Positions 1 through 64,000 of a DNA stretch of 64,000 nucleotides are shown one piece after another. The notes beneath the pieces were generated by a model, which made no database searches, was not told the origin of the DNA, and saw only the letters and a program-made list of their open reading frames with translations. Source of the stretch: Isoetes taiwanensis. Its lineage: Eukaryota > Streptophyta > Lycopodiopsida > Isoetales > Isoetaceae. The DNA lies in contig JAJEKV010000020.1 of NCBI GenBank assembly GCA_021234155.1, positions 19,087,018-19,151,017 on the forward strand. Direction: 5' to 3'. Position numbers and translations under genes: made by a program. The first letter of the stretch is position 1, and each line of letters begins with the position of its first letter.

Positions 1-302
1 CCATTAAAAAATTATCCAAGCAAAAAGGGATTACCTAAATTATTATGCAAAGAGGCGCTTTATAAAGAGATAATCTTTCATGCAAGGTCAGCATCTATCT
101 ATATCAAGCCAAGGCAGTGGGTCGGGCCGGGTCGAGAAATAGTATCGATCTAAAAAGGCAACAACCTTTGTAACAAAAAAGCTGACCTTTCAATAGAAAA
201 AGACAGCATGGACTATAAAGGGGGAAATTTGTCGGCCAGTAGATACGACCATCACTGCGGAAGTCCTGCAACCATGTTCGTTTCCAGTAAATCGACATTT
301 AC

Positions 303-1195
303 TGATACGATTGTGTAAGCTCCAGGCTTTATCTGCAAAACAAATATCAAGGAATAACGGAAATAAAAGCAAATCCACCCCTTAAGGGCAAATTTCACTA
401 CCCAACCAGGCTATCTTGAGCAAGAGAATCTCCGAGAAAGTGAATATTGGAATAGGAAAGGCTTAAAGGGAAAAACTAATTAGCCACTAGAGACTCCTCA
501 ATCTAGCAAATCACAAATTCAAGGAAAGATGGATTTATAAAGTAGGTTTAAGCAGGAATTCAGGTAACTCATAGGAATTGGAGGCTTATCCAAGCAGTCA
601 ATCCACTGCAATAGAGCACAACAGTAATTAATCTAGACAAGAAGATAGGATGGGATGTCATAAAGGTCCGGAATGGAATTGAACTAGTTGCAGATATGCA
701 GAGGAGCTGATCGGTGTTGGTCGACAATCCAAGTTCTCGGTCCAGAAGTTGGTCGCAGAAGGACTGTTTATACCAAGTTGTTGGTTCGCCATGTCGTTTC
801 TTGTCCATCCAGATGTTCGTCGTTGCTGCGTGCTGATGCTACTAGTTGTCCTCTTAACGATTGTCAATGCCTCTTATAAAAGTCTTAGAACCTTTTTGAA
901 AAGTTTAGATGCCTTATAATAGTTTTTAAGGGCTTGCATTGTTTTATGAAAAAGTGCCATATCTCTTACAATAGCTTTTGAAGGTCCACGCATTTATTAA
1001 ATTCTTGGCCTAATTTAATACCTATTTTTTAATAAAGGCCTTAACTATTAGCATTACGTAACCTTTGGGATTCTTAGCATAAGATATTTTGTTCCAAAGT
1101 TTGGCTTATTACATACAAGGTCTTGGCTTCCACTTCTTAACTTTCTTTCTCATCCTCTTGCTCCCATAGCTACTCCCCCGAACACCACCATATCA
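303..1195 (-). repeat. Left (3') LTR of element A
   Basis: About 890 bp, matching 6823-7670 over nearly its whole length. It begins TGATACGAT and ends ACCACCATATCA. On the minus strand the preceding polypurine tract abuts it at 1196, so this is the 3' LTR. Confidence 0.85.
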
Positions 1196-1818
1196 ATTCC
1201 TCCTCTTCCCGGGAACGATCATCCTCGATAAAGAAATTATATGGCAAATTTGACACAACTAAGTCTATGGTTGCAACCTTAGTTGAATCCACAACTAGAG
1301 ATTATCAAGTCCAGCCCTTTTAGGCTAAAAATTCACAAATTAATTATTGACAGGCTTTAAGGATATAAAAGGTCAAGATCATCGATTACCAAACTGATGC
1401 AACTACAAGATATTATACTAGATAATAAATACAGGATAAACTGGATCAAACAAGGATATCTCAAAACATCAGTTGACTGCAAAACTCAGAGTTTTTGGCT
1501 TATTGATTTGAAAAGAATAGTATTAGACAAGTATAAAGGTGTCGGTTAAAAGGGTAGCTCAATGCAACTGTAAGCACTGAAGAACACTCTCCAGCAACCA
1601 TCCAAATCTGGAAAAATTTAGGAAAAGGTTAATTCAAAAAAACCACTAGAGATCACACTCTAGCAACCATCCAAATATTAAGGTTCTGGCTTCAGGAATT
1701 GGCTTAAGGAAAGATCAAAATTTTGGCTACCTATGAACAAGGCTTATGACTCATAATATAATTAATATCCACTAATTATCATATGTAGCAACCTGGCAGA
1801 TCTGGTGTTCGTTGAAGT

Positions 1819-2162
1819 TGTCAAGGTTGCACCAAGAAAGGGAGAGAAGGGGATGCACACCAATATCCAAGAGCGCAAGCTCCCAAAACAAAGGCAAATT
1901 GGAATTGTATTCAATGATATATCAATACATAAAGTACAATGATATAAACAAAACGGTGATACTAAGAATAGTATTAGCCGTTCACCCACCGCCCACTAAT
2001 AACAGCCGTTACTTAGTTAGGTCGGTGCTTTCGATCTTGATAAAAGGTCGACTGCTCGGATTCCAAAGACTTCAAAGACCATCGTCTTCGAAAGTGCCGA
2101 AGTCGTTGCTTCAAAGACGCGTCTAGCAAGATGGTGGTCTCGATATCACATATATCTTGACA
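1819..2162 (-). repeat. 3' LTR of element B
   Basis: 344 bp with inverted ends TGTCAAG/CTTGACA, matching 3828-4053 and 5603-5929. The minus-strand purine tract next to it (2163 onward) marks it as the 3' LTR. Confidence 0.8.
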
Positions 2163-2248
2163 CTCCTCCTTGATGAGAGATCGCCATCTTCATGCTCAGC
2201 CTCCTCCTCCTGGAGATAAGATCTGAATCCTGTGGTCAAGACTGTCGC

Positions 2249-2857
2249 TTAATCAGGGTCATCTGAAAAGCTCACAAACGAAGTTTGCATGAAGAGATCA
2301 GCTCTATTCTCTCTGATAGGTAAATAGACCTGCTGATCAACCACTGTATCAGGAACAATAAGTCGATAGAGTTTGTCTTTGATATCCATAATTGTTTTGC
2401 CAAGAGGAACATGAAAATTATTTCCATGCATAACCTCGATATAGGCAATAGAACCATCAGATATGATTACTTCGTTAAGACTTATGGATTCAACAACCAT
2501 AAATGCAGCTACTCCAACAATGCTAGGTCGAAATTCTCCATGAAAATCAAACCTTAATACCTTCGCTTGACCTTGTTCAAGTGTTGCTAGAAGTAAAGAC
2601 TCAACTGCTCCTCCTTGCTTTGGAATCATGATCATATATGATGCATATTCAACTCCTTCACAATCAAGTGAATTAAGATCTCCTCCTTGATCTGGAAACA
2701 AAAAATAGTTGAGTGCTATAACAGGTGCTAGAAGTGTTGGAAGTGCTGTAAGTGTTGGAAGTTTCTGTAATCCGAACAGAAAAATCATTTGATCAGGTGT
2801 TAGAACCTGAGTGCCTCCTTGCATAAACGCCGCCAAAGTATCAGAAATGAATGCCAC
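2249..2857 (-). CDS. Unidentified second ORF of element B
   Basis: A 202-residue open frame, starting 15 bases after the gag ORF ends and on the same strand. I do not recognise a domain: no protease DSG, integrase HHCC or reverse transcriptase YVDD motif is present. The protein is fairly hydrophobic in its first third, then contains mixed strand-like segments. It lies where pol should be and ends about 90 bases before the 3' LTR. It may be captured host sequence, the residue of a pol region, or a chance long frame. No function is proposed. Confidence 0.4.
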   Translation of the reverse strand: MAFISDTLAAFMQGGTQVLTPDQMIFLFGLQKLPTLTALPTLLAPVIALNYFLFPDQGGDLNSLDCEGVEYASYMIMIPKQGGAVESLLLATLEQGQAKVLRFDFHGEFRPSIVGVAAFMVVESISLNEVIISDGSIAYIEVMHGNNFHVPLGKTIMDIKDKLYRLIVPDTVVDQQVYLPIRENRADLFMQTSFVSFSDDPD

Positions 2858-2871
2858 TTGATGAAGTGTTG

Positions 2872-3777
2872 CTACATTGCCTGAAAATTGGAGAGGAAGG
2901 CCACATCAAGATATCCTAGCACAATGGCTGAGGTATCTATTAATCCTTGCTTGGAAGGTGCTGGAACATCAGAAATTGGCATCCATTTATTGGGTGCTAC
3001 TACATCGTCTGATATCCAGAAAGTAGAAGGATCTAAATCCAGTACTTCATGCTTAATAGGAAGAGATAATCTGCTGCCAATGTGCTTCTCCTCCTCATCG
3101 TGCTCATCCCCATTTAGGGTAGTTTGAGTCTTTGAATGCCCTGTTGTAAAGAGAGTGGCATGATCATCTTTACCTGCATCTTGCCTAATCATGATCTCCT
3201 TCTTAATAGAAGTGATTGCTTGATGAAAGCCCATATCTTTGTCTTGCATGAAGCTACTGCACAAAGAATCAAATGCATTAGGTAGTGACCTAAGGAAGAA
3301 AAATAGTTGTATCGATTGTGAGATCTGATGCTCTTCTCCAAAAGCTTCAATCTGCTGGAAGGTGTGCTTCATGTGATTCGAGAACTCGTCAAGACTTTCA
3401 GCAGTCTCGTCCCAGCACATATCCATCACCTCTGCATACAAGTGCCCAATCTTATGGGTCTTTTGGTCATGCTTCTCAATGAGAGCATGCCACAAATTGT
3501 GGCTATTCTCTTGCTGGAACTCATCAAGGATAGAGTCAGCTAAGGAGATCCCGATATATGCCATCGCCTTGTCATCTCGGCGCTGCCAAGCATGCAAATT
3601 AGCAATATTCTTGGCATCCGGTACAGGTTCTTGGCCATTAACAATTCCCCAAACTCCTTCAGCCTTAAGAATGAGAGTCATTCTTCTCTTCCATTGCTGA
3701 AAACCTGTGCCATCGAAGATTTGAATCACATGACCGCCAAGGAAGGTAATCTGGTTGTAGCTTGCATCCTTCTCCAT
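2872..3777 (-). CDS. Copia-type Gag polyprotein of element B
   Basis: A 301-residue open frame. The N-terminal stretch with FDGTGFQQWKRRM (residues about 20-32) followed by GVWGIVNGQ is the hallmark start of Copia-family Gag (DUF4219/UBN2 type). The middle contains the helical core LWHALIEKHD and LRSLPNAFDSL. The ORF starts 39 bases from the primer site at 3816-3827, as expected for the first ORF on the minus strand. The usual CCHC zinc knuckle and the protease motif that normally follow are not seen; the tail contains a WISDD segment and then a stop. The frame has no internal stop, so it could still be translated. Function in capsid assembly is inferred from the family. Confidence 0.8.
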   Translation of the reverse strand: MEKDASYNQITFLGGHVIQIFDGTGFQQWKRRMTLILKAEGVWGIVNGQEPVPDAKNIANLHAWQRRDDKAMAYIGISLADSILDEFQQENSHNLWHALIEKHDQKTHKIGHLYAEVMDMCWDETAESLDEFSNHMKHTFQQIEAFGEEHQISQSIQLFFFLRSLPNAFDSLCSSFMQDKDMGFHQAITSIKKEIMIRQDAGKDDHATLFTTGHSKTQTTLNGDEHDEEEKHIGSRLSLPIKHEVLDLDPSTFWISDDVVAPNKWMPISDVPAPSKQGLIDTSAIVLGYLDVAFLSNFQAM

Positions 3778-3827
3778 TGCTGCGTTGATCTTGAATCAAT
3801 CTCAGCACACCTAGTGCTCTGATACCA

Positions 3828-4053
3828 TGTCAAGGTTGCACCAAGAAAGGGAGAGAAGGGGATGCACACCAATATCCGAGAGCGCAAGCTCCCAAAACAA
3901 AGGCAAATTAGAATTGTATTCAATGCTATATCAATACATGAAGTACAATGATATAAACAAAACGGTGATACTAAGAATAGTATTAGCCGTTCACCCACCG
4001 CCCACTAATAACAACTGTTACTTAGTTAGGTCGATGCTCAGTGCTGATAAGGT
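3828..4053 (-). repeat. Truncated middle LTR piece of element B
   Basis: Starts TGTCAAGG directly after the primer-site complement at 3816-3827. It follows the 1819 LTR until GCTGATAAGGT and then jumps to sequence that elsewhere (5971 onward) lies outside element B. This is therefore a broken 5' LTR. Confidence 0.75.
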
Positions 4054-4116
4054 CTTCTGGACTTGAGTTGGATTGTGCACAAAATAAGTCTGTCTCTTAG
4101 GCCTGACTTTTTCTTT
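4054..4116. repeat. 63-bp block duplicated at 5971-6033
   Basis: The segment CTTCTGGACTTGAGTTGG through to a run of T occurs here and again at 5971-6033, almost unchanged. At 5971 it lies outside element B, just right of its target duplication; here it is fused to the broken middle LTR. Both copies run into T-rich tracts and then diverge. Confidence 0.75.
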
Positions 4117-5602
4117 TTTTCTCCCCTTTTTTTTTTTTTAAATCTGCATATTCCATTTATTGGGAGAAGCAATAATATTGTACGTGTACAGTTTACATGG
4201 TTGTAATAACCAAATTAACCAGTACTGGAAGTTTTGTATAACCACAATGCAAACTAACTTAAGTTATTATGCATAAGCATGGCCACGTAAGTTATATGAC
4301 CATGGATATTATTCAGTCCCTCCAAAAATAAGATTTAGGGGATGGAGCAGGTCGTCGTTATAATCTATGGGCATATCTAGGCTTTTCACCAAGAAAATAA
4401 AGCCTTTGAAAATATACCCCCTTTTTTTCTAACCTTTGAATTGATGGAATCTCTGGATCGTGAATGCAGCCGAAAGCATTGATGCCACGTTCTAGGGTTC
4501 TGACCAAGGGTGATATCCGGTCGATTCCCTGCACTGCCATGCCGCCATTCTTGATGACTAATTTATTTCCCAAGGTAAAGCACTGATTTGCAAAACAGAA
4601 TTTCTGAAAACCCTAACATGCAGAGTTCATGCTGCCGCTATGCAGTATTACTAGCGCATGTTCTTTGGTTTTTTTTGCATGTGGCCTACAAGACTTGCTG
4701 CATGCAAGCACGAATGCACCAGACTTCATTTGTTTCTGCAAGAAAATGGTCTTGTACCCAATTCGAATTATTTGCCAGCTCCATTTTGTGTCGGTGTCTG
4801 CAAGCACAGATGCATCAAAATGATTTCTTCTGCCAGATATGGACCTCTTCTCCAATTTCGAATTTTGTTTCATGGAGTACTTATGGCAATATGCCCATCA
4901 TGTTTGCTACTTGGCATAAAAGGGTTATTTCTCGGATCAGAAAAACCTACTATATGGCCCATTCAAATTTGTGAAGCAAAAGGCTACAATCCAGGTCTAC
5001 AACACAGGTCTGTATATATCTAAACAGGTCTCTAAATGTTTCATTTGTGGGACATAATAATAGGCTGATGCAAGAACAACATAATAGCTGGAATATGGCA
5101 TATTAAATCGATCTCTGATTTTTAAGACAGGTTCTAAGAATACTGAGATTAATATTAACCATATGGATAGAAAAATGGCCAATAGAATCCATATGGGAGC
5201 AGATAACAGGCCAATACAATTTGATTGATATACCCGAGTAATAGATTAGTAATCTACTCTGTTGTATTTTTGATATGGAGTATAAAATTAGGCAGTGGCT
5301 CTGGTTTATTAAATTGGTTGTTACTATCTCTTGTATATGAAATACTTGGACTGTACATACTTAGTAGATTGTCAGATATCAAGAGCAAAGGGTACATTAG
5401 GTGAGGGGCGAAGAGCCAAGAATCACCTAATGTACCTTTTGGCCCTTGGGTCGTTACCGAGTCTATCGCTAACGTTCTCATGATTGGCTGCAGGTACGTG
5501 GTGATTCTTCTCCTAATGTATCTTCTTTGATGTTATGGTGTGTGGTCGGTCGAAACGGATGTACTAGGTCTAAAAGAATCAATCTAATGGATGGATTTAA
5601 TC
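4117..5602. other. Unassigned DNA between two LTR pieces of element B
   Basis: Begins with a T-rich tract (about 4110-4140), which could be the A-tail of a minus-strand retroposon. It contains only short, unconvincing open frames. One strong stem-loop is present at 5388-5440. No gene is recognised. Confidence 0.5.
5388..5440. repeat. Stem-loop with 15-17 bp arms
   Basis: The arm AAGGGTACATTAGGTGA and its near-perfect reverse complement TCACCTAATGTACCTT are separated by about 17 bases. Nothing else about it is recognisable. Confidence 0.6.
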
Positions 5603-5929
5603 TGCACCAAGAAAGGGAGAGAAGGGGATGCACACCAATATCCGAGAGCGCAAGCTCCCAAAACAAAGGCAAATTAGAATTGTATTCAATGCTATATCAA
5701 TACATGAAGTACAATGATATAAACAAAACGGTGATACTAAGAATAGTATTAGCCGTTCACCCACCGCCCACTAATAACAGCCGTTACTTAGTTAGGTCGG
5801 TGCTCAGTGCTGATAAGGTGCTGACTCTATTCAGTTCAGCACTTTCTCAGCACCACTGTGCTGAGTGCTGAGTCGTTGCTTCAGCACGTCTAGCAAGATG
5901 GTGGTCTCGATATCACATATATCTTGACA
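5603..5929 (-). repeat. Right LTR piece of element B carrying the outer boundary
   Basis: Matches the other B LTRs from TGCACCAAG onward and retains the final CTTGACA, followed by the GAAGT target duplication. The first nine LTR bases are missing and replaced by unrelated sequence. Confidence 0.75.
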
Positions 5930-6029
5930 GAAGTAGGAAGCGAGGTCGAAGATATTTTGGAACAGTGGTTCTTCTGGACTTGAGTTGGATTGTGCACAAA
6001 ATAAGTCTATCTCTTAGGCCTGACTTTTT

Positions 6030-6808
6030 CTTTAATTTTTTTTTTTTGAGAGAGAAAGAAGCTTTTTAGTCATTAATTATAGAAAACAATTACATAATGT
6101 CATAGGCATCTCCAAAGAGATAGGCCATAAAATTTAAGCTAAAAGTATTTAAGAGTAGCTTAAAATAGCAGAAGATGAGCAAAATAATATAGTTCAATAA
6201 CTTTGGATCCGATGAGATTTGTGTAAGAAGAATCCTGAGATCCCAATCGATTGAGTTTTTTCTTTAATTTCTACGGAAGCTTCCTTTACTGTATGCCTAC
6301 TGCATCTCTTTAATTTAAAACTCTATCTGCAAATTCTCAATAACAATTTTGCCAATCTGCCAATAGATCATTCTCATCCTGCTTATGCTGGCTTGCTTCT
6401 TAGATTGAATTCTCTCTTGCAGTAGACTGCAAGCTAACGTGCATATTCTTTGATCTTATTTGACTACATCAAATTGCTACAAGTTTCCAAAGAACTTAAA
6501 ACTGTTGATCTAGTTACTCAGACCGTCTTTTGAACTCTAGCTATTCTATTTTTCCATTAAAAAGTTTATGTCAGACATTCAAGCTCCGTTCACATGTCCC
6601 TAAAAATTCAGAGAATGCCGATCTCTTCATCACAAAACAACGATTATTCCAAGAAAATAACTGCTTTACAGGCTAACTGAATGCATCAATTCCTCAATCA
6701 ATAGAAACTGCTAGATAAATCCATCCATGCTCCAGAATTTCAAAACTAGTTCTAGTTTCCAAAACTGTAAGTCTAGATTCCACAAATCCTAGAAAAACCG
6801 AAACCATG
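6030..6808. other. Element A internal region with a possible minus-strand LINE tail
   Basis: A T-rich run at about 6030-6046 is followed by GAGAGAGAAAGAAGC and a stretch resembling, on the minus strand, the end of a plant LINE before its A-tail. Up to the primer site at 6809 no coding region is recognisable. Confidence 0.3.
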
Positions 6809-6822
6809 CTCTGATACCAATT

Positions 6823-7670
6823 TGATACGATCCTAGGCTTTATCTGCAAAACAAATATCAAGGAATAAAGGAAATAAAAGCAAATCCACCCCTTAAGGGC
6901 AAAATTCACTACCCAACCAGGCTATCTTGAGCAAGAGAATCTCCGAGAAAGTGAATATTGGAATAGGAAAGGCTTAAAGGGAAAAACTAATTAGCCACTA
7001 GAGACTCCTCAATCTAGCAAATCACAAATTCAAGGAAAGATGGATTTATAAAGTAGGTTTAAGCAGGAATTCAGGTAACTTATAGGAATTGGAGGCTTAT
7101 CCAAGCAGTCAATCCACTGCAATAGAGCACAACAGTAATTATCTAGACAAGGATGTCATAAAGGTTTGGAATGGAATTGAACTAGTTGCAGATATTCAGA
7201 GGAGTTGATCGATATTGGTCGCCAATCCAAGTTCTCAGTCCAGAAGTTGGTCGTAGAAGCACTGTTTATGCCAAGTTGTTGGTTCGCCATGTCATTCCTT
7301 GACCACCCAGATGTTCGACTTTGTTGCCTGCTGATGCTCCTAGTTGTCCTCTTAAGGATTGTCAATGCATCTTATAAAAGTCTTAGAACCTTTTTGAAAA
7401 GGTTCGATGCCTTATAATAGTTCTTAAAGCCTTGCCTTGTTTTATGGAAAAGTGTTGTATCCCCTTACAATAGCTTTTGAAGGTCCACACATTTATTAAA
7501 GGTCTTGGCCTAATTTAATACTTATCTTTTAATAAAGGCCTTAACTATTAGCGTTACGTGACCATTGGGATTTTTAGCATAAGATATTTTATTCCAAAGT
7601 TTGGCTTATTACATACAAGGTCTTGGCTTCTCTTGCTCTCATAGCCACTTCCCCGAGCACCACCATATCA
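6823..7670 (-). repeat. Right (5') LTR of element A
   Basis: About 850 bp, the partner of 303-1195. The tRNA-Met primer-binding complement lies at 6809-6820, separated from the LTR end by two or three bases, which is the normal arrangement for a 5' LTR on the minus strand. Confidence 0.85.
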
Positions 7671-7675
7671 TTTAC

Positions 7676-8820
7676 AGCTCTGAGATCTTTAGAAGCCCGA
7701 ATCTTCCAGAGTTAAATTGTTGCTGCCTCCTTGGATAAAGCCTGAGATTGAATCCCGTTTCCATCCACTACTTCTATAAAGTCTATTCAAAGCCTGCTGT
7801 AAATCAATTGATCGTAGACAAAAGTGAAATAAGTTGTGATCAATTCTTGATACCTGAGCCAGATTTGGAAATTGCCTTAGCCTTGTGGATCCGGTTGGAC
7901 GGATATTTAGTGCTCCCATATGAATTAAAAGTAATCTTGCTCTTGTATGTGGCTGAATTGTTAATGATAGAGCTCTTGAATGCTTTAAAGTTCCATAATA
8001 CGTATCAAAAACTTAAGTGATATAGACATTAGACAAAACCTAAGCCTTGCGATTGACACGTGGCAGATACGGCGGTATGTACGCACGTGGCATATCCACT
8101 ATCAATTATGTAATGTATAAATCGACATGTGCCTTAAATCATCATTTATATAAATGTATGAATCATTATGGGATTAAAGTATTAAATTAACACATGGTTT
8201 ATTTGGTATAGATTACGATGGATTTGTATTGAAATGTGCCTTATTTCATTTATGAGAATGATTCTAAATGATTATTATACCTATTATATTATTATATTAA
8301 TAATACTTGATATTATTTACATGTGGCTTCAAATACGAACATGTGACAAAAGGAAGGCAATGACATATGTCAATGGTCTAGATAGACTTCGTTTCAACAA
8401 TTGCCTATGAAAGATATATACATTATATGTGGCTTAGAATGCAAACAGATGGCGTAAAAATAGCCTTTAATTAATGACACGTGTCGACTATCTAAAGGGA
8501 CTTCCATCCTATAAATAGAAGACGTTTGTATCATTTTATCACATTGAAAGCAATTAAAGTATTAATGTGAGTGCTTTGCCCTTGCTTCATTCCTTGCATT
8601 CAAGGTACATATTTTGCCAATGTGTTACATTGTTGAAGTTTTAAAATTAGCTATGGTATTATCCATCAATCATTATGTACATACATGTAGAAATGTTGCT
8701 CACGTGATTGTATATATATTGATCGATTTTGATGGGGAGTCAGGAAATAGAAATGTTAGCCACCGCAATAAATTTCTTATATATATAATGACTTAGCCAT
8801 GTCCCCTTCCCACAATAATG
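7676..8820. other. AT-rich unassigned stretch
   Basis: An open frame at 7748-8020 (90 residues, plus strand) resembles no known protein. A TATA-like TATAAATA near 8510 with several CACGTGGC-like motifs between 8050 and 8340 gives the look of a decayed LTR or promoter. No second LTR copy or primer site was found. Confidence 0.3.
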
Positions 8821-8850
8821 TATACAAGCCTACTGAGGTAGGCTTGTATA
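8821..8850. repeat. Perfect 13-bp palindrome with 4-base loop
   Basis: TATACAAGCCTAC, loop TGAG, then its exact reverse complement. A similar motif with the same CATACAAGCCTAC core and a nearby GGCCATGTCACC occurs near 54840-54880, so it may belong to a dispersed repeat. Confidence 0.7.
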
Positions 8851-8919
8851 GTGACGTGGCCTAAAAATATACGTATTTATGCTATATATTCTAAGGAATC
8901 TCACACAAATATTTTAGTC

Positions 8920-9112
8920 ATCCTGGCAACAGTTTTTTCCCAGGTGGTTTTTAATCTGGGCCGGGGTGATTATGTTTTATTGAGTTTGTAAGGGCTTCGG
9001 CCCATGTTCTGGTAAGGGACTTCGGTCCCGTCTTGTACTTGTGGTCCCATAGCCCGATTGGGCTCCGTGGACGTTAAAAGTTTCTTCCTTCCTTCCTTCC
9101 TTCCTACTTGCC
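8920..9112 (+). repeat. Possible LINE/RTE 3' end with (TTCC)n tail
   Basis: A short region with small stem-loops (GGGCTTCGGCCC, GGGACTTCGGTCCC) ends in several TTCC units at about 9088-9110. Small hairpins followed by a short tandem tail are typical of some non-LTR retrotransposon 3' ends. No coding part is attached, so the call is tentative. Confidence 0.3.
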
Positions 9113-9399
9113 ATAAATACGTATGGGCTTAACTTTTTGGCATACACGTGTCAAGGGACAAAAAAATAGCTTCAAACAAAAAGAAATCGTGTTGAGGCCA
9201 GAAAAATAGCTTAAATAGCTTCAAACAAATTGGGCCAGAAAGAGTAGGTTCAAACAAATTAGGTGCAAATAAAAATTGTATCTGCATTATATACATTGCG
9301 AAAGGACAAATATTATACACATTGTGAAACAAACAGATTATGTTATGTTAATAATTAACATAACAAATTAGTGTGGGACTTTAACAGATTTAGTTATTT

Positions 9400-9465
9400 A
9401 ATGGCTCAAGTGTTAATGGGTCGAGTGTGATCATTGGATCACAGAATAAGGGCCAGAATATACCA
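9400..9465 (-). repeat. Dispersed repeat, inverted copy of 39117-39182
   Basis: About 60 bases around GGATCACAGAATAAGGGCC match, in reverse complement, the segment near 39117-39182. The family is not identified. Confidence 0.6.
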
Positions 9466-9490
9466 AATCGAGGTCAGAAGATTTTGCACC

Positions 9491-9673
9491 TCACACCCAT
9501 GTATAGCACAATGCCCCCCATACTCCATGATACTCCATGAATACATATGCAAGCACTAAGCAGATGAGAATGAAACCCATGACAATTGCGATATAAAGCA
9601 GAGACCTAACTTTCTTGCCTCGGCCACTCCCATCTCCCATTAACATAGGGGAGGGTGTCCATTGGCTGCGCAC
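9491..9673 (-). CDS. Hypothetical small membrane protein or fragment
   Basis: A 60-residue frame with a basic N-terminal half (GDGSGRGKKVRS) followed by one strong hydrophobic segment (about 20 residues) and a short tail. The layout is that of a type II signal anchor, as at the start of Golgi enzymes. No second exon is visible and a stop lies just upstream. It could be the first exon of a decayed gene or a chance frame. Confidence 0.25.
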   Translation of the reverse strand: MRSQWTPSPMLMGDGSGRGKKVRSLLYIAIVMGFILICLVLAYVFMEYHGVWGALCYTWV

Positions 9674-10345
9674 TTAAGCCCGAAATTGCAATGGCTGCCA
9701 CATACGGATCCCAATGGCTATAGATGCCACAAGAAGGCGTGCCCAATGAGATAGGCTATATTGCAAGCCTGGTAACATGGCAATTAGGCAGAGTCATTTT
9801 AAGTTATAAGATGCCAAAGTTTGGGTGGTATTGGTACCACCAAGGCTGAGGTGGTGTCCACATAGGATATCAGGCAGCCCATTGAAGGTTGCAACGAGTA
9901 CATGGCACAAAATTGAAAAAAAACCCAACTTCTTTTTGAAAAATCATGACCAATGTGTTAAATCAATCTTAGATTTACCAAAAACATCTGAAATCATTCT
10001 TGGATTTACAGAGTTATCAACAAATTTATCAGTACAATCAAAAGAAAGTTAAAGCCTTGTAATTAGCTCTGCATCTCAGCTTTTGAATTCGCTCAAGCGT
10101 TTCATTGCCATTTTGGACACTTGGAACCTCTATGAGTTGACAAATTACATAACTGGAGAAAGAAAGCACTGTAAATGCTGTAAGTAAACAAACCCCTCTG
10201 TGCAGGCTTTACTTTACAATAGGAATCTTTTTTGTGACTTGCAGAATGACCAATATAAGTACATAACATATCAAAATTTACTAATAAATAAGAAGTTAAC
10301 AGCAATATATTGAGCCGTAGAAATGTGTAATTCCTGTAATACTTA

Positions 10346-10811
10346 CTGAGCGCTTGTTATTCTTTCCTTTACTCCAGCTGACAAGTCCCCCTTCGGAAAC
10401 ACAACATACTTCGTATCTAAGAACATAGCAACCATTTAATAATGTGATATATTTACTAAGAACTTAGATTGATAAAAGGGATCTGATTTAAAATACCTTG
10501 TTTCAAGGCATGATTGATTTTCCCACCAGATTCTCAATTTGTTCATTTGAGAAGGCGACCACTTTGCAATCTGTAGAACTCAGACTATGGCGCATGTTCA
10601 TTGCGCAATCATGCCTCCATCTCTTACTCATAAAAGATGGTAAGATGGTAGCGAACATGTCATGTAAGAAGCAAGAAGCAGCTTTTCCCATGTGAACAAC
10701 TAATCCAAAGTGACGCTTTTGTAAACATGAGAAAGTCTCCATGTAAACAACTAATGCAACAATAGACCATCTTCGTCGAAACTTATACAAACCCTTTATA
10801 GTTTCATACAA
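10346..10811 (-). pseudogene. Possible exon remnants of an unidentified minus-strand gene
   Basis: The minus-strand frame 10503-10811 (102 residues) and a second segment near 10346-10430 have coding-like composition. The second contains YVVFPKGDLSAGVKERITSA and ends at a GTAAGT donor-like site. I cannot name the protein, and the join between the two is not established. Confidence 0.25.
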
Positions 10812-10839
10812 ATGATTGATCTAGAGCCATTTCGTCTTG

Positions 10840-12640
10840 CAAGCATTGAAGAAAAATAGTGGAAAAACCTCTGGCATATATTCTAAAACCTTTGATTTGG
10901 CGAATATTCTATGTTGGATTCCAAATCAAAGCCTATTAGAATTTTGAGAAGAGAACTCCATTTCAGTGTCAATGGTGCAGATCGAACGTATGGTTGAAGC
11001 AAAAAAAAAGCCAGAAGCCCAGCCGTGAGCGCGGCCTGCCGGAATGAATCCTGACAATCAGGAGCGGAGTCTGGAGTGAATCATGTGCCAGTCCTAGCGA
11101 GGAATCAAAGCACAGAGGAAACGGATGTGCTCTGGCTGGAAGGTTTGAAGCCCTGTCCTTATGGGATTTGAACCCACCATGATCAGGCGAGAAACTGAAA
11201 GATTCAAGAAATACAAGAGCAATTTCTGAAATATAGAACAAAGAAAATATGCCCTAAGTTGCCTAATGTATGGCTTCTGTCCCGGCCAGAAGAACACAGC
11301 CCAAAACTCCCTGCTCGATCCACCGCCCCTACTCAAACGCCTGCTGCCCGGAACGCCCTGCAAATCGGCTGCAAATCGGCCTGCTGGATCCATTCTCTTC
11401 CCTGCTTGCCTGCCCCGCTGCGACGCGTTGCCGCCCCCGCTCAAAAAAGGAAAGCTCCACATTTCCTTCCTCAGACCATTGAGTTCACTTAAAGAAACAT
11501 GACACAAACACACCACTGAAATAGAAACTTGCCCCTCACAACAAAAAAGCAGCTCAAAGATGCACAAACATACGATTCTCTATACAATACAATACCAGAA
11601 TCATAGTTTCCACCATTGCGAGAATGCCCTCCCCCAATACCAAACGAATTGGGTAAACTCAATCATGAAGAAAGGCAGAAATACAACTCCATCAAGAAGA
11701 AGATTGAAGCTTATAACTACTGCAAGGAAAGGGGATTATTTTCCACAGCTCCACCATAACACTTAGTTCTCCATGATCCATTCTTTTTCTACTGCAAGCA
11801 TATGGACGGAATACAGAAGGAAGCACAAAAGGCAAGAAAAAATCATATCTTATGGTTTTCTGTTGCCGGAACCATCTCCACCGAATCACCCAGCCTAAAA
11901 CCATGCCTTCCTTTGCGCAGCCTAACCGGAACCCTAAGAGGAGCCTTAAGCGAAACCCTAAGCAGCCCTAAATTGATCTTCCACGTCCGCCAATGGGACC
12001 GGCGCCGTACATGGCCACCCTCCCCTAATTCAGCCACATTAACTAATTTCAAATATTTTCCCAACACATGAAGAAGCAAGCGTTTTCCATTACATGAAGA
12101 AGCAACAATGCATTTTCTTTCTTGGCTAATTGGCACGGGATGATGCAAATGTGATAAAGGCATTGAAGAAAAAATGGGTAAAGGCAGAGGCAAGATGTCG
12201 GTGGCGTTGGGACAGTCGGCCACTGTAGCAGCAATAGAGGAAAATAAGGGGCCAGGCCTTGGTGAGAAAATCGTGGGCCCAGAGCCCCCGTTGGAAGTCG
12301 CACCCTGCAATTCAACAACAGTAGTGGCCGATTATGGAGCGGGCTCTATTATCAGTGGCAGAAAGACAGATCGATGGAACTGGGGTTTGCAGAGGTGGGA
12401 TACTATGACCACGGCAAGACATGGAATGATGACAAAAGAAAGGATGGAGTTCGAAACAATATCATAACTGGGTCGGATTTTTCTCCGGTGGTGCATTCTT
12501 GTGCTGCCACGTCCTTTGTCCCAATTTCCAGGAATGCTAGTTTGTGGGATCATTGTGGATAATCGTCACCGCAGGTGAAGCAAACTCGAAGATTTTCAGA
12601 AAATGATAAAATTGAGACGAGTTGCAGCCTCCGCAGCTAT
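10840..12640. other. Unassigned stretch with GC-rich patches
   Basis: Contains several overlapping open frames of 60-157 residues on both strands, mainly because the patches near 11280-11450 and 11900-12330 are GC-rich. None has a recognisable domain. The minus strand near 11150-11175 contains GGTTCAAATCC, a tRNA T-arm/B-box sequence, but no folded tRNA could be completed. The 12174-12467 plus-strand frame could be an upstream part of the following LINE ORF1. Confidence 0.3.
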
Positions 12641-12642
12641 GA

Positions 12643-12753
12643 TATTGTAAGGGTAACACAATTGATCCACGATTCCCGGTTGACAGCTCCCGGCCTCCGC
12701 CGGTCGCTGCCAAGCCGGGAATCGTGTCTCAATTGTGTTACCCTTATACAATA
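12643..12753. repeat. 111-bp foldback (near-perfect inverted repeat)
   Basis: The left arm begins TATTGTAAGGGTAACACAAT and continues to GATTCCCGG; the right arm is its reverse complement with small mismatches, with a GC-rich centre. Stem length is about 40-45 bp. It could be a small foldback transposon (MITE). It stands about 40 bases before the first recognisable LINE sequence. Confidence 0.8.
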
Positions 12754-13206
12754 AATTAAGTGTCTGGAAAAGAAAAAATAGAGGTAAACAACTCGTCCAG
12801 TTCTATCCTGAAGCCTTTAGCCATAGATCTCTATACGGAAGGTAACCAAGAGGGATTGTTGAAAATCGTGGAAATATAGAGCCCATTGCTAGTAGTGATG
12901 AAGTTAAAAGTTCTAATCCATGGAAACAGGGAAATACAGTAGAAAGAATTATAAGGCCCAGGTTCTCCGAATGGATTAAGAAAGGATTTTCTAATGATTC
13001 CCGTAGCAGCAGAGTAGAAGAGGCATTGAATTCCCTTTCTTCCAAAAATTCATCTATCAATTTAGAACAACTTCTTCAATCAGTAGGTTGTAAGGCATAA
13101 CAGGGCAATCTCAAAGTAACATGACCGATCACTCTAAACATATCAGGAACATGGAGAATTTACTTTCTAAGGCACGGGCGGCTTTCTAGATTACAGGAGG
13201 TTACAA

Positions 13207-13644
13207 GTGTGGCTTACCAGGCATCTTGATGCTCTGAAAGTGCCACAGTTTCAGAGCATCAAAGCTATTGGCAGTAATTTTTTTCTAATACTATTTGATA
13301 ACGAGAAAGCTGTGGAGAAGATAGTCTCCAGAGGAGTGGACCGTTTAGCGCGGGAATTTGTGTTATATCAATACTATACTGCAGGTTTTACCCTAGACAA
13401 AATGTCCACCGTTAAACTTCCTTGTTGGTTTGAGATAGAATAGCTGCCACCGGATATGCTAGATCCAGAATTTTTAATTGCCATAGCAAAGAACTTAGGG
13501 TCATGTATAACTCATTTGATAACAAAAGTTCCAAGGATTTGCGTGGGCATCACAGCAGCAGAGGGTATTCCGCAGTTTACTATCGTGCAAAGTGGTATAT
13601 ATTACTCTTTGTTCAAGTTGACTCATAAACAGATGGGAAATTAG
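13207..13644 (+). pseudogene. LINE ORF1 fragment (DUF4283-like RNA-binding region)
   Basis: The frame contains FLILFDNEKAVEKIVSRG, the pattern seen in the DUF4283 domain of plant LINE ORF1 and related Gag-like proteins, followed by LPPDMLDPEFLIAIAKNLG, the usual downstream segment. One TAG separates the two halves (13441-13443). A degenerate upstream segment (about 12890-13100) and an acidic, polar segment (13840-14250) appear to belong to the same ORF. Nucleic-acid binding is inferred from the family. Confidence 0.65.
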
Positions 13645-14293
13645 AAGGATGTTCCCCACAATGGAAATTAAAGGTTTGGAAGACTGCTTCTTGTTCAGAA
13701 GAGAAACACAAGGCAATGTGAAAGTGGCGGATGAAATGGCAACAAAACTAAATGAGGGGAGGGATCACTTAAACTCAGGTGAACGGAATATGAAGATATT
13801 TCAGCTTCTAAAGTCAATCTAGAACTAGGGAAGGAGCAAGTGCGAGGGGAGGACTTAGAAAACAAAATGGAGCAAGTGAATCAGGAAGAGTGGGCGAGAG
13901 TGCAGCACAAAAGTGGTGGTAGACTACAAAATCAAATGCGAAAGAGGTTGCCCAATTCGGGGGGTTCCAACAAAATTCTCAAAGACTATAATTGTTTCAA
14001 TAATCAAGCAACAATAGAGAATCATGATAAGGAAGTACCTACTGAATATATGGCAATAGAATATCAAGTTGCTAATGGGGAGTTCCCAGTGCACAATAAC
14101 AGATGGGCTGATTTGCCAATGGACGAAAGCATGGAGAATCTTGAAAGTATGGAGAATCTTGTGGCGACACGCCAAGAAAAAGGAGAGTCACATCAGGACA
14201 GGAAGAACAATATTATGAGGCGACACTCACGCAAACAATCTAATGTGTAAAATCTTCTGAGGCCAAAGGCAGTAGACTCTCTCTAGCACTGAA

Positions 14294-14844
14294 AAAAATT
14301 GTCCTGATGTTGTTTGTTTACAAGAACATAAATGTAAAAAGGAAGAAGTAAGGGTTTTGCTTAATGTATTAGGAAAAGAGTATGTGGGCATTATATCATC
14401 TAGTGGCAGCTCTAGCACGGGAACCTTTATTGCTTGGAAGAAACAGCTGAAAGTTTTATCGACGTATACTGGTCATTTTGGAAGGTGCGCAATAGTAACA
14501 TGGTATGCTCATGGTAAAAAATGGGGAGTGATAAATATTTATACATATAATCAAGCCAGACAGAGATCATCCTTATGGGCCAATGTAAGTTGAAAGACTC
14601 TGACAGTGACATACTATGGATTTTGGTCGGGGACTTTAATATGGTGGAAAATAGCAGTGATAGATACGGGAGTGGGGTTGATGTTGTACATGGATTCAAA
14701 AGGGAGCAATGGCTGAGCATGCTCAATGAGTTGGGATTCATTGATATACAAGGTGATCCAGGTTTTACGTGGTGTAACGGTTGGATTGGAGATGGCAGGG
14801 CATATGCGCGACACGATAGGTGTTATGTAAGCTCTCAGGTTTAG
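14294..14844 (+). pseudogene. LINE ORF2 endonuclease domain, frameshifted
   Basis: PDVVCLQEHKC near 14295 matches the catalytic Glu motif of apurinic-type LINE endonucleases, and WILVGDFNMVE near 14615 matches the Asp/Asn motif. GDPGFTWCNG near 14755 is a further conserved block, followed by RHDRC, where LINEs normally have RLDR. The two halves are in different frames (shift near 14575-14600). Confidence 0.75.
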
Positions 14845-15526
14845 AGAACTCCATTTCAGATTATAATCCGCAGATAATATGCTCCTCTAGAGTTAATATC
14901 TTTAAGCCGCTTAAAACAGTCTTCAAGCTGAACCCCAGGTTTCTTAAGGATGAAGGCTTCAAAGTTCAGTGTGAGTAGATTTGGATTGCAGCTAGCAAAA
15001 ATAAACGAGGAATGGAAGCCATGATTGCATCTCTAACAGCAATTAAAAAATTCGCTAAAGCTTGGGGTCGTGACAAGATGGCTGAAGAAAATGCTTTGCT
15101 GGAATCACTATATACAGAATTGATAGAAGAAATGGTACTAGCTCAGGCGAAAGGGAAAAAATAGTTTTACTGGAAATTAAGAGACTAGAACTGGTCGAAA
15201 TTCAACAAGTTAAGATTAAAGCAGGATTGATGTGGATCAAAGAAGGTGACAAATGTATAGGTTTCTTTTTTAGGGTTGCAAGGCAGAGGAAACAATCAGC
15301 CACATTGTCCTCAGTACAGGCGGGGGATGCATCATTCGGAATCCTCAACTGGTGAACTGGTTGTTTTTAAACATTTTGAAGATTTCTTTAAAAAGAAGAA
15401 TATAAATTTTCAAAGTTGCTTTGAGGAGTTAATTCTTTCAAAGGTTGTATCTAAAGTATTCGCATCGCAAAGGGAACAACTCGGACAACCGCTTTCCATC
15501 GAAGATATGCGTGAGCCATCTATTCT

Positions 15527-16411
15527 TTGGCCAAAAACAAATGCGTAGGTATTGACGACTTTCCAGCAGAATTCTTCCAGGAGTACTGGGAATGGATACA
15601 ACATTTTGTATATAGTGCTTATCAGGATTTTCTACAAGCAGATAAGCTTGACATCAAAATAAACACTGGATGTATTACCTTAATCCCAAAGGTGAAGGAA
15701 CCGAAATCTATAGGGGACTGGAGACCTATTACCTTGTTGACAACCTTCTACAAAATTATAGCAAAAGGATATGCGGAAAAAATAAAGCCTATTTTGATGG
15801 AACATATATCTAAAGTTCAGTCAGGATTCATTCCAGGAAGAAGTATTCTCAGTAATATTGCAGCAGCTTTTGAAGGCATACATTGGGCAAGAAAGACACA
15901 TCAAAAGGTGTTCTATCTAAAGCTCGACTTTAGAAAGGCATATAACACTGTGGGCTGGTCCTTTTTGGAAAAGATGTTGTTTGCTTTTGGCTGTGGACAA
16001 GAATTTGCTAACATTGTTGTAAAATTGCTGAAATCATCGCTTGCATCTGTGTTAATTTTCAGGGAGACTTCCTTTATTTTCGATGTAAGCAGGGGCATTG
16101 GACAAGGTTGCCCCCTGGCGCCTTTTCTTTTTGATATTGTCACAGAAGGGCTATCTCAAGTGCTATTGACAGTAGTGGAAGATAGGGTTATAACAGGGTT
16201 GCAGATGGCGGATGGCTCGCAACAAGTTCGTAACCAATATGCCGATGATACTTTCTTGTTTTTAGAAGCCCTAGAAGTAAATCTCTTGAATGCGAAGCAG
16301 TTGCTGGACTCCTTCTCTATAGCATCAAGTTGTTTTCTCAACTGGAACAAGTGTGCAGCCATTTGGCCACTAGATGAGCCTCTCCCGACTCATGTTGCCG
16401 CTTTTTCTTAG
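15527..16411 (+). pseudogene. LINE ORF2 reverse transcriptase core
   Basis: A 294-residue open frame covers the fingers and palm of a non-LTR reverse transcriptase. Visible blocks include GDWRPITLL, SGFIPGRSI, YLKLDFRKAYNTV (first catalytic Asp), GIGQGCPLAPFLF and YADDTFLF (the two further catalytic Asp). The thumb-like continuation with KLLGVPIG follows in the same frame after one TAG (16418-16630). The core is well preserved, but upstream and downstream breaks mean no full ORF2 product. Confidence 0.88.
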
Positions 16412-17399
16412 ACCATTGTGCCTGTTGGGTCCTCTTCGAAGTTGTTGGGTGTTCCAATCGGGATGTGCACCTCATCCTCGAATATTTGGGATGAGATCCT
16501 GCTCAGTTTAGACAAACATTTGAGATGGTGGAAAGTCGGTAAGCTCTCCATGGCGGGAAGAATTGTTGTAGCTAAGTCAGTGCTAACATTTATGCTGCAT
16601 CGGTGTTGCTGGCTCCTAAATCGAAGCTAGCAGAGCTATAAAAAATGGTGCGAAATTTTGTCTGGGGTGGAAATGAGGAAGGGGCAAATGTCAAAGTAGC
16701 TTGGAGGTAATGTTTGAGATCCAAGTCACATGGAGGATTAGGAATGCTTGACTTTAAGTTGCACAGCAAGATCTTAGTTTGCAAGTTCATGTGGGAAATC
16801 CTTTAGCATAAGTCGAAGTCTCCGGGCCTTGAGCTTCTGAAACAATCACTAACTCACTGTACGCTGTGCAGAAAGCCCTTCCATAAAGCAGATTTACCAT
16901 GGGCCCTGTTTTATAAATTGAGGCCCTGTGCAAGAGCTTCGCCGTTTCTTAGAGGATTGCTAAAAGCTTGAGAGACAGTTAAAGTTCTATGGCGATTGGA
17001 CATCAAAAATTGTACCTCAGTGTCTATGCTGGTGTGGTGGCTGCAAGTGGAAACTAACAGAGGCCACGTGCCACTTTTTCTGGTGGTGAATAGAAGAACT
17101 TAAAACAGATGGATTGTGGCAGGTATCTCTTACATTGGAGATTGGTACCGATGTGGTGTACGGGGCTCATGAGAGTCATTTCAAAACGAGTTCAAAGTGA
17201 AATCACGGGACAAACGAGTTTGGAAAATGGTATTGGCCAATATTTCAACCTATTGCTTCTCCACAGGTAGGTGCTTTTTGCCTACCCCGTGAAAATATTG
17301 ATAAAAAACATTTTGTTTCAAAGGCATACAAGATTCTACATGTGAACGAAATGATGAGCCCCCCCTTCCCAATGGGAGATAACAGCAGAAGATGGCCAA

Positions 17400-17846
17400 C
17401 TCAGTCAAGTATAAAAATGGGTCTGGAAGAGCCACTTGCCACCAAAGATATCCACACTACGATGGCAAATTTTTCACAGAGCAATCAGGGTCAACATATT
17501 AGTGAATAAGCTCAACTGTGATGTCTCACCGAGTTGCCCAATGTGCAGATAGGAAGCAGAAACAATTAAACATTGTCTCATGCATTGTGCGGAACTCCCT
17601 CCAGTATGGGAACAAGTGAAGAAAGCGTTCGGGACTTCTCTATCAGAAAAAGAGCTTTTGTTAGGCATATATCCATCATCTTGGCAAATTGGAAAAAAAA
17701 TTGCTCTGAATTTATGCAAAGGATGGCTCCTATGGCTAATATGCAAGAGGCGGAGAAAATTAGTGTTCTCCCAAGAATATATCCACCCCAATAGCCTATG
17801 GTCATCTTTTCGCCAATATCTTGTCGCATTTGAAGAGGAGGAGTAG
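17400..17846 (+). pseudogene. LINE C-terminal zinc-binding domain (zf-RVT)
   Basis: VWKSHLPPKI near 17418 followed by CDVSPSCPMC and HCLMHC matches the zinc-binding domain found after the reverse transcriptase in plant LINEs. One TAG interrupts it after the CPMC motif. The frame then runs to a stop near 17846. Confidence 0.7.
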
Positions 17847-18017
17847 GCTTCTCAAGTCCACGACTCTCTTTTATCGTTCCTATAAAAGTTACAACTCCAT
17901 AGCTGAGTGGTTATTTCTATATAAACAAATATGTTGTGTAGGTGTATGATCTTACTTGGCATATGTATGTAATTGATGAGTACCAATTAATATATTTCTG
18001 ATCCTTCAAAAAAAATA

Positions 18018-18135
18018 AGGTGCTGCGCACGGAGGGTTGCCCTCTATGGACAGAGGGTGAAGTGGCTTAAATCATACTTCAAAGTCATGTTTTCACAATC
18101 AATCAAAATTGCTACTTCAAAACAATAAAGTATTT
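18018..18135 (+). repeat. Dispersed repeat R2, copy 1
   Basis: Begins AGGTGCTGCGCACGGAGG directly after an A-run, and matches 34201-34318 for about 115 bases and 31446-31518 in reverse. Read on the minus strand it ends in GCAGCACCTT plus a T-run, as in plant SINEs with a T-rich end; the class is inferred. Confidence 0.6.
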
Positions 18136-18139
18136 GATA

Positions 18140-19190
18140 CCATGACTTTATAAGGATTGGCCTGAAGAGATCTTTGGTGCTCGGCATGGAACAAGGATGG
18201 TAGAAGCATAGGGACAAGCCTAATAGGGGAAAGTATGGAAATACATGTTTTGTTAGCATAGAAATGAGAGAACTCCTTGAAGACCTCTGATCGGTTTTTT
18301 GTCACAGAGGGCTTCAAACATCTGGCGAATTTCGTAGAGGAATAAAGCATTGATGCATAGCCTAACTTTAAACCTCACAAGAAGAAGTAAAATCCAATGA
18401 TCGCGGACTCGAAATGCAAGATCGGGAGCAAGGCACAAACTAAGAATCCCCGTCTCCATAACTAAATGTAGATCCCTCCCTCCCTCCCTCTCTCGCCCTA
18501 GGAATGATAGCGATATATGAGCATTGATCCAGGGGGTCCGGTGTGTTTTAAGTTTGGACCAGTAAACATACGTTGCATTGTGTGGTCTTGATGAAGGAGT
18601 TATGTGGGTGATGATTATGGGTGTTTTGTTTATGCATGCTTTGATTTAATGGTTTTGTTTCAGGTAGTTAATTCTTGATTTGAATTCTAGGATTTGGAGT
18701 TTTGCAGACGATAAGTGAAAGTGAGGCGTATTTACATTTGTTGCATTATATGAGTAAGTTGGCTTGCCACTGATAAGGCCAGTTCAAAAAGAAGTGGGAG
18801 GCATTTTCAACATGCGATATTCCGACAATCTCAAGGATAACAATCAACCAACATTTTTGGGAAGTGGGATAATCTTATAACCTAATTAAGAAGTCATTAG
18901 AGCATAGTTGAGATGTCAAAAGTACTACCATACGCTGCATGTTTATCAGGAAGTAGAGATTTGAACATGGTCTACATATGTGACCTTATTTCAAAAGAAT
19001 GTTTGGATTATGATAAAATATGAAATACTCTATCATTATGAGAGTTGCTGGTAATTTGGATGATCGTGCTTCTATAATTTCTGTTTGGCACTGATAACTA
19101 CTTTGTTCACAACCGGCACTCGATTTTAGCCATGGTAATGCACAAATATGTGATTATAGTTGGCGTTACACAATCAATTTGCTTCCTAGC
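18140..19190. other. Unassigned stretch
   Basis: Only short frames are present, and no conserved domain is recognised. A short CCCT-rich run lies at about 18475-18495. Confidence 0.4.
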
Positions 19191-19199
19191 ATAACACTC

Positions 19200-19629
19200 C
19201 AATGCTTCATGGCCTAATCCATGCTCAGCATATCGCACAACTAAAGAAGTCCATGAGACTATGTTTCGATCCGATAATTTGTTGAAGATCTCTTGGGAGT
19301 CTGTAAATGAGCCACATTTAGCATGTGATCTCCTGGGAGTCTATAAATGAGCCACATTTAGCATACATGTCAACTAATGCATTGGCAACGAGAATGTCTT
19401 TCTCAAGGCCCTTATGAATAACCTTGACATGTATTTCTTTGCGTCTGTCCAGGGATCTTGTACTGCCACAAGATTTCAAGATGCAAATAAAGGTAATAGC
19501 ATCTGCGATTATGCCTTCCAATTGCACCTGTTCAAAATTAATCAGTGCTTCCCGAGCACATCCATGTTCAACGTATCCTCCAATCAATGCCAGAAAGCAA
19601 CTAGCCCCTACACTATTTAAAGACTTCAT
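19200..19629 (-). pseudogene. PLS-class PPR protein fragment
   Basis: The minus strand encodes PPR repeats typical of plant organelle RNA-editing factors, including ALIGGYVEHGCAREAL, DAITFICILKSCGS and NALVDMYAKCGS. After DMYAKCGS a 40-bp tandem duplication (19287-19366) shifts the frame and brings in a stop. Beyond it the frame resumes with KLSDRNIVSWTSLV. It is therefore a broken piece. The family binds single-stranded RNA in plastids or mitochondria, but this copy is unlikely to work. Confidence 0.75.
19287..19366. repeat. 40-bp tandem duplication inside the PPR fragment
   Basis: GATCTCTTGGGAGTCTGTAA at 19287 recurs with three or four changes at 19327; the period is 40 bases. Because 40 is not a multiple of three, it destroys the reading frame. 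Confidence 0.85.
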
Positions 19630-19869
19630 AATTTGTATGCTCTTTTATTACACATGTCAAATTAAATACCTTGATGATTATGTATTTAACACAAACATCA
19701 ATAGAAGGCGGACTATTCTCGAATGCAAGTCCTTTCAAAGCAGCTCCTTGAAAATTTGACATTGCTGCTGACATTTTCCCACAACATGCAACATGAGCCA
19801 CATCAACAGACATAAACGAAGTGCACCCTGTACTACCACAGTCGTTGGATTCATCAAACCTACAACCCA

Positions 19870-20740
19870 GATCGTATGTTGGGGCCTGTGAGCACCTCTC
19901 GTTTCGCTTATAGTCATTTATGATTGGAGGCGCCTATGATTTTGAAATATGAAATACGATTTCACCTAAGGTTTTGAGCGAATATCGAACCTCTATACAG
20001 TTTTGCATAAGATTTTAGAATATGAAATACGGGGGCTCGAACCTCTACTAAAATAATTCAATATCCTAATAAAACTACTATACCCAATATATCAAGTGAG
20101 CTAATGTAATTATTTTTTATCTTGAATCTATGTTTTTTTTTATTCGATTATTTTAGGGATATATGGTCTTTGGTTTTAGAAATTGTTTTTTTTACATCCA
20201 TATCAAATCCCCCTAGAACCCCCTGGTATTTTGCTACATATTGTACAAGAAACAATCACCCAAGTTATAAGGATCTAGAAATACAAGAATATTTAAGAAT
20301 TTCAATGACAACATTATGTTCCATTAGCTTGGGTTCTTTTCAAGAAAATGATATACCCATGAGACGCTGCTTATGATTGGAGATTACACAACTTAAAAGG
20401 GATCAAAATGACACCTATAGCTTCATTTTTCAAAATACTGCATAGCTACTTCAGCACAGGCTTTGCCATTGGACAATGTTTATCAAGGTGTTCCAAGCAC
20501 AACCATCAATGGACCTAGCTTAGCAAAGCAAGCAAACAGAAAATATTTCTGGATGTGGAAGTGGTAACCATTTATCTAAATATCTGGCCACAGATAGTTG
20601 GAAGTTGAAAAATTCCCAGCTCTTATGAGAGCTCATGTATAAAGTTTATTAAAATGTGGTACAACTACCGCAATTAATTGCCAGCAGATATCTGAGCTGC
20701 TTAGTTAAGATACCTGCTGAACCATTGGCGCATTTGTGAT
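19870..20740. other. Unassigned AT-rich stretch
   Basis: No conserved coding signal seen. A frame at 20122-20376 has no recognisable motif. Confidence 0.35.
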
Positions 20741-20743
20741 CAC

Positions 20744-23299
20744 TCATTGTATTGACACCATAAAAGCTCGAACACTGCTCTCCCCAGCAGTAGCAGCTGC
20801 CTCTGCCTGAAAAAAGTAATTAATGCACAAGAATTGATTGGCAAAGTTTACTCCAAGCTATGTTAATTAGTTAGAAGTAGTGGATAAACACAGTAGAAAA
20901 TCAACCAAGAACCGAATATAACTTGCACATCCTGAATACATCTTCAAGTAAACAGAAGTGTCAATATCAAAGAACATTTGTGGAGAAAAGAAGGAAGCTG
21001 ACAGAATACTGAAGCTGGGTTGTGATGGATAGAATAAAAGACAATAAAAGGCGGAAGAGGAGAATAGACTTTCTTATTCCACGCCCTTGTGTGCAGAGAT
21101 TTTTTGATCCAACTATATGAAATTGGGTATAATAGAAATATGAAATTGAAGTCGTATCAGAGACACGGCATTGCATACAAGGCAACTATTTGCCCCCCTC
21201 TATATTAAGGCCATTTTTACACTTATCCATCTCCTTCAACACTTGTTGAGAAGCAGCATGGTAATTGTTCTCATCAGATACAGTTTTTGGGCACCTACAA
21301 AATAAAGGCCAAGCAAGAAAAACTAATACAAAAACAACAACAGATCAAAAGAAGGTGCTAAATTAATTGAATACTTGTTTAGACTTGGCTCAAAATAATT
21401 TTGAGCAAGTTCATCTTGAAACAAGCATACCGCAGAGACAGCCGCTGCCGCAACCCTTCGACTGATAGTGGTGCCAATCGCAAAGTGATCCCTCAAATTT
21501 GTCGCTTCTTTCAGAGCTTCATGCCCTCTACCAACCCTCTGTCGAGTATTGACTAGCCTGAGTCAAAGTCCAAGTCAGATTAAAAAAACTAATTGCATAT
21601 GGTTCATCTTCACAAATCTCACCTCATCTAAAAGACAATTGAATATTGCCCTAAACATTAGCCGCCAAAGAAACTTGCTGCATAAGATGCACTTTAATCT
21701 CAGTCACATTCATATGATGCTAGTAACAATCCCGGATCTAAAGTAACCAAAAGATCTGAATTGAAATACCTGTGGAGTGAACAGACTGCAGCGTAGCACT
21801 GTTTCTTCATTCCAATTCACAAATTCAGTTACTATCCCCACGGACATTGGGCTGTTTGCATATATGGCACCTGCTATCTTGCTAGGCCTTTACCCTGAAG
21901 ACACACTTTCCAAAGCTTGTGACCCCACCTTGAGCTCTGACATCTGCGTCATGGCAAACAAGCCAAACATTAAGAATGTTCCTGCACCAAATAAGATTGG
22001 GACATACCTTAGCTTGAAAAAGCTGGTTGAGTGATGCATGTTCAATATCTATGTATTCTTCCATGTGTACAGAGAATAAAGATTCGTCAAGGCCTGCATT
22101 AGTCTATCCTTAGTGCAAACTTATATTTTTTCAATATTCATCAGACTCCTGTCCCTGAAACAAAATCCTTCTTTTTTGCGAATAACAGCTTATAAATCTT
22201 ACAGAAGGATTCAGTGCTCTCAATCTAGTTGAAAACGGGGCAGGTTCTACCTAGATCTAGCTCTTCATAACTTCTGTCCTATCCAAAGCACGGCATTGCA
22301 TCTAATGGGTTTAGTAGGGAAAGTATGTTTATGCTCTTGCCCTTCAAGAGTATAAAAGTAGATGTTTCAGCAAATAATTATATGGTCTTGGCCAGTCACA
22401 CCATAAAAAAACTATTATGCTAACTTAGGTTTTTGGCAGAAAGATCTCAACTTGGTTCATGCCCTCACCTTCTTTTCACTAATATTTCTTCTGTTCTATC
22501 TAAACACTTTTTTGCCTAGAACCAACATGCACATTATTTGGAAGTGTCAAACCGTAAATTTCTTTTGTTTCTCTTCATCAAATGAGTAGAACTTTTGGGC
22601 GTGCAAAGTTCATCCTTGAAATCAAGTAGATTTTCTAACATAACATCAAAGTTGATTCATGGAGTATCAGTCCGAATGTAGATTTGTATGCTAAAAGCTG
22701 CTGCAATCAACGCAGGTTCTTTTTGAGAGAAATTCAGACCATCTTTTAAGAACTTGCTATACAATATATTATTACTATTATGTTACTTAGCATTGGAGGA
22801 TGGCTCATCCAAAAAAAAAAAAAAAAAAAAAAAAAAAAGAAATCTAACAACAGCAAGGGAGGCACGTAGTGACTTGTGAGAAAAAAACGTTCAGCTACAC
22901 AAAAATATAAGCTGTATTTTTAAAAGAGACCGGCAGATAAGAAATAAAGGGTTCCAAATGCTGACAACAGAGCTTATTTTAAGGCAGCTATGATGGCAAA
23001 TGGCAGCTCTTGTTAGAAAATGTTTTTTTAAGCTTGGTGATAGATGCATTTTTAGCCCAGAAGGCTCTCACCCCCTTTCAGATTCAAATGTGAAAGGCTG
23101 TATGTAATTGATCTCATAGACCCTATGGGTCTTTAGTAGATGTTAGTATTAGTATCGTTTTTTGTGTCTTTCTGTCTTTCAATTTATGACCTAAAAGCAA
23201 ATTTTTACCTTCAACATCCAGGTCGGCACACCCAAGTGCTCGGAGATCCTTTGCAAGTTCCTGTGTTTTCTCATAGGTTGCTGCTAGCATACGCAAATA
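20744..23299 (-). CDS. Split gene of unknown identity, terminal exons
   Basis: Four minus-strand segments have clean splice borders. Exon 23209-23299 encodes YLRMLAATYEKTQELAKDL, probably a coiled coil. Exon 21894-22007 (or longer upstream) encodes a membrane segment, ILFGAGTFLMFGLFAMTQMS. Exon 21431-21557 encodes GRGHEALKEATNLRDHF and an Ala-rich run. Exon 20744-20806 encodes AEAAATAGESSVRAF and the stop. Phases match from the second exon through to the last; the first does not join in phase, so an exon is missing or disrupted in the 1.2 kb between. I do not recognise the protein. It may be a degraded copy of a larger gene. Confidence 0.4.
22811..22838. repeat. Poly-A tract
   Basis: An uninterrupted run of about 28 A, preceded by GGATGGCTCATCC. 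It could be the tail of a truncated plus-strand retroposon, but no coding is attached. Confidence 0.6.
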
Positions 23300-23543
23300 C
23301 TGCAATGCAGAGCACTATATCGACGTTATTTTACTTTTCAGTGCTACATCACATCATACATGCAAATAAGGAAAGTATACCTGAAGAAATCCACCTTCCT
23401 CTAATGAGATAGAATTTGTAAAGATGGCTTTGGTAATAGTCGATCTAATGTAGCAGATACACGTTGCTCTAGAACTCTCTGCAAATACGATGGTGAGCTG
23501 GACCAAAATCCATACAAACATTGAAATGACAAAGAGTATACCT

Positions 23544-23586
23544 GGACAAGTATTGACATTACTGGACAAGTATTGACATTACTGCA
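23544..23586. repeat. Short tandem duplication
   Basis: CTGGACAAGTATTGACATTA occurs twice head to tail with a period of about 21 bases. Confidence 0.7.
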
Positions 23587-24046
23587 TCAGGCAAAGGAAA
23601 GACGGCTCTGATAATTGCAGACTCTTTCCGCATAGAATCTAGAAACAAGCAACTATTGAACGACACAAGCTGCAAAACTCATCCTCTTGAACTTAGCCAG
23701 TGACCTACTCTCCTCAGACTCCACCACCTGGATCACCAAGTTTAAGATCAAATTGAGGTTGTAAGTACATGGTTGACAATCACTAACAGTTGCCACCACA
23801 AACACAAGCAAGTACCATTCCATCATCGAGGCAATGAGAGCCTGAGCTATTAGACTCCCCTATTTGTTGGCATTCTCTTCTGCCATCTTTTGCATGCTAC
23901 ACTTATAGTTGAAAAGGTATTAGTTGGTTTCCACCCAACAGCCTTTGCATATCTTCTTGAATCTTCAATACTAGGGTTTTGAAAATACAAATCACTTAAA
24001 AGTGGATCATAGGAATAGATTGGATCTGTGGAGCATTTGCTAGAGT

Positions 24047-24174
24047 ATGTGTGATATTAGAGTTGGGAGCAGACGAAGGAGCTTCGCTTGGAGCCGCAAC
24101 TGTATGGAGAATGTGTGATACTATAGCTGGGAGCAGACGAAGGAGCTTCCCTTGGAACTGTGTGAGCGATGTCA
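24047..24174. repeat. 64-bp tandem duplication
   Basis: Two units beginning ATGTGTGATA, at 24047 and 24111, share GGGAGCAGACGAAGGAGCTT. On the minus strand they would encode a Pro/Ser/Ala-rich repeat (EAPSSAPS), but the period shifts the frame. Confidence 0.75.
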
Positions 24175-24269
24175 CTGTTGTTTTTAAGCCTAAGGCAGAT
24201 ACCCCAGGACCTGTCACAATGGAGGATACATAAATGCATAGTGCAACATAAATTTACAATGCCTAAAAC

Positions 24270-24484
24270 CAGTGTTGGCAAAGTTTTTAAATCCAATCGG
24301 AATTTTTCCTACTCTTTCATCAAATAGCCGGATATTTTCAATTCCCAATCGGAAATTTGTATTACTCTTATATAAATACGGATAAAAATCTACCGGAATT
24401 TTTCCGGCAATGCGTTAACTCAACCGGAAATTCTTAGTTTCAACCGGAACAAACCTTCTCTACCCCGGAATTTGCCCAACAGTG
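24270..24484. mobile_element. hAT-type MITE, complete
   Basis: The 215-bp element has terminal inverted repeats CAGTGTTGGCAAA (left) and CACTGTTGGGCAAA (right, reversed). It is flanked by a perfect 8-bp direct repeat CCTAAAAC (24262-24269 and 24485-24492). An 8-bp duplication with CAGTG-like ends is characteristic of the hAT superfamily. The interior is non-coding and contains several CCGGAA motifs. It depends on a transposase encoded elsewhere. Confidence 0.85.
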
Positions 24485-24499
24485 CCTAAAACTTACCCT

Positions 24500-25050
24500 T
24501 TACAAGGACACCATCATGGAGACTGGAACTGGAACTGACAATAATATTGTACAGTACATAAATAGGCTGCAATGAAATTTATTATTACAAAGGTAATTTT
24601 GCGAGGACTTATTTTGTCACTCAGACTTGTATTCAGGATTTTGATTCTAAAATGGGATGGGATGTGCTCTTAGAAGGTGATGAATATAACAATCTCTTCT
24701 CTTCTAAATTAATCTTGAAGAAAATTGGCAGGCCCTCACATCTCCGTGTAAAATTATTCCCTAATGTAGTAGACCTTGTTTTCTCCAGGTCTAAATACAC
24801 TTGTTTATAAATTCTTCCAGGTCTAAATACATCCGATTCAAGATGCAATAATCCTTTCTAGCACGACTAGATGTAGTGCAATGTAACGCTTCTTCCTATC
24901 CATGAGCTTAAACCATGCTACATGTAAACCAATAAGCAACAAACTGGGTAATTTCCAAAACGAACCTGTATGTGGGGGGATCATTTGGCCAATTCTCCAC
25001 ATTTCGCCTTCATGCAGGAAGAGTGAGATGATTTAAGTAATCTCTCCAAT
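24500..25050. other. Unassigned stretch
   Basis: No recognised gene. CAGGTCTAAATACA is repeated about 24787 and 24819, a short local duplication. Confidence 0.35.
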
Positions 25051-25057
25051 CCATGAT

Positions 25058-25270
25058 CTAGTCATCCCTAGTTAACATCTTGCAGGCATAACCTTCCAGT
25101 GCCATGCCTGAATTGCATGAATACGCCAACTCCTCCATGGGCTTCCGGAAAAAGCATCTCGCATCCTCCATAACATCCTCCATAACACGACACATGAGTT
25201 CCACCGATAACCCATGATTTATGACCTGGAAAAAACCCCACTCTGTGCAAGCTTGACCTACCACCATTTA
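25058..25270 (-). pseudogene. 2-oxoglutarate/Fe(II) dioxygenase N-terminal fragment
   Basis: The frame contains GQACTEWGFFQVINHGLS followed by a helix and ARCFFRKPMEE. This is the DIOX_N signature of plant 2-oxoglutarate-dependent dioxygenases, which hydroxylate or desaturate hormones and flavonoids. Only about 65 residues remain; the Fe-binding HxD...H half is absent and a stop precedes the start. A duplicated EDVMED suggests a small internal repeat. The fragment lies about 40 bases from a SINE-like repeat that may have cut it off. Confidence 0.75.
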
Positions 25271-25311
25271 CTCTGTTTCACTGCAGTTGCATCAGATTGG
25301 AGCTTCAGTCT

Positions 25312-25493
25312 ACCTTGCCAGTTACCTGGTTGAAACATCCTCGATCCAACACGCAGGTGACCGCCAATTTACAGGGAATAACAGGTTTGGAGTAGTCACC
25401 AGCATATCTTAAATATATTCCAGCGTATACCTAGAATATGCCACAAACCCACGTAAGCGAGAGTTTGCCCCCCTAGGGGCAACCCAAAAAAAA
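25312..25493 (+). repeat. SINE-like repeat R1, copy 1
   Basis: Begins CCTTGCCAGTTACCTGG, contains several GCATAT/ATATGC blocks and the self-complementary GCCCCCCTAGGGGC, and ends GGGGCAACCC plus an A-run of 13. Copies at 26437-26597 (inverted), 34737-34919 and 42608-42730 share the same end. Ending in variable A-runs suggests a short retroposon (SINE), but no clear pol III boxes were found. Confidence 0.7.
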
Positions 25494-25499
25494 AAAAAC

Positions 25500-26430
25500 T
25501 AGTCAAAAGCACGTTTGGTTACTTCGCTTAGGAATTTAGTTCTTATAATAATTTGAGTGTTTCAGCAATGCAAGCGGAAAAGTATAATTATTTTGGTCTA
25601 AAAATACAACCAACCATATACTAGCCTCCACGTGTAATGTAGCCTCCACATGTTGGTCCTAAGATTGAATTGTCACTTCACATCTCAGAGACCATAGACC
25701 AAATTCAACGATTCGAGCGCCCTTCATGTGCACAGAAATCTTATTTGGTTGCAATTTGGATAGCTTAAATTTGCTTCAAAGCCTCAACTCGTGTTTGTGC
25801 AGACGTGCCACAAAATAAAATATATATACATATTCTACAAGGACGAGGACAAACTTGCTTAATGTAATTTGTATTTAGTCGCGGCCTCCATTTATGTGTT
25901 GTCAACTTAAATGTGTGCTCCATAAGGAACGTTGGTAATGGTTTGACATATGCCCATGTACACTTAGTCGTCACATAAGAGTTCTTTTAGGCCTCTATAT
26001 AGGAGTTGAAAATGATGTTAGGCCTCTATATAGGAGTTATAGAATAATGTTAACCATGTAAACTATGTGTAACAAGATACAACCATTGGCAGAAATCCAA
26101 TCACATTGGGTAATAATCTCCCACTATAGATTTGGATGATCAAAGTAAGTAGCACAACAATAACAAGTCATTTTTTCGCTACTTGTACCATGAATCAGTT
26201 CATTTGTTGGCCAGCAAAGAGCCCTTTAAGAAGACAATATTGTTGATTAAGGTCTGACAAATCATAATTTGGGAGGGTTATACCCAACTCTAACTATAAT
26301 ATATTTGTTTTAGTTTTTCTATTCCCAATACTTGCGTTTTTGTTTCCCAATAGCATCAATTTTTATGGGAAGTTTGTTAAACCTCGTATGTATAGAAGTT
26401 GCTCTCTCTCTAGTGAGCGTTGTAGGCCCA
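25500..26430. other. Spacer between inverted R1 copies
   Basis: AT-rich, no gene recognised. The segment around 25680-25815, with CGTGTTTGTGCAGACGTGCC, resembles 34055-34180, so a further dispersed repeat is present. A short tandem unit TTAGGCCTCTATATAGGAGT occurs twice near 25987-26040. Confidence 0.4.
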
Positions 26431-26436
26431 AGCAAT

Positions 26437-26597
26437 TTGTTTTTTGGGTTGCCCCTAGGGGGGCAAACCCTTGTTTATGTGGGTTTTTGGCATATCCTAG
26501 GTATATGCTAGAATATCCCTAGGATATGCTGGTGACTGCTCCAAACCTCCTATTTCCTGTAAACTCTCGGTCACCTGGCTAACCGGCAAGATAAACA
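26437..26597 (-). repeat. SINE-like repeat R1, copy 2 (inverted)
   Basis: Reverse-complement copy of the 25312 repeat, starting in T-run plus GGGTTGCCCCTAGG and ending TAACCGGCAAG. It contains perfect 12-bp arms GCATATCCTAGG (26490-26501) and CCTAGGATATGC (26518-26529). A deletion relative to copy 1 lies near the outer end. Confidence 0.7.
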
Positions 26598-26755
26598 GAG
26601 CACCGGGCTATGGCGACCCCCAAGAGGCGAGGCCCTCCAAGTCCGGCAGCAGCAGAGGCAATAAAAGAGTCTAGAGATATGTCTCGGCCATCATCCAGTG
26701 ATAACAGGTCTAAGTCTTCAGGAAATGGAAGGGTAAAGGGTCGTGGGGGAAGGCT

Positions 26756-29479
26756 AGACATGGTACTCGGGCACCTACAAAGAAAAGATTGCACGAATTT
26801 ATGGAGTTGGAAGATCGTTTGGCATCATTGTTTGCTTCATCTAATAATGGTGGAGTACCAGCTTGGCTGTTGAAATGGCGCTCAACATGGAATGGCAAGG
26901 TTGTTGGAGGCGAACTTACTATGGAAGGAGAAGAAGAGATGTTTGGACTTGGTGAAAGACTACGTGAAATATTTCCAGACCTCTTTGAACAGAGTTATCA
27001 CCCTTCTATTTACCCAATTTTGGCAACACAAGTATTTACTGATAACCTTACAGCTTGAAAGGGTTTTCTAAATTTTTGTTCTCCTATAACTAGGTTTCAT
27101 GTTCAGGTTCCAAGAGCATCAGCTAGTGCAGTTGCATTTGGATTGGGTTTATTTGCTGGAAAAGGTTCACTAGGTCTGGGAAGGAATCGTGCATTTGCTG
27201 TGACAAGTGACTCACGAGCATATGATATTCATCTTTGCTTTCATGAAACATGCCATAACTACAAGGTATTATAGTTCCTATTGTAATAAAGAAATAAGTC
27301 TTTTGGTTTATTCTTTGGCGAGTTGTGAGTTCCTTTTATTCATAACTCTGCAATCCTAGGAAGCAAAAGCAAGCCGTCAACCATTCGTGGCAAAATGGCA
27401 AAGTGACGTGTATACAAAGGTTGCTGGGACGATATCAGAACGTTTGAATATTAGCTTCACAAGCAGTGATATCTCTTCTCTACGGCTTCTTTGTAAACAG
27501 GTGAGCATGCATGTTCGTATGCTTTATGAAAATGGAACCTGTCATCAAGCATTTCTTTACTTTATATCCATAAAGCACACGTGCATGGCAATCTCAGATA
27601 TTAACTAATATCCAGATGCATAACAAATATGTCTTGCACATAATTGATCAAACTGTATGTGTTCAAATGAGCATCTAGAAAAACATGTGATGTATTTTGG
27701 ATTGCCTATCCTGCTCCCTATTTAAAGGAAAATTTTAAAAGTGGATTATATTAGATATAAAGCATTAGGATTTTGGAATGGTCGAGAAAGTAGAAAAAGT
27801 TGAGGTGCTATTTTCTTGATGGGAAAACAAACTTACTGAGGCCTTAATCATAGGATTACCTTGAAATACATCCGTTTTGCAAGAAAAAAAAGTAATACTT
27901 TGTGCGGAAGATTAAATATCGGGCATATGAAACTTTAGATAGTCAGTTAGGAGATGTAAATTGCGCTACTATCGTAGACATAAGTGGTAATGAGGGTCCT
28001 TCCAAGTCGTTGGTTTTATTCACTTAATATGTGTTCTACAAAATGGGTCTAGGCGATATTACATCATTGTATGCATTTCACATTCCCAATTGCGGTTTCT
28101 TTACTTTACGCATCGATAACAACAATGGTCGATATTCGTCCCGGGAAGCTTCAATCCTCGAAATAAGGGACCGGGCACGTAATGATTCATTCAAATGTAA
28201 GAGGTGAGGTGGTTCTTTTCCTCTAGTGCTTTTCACGAGATCTATTCACTTTGTATTTTGTATTTATGCTCTTGACCGTTGAGCGAGGTTATCTTTGTTG
28301 GAATGGAATGGGGCGATGATGTGGAGTTGCATCATTTAAAAGGCTATGGTGAATCTATCAATTATCGGATGGGTATAACTCTCCTGGAAAACGTGATATA
28401 AGCTATGGACTTGGCTATTGAAGGAAACAAAGGTGCCTATTCTTTCTATTCCCATATTGATATTGGGCACGTAGAGAAGAATCTGAAATGCATTTGGAAG
28501 TGCAAAAAGAACATTCTGGCATTTAAATTCTTCTGCGGTAGATTTTGGCATTTTTATATTGACTGCATTTGGTATGTAGAAGACTAATTCTACTGACTTC
28601 TTCTAGGTAATACCACTGCATGGTCACTTGAAAAAGGCAGGTTTCGATTTGCACATGCCGAGACTGTGATACCATTTACTTGTCTCCTTGACAAGGCTGG
28701 TATGTTTCTAGCTCATTAGGCTTCTATTGATAAATACCTATGCTATCGCTCCAAGTTTTTACTGAGATGATCTGTAGAATCTTGGACTGAGCTCTAAAGA
28801 CTCTTTTGAAATAGGGCAACCTTAATTTTATGTTTAACCTCATCCTGACTCAAGGGACTATTACAGACATGAAGACTATTCAAGAGGAGAAGGCTTTAGC
28901 CAATCCAGTTAAGCCTCCACTTCCAAGGTTGTGGAGCGGAAGCATTGTAGCACCATTTGCTACAAACACACTTCTTGTTCTATATAAGTGCCATTCAGAT
29001 AAGCAAAATGCCCTAGTGCAAGTGCTGCACAATGAGAGGTCTGTTACAATGCCAGTAAGCATTTTTTCCTAAATGCAATGCTACAAGTGTTTGCTTCTTT
29101 TTTCTCATAGAAAACATCCTATGTCCAGGCTTGCAAGGAAGAACACTTTTGCCCAGTGGAGCTATTCAAGGTGAGATCCCATATAGGCTTCTTTTCTTTT
29201 CTTTTCTTCTTTGTAGCAATGTTAAGGAAAATCATACCAAAAGAGTGAGTTACTGAATTAAAGGCAAGGTGGAACTGACCTTGTCGTCCTTTCATTTAGG
29301 AGGGGGTTGCAGCATCTCACCTGAAGCACAGTTTTAATGGTCTGTGCATGCCTGAATGCAATTCAAAAAAGTTGTCTTGGACTGCCTGGCTTTATAAACA
29401 GCTGGGATATGGACCACAAAAATGTAATTCAAGAAACTCGTATGATAAAAATGGGTTGGATAATAATAGCGATCTATAA
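26756..29479 (+). pseudogene. MINPP1: Multiple inositol polyphosphate phosphatase-like gene, disrupted
   Basis: Exons with GT/AG borders: 26756-27031 (RHGTRAPTKKR, the histidine-phosphatase active-site motif; EGEEEMFGLGERLRE), 27107-27265 (VPRASASAVAFGLGLF), 27360-27500, about 28230-28432 (LKGYGESINYRMG), 28607-28699 (FRFAHAETVIPFTCLL with the catalytic HAE), 28867-29054 (GSIVAPFATNTLLVLY, VQVLHNE), 29111-29170 and 29300-29479 (SHLKHSFNGLC, stop). Active enzymes remove phosphates from phytate and other inositol phosphates. Two in-frame stops, TGA at 28273-28275 and TAA at 28399-28401, interrupt one exon. The signal-peptide exon is not found upstream, where R1 copy 2 ends at about 26600. I therefore call it a pseudogene, though most of the coding sequence is well conserved. 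Confidence 0.8.
27501..28226. other. Long intron of the MINPP-like gene
   Basis: Non-coding between two exons; no transposon termini recognised. Confidence 0.5.
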
Positions 29480-29969
29480 CTCTTACCAGATTTGGTGTAA
29501 AGCTTAGTACAACAACTTGCACAACACGTTTTGTCGAAATGGGAGTGTAAATTCTGGAATGGATGCGAATACCTAATCTTTGACAATGACATTAATATGA
29601 ACTAGCCATGGGGTTGCCATGTATATTTCATTTTTATCCAGGCTCCAACTTAGAGATAACGTAAGGAGTAATTATGATGAGGACATTAATGCTGATGCCC
29701 AGTTGTTGATGAAGGACCTTTGTTTTTTGTTGTATATTTTGTGTTTTTGACTGTGTGAACGTCTATTTTTACCTGTTGCAACATTGCTTTGACTTGCGTT
29801 AGTGATTTAGTGATCGGCAATAACACGGAGGTTCATTTCGAATATGTAGCATAATAACAGGGGGTTTTCTTTGTGTTTTTGTACGCTTTTCACTAAGGTT
29901 TTCCTATGATTTCGTGATGTATTCAAATGGATGTACTAATGCGTACATCTAGAGTGCATCATTTCTGAG

Positions 29970-30168
29970 CCATTGATATTAGCGTTTTTTTTTTTCAATG
30001 GTCAACAACCAATGGCTCACAACAAAAGCCCTTTTTTTGTGCGTGTGGTGCATAATGGGCACATGAAGGGCCATTGATTTTAGCATTTTTTTCCAATGGT
30101 CAACAACCAATGGCTCACAACAAAAGCCCTCTTTTCTTGTGTGTGGTGCATAATGGGCACATGAAGGG
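29970..30168. repeat. 101-bp tandem duplication
   Basis: Unit CCATTGATATTAGCG through GGGCACATGAAGGG at 29970-30070 is repeated at 30071-30168 with few differences, mainly in the T-runs. Confidence 0.85.
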
Positions 30169-30199
30169 CTTGAAGGGCGCATGTAGTGCAGTTTCCCCG

Positions 30200-31350
30200 C
30201 CGGCAACACATTTCTTATCATAACTTTTGATCCAGAGCTCTGTTTGAGATGATTTTTATTGCGTTGGAAAGCTCTCTCCGAGATCTTTTTGATAGTGTAT
30301 GATATGGATATGTTTGGTTAAGTTATCTATGCTAAAACAACAATTTTTCGGCCGGGTTTGGTAGGCTTTCACATCCTACCAGCTGATTAATACAGGATTG
30401 CGCTATTGGATATTGTTTTATGGCTTATTCCGAATGAAGCTTCCAAAAAATTACCATGCATTTTTAGATTTTGAGGCAGTTATTAAGCAAATTCCAAGGC
30501 TTCTAGATTCTTGTGCTAACAAGCAGAAAAGTTTACCACTTTGGTTTCTCAGCACAAGAATCCATGGAGGCCAGGCCAAAGGCTGTTGTTAAATTCCAGT
30601 TGAAAAATGTTTGTGTATGGGTGTTGCAAACTTTATGACTTTCAGAATAATGGGATCAATCTGCTCTATCTTTATGGTGACTTTTACTTATGTTGTATTT
30701 GTTTTATTGTGATCAAATTCAAAAGCTACAGGTGATGAAAGCCTCAAATGAATTCTAGTTTTTTTCTGGTTTGAATTCTAAAATTTTTGTCACACCAGGG
30801 GGGGAAGGGTGACGTCCCTAAGGCCCCGAAGGGGCCAAAAAACATTTTTTGCAACACAAACCATTAACATCCAAGATATAAAAATTAAACCCCCCAACAC
30901 ATAACAACCAACACATAACTACCATTGACATTAATTAACACAAACCATTGGGTCCAACACATTTAAATTAAAATCCCCCTTAAACCCCCTTTGGTTTGGG
31001 TGCATATTCACACGGGGGGTGACGTAGGGCAGCGAGAGCCCTCATAATTGTATTTTGCACGTACGAAATCAACACCATATAGTATTCCGCTTGAAATCTT
31101 ATAGTATTTTGCGAATCTTGTTATACAGTATAGCAAATTTTGTACTTGCATACCCCACAAATGAGGAACTTTACATACGGTGTAGATTAAGGAATAAGGG
31201 GTGAATATGTCTATCCTTTTCGATAAAGCATGATGCTTATATAGCCGCAAAAACGGACTTACAAGGTAAGCTGCCTAGCCAACCCTCACGATCACACGGC
31301 TCCCAAAAGTTTTATAAGACTACGATTGATCGACCTAGCGGAAAAAAAAA
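30200..31350. other. Unassigned stretch with low-complexity DNA
   Basis: 30880-30990 is poor in G, with repeated AACACA/ACCATT and CCCCC runs. A frame at 30398-30592 has no known domain. Nothing else recognised. Confidence 0.35.
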
Positions 31351-31355
31351 GTCGT

Positions 31356-31390
<35 letters not shown>

Positions 31391-31436
31391 GGACTAGCTA
31401 CTGATCGTCGCCTTGGTAAGTCGTTGCCTCACCAAC
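31356..31436 (-). rRNA. rrn16: Nuclear fragment of plastid 16S rRNA gene
   Basis: On the minus strand the segment contains GTTGGTGAGGCAA, CTTACCAAGGCGA, AGAGGATGATCAGCCACACT and GGGACTGAGACACG. This is the conserved 5'-domain segment of bacterial/plastid small-subunit rRNA, with the plastid wording. Only about 80 bases are present, with a handful of changes, and both flanks are unrelated: an A-run and then the R2 repeat. This is a plastid-derived insertion (NUPT), not a working rRNA gene. Confidence 0.85.
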
Positions 31437-31445
31437 CCAGCCAAA

Positions 31446-31518
31446 ACATGACTTTGAATTATGATTTAAGCCACTCCACCCTCCGGCCATGGAGGGCAAC
31501 CCTCCGTGCGCAGCACCT
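31446..31518 (-). repeat. Dispersed repeat R2, copy 2 (inverted, truncated)
   Basis: Reverse complement of the 18018 and 34201 repeats, from AGGTGCTGCGCACGG to the CAAAGTCATGTTTTG segment; it stops where the plastid rRNA fragment begins. Confidence 0.65.
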
Positions 31519-31529
31519 TGTTTTTTAAG

Positions 31530-34200
31530 AAAACATCTTAATGGAAATACAAACAAATAATAGCACCGTCTTTTCACTCAAAATACCTAGGGTCACTACT
31601 AACTGAAAGAAAAAGGGAAGACCTTTTGTATTACATTGCCCAACTAGGCAGTGAACATTCAAATGACCATTTTGTTGTCGAGTATCGGAGGCAATGCAAC
31701 CAGAGGCCTTCATCCAAAAAGGGTATCAGCCCAGGTTTATAGTTGTACAAAATACTGGAATGACCAGAGGATATAAGAAACTCCACATGGCAAATGCAAT
31801 CTCTGTTCAAATATGGCAATTGTCCCAATCAAGATTTTCTGTTTTGTAAAAGGAAATCAAGCAAGGAAAAACAAAGGATAATACCACCTAAGGTTGTAAA
31901 AATCTAGAACCATACAGCGCCATCTGAGGATTCCATCACATCAACATGCCCAATACACAGTCTTGTAGCCATCTATATGAGGAGGAAGGAACTTCTCTGA
32001 AACACCATAAGAAGGCCTAGACAATTCTAACACAGAGCTCTATTGTTGATCAATTTCTTGCATGCTAGCCAAAACAAACTATCCATAGCTTAAAATAGGT
32101 TGAAGAAAGTATCTGGAAGTTAGGCATAGGATCAAATATGAAATCATTGGCACATATGACAGACTCTCTTGCTATCTATCAACTAAAATACCAATAATTC
32201 CATCTCTTCTTCAAAGAGGAGTCCAAAACCAGGTCATCATAAAAGGAATTATCAAATATCAGGAAACCTTCCAACAGTACATATTGTTCTATATGGTCTT
32301 TCCAAAATAAAAACCTGCACAAATATTACCAACTTGAGCAAGTGCAATCTCCTCCTTCACCTCCACCATGTTGCAAAATGTCTTAAGATGCCATGGTCGC
32401 GGTAAAGCTAGGTTAAGAAAATGCACAGCTATAAAAGTAACCAAAACACTTATTACTGCAGAAAGAAGAAATGCAGGTAAGAATGCTTATCTGGAAATAG
32501 TCATCAAATCTTTGTTCCAGGGCTTTAGATAGAATCGTTATGCTTGATTAACCACAAATTTGATCCACCATCGATCTTAGCACCACTCTACCAATGAACA
32601 GTACCCAACTTGATATCACAAATTCTAAACATGTCCATCTCCTCAAACAACTCCACCAATAACTGGTTCCCAACGTAAGCAACCAATCTTGGACAGGCTA
32701 ATGAACACAAATAATGCTGAAACTGCTATGTGAATGTAACAAGACGGCACCGGTAGACGGATTTGTATCAGACGAAAAATTCTGGGAACACAAAACAGTT
32801 ATTTTGAGGTAACATAAATCCGCAACAACTTGAGGTACAACAAATCTGCAAACCGTCTGAATCGTCTAGTGCAACTGGAGCAGAACAAAGACCTTGCTGC
32901 TTCATTCAACTACCACCTTGGCATACTTATGAATGAAAGTATTCCAAAAACTGTCCCAAAATTGCTCTCCACTATGCAGCCTGAACATGGGTTAAATATG
33001 GAAGCTATCCTGGCTCATATGTTCTTCATACACGAAAGCCATGCTCTTAACTTCATTTCAATTATATAGACTTGAAGGACATAGCCACACTTAGGATCAT
33101 AAAGACAAATTCTTGCCATGCTGTTGCAAAGTAAATGTTGCCAGCTCTTGCCATGACAAATGGTGTAAGCAAACCTGCGTTCAGTCTTACTTGGGTTGCT
33201 TCTTCCCATTGCCTGTGGTGAAATCTTCCATGAGATGGGGAGCCTCTCCAAACAGAGCAAGGTGCTGAGAAAAATAAGCCAAACCGCATGTGGCAGCAAG
33301 CATAGCACATTCTACCAATCTTAAAGTTTGTTGTTTCAGATTTTCTATCTATACCAAGCTCCATATCCAGTTGGGGGAGTGCAAAGTTGCCCTTCAGTGT
33401 TCTCTTTGTTTCCCACTGAAGACCTCGATTCGGCACCATTTCCACGAAATCTTTGTATCCTTTCAAACCCATGCCGCTGATAGAAATTCATGAAACTTAA
33501 GCCTAATTGCTCCCAGAAATAATGAAGCCGAGGTTGGTCTGTGCTTCTTGGTATAAATCACCAGCCCACACCTCTCTCAGGAAAAACGCAGAACGCAAAC
33601 TTCAATAAAATGGGTTGCACGGAAAAGGCCAAGTCTGAGTGACCAGAAAGCACAAAAAGAAAATATGCACATGGATCCCGATGAGCAAGAGCCAAAATTC
33701 GAAAGCAAGATCCAAAAATGCAGGAACCGTCTCTGGTGGCCGAATCTGCAGTGGCACAAAAATAAACTCTAGGACCGTCACTTGCAGCCGGTTCTGGATA
33801 GCCCAAACTGTAGAGCCAAAAAACCATCTCTGTGCAGTCGATTCTTGTGGCAGCCACAAGGAAAACCAACAGAAAGTGAAATGGCACGAAGAAAACATCA
33901 CCGAATTAAACTGTAGAGACATGGGAGAGATAGTCTAAGGAAAGCCTGGGTATTTTCTAAACTTTGTTTCTTCAAAAACTCTGCCCCGCCATAGCTTCCC
34001 CACGCCGGAATAACTTCCGAACGGTGGACATCCTGGAATTTCCATCATTTTTCTCCACCTTAGATCAAATCTAACGACTATAAGGCTTTCCACGTGCACA
34101 ATAATCCCAGCTGACTGTAACGTGGATGCCTTCAAATCGCTCCAAAGTCTCCACCCTCGTTTGTGCAAACGTGCTAAAAAAAAAAAAAAAAAAAAAAAAA
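31530..34200. other. Unassigned stretch
   Basis: The longest frame (33062-33472, minus, 136 residues) has a plausible composition but no domain I recognise. 34168-34200 is an A-run. The segment 34055-34180 resembles 25680-25815, including CTCGTTTGTGCAAACGTGC, so a dispersed repeat ends in this A-run. Confidence 0.35.
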
Positions 34201-34318
34201 AGGTGCTGCGCACGGAGGGTTGCCCTTCATGGTCAGAGAGTGAAGTGGCTTAATTCATAGTTCAAAGTCATGTTTTGACAGTCAATTTAAATTGCTACTT
34301 CTAGACAATAGAATATTT
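34201..34318 (+). repeat. Dispersed repeat R2, copy 3
   Basis: Starts AGGTGCTGCGCACGGAGG after an A-run of about 30 and follows copy 1 for about 115 bases, to ATATTTGA. The next 20 bases lead straight into a rhamnose synthase exon fragment. Confidence 0.65.
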
Positions 34319-34340
34319 GAACAATGTACTGAATAGCTAC

Positions 34341-34597
34341 CTCTTGCTCAAGATCAAAAAGCTTGCAGACATCCTTTGCCACATCCAAAACACGCCTCTT
34401 CTTCTTGGTACCAATGTTATAAACATGGACAACTTCTCCTTTGTGAAGAACAACATCAAAAGCTTCAGCAACATCTTCACAGAAAAGATAACTCCTTACA
34501 TTGTTGCATCTCCATGGATCGGAAGAGGTCTGCCCTGCATTGCAAGAAGGATTAGCTTAGGTATCAGCTTCTCAGGAAATTGATTGGGGCCATAAAC
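34341..34597 (-). pseudogene. RHM: UDP-rhamnose synthase (4,6-dehydratase domain) exon fragment
   Basis: The minus strand encodes [20 protein letters not shown] and RPLPIHGD, then after a one-base loss [36 protein letters not shown] and KDVCKLFDLEQE. It matches the UDP-glucose 4,6-dehydratase half of plant RHM proteins, which make UDP-L-rhamnose in the cytosol. The exon ends at a good donor (GAG then GTAGCT, 34339-34340). The frameshift lies near 34500-34510 and produces a TAA. No neighbouring exon is found: R2 lies immediately beyond the donor and upstream similarity stops at about 34597. This is a DNA-level gene fragment. Confidence 0.82.
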
Positions 34598-34736
34598 TGA
34601 TTCACCAAAGAGGCATAAATCTGGTTGGGATCACCATTATTTTGCAGAAAAAGATCATTATCTGTCATCTTCGATCTGGCCATGTCCAGGCCATATTTAA
34701 ACAGGCCGGATAAGCCACCGCTGTGGACGACGACCA

Positions 34737-34919
34737 AACCTGCACTGGCCGGTTAGATGGTTTGCACATCCGCCGCCCAACAACAAGGGCGACTGCCAGT
34801 TTATAGCCGATAGGGAATTTGGAGCAGTTTTTAGCATATTCCAGATATATACTAGCATATACCCAGAACATGCCAAAAACCCACATAACCAAGGGATTGC
34901 CCCCTAGGGGCAACCCAAA
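34737..34919 (+). repeat. SINE-like repeat R1, copy 3
   Basis: Begins GGCCGGTTAGATGG, carries the GCATAT blocks and ends GCCCCCTAGGGGCAACCC plus AAAAA. Similar to copies 1, 2 and 4. Confidence 0.7.
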
Positions 34920-34929
34920 AATTACAACA

Positions 34930-37550
34930 AGGCCCAGCGAATTCATTGAAAAATCTACTTGAAGATGTACGGAACTACATCACTTGGCATGAAGGATATA
35001 GGTCTGGCGATCAACATGTTGAGCTGGGTATTCACTGTTAAATGTAGTAACAGTTAGTTGCAGTACTTAAGATGTCATAAACGATCTAGGTCCTTTTGGA
35101 TCGGCATTTTATCTTGCATTTGTTCGTGAAGATGCTACGATTTTATTGAAACTCAAAAGCTAGAAACGAAGGACATATAAAATTCGAGATGTGCACATCC
35201 TGTAAGCCTTGAAGCATGTCATTTATCAGCATTTAAAATGTCCATCCTCCCATTACCATATTCGAGGGAATCCACACTACCACTCTAAAATCTTATTTCT
35301 TAAAGATAATGCAGCATGAAGCTCTGGAAAACAGAATCTGGTTACAAGTCCATAATGGTCACATTTAGACAGCTTCTTCCAAACAAGAACAAAGAACAAT
35401 TAAAAATACCGCGTCAATTTGGACCATTCAAGAGCAAAATATAGCGATTATTGCATTACTCTGGATGGCTTCAATAAAATTTGCTACATGAGAGAAAGCG
35501 ACCGATGCGCAATTGTTAGCATTTGCACTTTGTCATCTCATTTCCAGGTTAAGGAATTAGTTTTTTATTCTAACCACATGTTTGCATGTGGAGATGCCTT
35601 TGTTAACGTGATTACCTTATATCGTTGGGAAAAAATAATAGTCAGTACATAACTTTGTGCTGCAGAACTTGAATGATGTGAGCAATACAACATACGTCAG
35701 ACCTTTCTACTTTCTTTCCTTGCACTACATTTGAGATATCCACACGAAGCAAAACATCTGCACTACATATGGCATATAACCAGATAGCTTATGAACCATG
35801 AGGGTCTAGTGGACATCTGTCGTTTCCACTTAAGAAGCGATTCGATTAATTTGGTTTTATATATTTGATAGCTTTGAAAATATGCAATAAAGCATGATCC
35901 TGCTCTAAGCCAAGTGGCAAAATACACATATCAAGGATCATGGCCATGGCTATAGATCATATGGTAGAAGTATTCAAGTGAAAGCCTATCAAAGTATACA
36001 AATAATCGAATGTATTTTACAACTGTAAAATAGAAATTGAAAGGGTTTAGGTCAACAACAAAAGTTGGAACAATTACAATCATAATTATTCCCAAATTTT
36101 TGAGCTCAACTGTGTTTGCACCCACCTGAGAACAAGAAAAAACAATGTGCATGAGTCCTGCATTTTGAACTTATCTAGCAGGACTAGCCTTCAAATTCAG
36201 CACATACGCATAAAACATAGTGCTAGGGATTTTTGTATATTGCATATATTCTGAAATGTGAAATACATGTCATCTTTGATATTGTCCCAACATTGTGTAT
36301 CTCCATTTTCTCTTCTTAAAAAGGCTGTTATTCATATTGGACGAAAACACATAACCTACACTCTAACGAAATAAAAAATTGCACCTAGCACACATTTCCG
36401 TTGCATGAAAGCCTATCTCCAATGCGACAGAATATTAGTATGGGTATTAGCTAGATCTAACAGCATCTGGAGAAATTAGTGCCCTGCTCAGACATGCTAA
36501 AAAAAATTACTCTAGAACTGAAAATTAGTAGAAATGATCATGAAGAAAAGCTCATCAGATATAGTGGTCAGACATAACATATGGTGGAAATTGTAGAAGT
36601 GATTTGGACACCATTATGCATCACCAACATACCCTTGCATTGCTTCTTGGCTTCCAATTTACCACTAAGAACCTTGGATTGTTGAGCTACTCCGCAACCC
36701 CAATTAAATCGGGAAATAAATGGGTTATAATTCGAATCAGCAAACTTAGCAAGCATCTCTAAACTGACAGTGGAAGCCATTGGCAATAAGAACTGGACAT
36801 TGCCATCCATCCTAACTGAGACAATGCATATATTTCCACAATTAGTTGAGGAGAATAAAACCATAAACATTTCTCTGATAATGGCTAATTATTACAAGCG
36901 GCACACATTGCATGTAAATGTCGATTAAGGCAGACAAAGTACTCGATGCTGTCTTCACTTTCATGCAAGCCTTTTCTGAGCACTGGGTGGAATCATTTCG
37001 GCCTTTGCCATGCTCCACATTTTTGCCTTGCAAAATGGGCAAAACCCAATCTTTATTCAAGTTGTGCACCTCATTCAATCAGCATTTTATACTTTAAATA
37101 GAAGAAGCGAGGGGGGCCTTTAAAGCGAAACAAAATGGAATCATGGTTTGTCTCTCTAGTTAATCAATCCGAATTATGGCCCGCAGACGGAAACAATGCA
37201 AGGTTTTCCAAGAAACAATAGCTCAGGCGAAGACAGTATCTTTTCTTTGTTGTAATCGAAGTGCAGAGCCGTTCTTCCTGAGGTCTTAAACCAAAGTCTT
37301 ACCATAACCTGTGAACCCGAAACAACAAAAGGGTAGAGCAAAATACGGTTGGGTCGCAAGCACATTGGGACTCATCGATCCCACGAAAGGATCTGCGCTT
37401 GCATCGGTATCACACACTGTGTCTTCTTGTATCTGTATGAACTTATTCTCGACGGATCTACATAGAATAGAAAGCCTTGATTCTTGGAGTCATCCCTTTG
37501 TGAAGTTAAATTTGTGAGGGCCTTGCAAGTTGTTATCATGGATATCTATA
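34930..37550. other. Unassigned stretch
   Basis: Frames up to 100 residues on both strands (for example 36568-36870 minus) have no recognised domain and no consistent splice pattern. No transposon ends recognised. Confidence 0.35.
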
Positions 37551-37559
37551 TTTCTATAT

Positions 37560-38940
37560 CTTTGGAATGGTGGGAATTTCAGAAGTCAAATGGTTATGTG
37601 AAAGATTTACCGGACTAGCACCCCGAGTGTCATTCAAGACCCATGCGGTACATTTCCAATGAGTTGGTTTCTGCTAACGGATCTAGATAATCCAAGGTGC
37701 TAGGTAATGTTGGTATAGTGCCGCTAAAGTTGTTTGATGATATATACAAGCTAGCTAGCAGGTCAAATTCTTTGAATGATCTTTGGAATCGCCAACTAAA
37801 GAATTGTTAGAAAGTACTAAAGTGGCGATTTGACATAAACCCTAGGTGGCTTGGAATAGTGCCGGATAATTTATTGGGTGAAGATTAAGTATGTCCAACT
37901 TTTGAAGGTTTCCCACTCTGCGGTATTTGTCGACAACTTATTTCCCATCGGGCATATAGGTGACATTGCTAAGGCTCCCCAATTCGGAGGTATCTTGCCA
38001 CTAAACATGTTATCCAAAATAGAGAACCAATTGAGTTTGTCAAGGCGCCAATGGATCTTGGGATTGCACACTGTGAACATGTTATCTTCAATTTCCAAAT
38101 ATGTTAAGCGATTCAATGCTCCAATAAACTACGGAAGCTTGCCGCCAATTTGGGTTCCATATATTTGGCGTTTTTTTTGCAGCTTTGTTAAGTTGCTAAG
38201 ATCAGGTAGACTACCTATTAGGTTATTTCAACCAATAATCTCAAAAGTTTCAAGATTGCGAAGCTTGTTGAAGCTTCTTTGGGATTTTCGGATAATCTGA
38301 ACTGCTCAAGCCGAGGCGGAGGTTATAAAGGTTACCAAGGGTTTGTGGAATTGGACTGAAGAGCACCTCCAAGGTCAAGGTATTGAAGGTATTTTAAATT
38401 ACCAAGAGCGGGGAATGGCACCAACAAAATTGTTTCCCTCAAACCGTAAGCTATGTAGATTAGTCGACTACCCGGGCTACTTGGTATTTTCCATTCAAGT
38501 TGTCATTCTCAAGATGAAGCTCTGTCAACTTTGAAAAGACCCCGTAGACACTCTGGAATGACACCAGTTAAATGACTGTTTTGGCCTAGATTTAGATACT
38601 CCAATTGTGTGAGACTGCAGAGCTGAATGGGCATTTTACCACCAATATTATTGCGGCTCAAGTCTAGATAAACCCGGTTCGGTGAGATTTCCTAGCTGTT
38701 GAGGAAGTTTTCCATTTGATTCTATTTGGAAAAATCAAGGTGTTTTCAGCTTGGTCATACTTCCCAAACAATGAGGTATAATTCCGGCTATGTCATTATA
38801 TGCCAAGGAAAGGTAGTTCAGATTTCTAAGATGGCATATGGATTACGGAAACAGCACACCTAACAAATCATGGTTATAGCTCAAATCCAGGTGCTGAAGC
38901 TTGGAAAAGTTGGCTTGTACGGTGACGAGGTCTAGAAATA
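37560..38940 (-). pseudogene. Leucine-rich-repeat protein, decayed
   Basis: The minus strand carries successive plant-type LRR units (LxxLxLxxNxxxGxIP), such as LNYLSLAYNDIAGIIP, GKLPQQLGNLT, NNLIGSLPDLSNLTKL, LTYLEIEDN and DNMFSGKIPP. They are spread over several frames with many stops. The LRR wording fits the extracellular domain of a receptor-like kinase or receptor-like protein. No kinase domain, signal peptide or membrane span is visible. The clearest open part is 37871-38116. Confidence 0.75.
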
Positions 38941-38944
38941 TATG

Positions 38945-39600
38945 TATTTATGGCGTACATTTTCGGGGAACGTCACAGGTTATGTCACCTCTATTGCTTT
39001 GTGCATATCTCTTTACTCTCTTTTAATCTGTCACCACATTTAGGCTCAGGGCTCCCATATTGGTATTTTTTGGCGCATGGAGAGCGTTGTGCTATAAGAG
39101 GGCCCTCAAACCTTGACTTGGCATATTCTGACCCTTATTCTGTGATTCCATGATCACACATGACCCATCAACACTTGACCCATTAACACTTGACGTAGCT
39201 ACAACCTAAAGAATGTAAAGCTTAAAAATGCAACGTTTCTTTGTCATTTTCATTAGCATGATAGTGCATAACTTACTCGTCTTTCGAACCTAAGGCGTCA
39301 TCTCATCTACGTCGAATAGTTGATTTCAATGGTCTACAAACAAGGTCTGGTTGTCACGCAAATTAAAGGAGTTTCTCTCGGTTGTTTTGCGAAAGCGAGA
39401 ATAGAGCTTCATTCGGGCCAGTATGAAGATGATTGTGGAGTACTTAGTTACACATTAACCTGGTTTGCTTTCTTGATTGGTGGTTGAAAGCAAAAATAGC
39501 TGATCTTGCGGATAACATTACGTATTTATAGTCTTTGGATCATTTTCAACATACAAATAGAAATGTTGGAGTTACTTTTAACCTTTAAAATGCCAAAATG
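38945..39600. other. Unassigned stretch with a dispersed repeat
   Basis: 39117-39182, around GACCCTTATTCTGTGATTCC, is the inverted counterpart of 9400-9465. Otherwise no gene is recognised. Confidence 0.45.
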
Positions 39601-39605
39601 ATGGT

Positions 39606-41470
39606 TTGGAACTGCCGGCTACGCACTTGCATTTCATCAGAAGTTCTCCATCTTGCCTTGATCAATACGAGCCTGCATTAAGAATTCTATTTCCGGATGC
39701 GGTTATCGAGAGAACAATTGGTAAAACTTGCTCAAATGCCCTCTCTGAGGCACATATGGTCTGGAGGGCTTTGACAATGTCCGCAGTTTCGAGGAATCGG
39801 ATAAATTATGTGAAGAGAGATACTTTGAAGAGACAATAGAGTCCATAGTAGTTTTGGGATGGCATTTATCTTCATATATTGCTTATTCTCTCTTGAAAGC
39901 TTGCGGTCATGATAAACATGTTAGGAAAATCCATTCCCTCATAGTTTGTAAAGTGGACTTGAGAAAGAAGCCTTTACGGGCTCCCATCTTATCGTCTGTT
40001 TGCATCCTTTGGATGTCCGGATCATGCAAATGATGTATTTCATAAACCGGTGAAACCAACTGTTCATACATGGGCTGCAATTATAGCTGCCAATGCTAAA
40101 CATGGAAAAGGAGAGGCCGCTCTTAAGTTTATGCAATGAGAATGCAAAGATTCGGGAATAACAAGCAATAGGTATGTTTATATTCTTTGTCCTTAAAGCT
40201 TGTGCGGTGGTATCGGATCTTACTAGGGGAGGACTTATTCACGAGGAAATCATCAAAAGTGGCCTTGAATTAGATATCATCCTTGTGAATACCCTCATTG
40301 ATATGTATGGGAAATGTGGGGATTTGGAGATGGTGACGTGAAATATTTGTGATCTGTCAAATAAAGATATATTCTCATGGGGTGCAATGATCGCAGGATT
40401 TGTCGGCATAGTGAAGGCAACTGCGGCGTTGAAGCTTTTGAGAAAATGCAAGAAGAGGGCATAAAACCGAATAAAATTATCGTTTCAAGTGCCTTGAAGG
40501 CATGCGGCACTATAGGAGCTATAGATCGAGGCGGACTCATCCATGAGCACATTGCAAAAGGAAGATATGAGTCGGATCTTGTGGTGGGGAATGCACTCAT
40601 TGATATGTATGCTAAATGTGGCATCTTTGGATGAAGCTGAGGAAGTATTTGATAATCTGCGAGAAAAAAAGATCGGTGTCATGGAACACAATGATTGTTG
40701 GGTTTTCCCAAAGATGATTTCGGGTCTTCGTGCCTTGGGGTTCTATGAGAAAATGCAACAAGAAAGCGTAAATCCGGATGCGATTACATTTTCAAGTGTT
40801 ACGAAGGCATGCGGCAGCTTGAATGCAATAGAACATGGCGAGGGGGTGATACATGGTCAAATTATAGAATGTCAACTCCAAAATAATATTTTTGTTGGTA
40901 GTACTCTTGTCGATATGTATGCTAAATGTGGAAGCTTGGAAGAAGCACGCTTTATTTTTGAATCTTTGCCCGAGCAAAATGTAGTCTCATGGAATGCAAT
41001 GATCCTTTGGATATGCTCACGGTGGCAACTTTTGGTCGGCTAGGCGATATTTGGAGAGCATGCAAAGCAAAGGGATTAGACGGATGAGACAACCTTCACA
41101 AGTATCCTTGTTGCCCGGTAGTGTGCGGTCTTGTAGATGAAGGTCGTCGATATTTCAAATACATGAGGGAAATACATGGCATTGTACCGGATGCTCACCA
41201 TTATAGCTGCATGGCTGACCTTAGGGGACGTCGCGGGATGCCCGGAAGAAGCTGAAAATTTACTTAATGGTACTAATCAAGCTACTATTGTTTCATGGAC
41301 ATCATTGCTCAATTCTTGCGGGATGCAGAGATATGGAGATAGGCGACGATGCTTCCATGAAGTAGTTAAACTTGGATGCTCATTGCTCATCCGCATATGT
41401 GCTAGCTTCAAATATATTTGCAAATGCCAAGAAGAGAGAAGATGTTTTCTGAGAATAATCAAAAGGTGAT
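39606..41470 (+). pseudogene. PLS-class PPR protein pseudogene
   Basis: PPR repeats follow in order on the plus strand: AYSLLKACGHDKHVRKIHSL, LIDMYGKCGDLEM, KPNKIIVSSALKACGTIGAI, GNALIDMYAKCG, EEAEEVFDNL-like residues, NPDAITFSSVTKACGSLNAI, STLVDMYAKCGSLEEARFIF, PEQNVVSWNAMI. An E-domain-like tail follows: YFKYMREIHGIVPD, AEENL-like segment, ATIVSWTSLLNSCG. Frameshifts and stops occur about every 150-250 bases. Intact relatives bind organelle transcripts, often for C-to-U editing. No DYW deaminase domain is seen at the end. The longest open block is 40543-41043. Confidence 0.85.
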
Positions 41471-41479
41471 ATGCGATTC

Positions 41480-42035
41480 GTTTTCATATCCCATGGATGA
41501 GATACTATGTTGCACACATTCTTTTCAAGAGTTTCCCTTTGCTTACAATGGCATTTTTACTTGACTTGTGAGGGCCAAATTTAAAGGCGAACTCTGAGGT
41601 TAAGTCCTCTTCCAAGTTTCAAAAATGCCATTTACCTTGCATTCCTTGGGTACCTAGGCGCCCTTCCTTAAAAGTGTCATGTAAAATGGCGTAAGATAAT
41701 GTTAGAAAAGAGGAACTGGCACGTCCGGCAAGGAAAAACCCAATTCAAGCAAATAGGTAATGAGTATATTAGACAAAATAACTAAAGCATTTGAAACTAC
41801 CAACTTGTTGCAAGTGATTCCTTACCCGATGAGTTCCCACCCTTGGTCCATGTTGCGAATGCAATTTGTTTAGAATCAAAACGACCGAAGTTCGGAAGAG
41901 CATTTTGTTCTTCTTTTTTGTAGAAGCCCAGTATGGCCCCGGCTAAGGCGAAGCGTAAGGGGCAAACGGAATCCACAGAAAAGAAATGACCGTGGCAAAT
42001 GAAAGCCTGAAGTAAGGAAACAGAGTCTAGTTTAG
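41480..42035. other. Unassigned stretch between two pseudogenes
   Basis: No conserved coding signal recognised. The plus strand near 41935-41990 encodes a short basic run (MAPAKAKRKG) that may be chance. Confidence 0.35.
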
Positions 42036-42041
42036 AGCCGT

Positions 42042-42400
42042 ATGGAAGTTTTACTGCTAGATTGCTTCTCCGCTAGGGAGATCGTACCTATTCCACCATC
42101 GGTGCTGGAAAACCCATCCTTGCCCTTGTCCTTGCCCAATGCAAAATTTCCGAAAGCAGACTCTTGTCGCTCATACACTGCTGAGAATAACGCCATCGCC
42201 CGATTCGGCATTTTGCTTTCGAGCGGATCATTCTATGTGAAAGTGTATATGGATGGATGGAGTTCCGATTAGGCCTATAACAGCTAAGACAAGCTATCTG
42301 TTGCGCTGGAAGAGATCTTCAGGCGATTTACAAGTCGTAAGCGTTTTGGAGCTACAGATTTGAACACCAGTTAACCGGTTTCGAGAGGGCCTATCTCGGA
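42042..42400 (+). pseudogene. Aux/IAA repressor fragment
   Basis: GSFYVKVYMDG followed, after a small deletion and a stop, by AYNS and DKLSVALEEIFRRFTS matches domain III of Aux/IAA proteins, where the usual text is VKVxMDG...LxxYxSYxxLSxALExMF. These nuclear proteins bind ARF factors and repress auxin responses. The GRKVDL segment between the two halves is deleted, and a stop codon lies within it. Domain IV is not recognised downstream. The upstream part (42042-42200) is open but without the LxLxL or GWPPV motifs, so it may be poorly conserved or unrelated. Confidence 0.7.
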
Positions 42401-42607
42401 AGAGGATAAAGCAGCTATTAATAACCATTTTCTACTCCCGTTTCTGAGGAGGTAATCCTATTACGTCAAAGGCTTATGTTGTTTATTGCAGAAACACATG
42501 GGGTCCCAACTCCCTGGCTCGTTTCGAAGGTGTTCTTCTCCCCGGCCCGAATTACGCTCCAAATCCCATATTAAAAACATGGAATTTCCAACAGAAATGA
42601 CCTGGCA

Positions 42608-42730
42608 TTTACCCCCAATATTGGGTTTTTAGCAGTCATTGGCATATTCCAGGTATATATTGACATATACTTGGAAGATGCCATAAACCCACATAAACGA
42701 GGGTTTGCCCCCTTAGGGGCAACCCAAAAA
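42608..42730 (+). repeat. SINE-like repeat R1, copy 4 (5' truncated)
   Basis: Shares the GGCATATTCCAGGTATAT blocks, CATAAACCCACATAAACGAG and the end GGGGCAACCC plus AAAAA with the other copies; the first part is missing or diverged. Confidence 0.65.
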
Positions 42731-42739
42731 CTCCCATTG

Positions 42740-43960
42740 GCGCCAATAACCAAGAGCAACAAACCAGCCCATATGACATCGGCATGGAAGTATGACCGAA
42801 TTTGCAAGACTGACACATTGACATAACAGAATAGTGAATTTGTTCCTGCAATTCCAGCAACTCCACAACGCAGGTGGTCTACTGAGAAGAAACGTAGAGA
42901 AGAATAAAGTGAAAATGACCATAAGCACCATTTGTACATTACAAAGAACACACAATAGAAGGATGCCTTCATGTTCCTCGCCCCTCCACGAAGAGGAAAC
43001 ACACTACCATCATGTCTCGCCTCCTGCAACACATTACCATCAAAGCAAAGGCCAATTGTACACCTCGAGTTCTCTTCAGCCCTCTATCAACCACGTCTCC
43101 ACCTATAATGTGGCAATTGGTGCTACTGCTCCACAGCCAATGTATTTCTCAAGCAAGCTCATTGACGCCACGAAACACTGCTGCGTCTGCACTGCCTCCA
43201 GCATAGAGAATGGGGAGTCTGGAAGAAAGTGTGCCACCATCAAGGAATCAAAAAGTGAACTTGAGGAACCTTCCAACAATCCACTTGCCACATAACTGGA
43301 ATCAAATATATACTACTGTCAATGTCCTTGCTAGCAAACATTCGGCAATCCCTTCCACAGATGGAACCGGCACTCACAAAACAGCTCTAACAGCAAGAGC
43401 ACACCAACAGCACCTAAAACCCTAGAGCCTACCTGCAGTTCTACTCCCTCGGGACATGTCGCGCCACGTCTTGCCCCCCCTCGCCGACATGGTCAGGTGC
43501 CCTCGCCGACATGGTCAGGCTGCTTTTGGCAGCCCCCTGAAGTTCAATCCTGCCTTTTTGCGACCATGCAGCGGGCAAAAATAGCAAAAATATTACTGCT
43601 TCCCCAAATAAATCCCCAACCTTTACCAAAATCTTGGCAACCCAAAAAAAAAGTCCCCCTTTTCTGCCAAACTTTGCCAAAATCCTCGCAACCAGTCAAT
43701 TTCGGCACCTAATGGTTCATAACAAATTACAGTGCGAAAAATATTTCAACAGATAATGTTGACTAGTGTTGTGAACAAGAGAAGAAACACATAAAAAACA
43801 AAAAGAAGATTTCTGTGGAAATTCAGCACCTCACATCACAAAATCAACATGCTGCAATTCGCAAATGCATATGTTGACACCATTGATCCACTGCAAAGCA
43901 AAATCTCAAAATTTTGCCATGTTACTTTTGCCACAATTTGCAAGCTTTTACAGAGCTTCC
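42740..43960. other. Unassigned stretch downstream of GRXS16
   Basis: Frames up to 153 residues lack recognisable domains. 43479-43519 holds a 22-bp tandem duplication of CCTCGCCGACATGGTCAGG. Confidence 0.4.
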
Positions 43961-43971
43961 ATATGTGAAAT

Positions 43972-45726
43972 TCATTTCTTGAACAGATTCTTAAGTTCAC
44001 CGCTTTCAACCATTTCATTCAAAATATCAGCTCCTCCAATTATTTCGCCTTTCACAAAGACCTGCGGGATTGTGGGCCACTGGCTGTATGCTTTGATCGC
44101 TTCCCTTAATCCAGGATTGTGCTCTTCATCCAACACATTTACTGTCTCATAGTTTACTCCCAATTCATCCAGAATTGTCAATACCCGATGAGAAAATCCA
44201 CATTGAGGAGAGCTTCTTGATCCTTTTATAAAAACAACAACCTCATTTTCCTTCACAACCTTGTCAATCAGGTCCACAAGTGGAATAGTAAGTATTGTAT
44301 CAGACCTTGGCATTAAACGTATATCATTCTTCACACCTTTTTTTCTAATTGACCATACTGTATTTCCAGGAGAATTTCCAGGAGGAATATTGCCTGTCAA
44401 TTCAACGTGCTCCTGCACCCATTTCTGCCAAGCCTCAGTCAATTCCGCCCGGTCAGGTGCATTAACAATTGCCACCTGCAATAAAAAAAATGTCATGGAA
44501 TGCATGAAAGTTAAAAAATAAAAAATGTAAGAAACATCTGTATACTGTTTGGCGTCAATGGACAAGGATAAAAACAAAGCAGCTATGGTTCCACAATACT
44601 GCGAGAAAAAGAACAAGAAAGGGTTAATCTCATTGCGTTCATCGTATAAGATTGCTTGGAGGGGATGGCAAGGACAAGAAAAACTAGTTTTCTCTATGTA
44701 ATGAATCAGAAAGATGTTCATTGTGAACGCTGCAAAAGACAATGTGAGAGTAGGGGCATGGGATACCACTTGCAACACAAAGTTCACATTTGATTTATGA
44801 ATATCAGTGAATCCTCAGCTCCATTGCCACATTAGAAGGCACAATTCTATCGCTAATATTCAAGGTACACAAATTCTACTGCAAAATGAAGTCAAAATTG
44901 GCTGCTCTCAGTTGAAAGAATCAGCCTAGAATTGCCCTGCACGCTGGCTCCAGAGTTCTTAACTTGCCCAAATCTCTATATTTGTAAACCTTCTAGTTGG
45001 TCAAAGCAGTTGCAAATTGGAAATAAAATCACACACTAAAAGATCTCCATCAGCAACTTTTGGCATGTATAAACCTAATAAAGTTACATCTATAACATTG
45101 ATAATAAAAACAAGAAACGTAGAACATTAAGCTGATGATATCGACCATATGAAGTAATGGGAATGCGAGCCCACGAATTTGACTGTAGTATTTGCAGGGG
45201 CGATTTGACATAATTTGTGCAACAAGCAATCAGCTCGTACTCTAAACCTATCTGTAAGGATAAATTTGCACATCAAACTGAAAGGGATGCAATTTTAAGC
45301 TACTAACTGCTAGGCGATACTTAAATGGCTGGCCAACTACTTTTTCAGCATCGAAGTTACCTTAAAAGAAGAACAAAGTTGCGGTACATCTCGAAGATGG
45401 GTTTGAATACTTGATGACAGTTTTCTGGAGAGACCCACGAACTGTAATTCACCCTGCTTGTCATAGATTGCATATATGCCTGGAAGGGAGGGTAAGTCAG
45501 ACGCGCTCTCTTTGTCAAAGTGTTTTGGCTCCACATCTGAGAGTTTGGCCAACTCACAGACCGTGCAAGAGCGCGGCCTTGCTCTTCTGCTAATAATTGG
45601 AGAGTAATGCAGGCGCAGGCGCAGGCGGACTGTGGTATGAGTGGATAAGAAGCTCCTTCCTTCCGGCAAACTCCCAACATTGAGCCATCTTGCCGCCGCT
45701 AGCGCCCCTGCCCCTGTCGCTGCCAT
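43972..45726 (-). CDS. GRXS16: Monothiol glutaredoxin S16, chloroplastic
   Basis: Two exons, 45726-45361 and 44475-43972, join in phase 0 at GT (45359-45360) and AG borders, giving about 289 residues. The first about 60 residues are rich in Ala, Arg and Ser, as in a plastid transit peptide. Next is a GIY-YIG-type nuclease fold (LPGIYAIYDKQGELQFVGLS), then the linker with NAPDRAELTEAWQKW, then the glutaredoxin domain with active site PQCGFS and the glutathione-binding WPTIPQVFVKGEIIGG. Plant GRXS16 proteins have exactly this fusion and act in plastid Fe-S cluster and redox control. No stop or frameshift is present; it is the only clearly intact host gene here. The 0.9-kb intron is free of recognised transposons. 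Confidence 0.95.
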
Positions 45727-45800
45727 AACATAACTGAGCCGTAAAAACTTGGGAAATTTCTAAAATTGCCCATATTTCCTAGAAATTATGAATACAAGAA

Positions 45801-45836
45801 ATTTATCGCGGCGGCCTTGCGGCCGCCGCGAACATT
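45801..45836. repeat. GC-rich hairpin upstream of GRXS16
   Basis: Perfect 9-bp arms CGCGGCGGC and GCCGCCGCG around a 6-base loop, extended by partly matching AGAAAT/ATTTCT flanks. It lies about 80 bases upstream of the GRXS16 start codon, within the likely 5' leader or promoter. Confidence 0.75.
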
Positions 45837-47069
45837 TCTCGTCTCCAACCCGCTGCAAAAGAAGTTTTGTGCTAAGTCGAATAGATCTCAATTCTGGACG
45901 CGACGATAGAGATGTATGTTGATTGCAGTTCACGTACTGTGAGGCAAGTCAAGACATGCCTGTTCGGTCTAGAGTGCCCAACATCGAATATTCCCCATAA
46001 ACTACTGCAATCTAACGGTCTCGAAAAAATTTAGAACACGCGAAATGATAATACATTCCACAAATAATGGAATATTACAAACTGCCTATATGTAGAGATG
46101 AGACAAATAGTATGTAGATTTCAAAGTTAGTTACAGCTCATCACTTGCAAACAGTAAGGGACATGGGTTTTTGTTCAATACCTTAAATTTTAAAAGTTGA
46201 CAAATGTTCAATTGTTCGGGCATGGACTCCTCAAACAAAAACATTGTAGTTGATAAAAAACAAACCTATACATTTTTTTTGTTCTTCTCGTTTGCATTTT
46301 TCATTTTATCAATGGTCCTTGGTTCAATGTTGAGTTTTTTTGTTAAAAGAGATGTTATCATCGATTTAGGAGTTAACTAGAGGTATGGAGAAATTTGTAA
46401 GTATGGTGCTAGTTTTTGTCCACTTTTACTTTGAAACATGGTCTAAAATTTTCAAGCCAAATGCATTTAGAAGGCAAAAAATTTTGGTTGATATGGGCCT
46501 TTTTTTCCTTTTTGTTAGCTAGTTTATTCTATTCCACAAAGTCATCCCCACATTCTATTGTTACTATAAGATCTCTCCATGTTGTTAGAAACTGAAGTTG
46601 TTGCTTAAGTCTTTCGTAGTCTAGTCTAGTCTAGTTAGAGTAGTTGTTGGGGATTTCTAGTATCCAACAGTATTGTTCAAGTTTAGTTTTAGGAATTTTC
46701 GTCACGTGCTTCAAATTTTCATTTAATATATGATCCATCAGGGTTAAGCTGGATGCCACTTGAATACTTGATTGACTTCCAGCTTTTGGTTGCACGAAGA
46801 GAGGGTCAAACATCAAAGAAGATTGTGGAACATGCACATGGATGAGCATGTAAATTAATTGGTTGACTTATACAATTGTTTTAGAATCTTATGAAAAGTG
46901 TCAAGTAATAATCTAACATTCCTTGTGATGCAAACATGTGCCCTAAACATTTAACTAGCAAATGATTTAGAGACCTTGCCTCTGCAACAGTTCCGTGAAC
47001 TTAAGCAATTTGATATTCGAAAAGTAACATACAACATATCTTATACCATTTTATCAACATTCTAAATTA
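45837..47069. other. Unassigned AT-rich stretch
   Basis: No gene recognised. A short (TCTAG)n run is at about 46618-46636. Confidence 0.4.
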
Positions 47070-47214
47070 TCATGTTTGAATAAATGAGCCTTCTACAACT
47101 GGCAATCTACATATATCTTGATACTCTGTGCGTTCATCAGAATCTAAAGCAGATGGGTTGGCTCCATACCTTAAGAGCAGCCTGACAATCTCCTCACGGC
47201 CCCCATATGATGCT
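47070..47214 (-). pseudogene. Ankyrin-repeat exon fragment
   Basis: The minus strand reads ASYGGREEIVRLLLRYGANP, a typical ankyrin unit, then SALDSDERTEYQDICRLP and a stop at 47070-47072. The 5' end has a good acceptor (TTCACAG, 47215 onward) after a polypyrimidine-like tract. Only about 48 residues are present and no other exon of an ankyrin protein is seen. It could be the last exon of a gene or a captured fragment. Confidence 0.6.
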
Positions 47215-47219
47215 CTGTG

Positions 47220-49320
47220 AAGATTAAAAAAAAAAGTTCACAAGCTCTTAGACTGAAATACCTCAGACTTTGCCGCCTTGCTCACTGCATATTGCAAAAC
47301 CTTTTATCTTGTTCTCATTCTGCTCTATCGATGGCTATCCACAGCAGAGATAGTTGCACTATTATATTAAAAGTCCTTTGTAAGTCCGGCATCTCCATCT
47401 TTCTTTGCAATGGTACCACGACCACCTCATAATGGAGCCTCATAATTTGTACTGTAAATAACCTTATTAGCAGAAGAATGGCTGAACATAATCTCTGTGT
47501 TAACATTTTTCTCAGCATTTCTGTCAGATGCTTACCTCAATTCTCAAAATCCTTCATTCAACTAGACTGTGCACTATCCCATCCTGCCACCATATCCATC
47601 GATTTCCAAAGGCATGCTTTAATTCTCAGATCTGCCTATATGCCCTGTTTGTGAAACCAAACAGTTGTTCTTCCTTTGGCTTTTTCCTTTTTTGTGTTCG
47701 GATTTAAGAACTCAACCCAACAATCGATGAGTTTATACACAAATTTGGGTCTATAAACCACAGAATTGCAGAGGTCAATCTCGATCTCTGAGGTCCAAAT
47801 TTTGCACAATCTGCTTTCAATCTAAGTAATAGACCTGTCTGATTAGCCTCCGGCAAAGGAGTTCGTGTGTCAGGTTCTAAAGGCACTAACAACAGATCTA
47901 TTTTTTACTCCAAGTTTAAACCAGGATTCCCTGCAATTTGAGCTCTGCTTCGGCTTTGCAGCCCAGAGGAGCTGGCATTCGTGACTTCTGGCAGAAATCA
48001 AGAGGTAAGAGGTTCACCTGAATGCCTAAGAATTTTAATGTAGGAGCTCAATTTCTCCATAGTAAGATCTCTAACCTGTATTTTTGTGCTCGAATCAAGC
48101 TTTCGATTATGCTCCCACAGACTTTCTGCTGCCTCGTACCCAAATCGAAATACACTAGGAAACAATTAAACTTTAAATTGATGCTTGAAATCATAGCTAG
48201 CAAAAAACGCTACCTGATTCAGGCGCAGGGCTGAGCAAAAACAGGCGGATTCAAGAGCAGGGGCTTCAAACGCTAGTGTTTGCTGGAGGAGGACGGTGTA
48301 ATCACAGGAGCCCTTATCCTTAGCCGCCCACCTGATGCCATCTATAACCTATTCAACGGCAACCACCATGGTTTCCAGCGGCTCTGTTGCTTATAGTGAA
48401 AAAAACAAAACAAATTTGCCCATAATCTTGCCATAGCCATAGCTTTTCCATCCGACCACCGTTTAAGAAGATTCAGTTTGCTTGGATGTAAATGCATTCG
48501 TATGCGGCGGTAGTGGATCTGGCTTCCTTGCAGAGGAAGAAAGCTGAAGACGTTGTGGGTTGCTTGCAAAGGAAGCAATTCGCTGGATTAGAGGAACCCA
48601 TTGAACGGCAGTGGAGAATGGACGGCCCAGATCAGTGCCCTGGTGACACGAATATTCCAGGGCATCAACCAAGCAGAGTTATATATGTTTAGATACCCTT
48701 GTATTTATTTTAATTGTTAAGCCCTTATGTCACATAGAACTAAATACGAAAACAGGATTTTCACATCGTTCTTTGTCTCGGATTTGCTGAGAAAGCCAGT
48801 AAGCATCTAAACAATCAGAGAAAGTGCCAGGCTAGTTGGTTTTGCTTTTCCATATCCGAACATTTTCTTTCCCAAATCAGGTTTCCCCTGGTGACCGTTT
48901 TATGGCCAGAGACGAGTTTGAGCTTTTGGTTGATTGTGATGCAGTCATTACTTGTTTCCAGGATGCCGATTTGTTGGTTGCTGCTCGGTGTTAGGTGGAG
49001 ATGGCAGACAGGCAAAGGGCTTATTTTGCTTCGACTTAAAGCCTTGATTTTCAGAATTTTGGTTGACGACTAAAAAAGTTGATTTGAACCAAGGCATTTT
49101 CAGAATTTTGGTTGACTAGTTGATTTTACAACAGAGGATCATAGTACATGTTAATTTTTTATCATTTCAAGAAAGAGGATCAGATGTACGTGTTGTAATT
49201 TTGTTCCACAATTACATGTTCTAAACACACTGCACATGCAATTTTCCAATAATCAGCATAACAGCGATCCATGTCCTCAAATCTAAGTGCATAACAACTT
49301 AAATCTATTTCCTGCGGCAT
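47220..49320. other. Unassigned stretch left of the MuDR transposase
   Basis: Frames of 60-78 residues without recognisable domains. A short direct repeat, TTTTCAGAATTTTGGTTGAC, occurs at 49048 and 49098. Confidence 0.35.
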
Positions 49321-49326
49321 AACAAT

Positions 49327-50998
49327 TCATAAGAGTGGAAGCAGGACTATAAATGCAATACAATTGTAAGTGTAATTGAAGCATCTCATATCAAGAAATG
49401 AATATAAATTAAAGAATGCATGCCAATCTGCAATTGCATTCCTGCAACTCTTCCGGTTATGGCGTCCATATTGCCCACACCTTGAGCATCTGCAAGGACG
49501 AATTTCTTTGAAGCGATCCTTCGTACGGATCCGTCTCTTTTTTGGACGTCTTGGCGGCTTACGTGTAGCAGGAGGTTTCAGATTTGTCTCTTCTTCCTCC
49601 AAGACATCTTCAAATGGAAATATTGCGCCTACATATGCATCACACCATGCCTTTAATGAATATCCTGGATGAGCATACTCTTGTGGTCTTCTTTTGAACC
49701 AGAGGATTGCTCCTACTGCATGAGCACAAGGAATTCCTCTATGCTGCCAAGCACAACAACTGCATGTATAATGTTAAAGATCCACAATCCGCCTATGCTC
49801 CAGTGTGATAACTTCAAATACAATGCCATTTGAAGGTAAAATTCTGTACTGCCTAGCCCGAGTAAGTGATTCTGTGATGCGCTTTTCCTCCTCAGGCACT
49901 AATGTGTAAGCTGCACTTTGCCCTGCAGATACCAATGCTCGTTCTAGCTTCATTACCTCGTTTATGAAACCTCTCCATCAATGATTGTCTAATATCCGTA
50001 AGCATGGCAATAATTGGTTTCTCCCTGGCCTCAAGCAATAAAGAATTCAAAGACTCTGATAAATTTGAAGTAAGGTGACCAAAGCGTTGTCCCTGGAAAT
50101 AAGCTGTAGCCCAGCACTCAGGTGGTGCAGTTTCTAACAACCAATCTGTTGCTACAGTATTCACTTTTCTCATATTAGCAACTTGTTCATTGTATTCAAC
50201 GATTGTGTTTGCTCGTACCGCTTCCCAAAAGCAATGCAGAAACTCAACATTATTGCATTTCTTCTTGAGGTTTGCCTCAAGATGTCTCATGCAATATGCA
50301 TTTGGGCAGCCAGGGAAAATAGCATACAAAGCCTCCTGCAAACCCTTGTCTCTGTCTGATACAAATGTAAGCCCTGCATCTACATGTAAACTACTGCATA
50401 GATGCTGTAAAAACTAAATCCAATTCTCTACATTTTCATTATCAATTATTCCAAATGCCACAGGATAAAGTCCTCCTGTGCCATCTAAACCTGTAGCACA
50501 AATCAAATGGCCAAGATATTTACCTGTTAAAAAGGTGCCATCCAATCCCAAGAAAGGCATGCAACTCATAAATCCAGTAAGACAAGCTCCAAAAGCAAAG
50601 AATGCCCTGTAAAAACGTCCTCCACTTTCTTCAATGGCAACATAACATCCTGGATTGCTCTCTAAGAGTTTCTGGCAAAATGCATGTAACTTTCTGTACC
50701 CTCTTTGATAATCTCCATCAATAATAGCCATGGCTATCTCTTTTGCATTATAAGCAACTGTATATGTGACTGTAACACCTGCTTCTCTACGAAAATCATC
50801 AATCAACTCAGCAGGTTTATAATGTGGATGCTCCCTGAATTTATCCTGATATTTCATGGCTAACCATCTTGCTGCGGCTTCCTTGTTATTCAATTGTTGA
50901 ACACCACTATATGTGTGTTCTCCTACTGCTCGAACTACACATCTTGGCCCTCCCTCCAGCAATGACGGAGCCGAATAAATGCCATTGACAATGCTCAT
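49327..50998 (-). pseudogene. MuDR/MULE-type transposase, lightly disrupted
   Basis: Starting near 50998: an N-terminal DNA-binding region (CVVRAVGEHTYSGVQQLNNK, the MuDR zinc-finger tail), then the DDE core with FLGLDGTFLTGKYLGHL (first Asp) and ISDRD-like FVSDRDKG (second Asp), then YCMRHLEANLKKK and WATAYFQGQRFGHLTSNLSE (the usual catalytic region). Next come a SWIM zinc finger (YTCSCCAWQHRGIPCAHA, near 49750) and a C-terminal CCHC knuckle (CSRCGQYGRHNRKSC, near 49450) after a basic stretch. Disruptions are one TAG at 50414-50416, a frameshift near 49920, and a TAA just before the SWIM motif. The layout is that of plant Mutator-like transposases. Confidence 0.9.
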
Positions 50999-50999
50999 C

Positions 51000-52489
51000 T
51001 TTGCACTTCACCCTGTATCTCAATTTATCGGATTTTATGACTATAAATTCAGTATGGGATGCAATGGCTTGTGTTCAAACTGCAGATTTAAGGTCTGACA
51101 GAGAATCAAATTGCAAATTTTTTTCTAACTGGGCCATTGGGTCCAATTTTGGCTACTGTAATCCTGTTTCTTTCAAAACCAAACATGCAAATCACTTACA
51201 GGAAAAGGTTTCCAAGCATGAAATCTTCAACGAATTCCTTCCAGATTCAGAGGGCTTCCAAGCAGAAACTCCAACGAATTCCTTCCAGATCATGTTTACC
51301 GGCTTGCTTCCAGATCCAAGGTCATGATGCTTTGCTGAAACAACAAGAAGAATCGGATTTAGAGCGGTCTGCTTCTGGCGCGAAATGCAGTAGCCGTTTG
51401 CCAAAAAAAAAGGGGTATTTTGATAATTTTTGTAAATACAGGAGTAATTTTATAATTATATTAAGATATAAGGGTAATTTTAGAATTTTCCCTTTATAAT
51501 TTGATCTAAAGGTTAAATTCATTGGAATCACGATTTGATGCACTAATACCTTTCTCTTGGCGCCAAGTCATGAAAATGGTATTGAAAAGAGGACAGGATT
51601 CCCAAGTAGTAACTGAAGTGGATTTTGGAACTGCTTTGTATTACTGGCCTCCTTCCCCAATCGTTAATAAAATGAAAATTTCAATGGATCCGCGTATAAA
51701 GAGCTGCTTGTAACTGGCAGCAAATATAATACATAGCAATACATATTATCCGGTTCTCTCATGAATATAAATTTAAATGGAAATCTTAAGCATAACCATT
51801 ATATGTTAACTACATGTGCAATTAATCAAAGCAACTATACTACATTTTCTAAAACTCCCCAGATCACAGAGAAATCTTACTTGGTTGTTGCATTGCACAT
51901 CAGACCATTTTCTGTACATGTCATTAAAGTGGTTAGTAATCTGGATGTGATATCCACCAGATCCATTGATGGCCTTAAGTATTATGTTGTGTATTTCTTG
52001 TGATGAAGCGCGCATGGTTTCATATTGCCTGGCGGAAGTTATATCATCTCTATCAGTATTACAAACATAGGTTGTTTTTGGTGTCTTGCTTTGTATTGCC
52101 TTATAATCTGTTAGCACCTCCATGGTTTATTTTGGATCTCAGCTATTGTGTAGGCTCTCATATGAGCTTAGATTGGTTCTAAGTTTTCTGAAATGGAAGT
52201 ATGTAGCCATGCATAACATGCTCTTCAAAGGTAAAACGGTGAGAGCAAGTTCGACGAAGGTTATGCCCATGCAATCTGGGAAATTATATATTGAAGAATG
52301 GATGTGTGGCTAGGCTTTTTCGAAAGCCCAGATCCTTTGGTGACTTATCTTGTACAGAAAGGCTGCACACAACCCCATTTTATTGCATTACAAGTATTTG
52401 GATGCAATGATAACATAAACTCATTTACATCTGCAGATATGTGAAGAAATCGATGGAGCTCACTGGTTTGGATGGGCAATAGTTAATGA
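51000..52489. other. Unassigned stretch; possible MULE right end
   Basis: 51405-51493 is AT-rich and ends GGGTAATTTTAGAATTTTCCC. Reversed, it resembles GGGAAATTTCTAAAATTGCC at 45754-45773, so these could be the two ends of the MULE. TTCCTTCCAGAT occurs twice at about 51237 and 51280. The rest holds no recognised gene. Confidence 0.35.
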
Positions 52490-52497
52490 CCTCTCTG

Positions 52498-53855
52498 GGG
52501 TAGTCTTCGTTATACAGCCTCCCCCCCCCCTGACGTGGACTAAAATTGCCACGCGGGTATAAAAAACCGACGGACGGCGAACAATTTTCGCGAACATTCT
52601 CTGATTTGTTGCATCCCGTTAACTTCTGTTAGTTTATTAAATGAACTAGTCGTTGCTAAACAGACTCGATCCGATGAAGCGCTCCCCAAAAACGCTCCCG
52701 ATCCGACACCGCTCCCCTAAACCTTCAAAAATCGAAATGGACTGCATTTCTTCAGGGTTCTTGAGGTTCTTCATCTGCTCCAGCAGTTCTTTACGATGTT
52801 TGAGGATCAGCAGCATAGAGTCAGCATTGTCAAATGGAGTTCTTGGATGTAGAACAGAGGATTTCATCAATGTCCGATCTGATTTTGAAGACCTCAAGTA
52901 ATCTTTGTTTTTGGATTTGGGTTTACTGCCATATAGAAGGGAATGTGAGAAATGCCAGAAATCCATGAAATTAAGAACAGACAATGCAGGCACTAGGGAT
53001 GGTAAGAAATGGAAATGTAAAGGAAAGAGGTGCAATTTTACCTGCAGTCTTCGTAAAGGCACTTGGTTTGCAGGCAGCCGTCTGACGTTGTCACAAATCT
53101 TGAGACTAATCTACTGTTGGTCGATCCAAATGCCTCAAGATCGTGCTAAGATTGAATGTGGAATAAAAATAGATGAAACGATGGTCAATTGGTACAATTA
53201 TTGCAGGGATATTTGTAGCATTGCAATATAGAAACAGAATGAGATCATTGGTGGCCCAGGCAAAGTGGTTGAGATTGATGAAAGCAAGTTCGGTAAAAGA
53301 AAATACAACAGAGGGAGAAGAGTAGAAGGTCAATGGGTATTCGGTGGCATAGAACGCAATTCCAATAACATGTTCATGGTTCCAGTTGCAGATCGTACAA
53401 AAAATACTCTCACAGACATTATTTTCGAATATGTGGCTCCATGAAGTATCATCTACAGTGACTGTTGGGCAGGATATGATACAGAATGGTTGTCTCAGCT
53501 TGAATATGAGCATTACACAGTTAATCATAGCCTGCATTTCAAAGATCCTGAAACAGGTGTTCACACCAACAGAATTGTCTGTGAGCTCATCAATGGGCCA
53601 GAAGAAGAAGGATAACAATCGCTCTCTGTTTTCTTGTTCTCTCTGTTTTCTTATGCTGTAAAAATCGTTCTGATATCTTCTGCTGTAAAATCCGTTCTGG
53701 TGTAAAAATCGATCTGTTATCTGTTTCTCTGATATTGTCCGCTAAAACATTTTTGACCAAAACATTTGTCTCCCGTTAACGCCGTCCGTCGGTTTTTTAT
53801 GCCCGCGTGGCAATTTTAGTCCACGTCGAGTGGGGCTGTATAACGAAGGTGTCCC
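52498..53855 (+). mobile_element. Merlin-superfamily DNA transposon, complete copy
   Basis: Terminal inverted repeats of about 80 bp (52498-52579 and 53780-53855) start GGGTAGTCTTCG and GGGACACCTTCG and share CTTCGTTATACAGCC, GACGTGGACTAAAATTGCC and CCGACGGACGGCG. A perfect 8-bp target duplication CCTCTCTG flanks it (52490-52497 and 53856-53863). The interior (1.2 kb) encodes an ISXO2/IS1595-type transposase relic on the plus strand. Long inverted repeats, 8-9-bp duplications and an ISXO2-like DDE transposase define the Merlin superfamily. The left repeat carries a poly-C expansion that the right one lacks. Confidence 0.9.
52653..53615 (+). pseudogene. Merlin (ISXO2-like) transposase relic
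   Basis: One plus frame is open over the whole length except TAA 52899-52901, TAG 53229-53231 and TGA 53442-53444. A zinc ribbon, CEKCQKSM then WKCKGKRCNFTCS, is at about 52935-53050. The DDE core follows: EIDESKFGKRKYNRGRR with the first Asp at 53277-53279, WVFGGIER, then IIYSDCWAGY with the second Asp at 53460-53462, and HSLHFKDPETGVHTNRI. In this family the third acidic residue comes right after that last block (usually a NxIE pattern); here the frame continues VCELINGP and stops at 53613-53615. The third residue and the C-terminal helix region are therefore missing. The copy is dead. The true start is uncertain; the family's N-terminus probably begins near 52850. Confidence 0.88.
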
Positions 53856-53863
53856 CCTCTCTG

Positions 53864-54265
53864 CTTTAGCTTAATACATCCTGTAACAGTGACTTAAAGA
53901 CAAATTTGCAAGAGCGGACTTTGAAATGCTAAAACTGGGCTCTGGTTCTTCGATCCTAATGTTGGGATTCTTCTTGTATACACAAATCTCCCTTTGACAA
54001 CAATGCATATGCATATGGTTGTTTTTGAACAAAACAATTCATGACAATACAGTATGGTAAAGCCTTCCTTAAGCTGTTTTGTGGAATATAAATTACTATA
54101 TGCTTTCATCTTTATAAAGGTTTTGCAATTTCACTAATTGCTGATGCAAAAAGGTATTTTCGCATTATCTCATTGGATTTAAGGAATCATTCTAGATTTT
54201 TCCCAGGTTCTATGCACAATGCGTTCAAGTAGAAGCCAACCAGAGATGGATGGAGATGGTGTTTG
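53864..54265. other. Unassigned spacer
   Basis: No gene or repeat end recognised between the Merlin copy and the Gypsy LTR area. Confidence 0.4.
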
Positions 54266-54457
54266 TGTGACATTCCACGTATTTATATGGTATACATATA
54301 AATATCATGACACGTCACCATGGGCATTTTGGGGCCATTATGGATTAAATTGATGGGTTTAAGCTAGCTATGTAGAATGTCCCCTAATTAATCTAATTAA
54401 TAACTAATTGCCTAGCTAAGTATTATTAATTAGTATAATTAGATTGTGACGTTCTTC

Positions 54458-54717
54458 TAATATATGGATAAGGTAGCATGGCTAAGTTATGTATATAACT
54501 TTGCCAAACCTTAAGATGGAACCATTTCCACATGGTCCCATCCTATTGGCCACCTGCCATATGGACGCACATTATTGGAGCCACAAGGCGTGACATGACA
54601 ACCCTAACATACTTATGGGCTAATACTAACCCTAAGCCACTTTCTGGCTCCTACTGTCTTGGAATTCTGATTTGCTCAAAACTCTGTTTCGAGAACCATT
54701 TGTTGTAGTACAACACA
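54458..54717. repeat. 260-bp direct repeat, unit 1
   Basis: From TATGGATAAGGTAGCATGGC to TTGTTGTAGTACAACAC; matches 54883-55144 with scattered differences. Confidence 0.85.
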
Positions 54718-54882
54718 AGTGTGACGCTCCTTGAACCTATACGCTGCTCCCATCGTAGAAATACAGAAAATTCCCCTTCCCATGGCGACTCCATCACTAC
54801 AGAATATACGGTATAAATATACGGCATAAATACTTCTAGGCCATGTCACCATACAAGCCTACCTTAGTAGCCTTGTATATCG

Positions 54883-55144
54883 TAATGTATGGATAAGGGA
54901 GCATGGCTAAGTTATATATATAACTTTGCCAAACCTTAGGATGGAAGCACTTCCACATGGTCCCAACCTATTGGCCACCCGCCACATGGACGCACCCTAT
55001 TAGAGCCACGTGGCATGACATGACAACCCTAACATGCTTATGGCCTAACTCTAACCCTAAGCCACTTTCTGGCTCCTACTTGTCTTGGAACCCTAATTTG
55101 CCCGAAACTCTGTGTTCGAGAATCGTTTGTTGTAGTATAGCACA
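54883..55144. repeat. 260-bp direct repeat, unit 2
   Basis: From TAATGTATGGATAAGGGAGC to TTGTTGTAGTATAGCACA; partner of 54458-54717, offset about 425 bases. Confidence 0.85.
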
Positions 55145-55978
55145 GATCAACAGCCCTAAGACCGTGTTCACGTCAGAAGGAGTGAGATCATGGAGACGCC
55201 AAGAGCAGATGGAAGTTCCTTCGGAGCAGGTATTTGGAGTAGTTTCATTTGGAAGCTAGGACTCCAGATGAGCTAGTATCTCGTAATTCTAGTTGAGCCC
55301 TCCTAGGACCCTCAATTCGGATCTTGAACCCTAATCAATGAACCCTAACTATAAGTTAGATGCATGTGATTAGGATCAGATGTATTCTTATTATTATCAT
55401 GTACTTAGATGTTATGTTGGTGATCATGTTTGCTCCTCTTGTATTGGGAAGGGGGGTAGAGATCTAATAGCCATTATTTAAATGATCCTCCTAGTTTACA
55501 CCCCTTATTCCTAATGGTTGCGGTCTGTGCATAGATCCCACCAGGATATGGAGGTTACGGAGTGACTGAGCACCATATAACGGGGTTAGTGGCAAAGTGG
55601 AGGGAGGTCCCTGTTGAGCGTGACTACTGGGGACCCATAGCGGGCTAGGCTTATAGTCGATCACCTCATGGGGACCGGGTATAGGTCTGATACTTCTTGG
55701 GTCAATGATGTCGCCCTGATGGGTCTATGATGGATCTATGGATGGATGGATGTGCTAGCCTTCGTGGTATTGGTTATATTATGTTATTTTGCCAGTGCTC
55801 ATGTTGTAGTATGCTTCCGCTGTTATAGGAGCCCATAGGGGACACGCACGTAATGACACCTCCGTATTTCCCTACCTGTGTCCTGGCCATCCCAGGAACG
55901 AGGCAGAAAGAGGGCTCATATAGCAGACAATGCTGGATGGGGGATTTCTCCTAGAGTATACGGTGGGGAGCATCAAAA

Positions 55979-55990
55979 TGGTATCAGAGC
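55979..55990 (+). other. Primer-binding site (initiator Met tRNA type)
   Basis: TGGTATCAGAGC, the standard plant LTR-retrotransposon primer site, three bases after the LTR end. Confidence 0.75.
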
Positions 55991-56470
55991 AATGTTCTTG
56001 CTTGACCAAGAGCTAGCATTGGCAATAACCCTGATTAGATAGATTAACTGGTCTAGTAAAGTATGGAATGGGAATTTCAATCCTGAACCTCGAAAGTGGG
56101 AAAAAAAAAATTCTAGCAGGGTCATAAAATTAGGCTAAGCTGTAGTGGGAAAAGAATGAGTCAAATGAACATTCTAGTAAATTTGGAGTGGAAATTGTAC
56201 ATTAACACCAATTTCACATAAAAAGGATCGAAGAATCATCCGAATCGGAGATCCTGGTGAAATATGATGCAAATTCATCATTAAACCCCCAAGAACCATT
56301 AGAAATTCAAACTTCAAAAATTGTAAGGTAACCATTAATAAGGGTGGCTCATTAATAATGGTAATAATGGCATCATAATATTCCTTCGCAAGCACCTTTC
56401 CCTTTTAAAACACCAAGCCCCCTTTTCCCTGATTTCGCCTTAAACCTATTATAATCTTCCAAGTTGAAAT

Positions 56471-57952
56471 TGTGACGATCCCTGAATCCATACGATGCTC
56501 CCATCGTATAAATACGGAAATCCCCCACCATGGCGAATCCATCACCACGGAAAGGCCCTCCATCTGACTCGGACCACTTGTGATGGCCAAGTGTCCGGGT
56601 GAAGGACACGGAGGTGTCATTCGTCCCACGCCTTCTATGGAAATCCTATATAGCAGAAGCATATATACATGTTAGCACCTCCCAACAATACTAATAAATG
56701 GCCCATCATCATCAATATATTAACAACAGAATACCAACATAACAAAGAAAATACACCATAACTAAGGCTCTACCCCGGGCTCAAACTCCATGGGGGCGAC
56801 TGATGGTCAGGGCCTCAAGATAACAGCAGACAGAGGTATAACATGGCATTGGCTGGCATAAGACAATGGCTAGGGTAGTCCACTCCATCCGCCCCTCCTG
56901 TGCACACTTTGCAGATAGGCTGAATCATGCTATGACGTGCTTGTAGCCCTCCGGAGACGCAATCCCAAGGAATCACCCTTCGGGACTACTCCGGGTTACA
57001 TCTCCTCGATCCGATGAGGCAGGTCAGAGAGGCATCTCCTCCCCGAGTATGACGGATCCCTGGGTGTGCTAGAGAACACGTGCCGCATCAGCGACCCCCG
57101 CATCCGTACCCGACTTACTCCCCTAAATCTAAAGGTCAGCTCACCAACCCGTTCGAGCCCAGGACGGTCACATATGACTCATGCCCTCCGGCCCAGAGAG
57201 TGTCAGACCCATATCCGGCCCACACACGGTGACCGGCTATAAGCCTAGCACACTGTAGGAGTCCTGTAGCCGCGCTAGGCAAGACCCCACCCCCGATTCA
57301 CCTTCATACTCGTTGTCTGGTGCTGAACCACATCATAGCATCCACAGCCAGGTAGGCTCTTGTGCACAGGCCGCATTTACTGGGTTTTAAGGGTTCTATC
57401 TAGGAACATCTCTTCGAATAGAACATAAAATAGAGATTAACCATACATCTATTCATACAAGGGTTAACCCTAGCTACCTTCTGAGCATACAAGGGTCAGT
57501 CCTATGACTATCTAGGAATCCAAGCTATCTACGTACTAACCGGGATCATAGCTAGGTCCACTATCGCTCGGGTGCTCCATCCTTCCTGCTGGAACATGGT
57601 GGAACAGCAGCTCCTCCTCCACCACCCCCCCTCCCCCCAATTCAAATTGGGGCAAATGGGGGTACAAAACCCCAATTTGGGTCCCAAGTTAGTAACTCTC
57701 CCTTGCCCAATCGATTAGGGTCAGGTGGCAGCTCCGGGTTGGCTAATATTAACTAATTTGGTATTTTAGCCCTTTTTAATATTAGGTTAAACCCTAAATT
57801 CGAATTAGGGTTGAAGGTTAGGTTTCCACTTTAATAATTAATTATTAACATAGCTAACCTTAGCTTATGAATAATTAATGTGCCATTAATTATTCATAGT
57901 GAGTATCACGTATTTATACTTAAAAAGGCGTATAAATATGTGGAACGTCACA
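56471..57952 (-). repeat. Gypsy LTR, minus orientation (3' LTR)
   Basis: About 1.48 kb with inverted ends TGTGACGATCC and GGAACGTCACA. On the minus strand it is preceded by the purine tract AAGGCGGGGAGAA (57953-57965) and the end of a polyprotein. That makes it the 3' LTR of a minus-strand element whose body would lie to the right. It is the reverse-oriented relative of the 54266-55975 LTR. Confidence 0.75.
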
Positions 57953-58040
57953 TTCTCCCCGCCTTAAAAGTGATGTTGTCCTCAGCATCAAGACTACTCT
58001 TGTTGCATGACAACACATCGTACATTGGAAGGAAGTCTCC
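57948..58040 (-). pseudogene. C-terminal end of a Gypsy polyprotein
   Basis: The minus frame reads GDFLPMYDVLSCNKSSLDAE and DNITFKAGRM with a stop overlapping the LTR start, as in Ty3/Gypsy elements where pol ends in the purine tract. Upstream of it no reverse transcriptase or integrase is recognisable. Confidence 0.5.
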
Positions 58041-61000
58041 CCTCCTTAAAGAGATAGCGTGAGATTATAAGTCACACATTCAAAGTGATTAAGTTTGAAA
58101 TGACTTGTAATGTGCAATTTATAACTCTGGGATAAAAAGGTTGAGGTATATGTTAGACATGATCATCGTTTAAGACTGTCGAAAGTGAACAGTCAAGGTG
58201 TGTGGAAGTCTCACTGTTTTCAGAGTATACCTAATTTTGAATTCATTCTTTCTATACATACGTGTAATTGATTATATATTATAAACAGGTATAGATATAA
58301 GCAACTTGTATTTGTTCTTATATTATAATATGGAGTTATTAATCTCGCATTGTTTAGTAGAAAGTGATTCTAATCATATTAACTTCTATGTATATGTATT
58401 ATATTCTCCCTTCGCTTTGCAATCCATTTAATTACAGCCAGCCCTAATTTAATTTTGTATCAGAATTTTGTTTTGCTATTTTGGTACAGTTTTAAGAACT
58501 CATATGTTCCTATCCTCGGTGTTTTACATGTCCCTCACATTTATACTTAGCCTTTAATAGAATTATATATTGTACTGTATCTGATATTTTTACGTAAGTC
58601 TTGCTATTTTATCTCATTCTACTATATTTGATTATGTGTTTAGATACCTTTCTTCTTTTGACCATCTTTAATGTTTCCAGACTCACACTCTCGATCCATA
58701 GTTTATGCCTAGCTGTAAGTGATAACCAGACCTTGATATGCAAGGGGTAAAGACCCTTAGAAAATGAGGCTAGATTGTTGATTTAAATGTTGGTTTGATT
58801 TCAAATAAAGTTCTAAGATGTAAAAGCCCAATTGTTTTATTGTTGGCTTCAAGTAAAAATGAACATTTCTTTCCAAAAGTAATAGATGGTTCTTTAGGTT
58901 AATTGGCACAAAGGGATTTCGAGGTGAACTAATACTAAAACGAGTTTTATCTCACACAAGCAGACATATTAATTCACTAGTTATATCTATACATTTATTA
59001 GACATCTATATATTGTTACATTGACATCGCACCGATACGGAGGAAGCATCGGAAGCATGCCTGGTGCTTCTTGAGGCTGTTATACAAGGATGATTAAGCA
59101 GGTCCGGGGTTCTTACTTGAAGTAGAAGTGTAGCACGTTGGGAATAAGAAGTGATAAGGCATCCTTATTTTGGATGGATGGTCGAGAAAATTGGTATGAC
59201 GATGTTTGTTATCCGATTGAAACACTGGACCACATTAGAGAGGTACTATACTAAGGTGGAAACTGGATTATAAGTACCCAGCTCATGAAAGGGAGATCAC
59301 TTTAGAAGTGTAAGTTTTGACAATGGTGGTGAAGGTATAGAATGTCGACCCGACACTTTATAGCTATTGCTACTTGAATCGAGGTATGATTCGCGAAACG
59401 GTAGAGAATAATGTTGAAATAAAGATGCAAGATTATAGACGACTAAGAAGACCACGTAGCCACGTGGATACGCTTAATGACGTTGGTCAAATGCATGATG
59501 ATTATGCATGATATAAATTAAGGAAATGGACACATCTTATGTCTGCTGGGAGCATTGAGATGCCGTATAACAGACTGGACAATAGTGTGGAATGTAGTTT
59601 CCACACAAGGTCAAGAGAGTGGAGGTTGAACTGAACGAAGGCAGGAATAAGCATTCTGTAAGACTGCTGGAATGGAAGACGGCAATTGCTAGCAAAAGGT
59701 GCAATCATCTAAAAGCTACAAAGTATGTTGAAGCTCTGGTGAAGCTAGAGTATGAAGGAAAGTTGGCCTTCAACGAATGATACACTAGGGAGGCAAGTAA
59801 TGCACCCACAAGTCCAGTGTTTGACAAGAGGTACTTGAAAGTTGTTGCAAACAACGTGTCAAATATAGAAAATTTGGAGGGATACTTTGAATAGACCAAA
59901 GTCGGGAGTATGAATAAGGTAGGTGCCCAATGAGCATCTCACCAGGGAGAATGCACCTTGGACTTGGTATCATGTGTGTATCCCGAGGAGTAGCTCCGCG
60001 TTGGTATATGCGTACTAGGAGCATTTAATGGTAAAACACAACTAGAAAAAGATAGGATGTATACTAGAACTTTTAGTTCACATTCCATATGAATACGGAA
60101 GTAATGAAGATAAGAGTTTTTATACTAGACGTTAAACATGTTCACTAGGAACCTAGGGTGGCATCTGCCCCTGTGGAATTTGTGACTAGAGCTTGAGGAT
60201 CAAGGCAAAGTAAGGCTGGAGTCTAGAAGGTGTGGTGTCGAAACCACAACATGTCCATGGTAGCAGAGAACCGAATCGAGGAAAAAAATTGGTGGCAAGT
60301 ATGAATATAGCTAGGTGGCTATGTCAAATAATCACTATGAGTCTAGAGTTAGAGTTGGCTCACACGTGTACCTAGTCCAAGGCTGAATTTTAACATACTG
60401 ATAACTCAAAGTAGGGCTGACGATGAACAAATTAAAAAGGTCTCGAAGTGCATAAAATATCTGCGAGCGGTGATCGTTCGCATCAGCAAAGGCTTCCTGC
60501 TTAGTACAATCCCAATAATTCCAAGTGCGACGGAGCGTATGCCGCAAATGTTTGAAAGCGTGATCGCGAATGTTAACGATCTCGAAACCCTTGATGGGGT
60601 CGTACGGCTATCGAAGATGTCGATTGTGATATTTAGATGTATATCATATTGGAAGATAGTAGAATATTCGTATAAGGCGAGTGAAATATTACTTAGGTAT
60701 GCTTAAAGAATAAGCATAATGATAGGCATATACTCAAAGATATTGGATTAAGTATGATCCAGGAGAGATAAGCATTCAAGTTACCCCAATGGTTGGAGTT
60801 GCCTATCCTAGGTTCATCGTACTAAGGAATATGGAAAGAATTTAAATCAGTGAAAATAGCTAGAGTAAGTTTAGCATATACGGTGATGTTACATTCAGAA
60901 ACATCCCGATGCATATTGCATTAAACCTACCAATAGGACATCTAGCATTGCATGTGCTTGAACGTATTTCATGTGATGCACATTGCAATGTTGCACCTGC

Positions 61001-61600
61001 TTGATGATTTAATTAAGTGTTACATGAAGTATTAATATTGGAAACTTCATTTGAATTATGTCTGGACGATTGTGCCAGTACCTTATTTGTATTAATGGAT
61101 GTAAATGCTATGAACTTCAAGTGTTGATGGTCTAGCATTCTATAACCTTTGATAGAACTGATGGTGGTCCATCATTGAGTAGTACTATATCAATGGATGC
61201 ATGTGGATATGTTATTATGGCCTCTGATAGAACTATTAATGGTCTATCGTTGAGAAGCATTGCATCAATGGATGAATATGAGGCATCTGCTGTTGGGAAG
61301 AAACATGTGAGGTGTGTGTGTTATTGGAAAGCAACATGTGAGGCATGTGCTGTTGGGAAGCAACATCGCCCTCCTTTTAATGCGAAAGGGAAATGTGCAG
61401 TTTATCACCTTATGCTTTGAGTGGTGCACGTTATTTATGTTTTATCTCTACGTAATCCCAAGTCTTCACAAGTGTTTAAAAGTATGGTGGCAGACTGGTA
61501 AAATGATCAAGCGATTACGTATTGACAATGTAAAATGGTGTCGTTGAGTGTCAGAATCATACGATAATCAATGTTATTCGATGTATGCTACCTAATTCCT
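58040..61600. other. Decayed retrotransposon interior, unassigned
   Basis: No intact frame longer than about 80 residues. The plus strand near 59190-59260 reads GRENWYDDVCYPIETLDHIR, and 59825-59895 reads DKRYLKVVANNVSNIE; both look coding but I cannot place them with confidence. Tandem-like text around GCATGTGAGGCATGTGCTG/TGTTGGGAAGAAACATG occurs near 61280-61370. Confidence 0.35.
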
Positions 61601-61607
61601 AATAATA

Positions 61608-62560
61608 TTGTTCGATATATGCTGCCTAATTCTTAATATGGAACAAAAGTCGCTAAATCCTAATGTGGATGATGCACCTCCAAATCCCTATGTTGTAAAC
61701 CCTAATGTGGATAATGGATCTTTACATCCTCATGTTGGGAATGAGCTTGTAAATGGGTTTTTACATCCTCATGTTGGGAATGAGCTTGTAAATCCTGAAG
61801 TGGAAGATGATTTCATGCAAAAATTGGATTTGCATGAAGGTAGTGGAAGCCCACCAGATGGATCTTGAAATATCATGCAGCTTTAGCTACTACTGCAGAT
61901 CCGGTTGTAGTGAAAGAGGCTATGTCTTCATGACAAGTCAGAAATTGGCGCATGGCCATGGAAGCTAAGTTTGAATTTCTTATTAACAAGGGTACTAGGG
62001 ATGGAATCGATTACGAGGAAAGCCTTCTCACCCATCGTGCGTCTCACTTATAGCTTGAAAGTATTGCTAGCATTTGCTGCTACATCAAATGGATGTCAAA
62101 ACCGTGTTTCTTAATGGAGATCTTATACATGAATCGATCAGAAGATTTTGGAATTCCAATGTGTATCTAAAGTAGTGTCAAGAACACTTTGTGGTGTTTG
62201 CGCTTTATGTGGATGATACTATCTTGGTATCTAATAACATAGAATACTGGCAAGCAATCAAGAGAAGACTCTTTTCTGCATTTGAGATGCTGGACATGGG
62301 GGAAATATGCTCATGTTTAGGTATTCAGGTCAAACGAGATAAAGACAAAGGCTCGAATACTTTCAGATTGCTTGGGTATACAGATGCACATTGGGATGGT
62401 TGACCAGACACATATAGATCAACAAGTGGTTGATGTCTTTTCTTTGAAAAATCTTTGATGTCTTGGATGAGTAGGAAGCAACGACGTGTTTCACTTTTCA
62501 CTGCCGAAACAGAGTATGTTGCTGCATCTTTTTAGCAAGACAAGAACTTGTTTGGTTATG
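61608..62560 (+). pseudogene. Copia polyprotein fragment (reverse transcriptase and RNase H), internally deleted
   Basis: Segments on the plus strand match Copia pol in order: EAMSS...WRMAMEAKFEFL (62000 region), QMDVKTVFLNGDL (first catalytic Asp), FALYVDDTILVSNN (the YVDD motif, 62200), FEMLDMGEICSCLGIQV, then GYTDAHWDG and DTYRSTSG (RNase H), SWMSRKQ and FTAETEYVAAS. Several blocks between them are missing and frames shift. The upstream frame 61608-61868 contains an in-frame 39-bp tandem duplication (LHPHVGNELVN twice, 61724-61801). Confidence 0.8.
61724..61801 (+). repeat. 39-bp in-frame tandem duplication
   Basis: TTACATCCTCATGTTGGGAA... repeats exactly with a period of 39 bases, giving two copies of an 11-13 residue unit. 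Confidence 0.85.
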
Positions 62561-62793
62561 ACGTTTGCTAGAGTGCTCAAGACAAGTTCAAGATGGACCA
62601 AGTATACTTATGTCTCAAAGTGATATTGCATTATCAGAACACTATCAAAGTACCATTGCATTATTCTTGGTGTAGCACTCGGGTTTTTTCCTTTGTGACC
62701 ATCAAAGGTTTTTTTCATCCGAGTGCGAGACAAATTTGTAGGTGAGGAGACTATCTATGGGTTGCAATATTTAGTCTTTTTTCTTTTACAGGC

Positions 62794-63420
62794 ATGACAT
62801 CTTCTATATCTTATTTAGAAAAAACTTATATGAAGAAGATTATGCATGAATTGATTAATCTCCGCAAGGATCTTACATCATTGGAGTATCGTTTGAATGA
62901 TTCGTTCGACGAACATGTGGATAAATTTAAAGCGCTTTTAGAAGCACTATCTTCAGCTGGTGCTAGTATTCCGCATGATCAACATGTTGTCTATCTTCTG
63001 GAATCCATGCCGGAGGAGCTTCAGACTCTTATGACTGTGCTAGCCAATAAAAAATCTATGGCATTAGGTCGAGCTTGTGAATCACTAAAAGATGGGGTTC
63101 GAAAATTGCAAAGGTAAGCTATGCATGAAGATCAAGCTTTACTTGTTGATCGTAAGAAACGAGGTCGAGAAGATGAAAAGGCGGCTTTTGTTACTGAAAC
63201 GATGGAGCTAGGAATTTCCTAGAGGGCTGTAAAGATCAATGTTCTTGTATGTGCTGCAAGAACTACTATTAGTTCTTATTTTGCCGGAGCATGGCATCAG
63301 AATGAAGAGGAGATTATCATTTTGGGGTTTACAAGAATATATTTGGATTACCTTAATGGAGTAAAAGCCTTTATGCATGAAGGGAAATCATATGATTTCA
63401 ATGTTAAAGTGGTTAATGGA
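62794..63420 (+). pseudogene. Copia-type Gag fragment
   Basis: The open frame 62794-63117 contains the helical Gag core: SLEYRLNDSFDEHVDKFKAL, then LSSAGASIPHDQHVVYLLES and MPEELQTLMTVLANKK, as in the UBN2 Gag of Copia elements. It continues after a stop with a basic segment (DRKKRGREDEKAAF), then degenerates where the zinc knuckle and protease would be. It is distinct from the 61.6-62.5 kb Copia fragment and follows it on the same strand, as if two elements were joined. Confidence 0.7.
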
Positions 63421-63429
63421 CTGAGATGG

Positions 63430-64000
63430 ATTTGGTGGCTATTGCTGCAAGCAAAGCTGGAGCATCAGTAGCAGAGAAAATTCGGTGCTTTTGTGGAGAA
63501 TGCTCGAAGTATATGGATCGACTTGTTGTGAACGAGTTCGATTATTGGGGATTATTGGGGAAGCTTCTATGATCCTTTGGGAATTATGGAACAATAAGGG
63601 TGACTGTTGGGTTGTCGTGGAAAAGGTTGTCTTGGAGACAAGTAACATAACATTGAGCACTGCTTTGTCATAATGGCCGAACTACCTGTCATAACCTCTT
63701 GCCATCTCCAGAAGTCTATTTTGATCATCTGAGCCTATGTAACTTCCAACCTTTAAGCCTGAGTATGAGAACCACAAAAGCATCTTGCTTAAGATTGCGG
63801 AGTTAGATCGTGGTGATCTGAGAGGCCGATTCGCCGTGGGGGTCATTTATATGAAAATTTGACTTTGGAAGTCATTTATATTAACACTTGACCTTATTTG
63901 CAGGTTTGCTTAGTGTCAAGCATTGGGGAGAACTCTACGAATAAGCTATCAAATATATGGATGCAAAATTTGGATGCGAAATCTCAAATTGCTTCATATA
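63430..64000. other. Unassigned end of window
   Basis: Short frames only. Might continue the Copia fragment but no pol motif is visible. Confidence 0.35.

What the first reader, a model, noticed from the sequence alone, without database searches (positions are those of the whole stretch)
52490..53863. A complete Merlin DNA transposon in a plant genome
Seen: matched inverted repeats of about 80 bp, a perfect 8-bp target duplication CCTCTCTG, and a zinc-ribbon plus ISXO2/IS1595-type DDE relic between them. Known: Merlin is related to bacterial IS1016-like elements and was described mainly from animals and some protists; reports from land plants are sparse as far as I recall. Inferred: this lineage hosts or hosted a Merlin family. 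The sharp ends and conserved motifs suggest other, possibly active, copies.
Basis: partly seen in the sequence, partly recalled or inferred. Interest (0 to 1): 0.85.

Follow-up and report, generated by a model that had tools for sequence, protein, structure and literature searches.

The report
Defective Merlin transposon in a quillwort
This is a broken copy of a cut-and-paste jumping gene called Merlin in the genome of a quillwort, a plant that also carries related copies with unbroken genes and short copies that seem to have moved recently.

Summary
A 1358-bp element (52498-53855) has ~80-bp inverted ends and an exact 8-bp duplication, and a paralogous site elsewhere in the genome lacks it. 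It carries a relic of an IS1595-type transposase. By assembly size the host is Isoetes taiwanensis, a lycophyte.

The ends are complete; the transposase is not. Against sibling copies it has a 13-bp frameshift deletion, two in-frame stops and a 159-bp deletion (3-bp filler) that removes the catalytic glutamate. It is a non-autonomous derivative.

The genome gave 70 matches to the transposase domain. Seven distinct elements have paired ends with exact 8-9-bp duplications. Seven loci have unbroken transposase frames with D, D and E; two of these also have an exact duplication. Another lineage left short MITE-like derivatives: 6 of 15 fetched have exact 8-bp duplications, and two 267-bp copies are identical at unrelated sites.

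A 2021 survey found Merlin in plants only as truncated or degenerate copies (Selaginella, Rhodamnia). New here is a lycophyte with several Merlin lineages, open frames and signs of recent movement: a new member of a known superfamily, not a new kind of system. Present activity was not shown.

The parts
52490..52497 (.). left target-site duplication CCTCTCTG
   Evidence: empty paralogous site in L053
52498..53855 (+). Merlin element, 1358 bp, transposase relic on the + strand
52498..52579 (+). left terminal inverted repeat, tip GGG
   Evidence: matched at 8 places of the genome
53780..53855 (-). right terminal inverted repeat, tip GGG on the minus strand
52870..53615 (+). transposase relic; relative to siblings a 13-bp deletion after about 52901 shifts the frame
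   Evidence: alignment with L003 and L041; open frames of siblings
52944..53033 (+). CxxC...CxxxxC zinc-ribbon-like motif in the piece 52902-53231
   Evidence: translation; no zinc-ribbon model over its cut-off
53229..53231 (+). in-frame stop TAG (not a stop in open siblings)
53277..53279 (+). codon of the first catalytic Asp (VEIDES)
   Evidence: with alignment A1; catalytic role inferred from the domain
53442..53444 (+). in-frame stop TGA (not a stop in open siblings)
53460..53462 (+). codon of the second catalytic Asp (SDCW)
   Evidence: with alignment A1; catalytic role inferred from the domain
53578..53580 (+). 3-bp filler in place of 159 bp present in L041, a deletion that removes the catalytic Glu and most of the C-terminal part
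53856..53863 (.). right target-site duplication CCTCTCTG

Best explanation
The element is an internally deleted, non-autonomous copy of a Merlin-superfamily cut-and-paste transposon in a lycophyte (Isoetes taiwanensis by assembly size). Shown: paired ends with an exact 8-bp duplication, an empty paralogous site, a sibling insertion at another site, and related copies whose transposase frames are open. Inferred: a Merlin transposase made from another copy bound the inverted ends, cut the element out and joined it to a staggered cut of 8-9 bp, which repair turned into the flanking duplication. The internal deletion probably arose by faulty gap repair, as is known for other cut-and-paste elements; whether it preceded the last jump cannot be told. 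Short MITE-like derivatives of another lineage spread the same way. Recent movement is likely; activity today is unproven.
For: Exact duplication and inverted ends. Empty site for the window copy and for sibling L041. L041: same ends, own duplication CTCAATCT, 975 of 997 aligned bases identical, no match between 200-bp flanks, a different internal deletion. Seven distinct elements with exact 8-9-bp duplications among 42 fetched stretches, some overlapping; controls 0 of 33 and 0 of 210. PF12762 over the cut-off in L003 and matched by 7 of 7 open frames, 70 genome matches. Invariant D, D, E. MITE-like copies: 12 of 15 with both ends, 6 of 15 with exact 8-bp duplications, L059 and L060 identical over 267 bp with unrelated flanks.
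Against: 34 of the 42 stretches gave no exact duplication in the scan (many are fragments). 5 of 12 two-ended MITE-like copies have no duplication, L059 among them. No open-frame pair is nearly identical: dS 0.20 and 0.31 for the closest two. The one fetched element of the MITE-mobilising lineage, L019, is itself broken. The empty sites are old paralogues (71% and 75% identical), not alleles. The joined-flank search for L018 showed no empty site. No expression or polymorphism data were at hand.
Confidence: 0.95

Rival explanations
1. The Merlin families of this plant are all extinct: open frames survive by youth or chance, and nothing moves now.
For: Most fetched copies are broken or truncated. 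The closest open pairs differ by dS 0.20 and 0.31. The window copy and L041 differ by 22 of 997 bases. Only two open-frame loci have an exact duplication.
Against: Two 267-bp derivatives are identical at unrelated sites. L003 and L016 combine an open frame with exact duplications. dN/dS 0.165 and 0.292 in the two measurable close pairs.
Confidence: 0.5
2. Some of the open frames are domesticated host genes, not transposons.
For: No exact duplication was found around L009, L010 and L012, their frames are open with D, D, E kept, and dN/dS is 0.292 for L009/L010.
Against: L010 still has about 70-bp inverted repeats around its frame. L015 has candidate ends with 7 of 8 flanking bases matching (my reading). 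Broken relatives of L012 exist (L013, L037).
Confidence: 0.07
3. The element is a hAT or Mutator transposon, which also make 8- or 9-bp duplications (recalled).
For: Duplication length alone.
Against: 7 of 7 open frames of the family match DDE_Tnp_IS1595 and none matches a hAT or MULE model, even at E up to 10. The tips are GGG.
Confidence: 0.01
4. The sequence is contamination from an animal, protist or bacterium.
For: None found; Merlin is best known from animals and protists (PMC8101967).
Against: The copy lies in a 21-Mb scaffold, related places lie on 51 contigs, the window has PPR repeats, copia gag and MULE relics, and a paralogous empty site lies on another scaffold of the same assembly. 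Prokaryotic relatives are 24-34% identical.
Confidence: 0.01

Closest known systems
Merlin superfamily (Feschotte 2004, recalled and as described in PMC8101967; sections read)
   Same: DDE_Tnp_IS1595 domain, ends with GG tips, 8-9-bp duplications, single transposase gene of about 300 codons, no Zn_Tnp_IS1595 model match.
   Different: Host: a lycophyte with several lineages and open frames; ends whose tips differ at positions 4-7 while the inner repeat pairs.
Merlin-1_Smo of Selaginella and degenerate copies in Rhodamnia (PMC8101967, section 10 part 1)
   Same: Merlin in a land plant; Selaginella is also a lycophyte.
   Different: Those are described as truncated or degenerate, with functional copies absent; here seven loci have open frames with D, D, E. 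Sequences could not be compared: the Selaginella element was not available to me.
Bacterial IS1595 family (IS1016 and relatives)
   Same: Same catalytic domain; 7 of 7 open frames match NCBIfam NF033547 at E up to 0.001, L003 with 92 bits over a cut-off of 75.
   Different: The full Isoetes rows are 24-34% identical to the five prokaryotic or viral rows compared, and the 25 Isoetes rows are one side of a branch with support 100/99.

Membership tests
Merlin superfamily | transposase with DDE_Tnp_IS1595 domain (PF12762) | tested here: met
   7 of 7 open frames at E up to 0.001; the window copy's pieces alone stay under the cut-off, the locus read through a stop passes it
Merlin superfamily | 8- or 9-bp target duplications | tested here: met
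   8 bp in the window copy and five others, 9 bp in L003, all exact
Merlin superfamily | terminal inverted repeats of 24-462 bp with 5'-GG tips (as given in PMC8101967) | tested here: met
   about 80 bp with GGG tips in the window copy; GG tips were a condition of the scan for the others
Merlin superfamily | conserved D, D, E with 50-70 residues between the first two blocks | tested here: met
   D141, D203, E242 of L003 invariant in 7 of 7 open frames; in the window copy the E is deleted
Merlin superfamily | no Zn_Tnp_IS1595 domain | tested here: met
   not among the families matched by any of 7 members at E up to 10; HMMER's filters may drop weak matches, and a CxxC-type motif is present
Merlin superfamily | groups with other eukaryotic Merlins in a tree | not testable with these tools
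   no eukaryotic Merlin sequences were available; only prokaryotic and viral rows
IS1595 family (bacterial insertion sequence) | match to the IS1595 transposase model over its cut-off | tested here: met
   L003 92 bits over 75; 7 of 7 match at E up to 0.001
IS1595 family (bacterial insertion sequence) | falls among bacterial members | tested here: not met
   25 Isoetes rows separate from 8 prokaryotic or viral rows, 100/99
hAT or Mutator superfamily | hAT or MULE transposase domain | tested here: not met
   no such match in the open frames at E up to 10 or in the window pieces at E up to 1

The most novel reading that the evidence does not exclude
Merlin is still mobile in a living vascular plant: at least one lineage of I. 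taiwanensis makes a working transposase that moves full-size and MITE-like copies today, against the published view that plants keep only degenerate Merlin.
Probability: 0.35. Interest if true: 0.62.

Novelty: new member of a known kind. Interest (0 to 1): 0.45.

Why it matters
Merlin in plants was reported only as truncated or degenerate copies, and its loss from later plant lineages was inferred from that (PMC8101967, section 10 part 1 read). That survey is dated May 2021, before the I. taiwanensis genome paper of November 2021 (PMC8566536). A lycophyte with several lineages, open frames, empty sites and identical short derivatives makes persistence versus loss of Merlin in land plants testable and offers a plant in which Merlin transposition could be tested.

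Tried and rejected
Relatives in genome contigs: 168 pattern hits, none confirmed. In viral contigs: 2 of 330 confirmed, 28% identical. tblastn in plasmids: 49 records, none covering 80% of the query; in phages: 1 record. Solved structures: one chance-level match, E 0.99. The first tree held a wrong-frame row, L028_frag, with a branch of 4.5; it was dropped and the tree rebuilt with 33 of 34 rows. Four loci given to that script (L006, L007, L020, L030) yielded no row because no frame passed its text filter. A first scan of the MITE-like copies picked an inner palindrome as ends in several; it was replaced by a scan with the ends of L019, for which no shuffle control was run. The joined-flank search for L018 gave, besides its own flanks, 38 matches that lie to one side of the junction, 40 of 1533 candidates being scored. 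Of six joined flanks prepared, three were searched. A large MITE family with the window's own end was rejected: that end matched 8 places; the end of L016 matched 7; the end of L013 did not complete. Structure prediction was not used, because its rule does not list loci from the genome search. hAT or Mutator and contamination were considered and rejected as above.

Full report
Host. The window is G000:C1019:19087018-19151017 in an unnamed assembly of 1,658,258,908 bases and 1110 contigs. The I. taiwanensis genome paper gives 1658.30 Mb in 204 scaffolds plus 909 contigs (PMC8566536, passages seen). I take the host to be that quillwort; the call rests on size and on a near-equal number of pieces. 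Of seven window frames scanned, six matched Pfam: glutaredoxin, PPR repeats, two MULE pieces, a reverse transcriptase and a copia gag, as expected of a plant.

The element. It spans 52498-53855 (1358 bp) between two copies of CCTCTCTG. The ends pair over about 80 bp with GGG tips; the tips differ at positions 4-7. With the flanks joined, the genome gave three matches: the two flanks themselves and one paralogous place, C1025:6763509-6763902. Over 579 columns it is 71% identical, with no gap for about 30 bases around the junction, and it lacks the core of the end sequence. In place of the target it has one 8-bp stretch, 4 of 8 bases the same. This supports the boundaries independently of the inverted repeats.

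State of the window copy. Against L003 and L041 it has a 13-bp deletion early in the frame, TAG at 53229-53231, TGA at 53442-53444, and a 159-bp deletion with 3-bp filler at 53578-53580 that removes the catalytic glutamate and most of the C-terminal part. It cannot encode a working transposase.

Siblings. L041 (C1034, 1170 bp) has the same ends, its own exact duplication CTCAATCT, a different internal deletion, 975 of 997 aligned bases identical, and no match between 200-bp flanks. A paralogous place on C1047 spans its junction without the element: 160 of 213 columns identical, 6 of 8 target bases the same, no gap near the junction. Two deleted copies at different sites with the same ends fit mobilisation in trans; this is inference.

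The family at large. The DNA search gave 68 matches, 40 of 107 candidates scored. The domain search gave 70 matches from 91 candidates, all listed as over the Pfam cut-off, stops read through. Merging 46 of the 68 DNA matches (the 22 short ones left out) with the 70 domain matches gives 86 places on 51 contigs. Among 42 fetched stretches, some overlapping, 8 have exact duplications around paired ends: 7 distinct elements, since L003 and L011 are one. They are the window copy, L003 (9 bp), L013, L016, L018, L019 and L041. Controls gave 0 of 33 window chunks and 0 of 210 shuffles. L006 has 7 of 8. The other stretches gave none in that scan.

Open frames. I found seven loci (L003, L005, L009, L010, L012, L015, L016) with unbroken frames of 301-320 codons from a chosen ATG. 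D141, D203 and E242 of L003 are invariant in all seven; that these are the catalytic residues follows from the domain and is not tested. L005 has a small deletion just after the glutamate. Only L003 and L016 combine an open frame with an exact duplication; around L009, L010 and L012 none was seen, and L015 has 7 of 8 at candidate ends (my reading). dN/dS is 0.165 for L003/L005 and 0.292 for L009/L010; in four of the seven pairs run dS could not be computed and in one, L003/L015, it was near saturation. This fits past selection on the transposase and does not prove activity.

Lineages. A tree of 33 rows puts 25 Isoetes rows on one side of a branch (100/99) from 8 prokaryotic or viral rows. I label A (L003, L005, window), C (L016, L018 and others), D (L012, L013, L037) and E (L009, L010), each held together with starred support, L019 apart, and B (L015, L014 and others), which the tree does not resolve as one clade. 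The full Isoetes rows are 24-34% identical to the five prokaryotic or viral rows compared. No eukaryotic Merlin could be added, so vertical or horizontal origin stays open.

MITE-like derivatives. The end of L019 matched 44 places, 40 of 51 candidates scored. Of 15 stretches fetched, 12 have both ends 245-411 bp apart; 6 have exact 8-bp duplications (L057, L058, L060, L061, L064, L071), one has 7 of 8 (L063), five have none (L059, L062, L065, L066, L067); three lack the second end. L059 and L060 are identical over 267 bp and match nowhere in the flanks fetched; L060 has its duplication, L059 does not. Bases 80-191 of L060 are 96% identical to part of the L019 element on C999, so it is likely a deletion derivative. 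This is the best sign of recent movement. The fetched L019 transposase is broken, so the enzyme that moved these copies is not identified.

Known literature. Of PMC8101967 I read the abstract, sections 3, 14 and 15, and part 1 of sections 10 and 11. It reports Merlin in three Selaginella species with functional copies absent, and degenerate copies in Rhodamnia, after tblastn of almost 700 plant genomes. Searches with Merlin plus lycophyte, fern, moss, Isoetes, Selaginella or MITE listed no paper that I recognise as reporting Merlin transposons in Isoetes; this is judged from listings, and one search showed 15 of 25. One hit uses 'Merlin's grass', a common name of Isoetes. The main texts of PMC8566536 and PMC10541799 hold no 'Merlin'. 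A table in PMC13260365, a grass genome, lists Merlin with 0 copies. The library holds only openly licensed papers and supplements could not be read, so a repeat table naming Merlin in Isoetes may exist.

Verdict. Ordinary in kind, notable in host: a defective Merlin in a lycophyte whose genome holds several Merlin lineages, open transposase frames and short copies that seem to have moved recently.

Noticed in passing
G000:C1053:1504227-1598870 (parts in L028, L029, L034, L035): 10 of the 70 transposase-domain matches lie within 95 kb of one scaffold, partly as inverted neighbours; local duplication or nested insertion was not told apart.
   Followed up: no
G000:C1049:11756002-11762509 (L014, L022, L026); C445:1067693-1070568; C918:1636255-1639030: Facing Merlin pairs: on C1049 an inverted pair 98.9% identical over 720 bp; on C445 and C918 pairs about 1.27 kb apart with an end-like stretch between them.
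   Followed up: no
L019 element against L003, L013, L016 and the window copy: The two tips differ (TAG-type and ATCA/ACA/AGA-type). In L003, L013, L016 and the window copy the TAG tip lies upstream of the transposase; in L019 it lies downstream. Unexplained.
   Followed up: no
window 49892-51007: MULE transposase relic in two adjoining open pieces on the minus strand, about 1.5 kb left of the Merlin copy.
   Followed up: no
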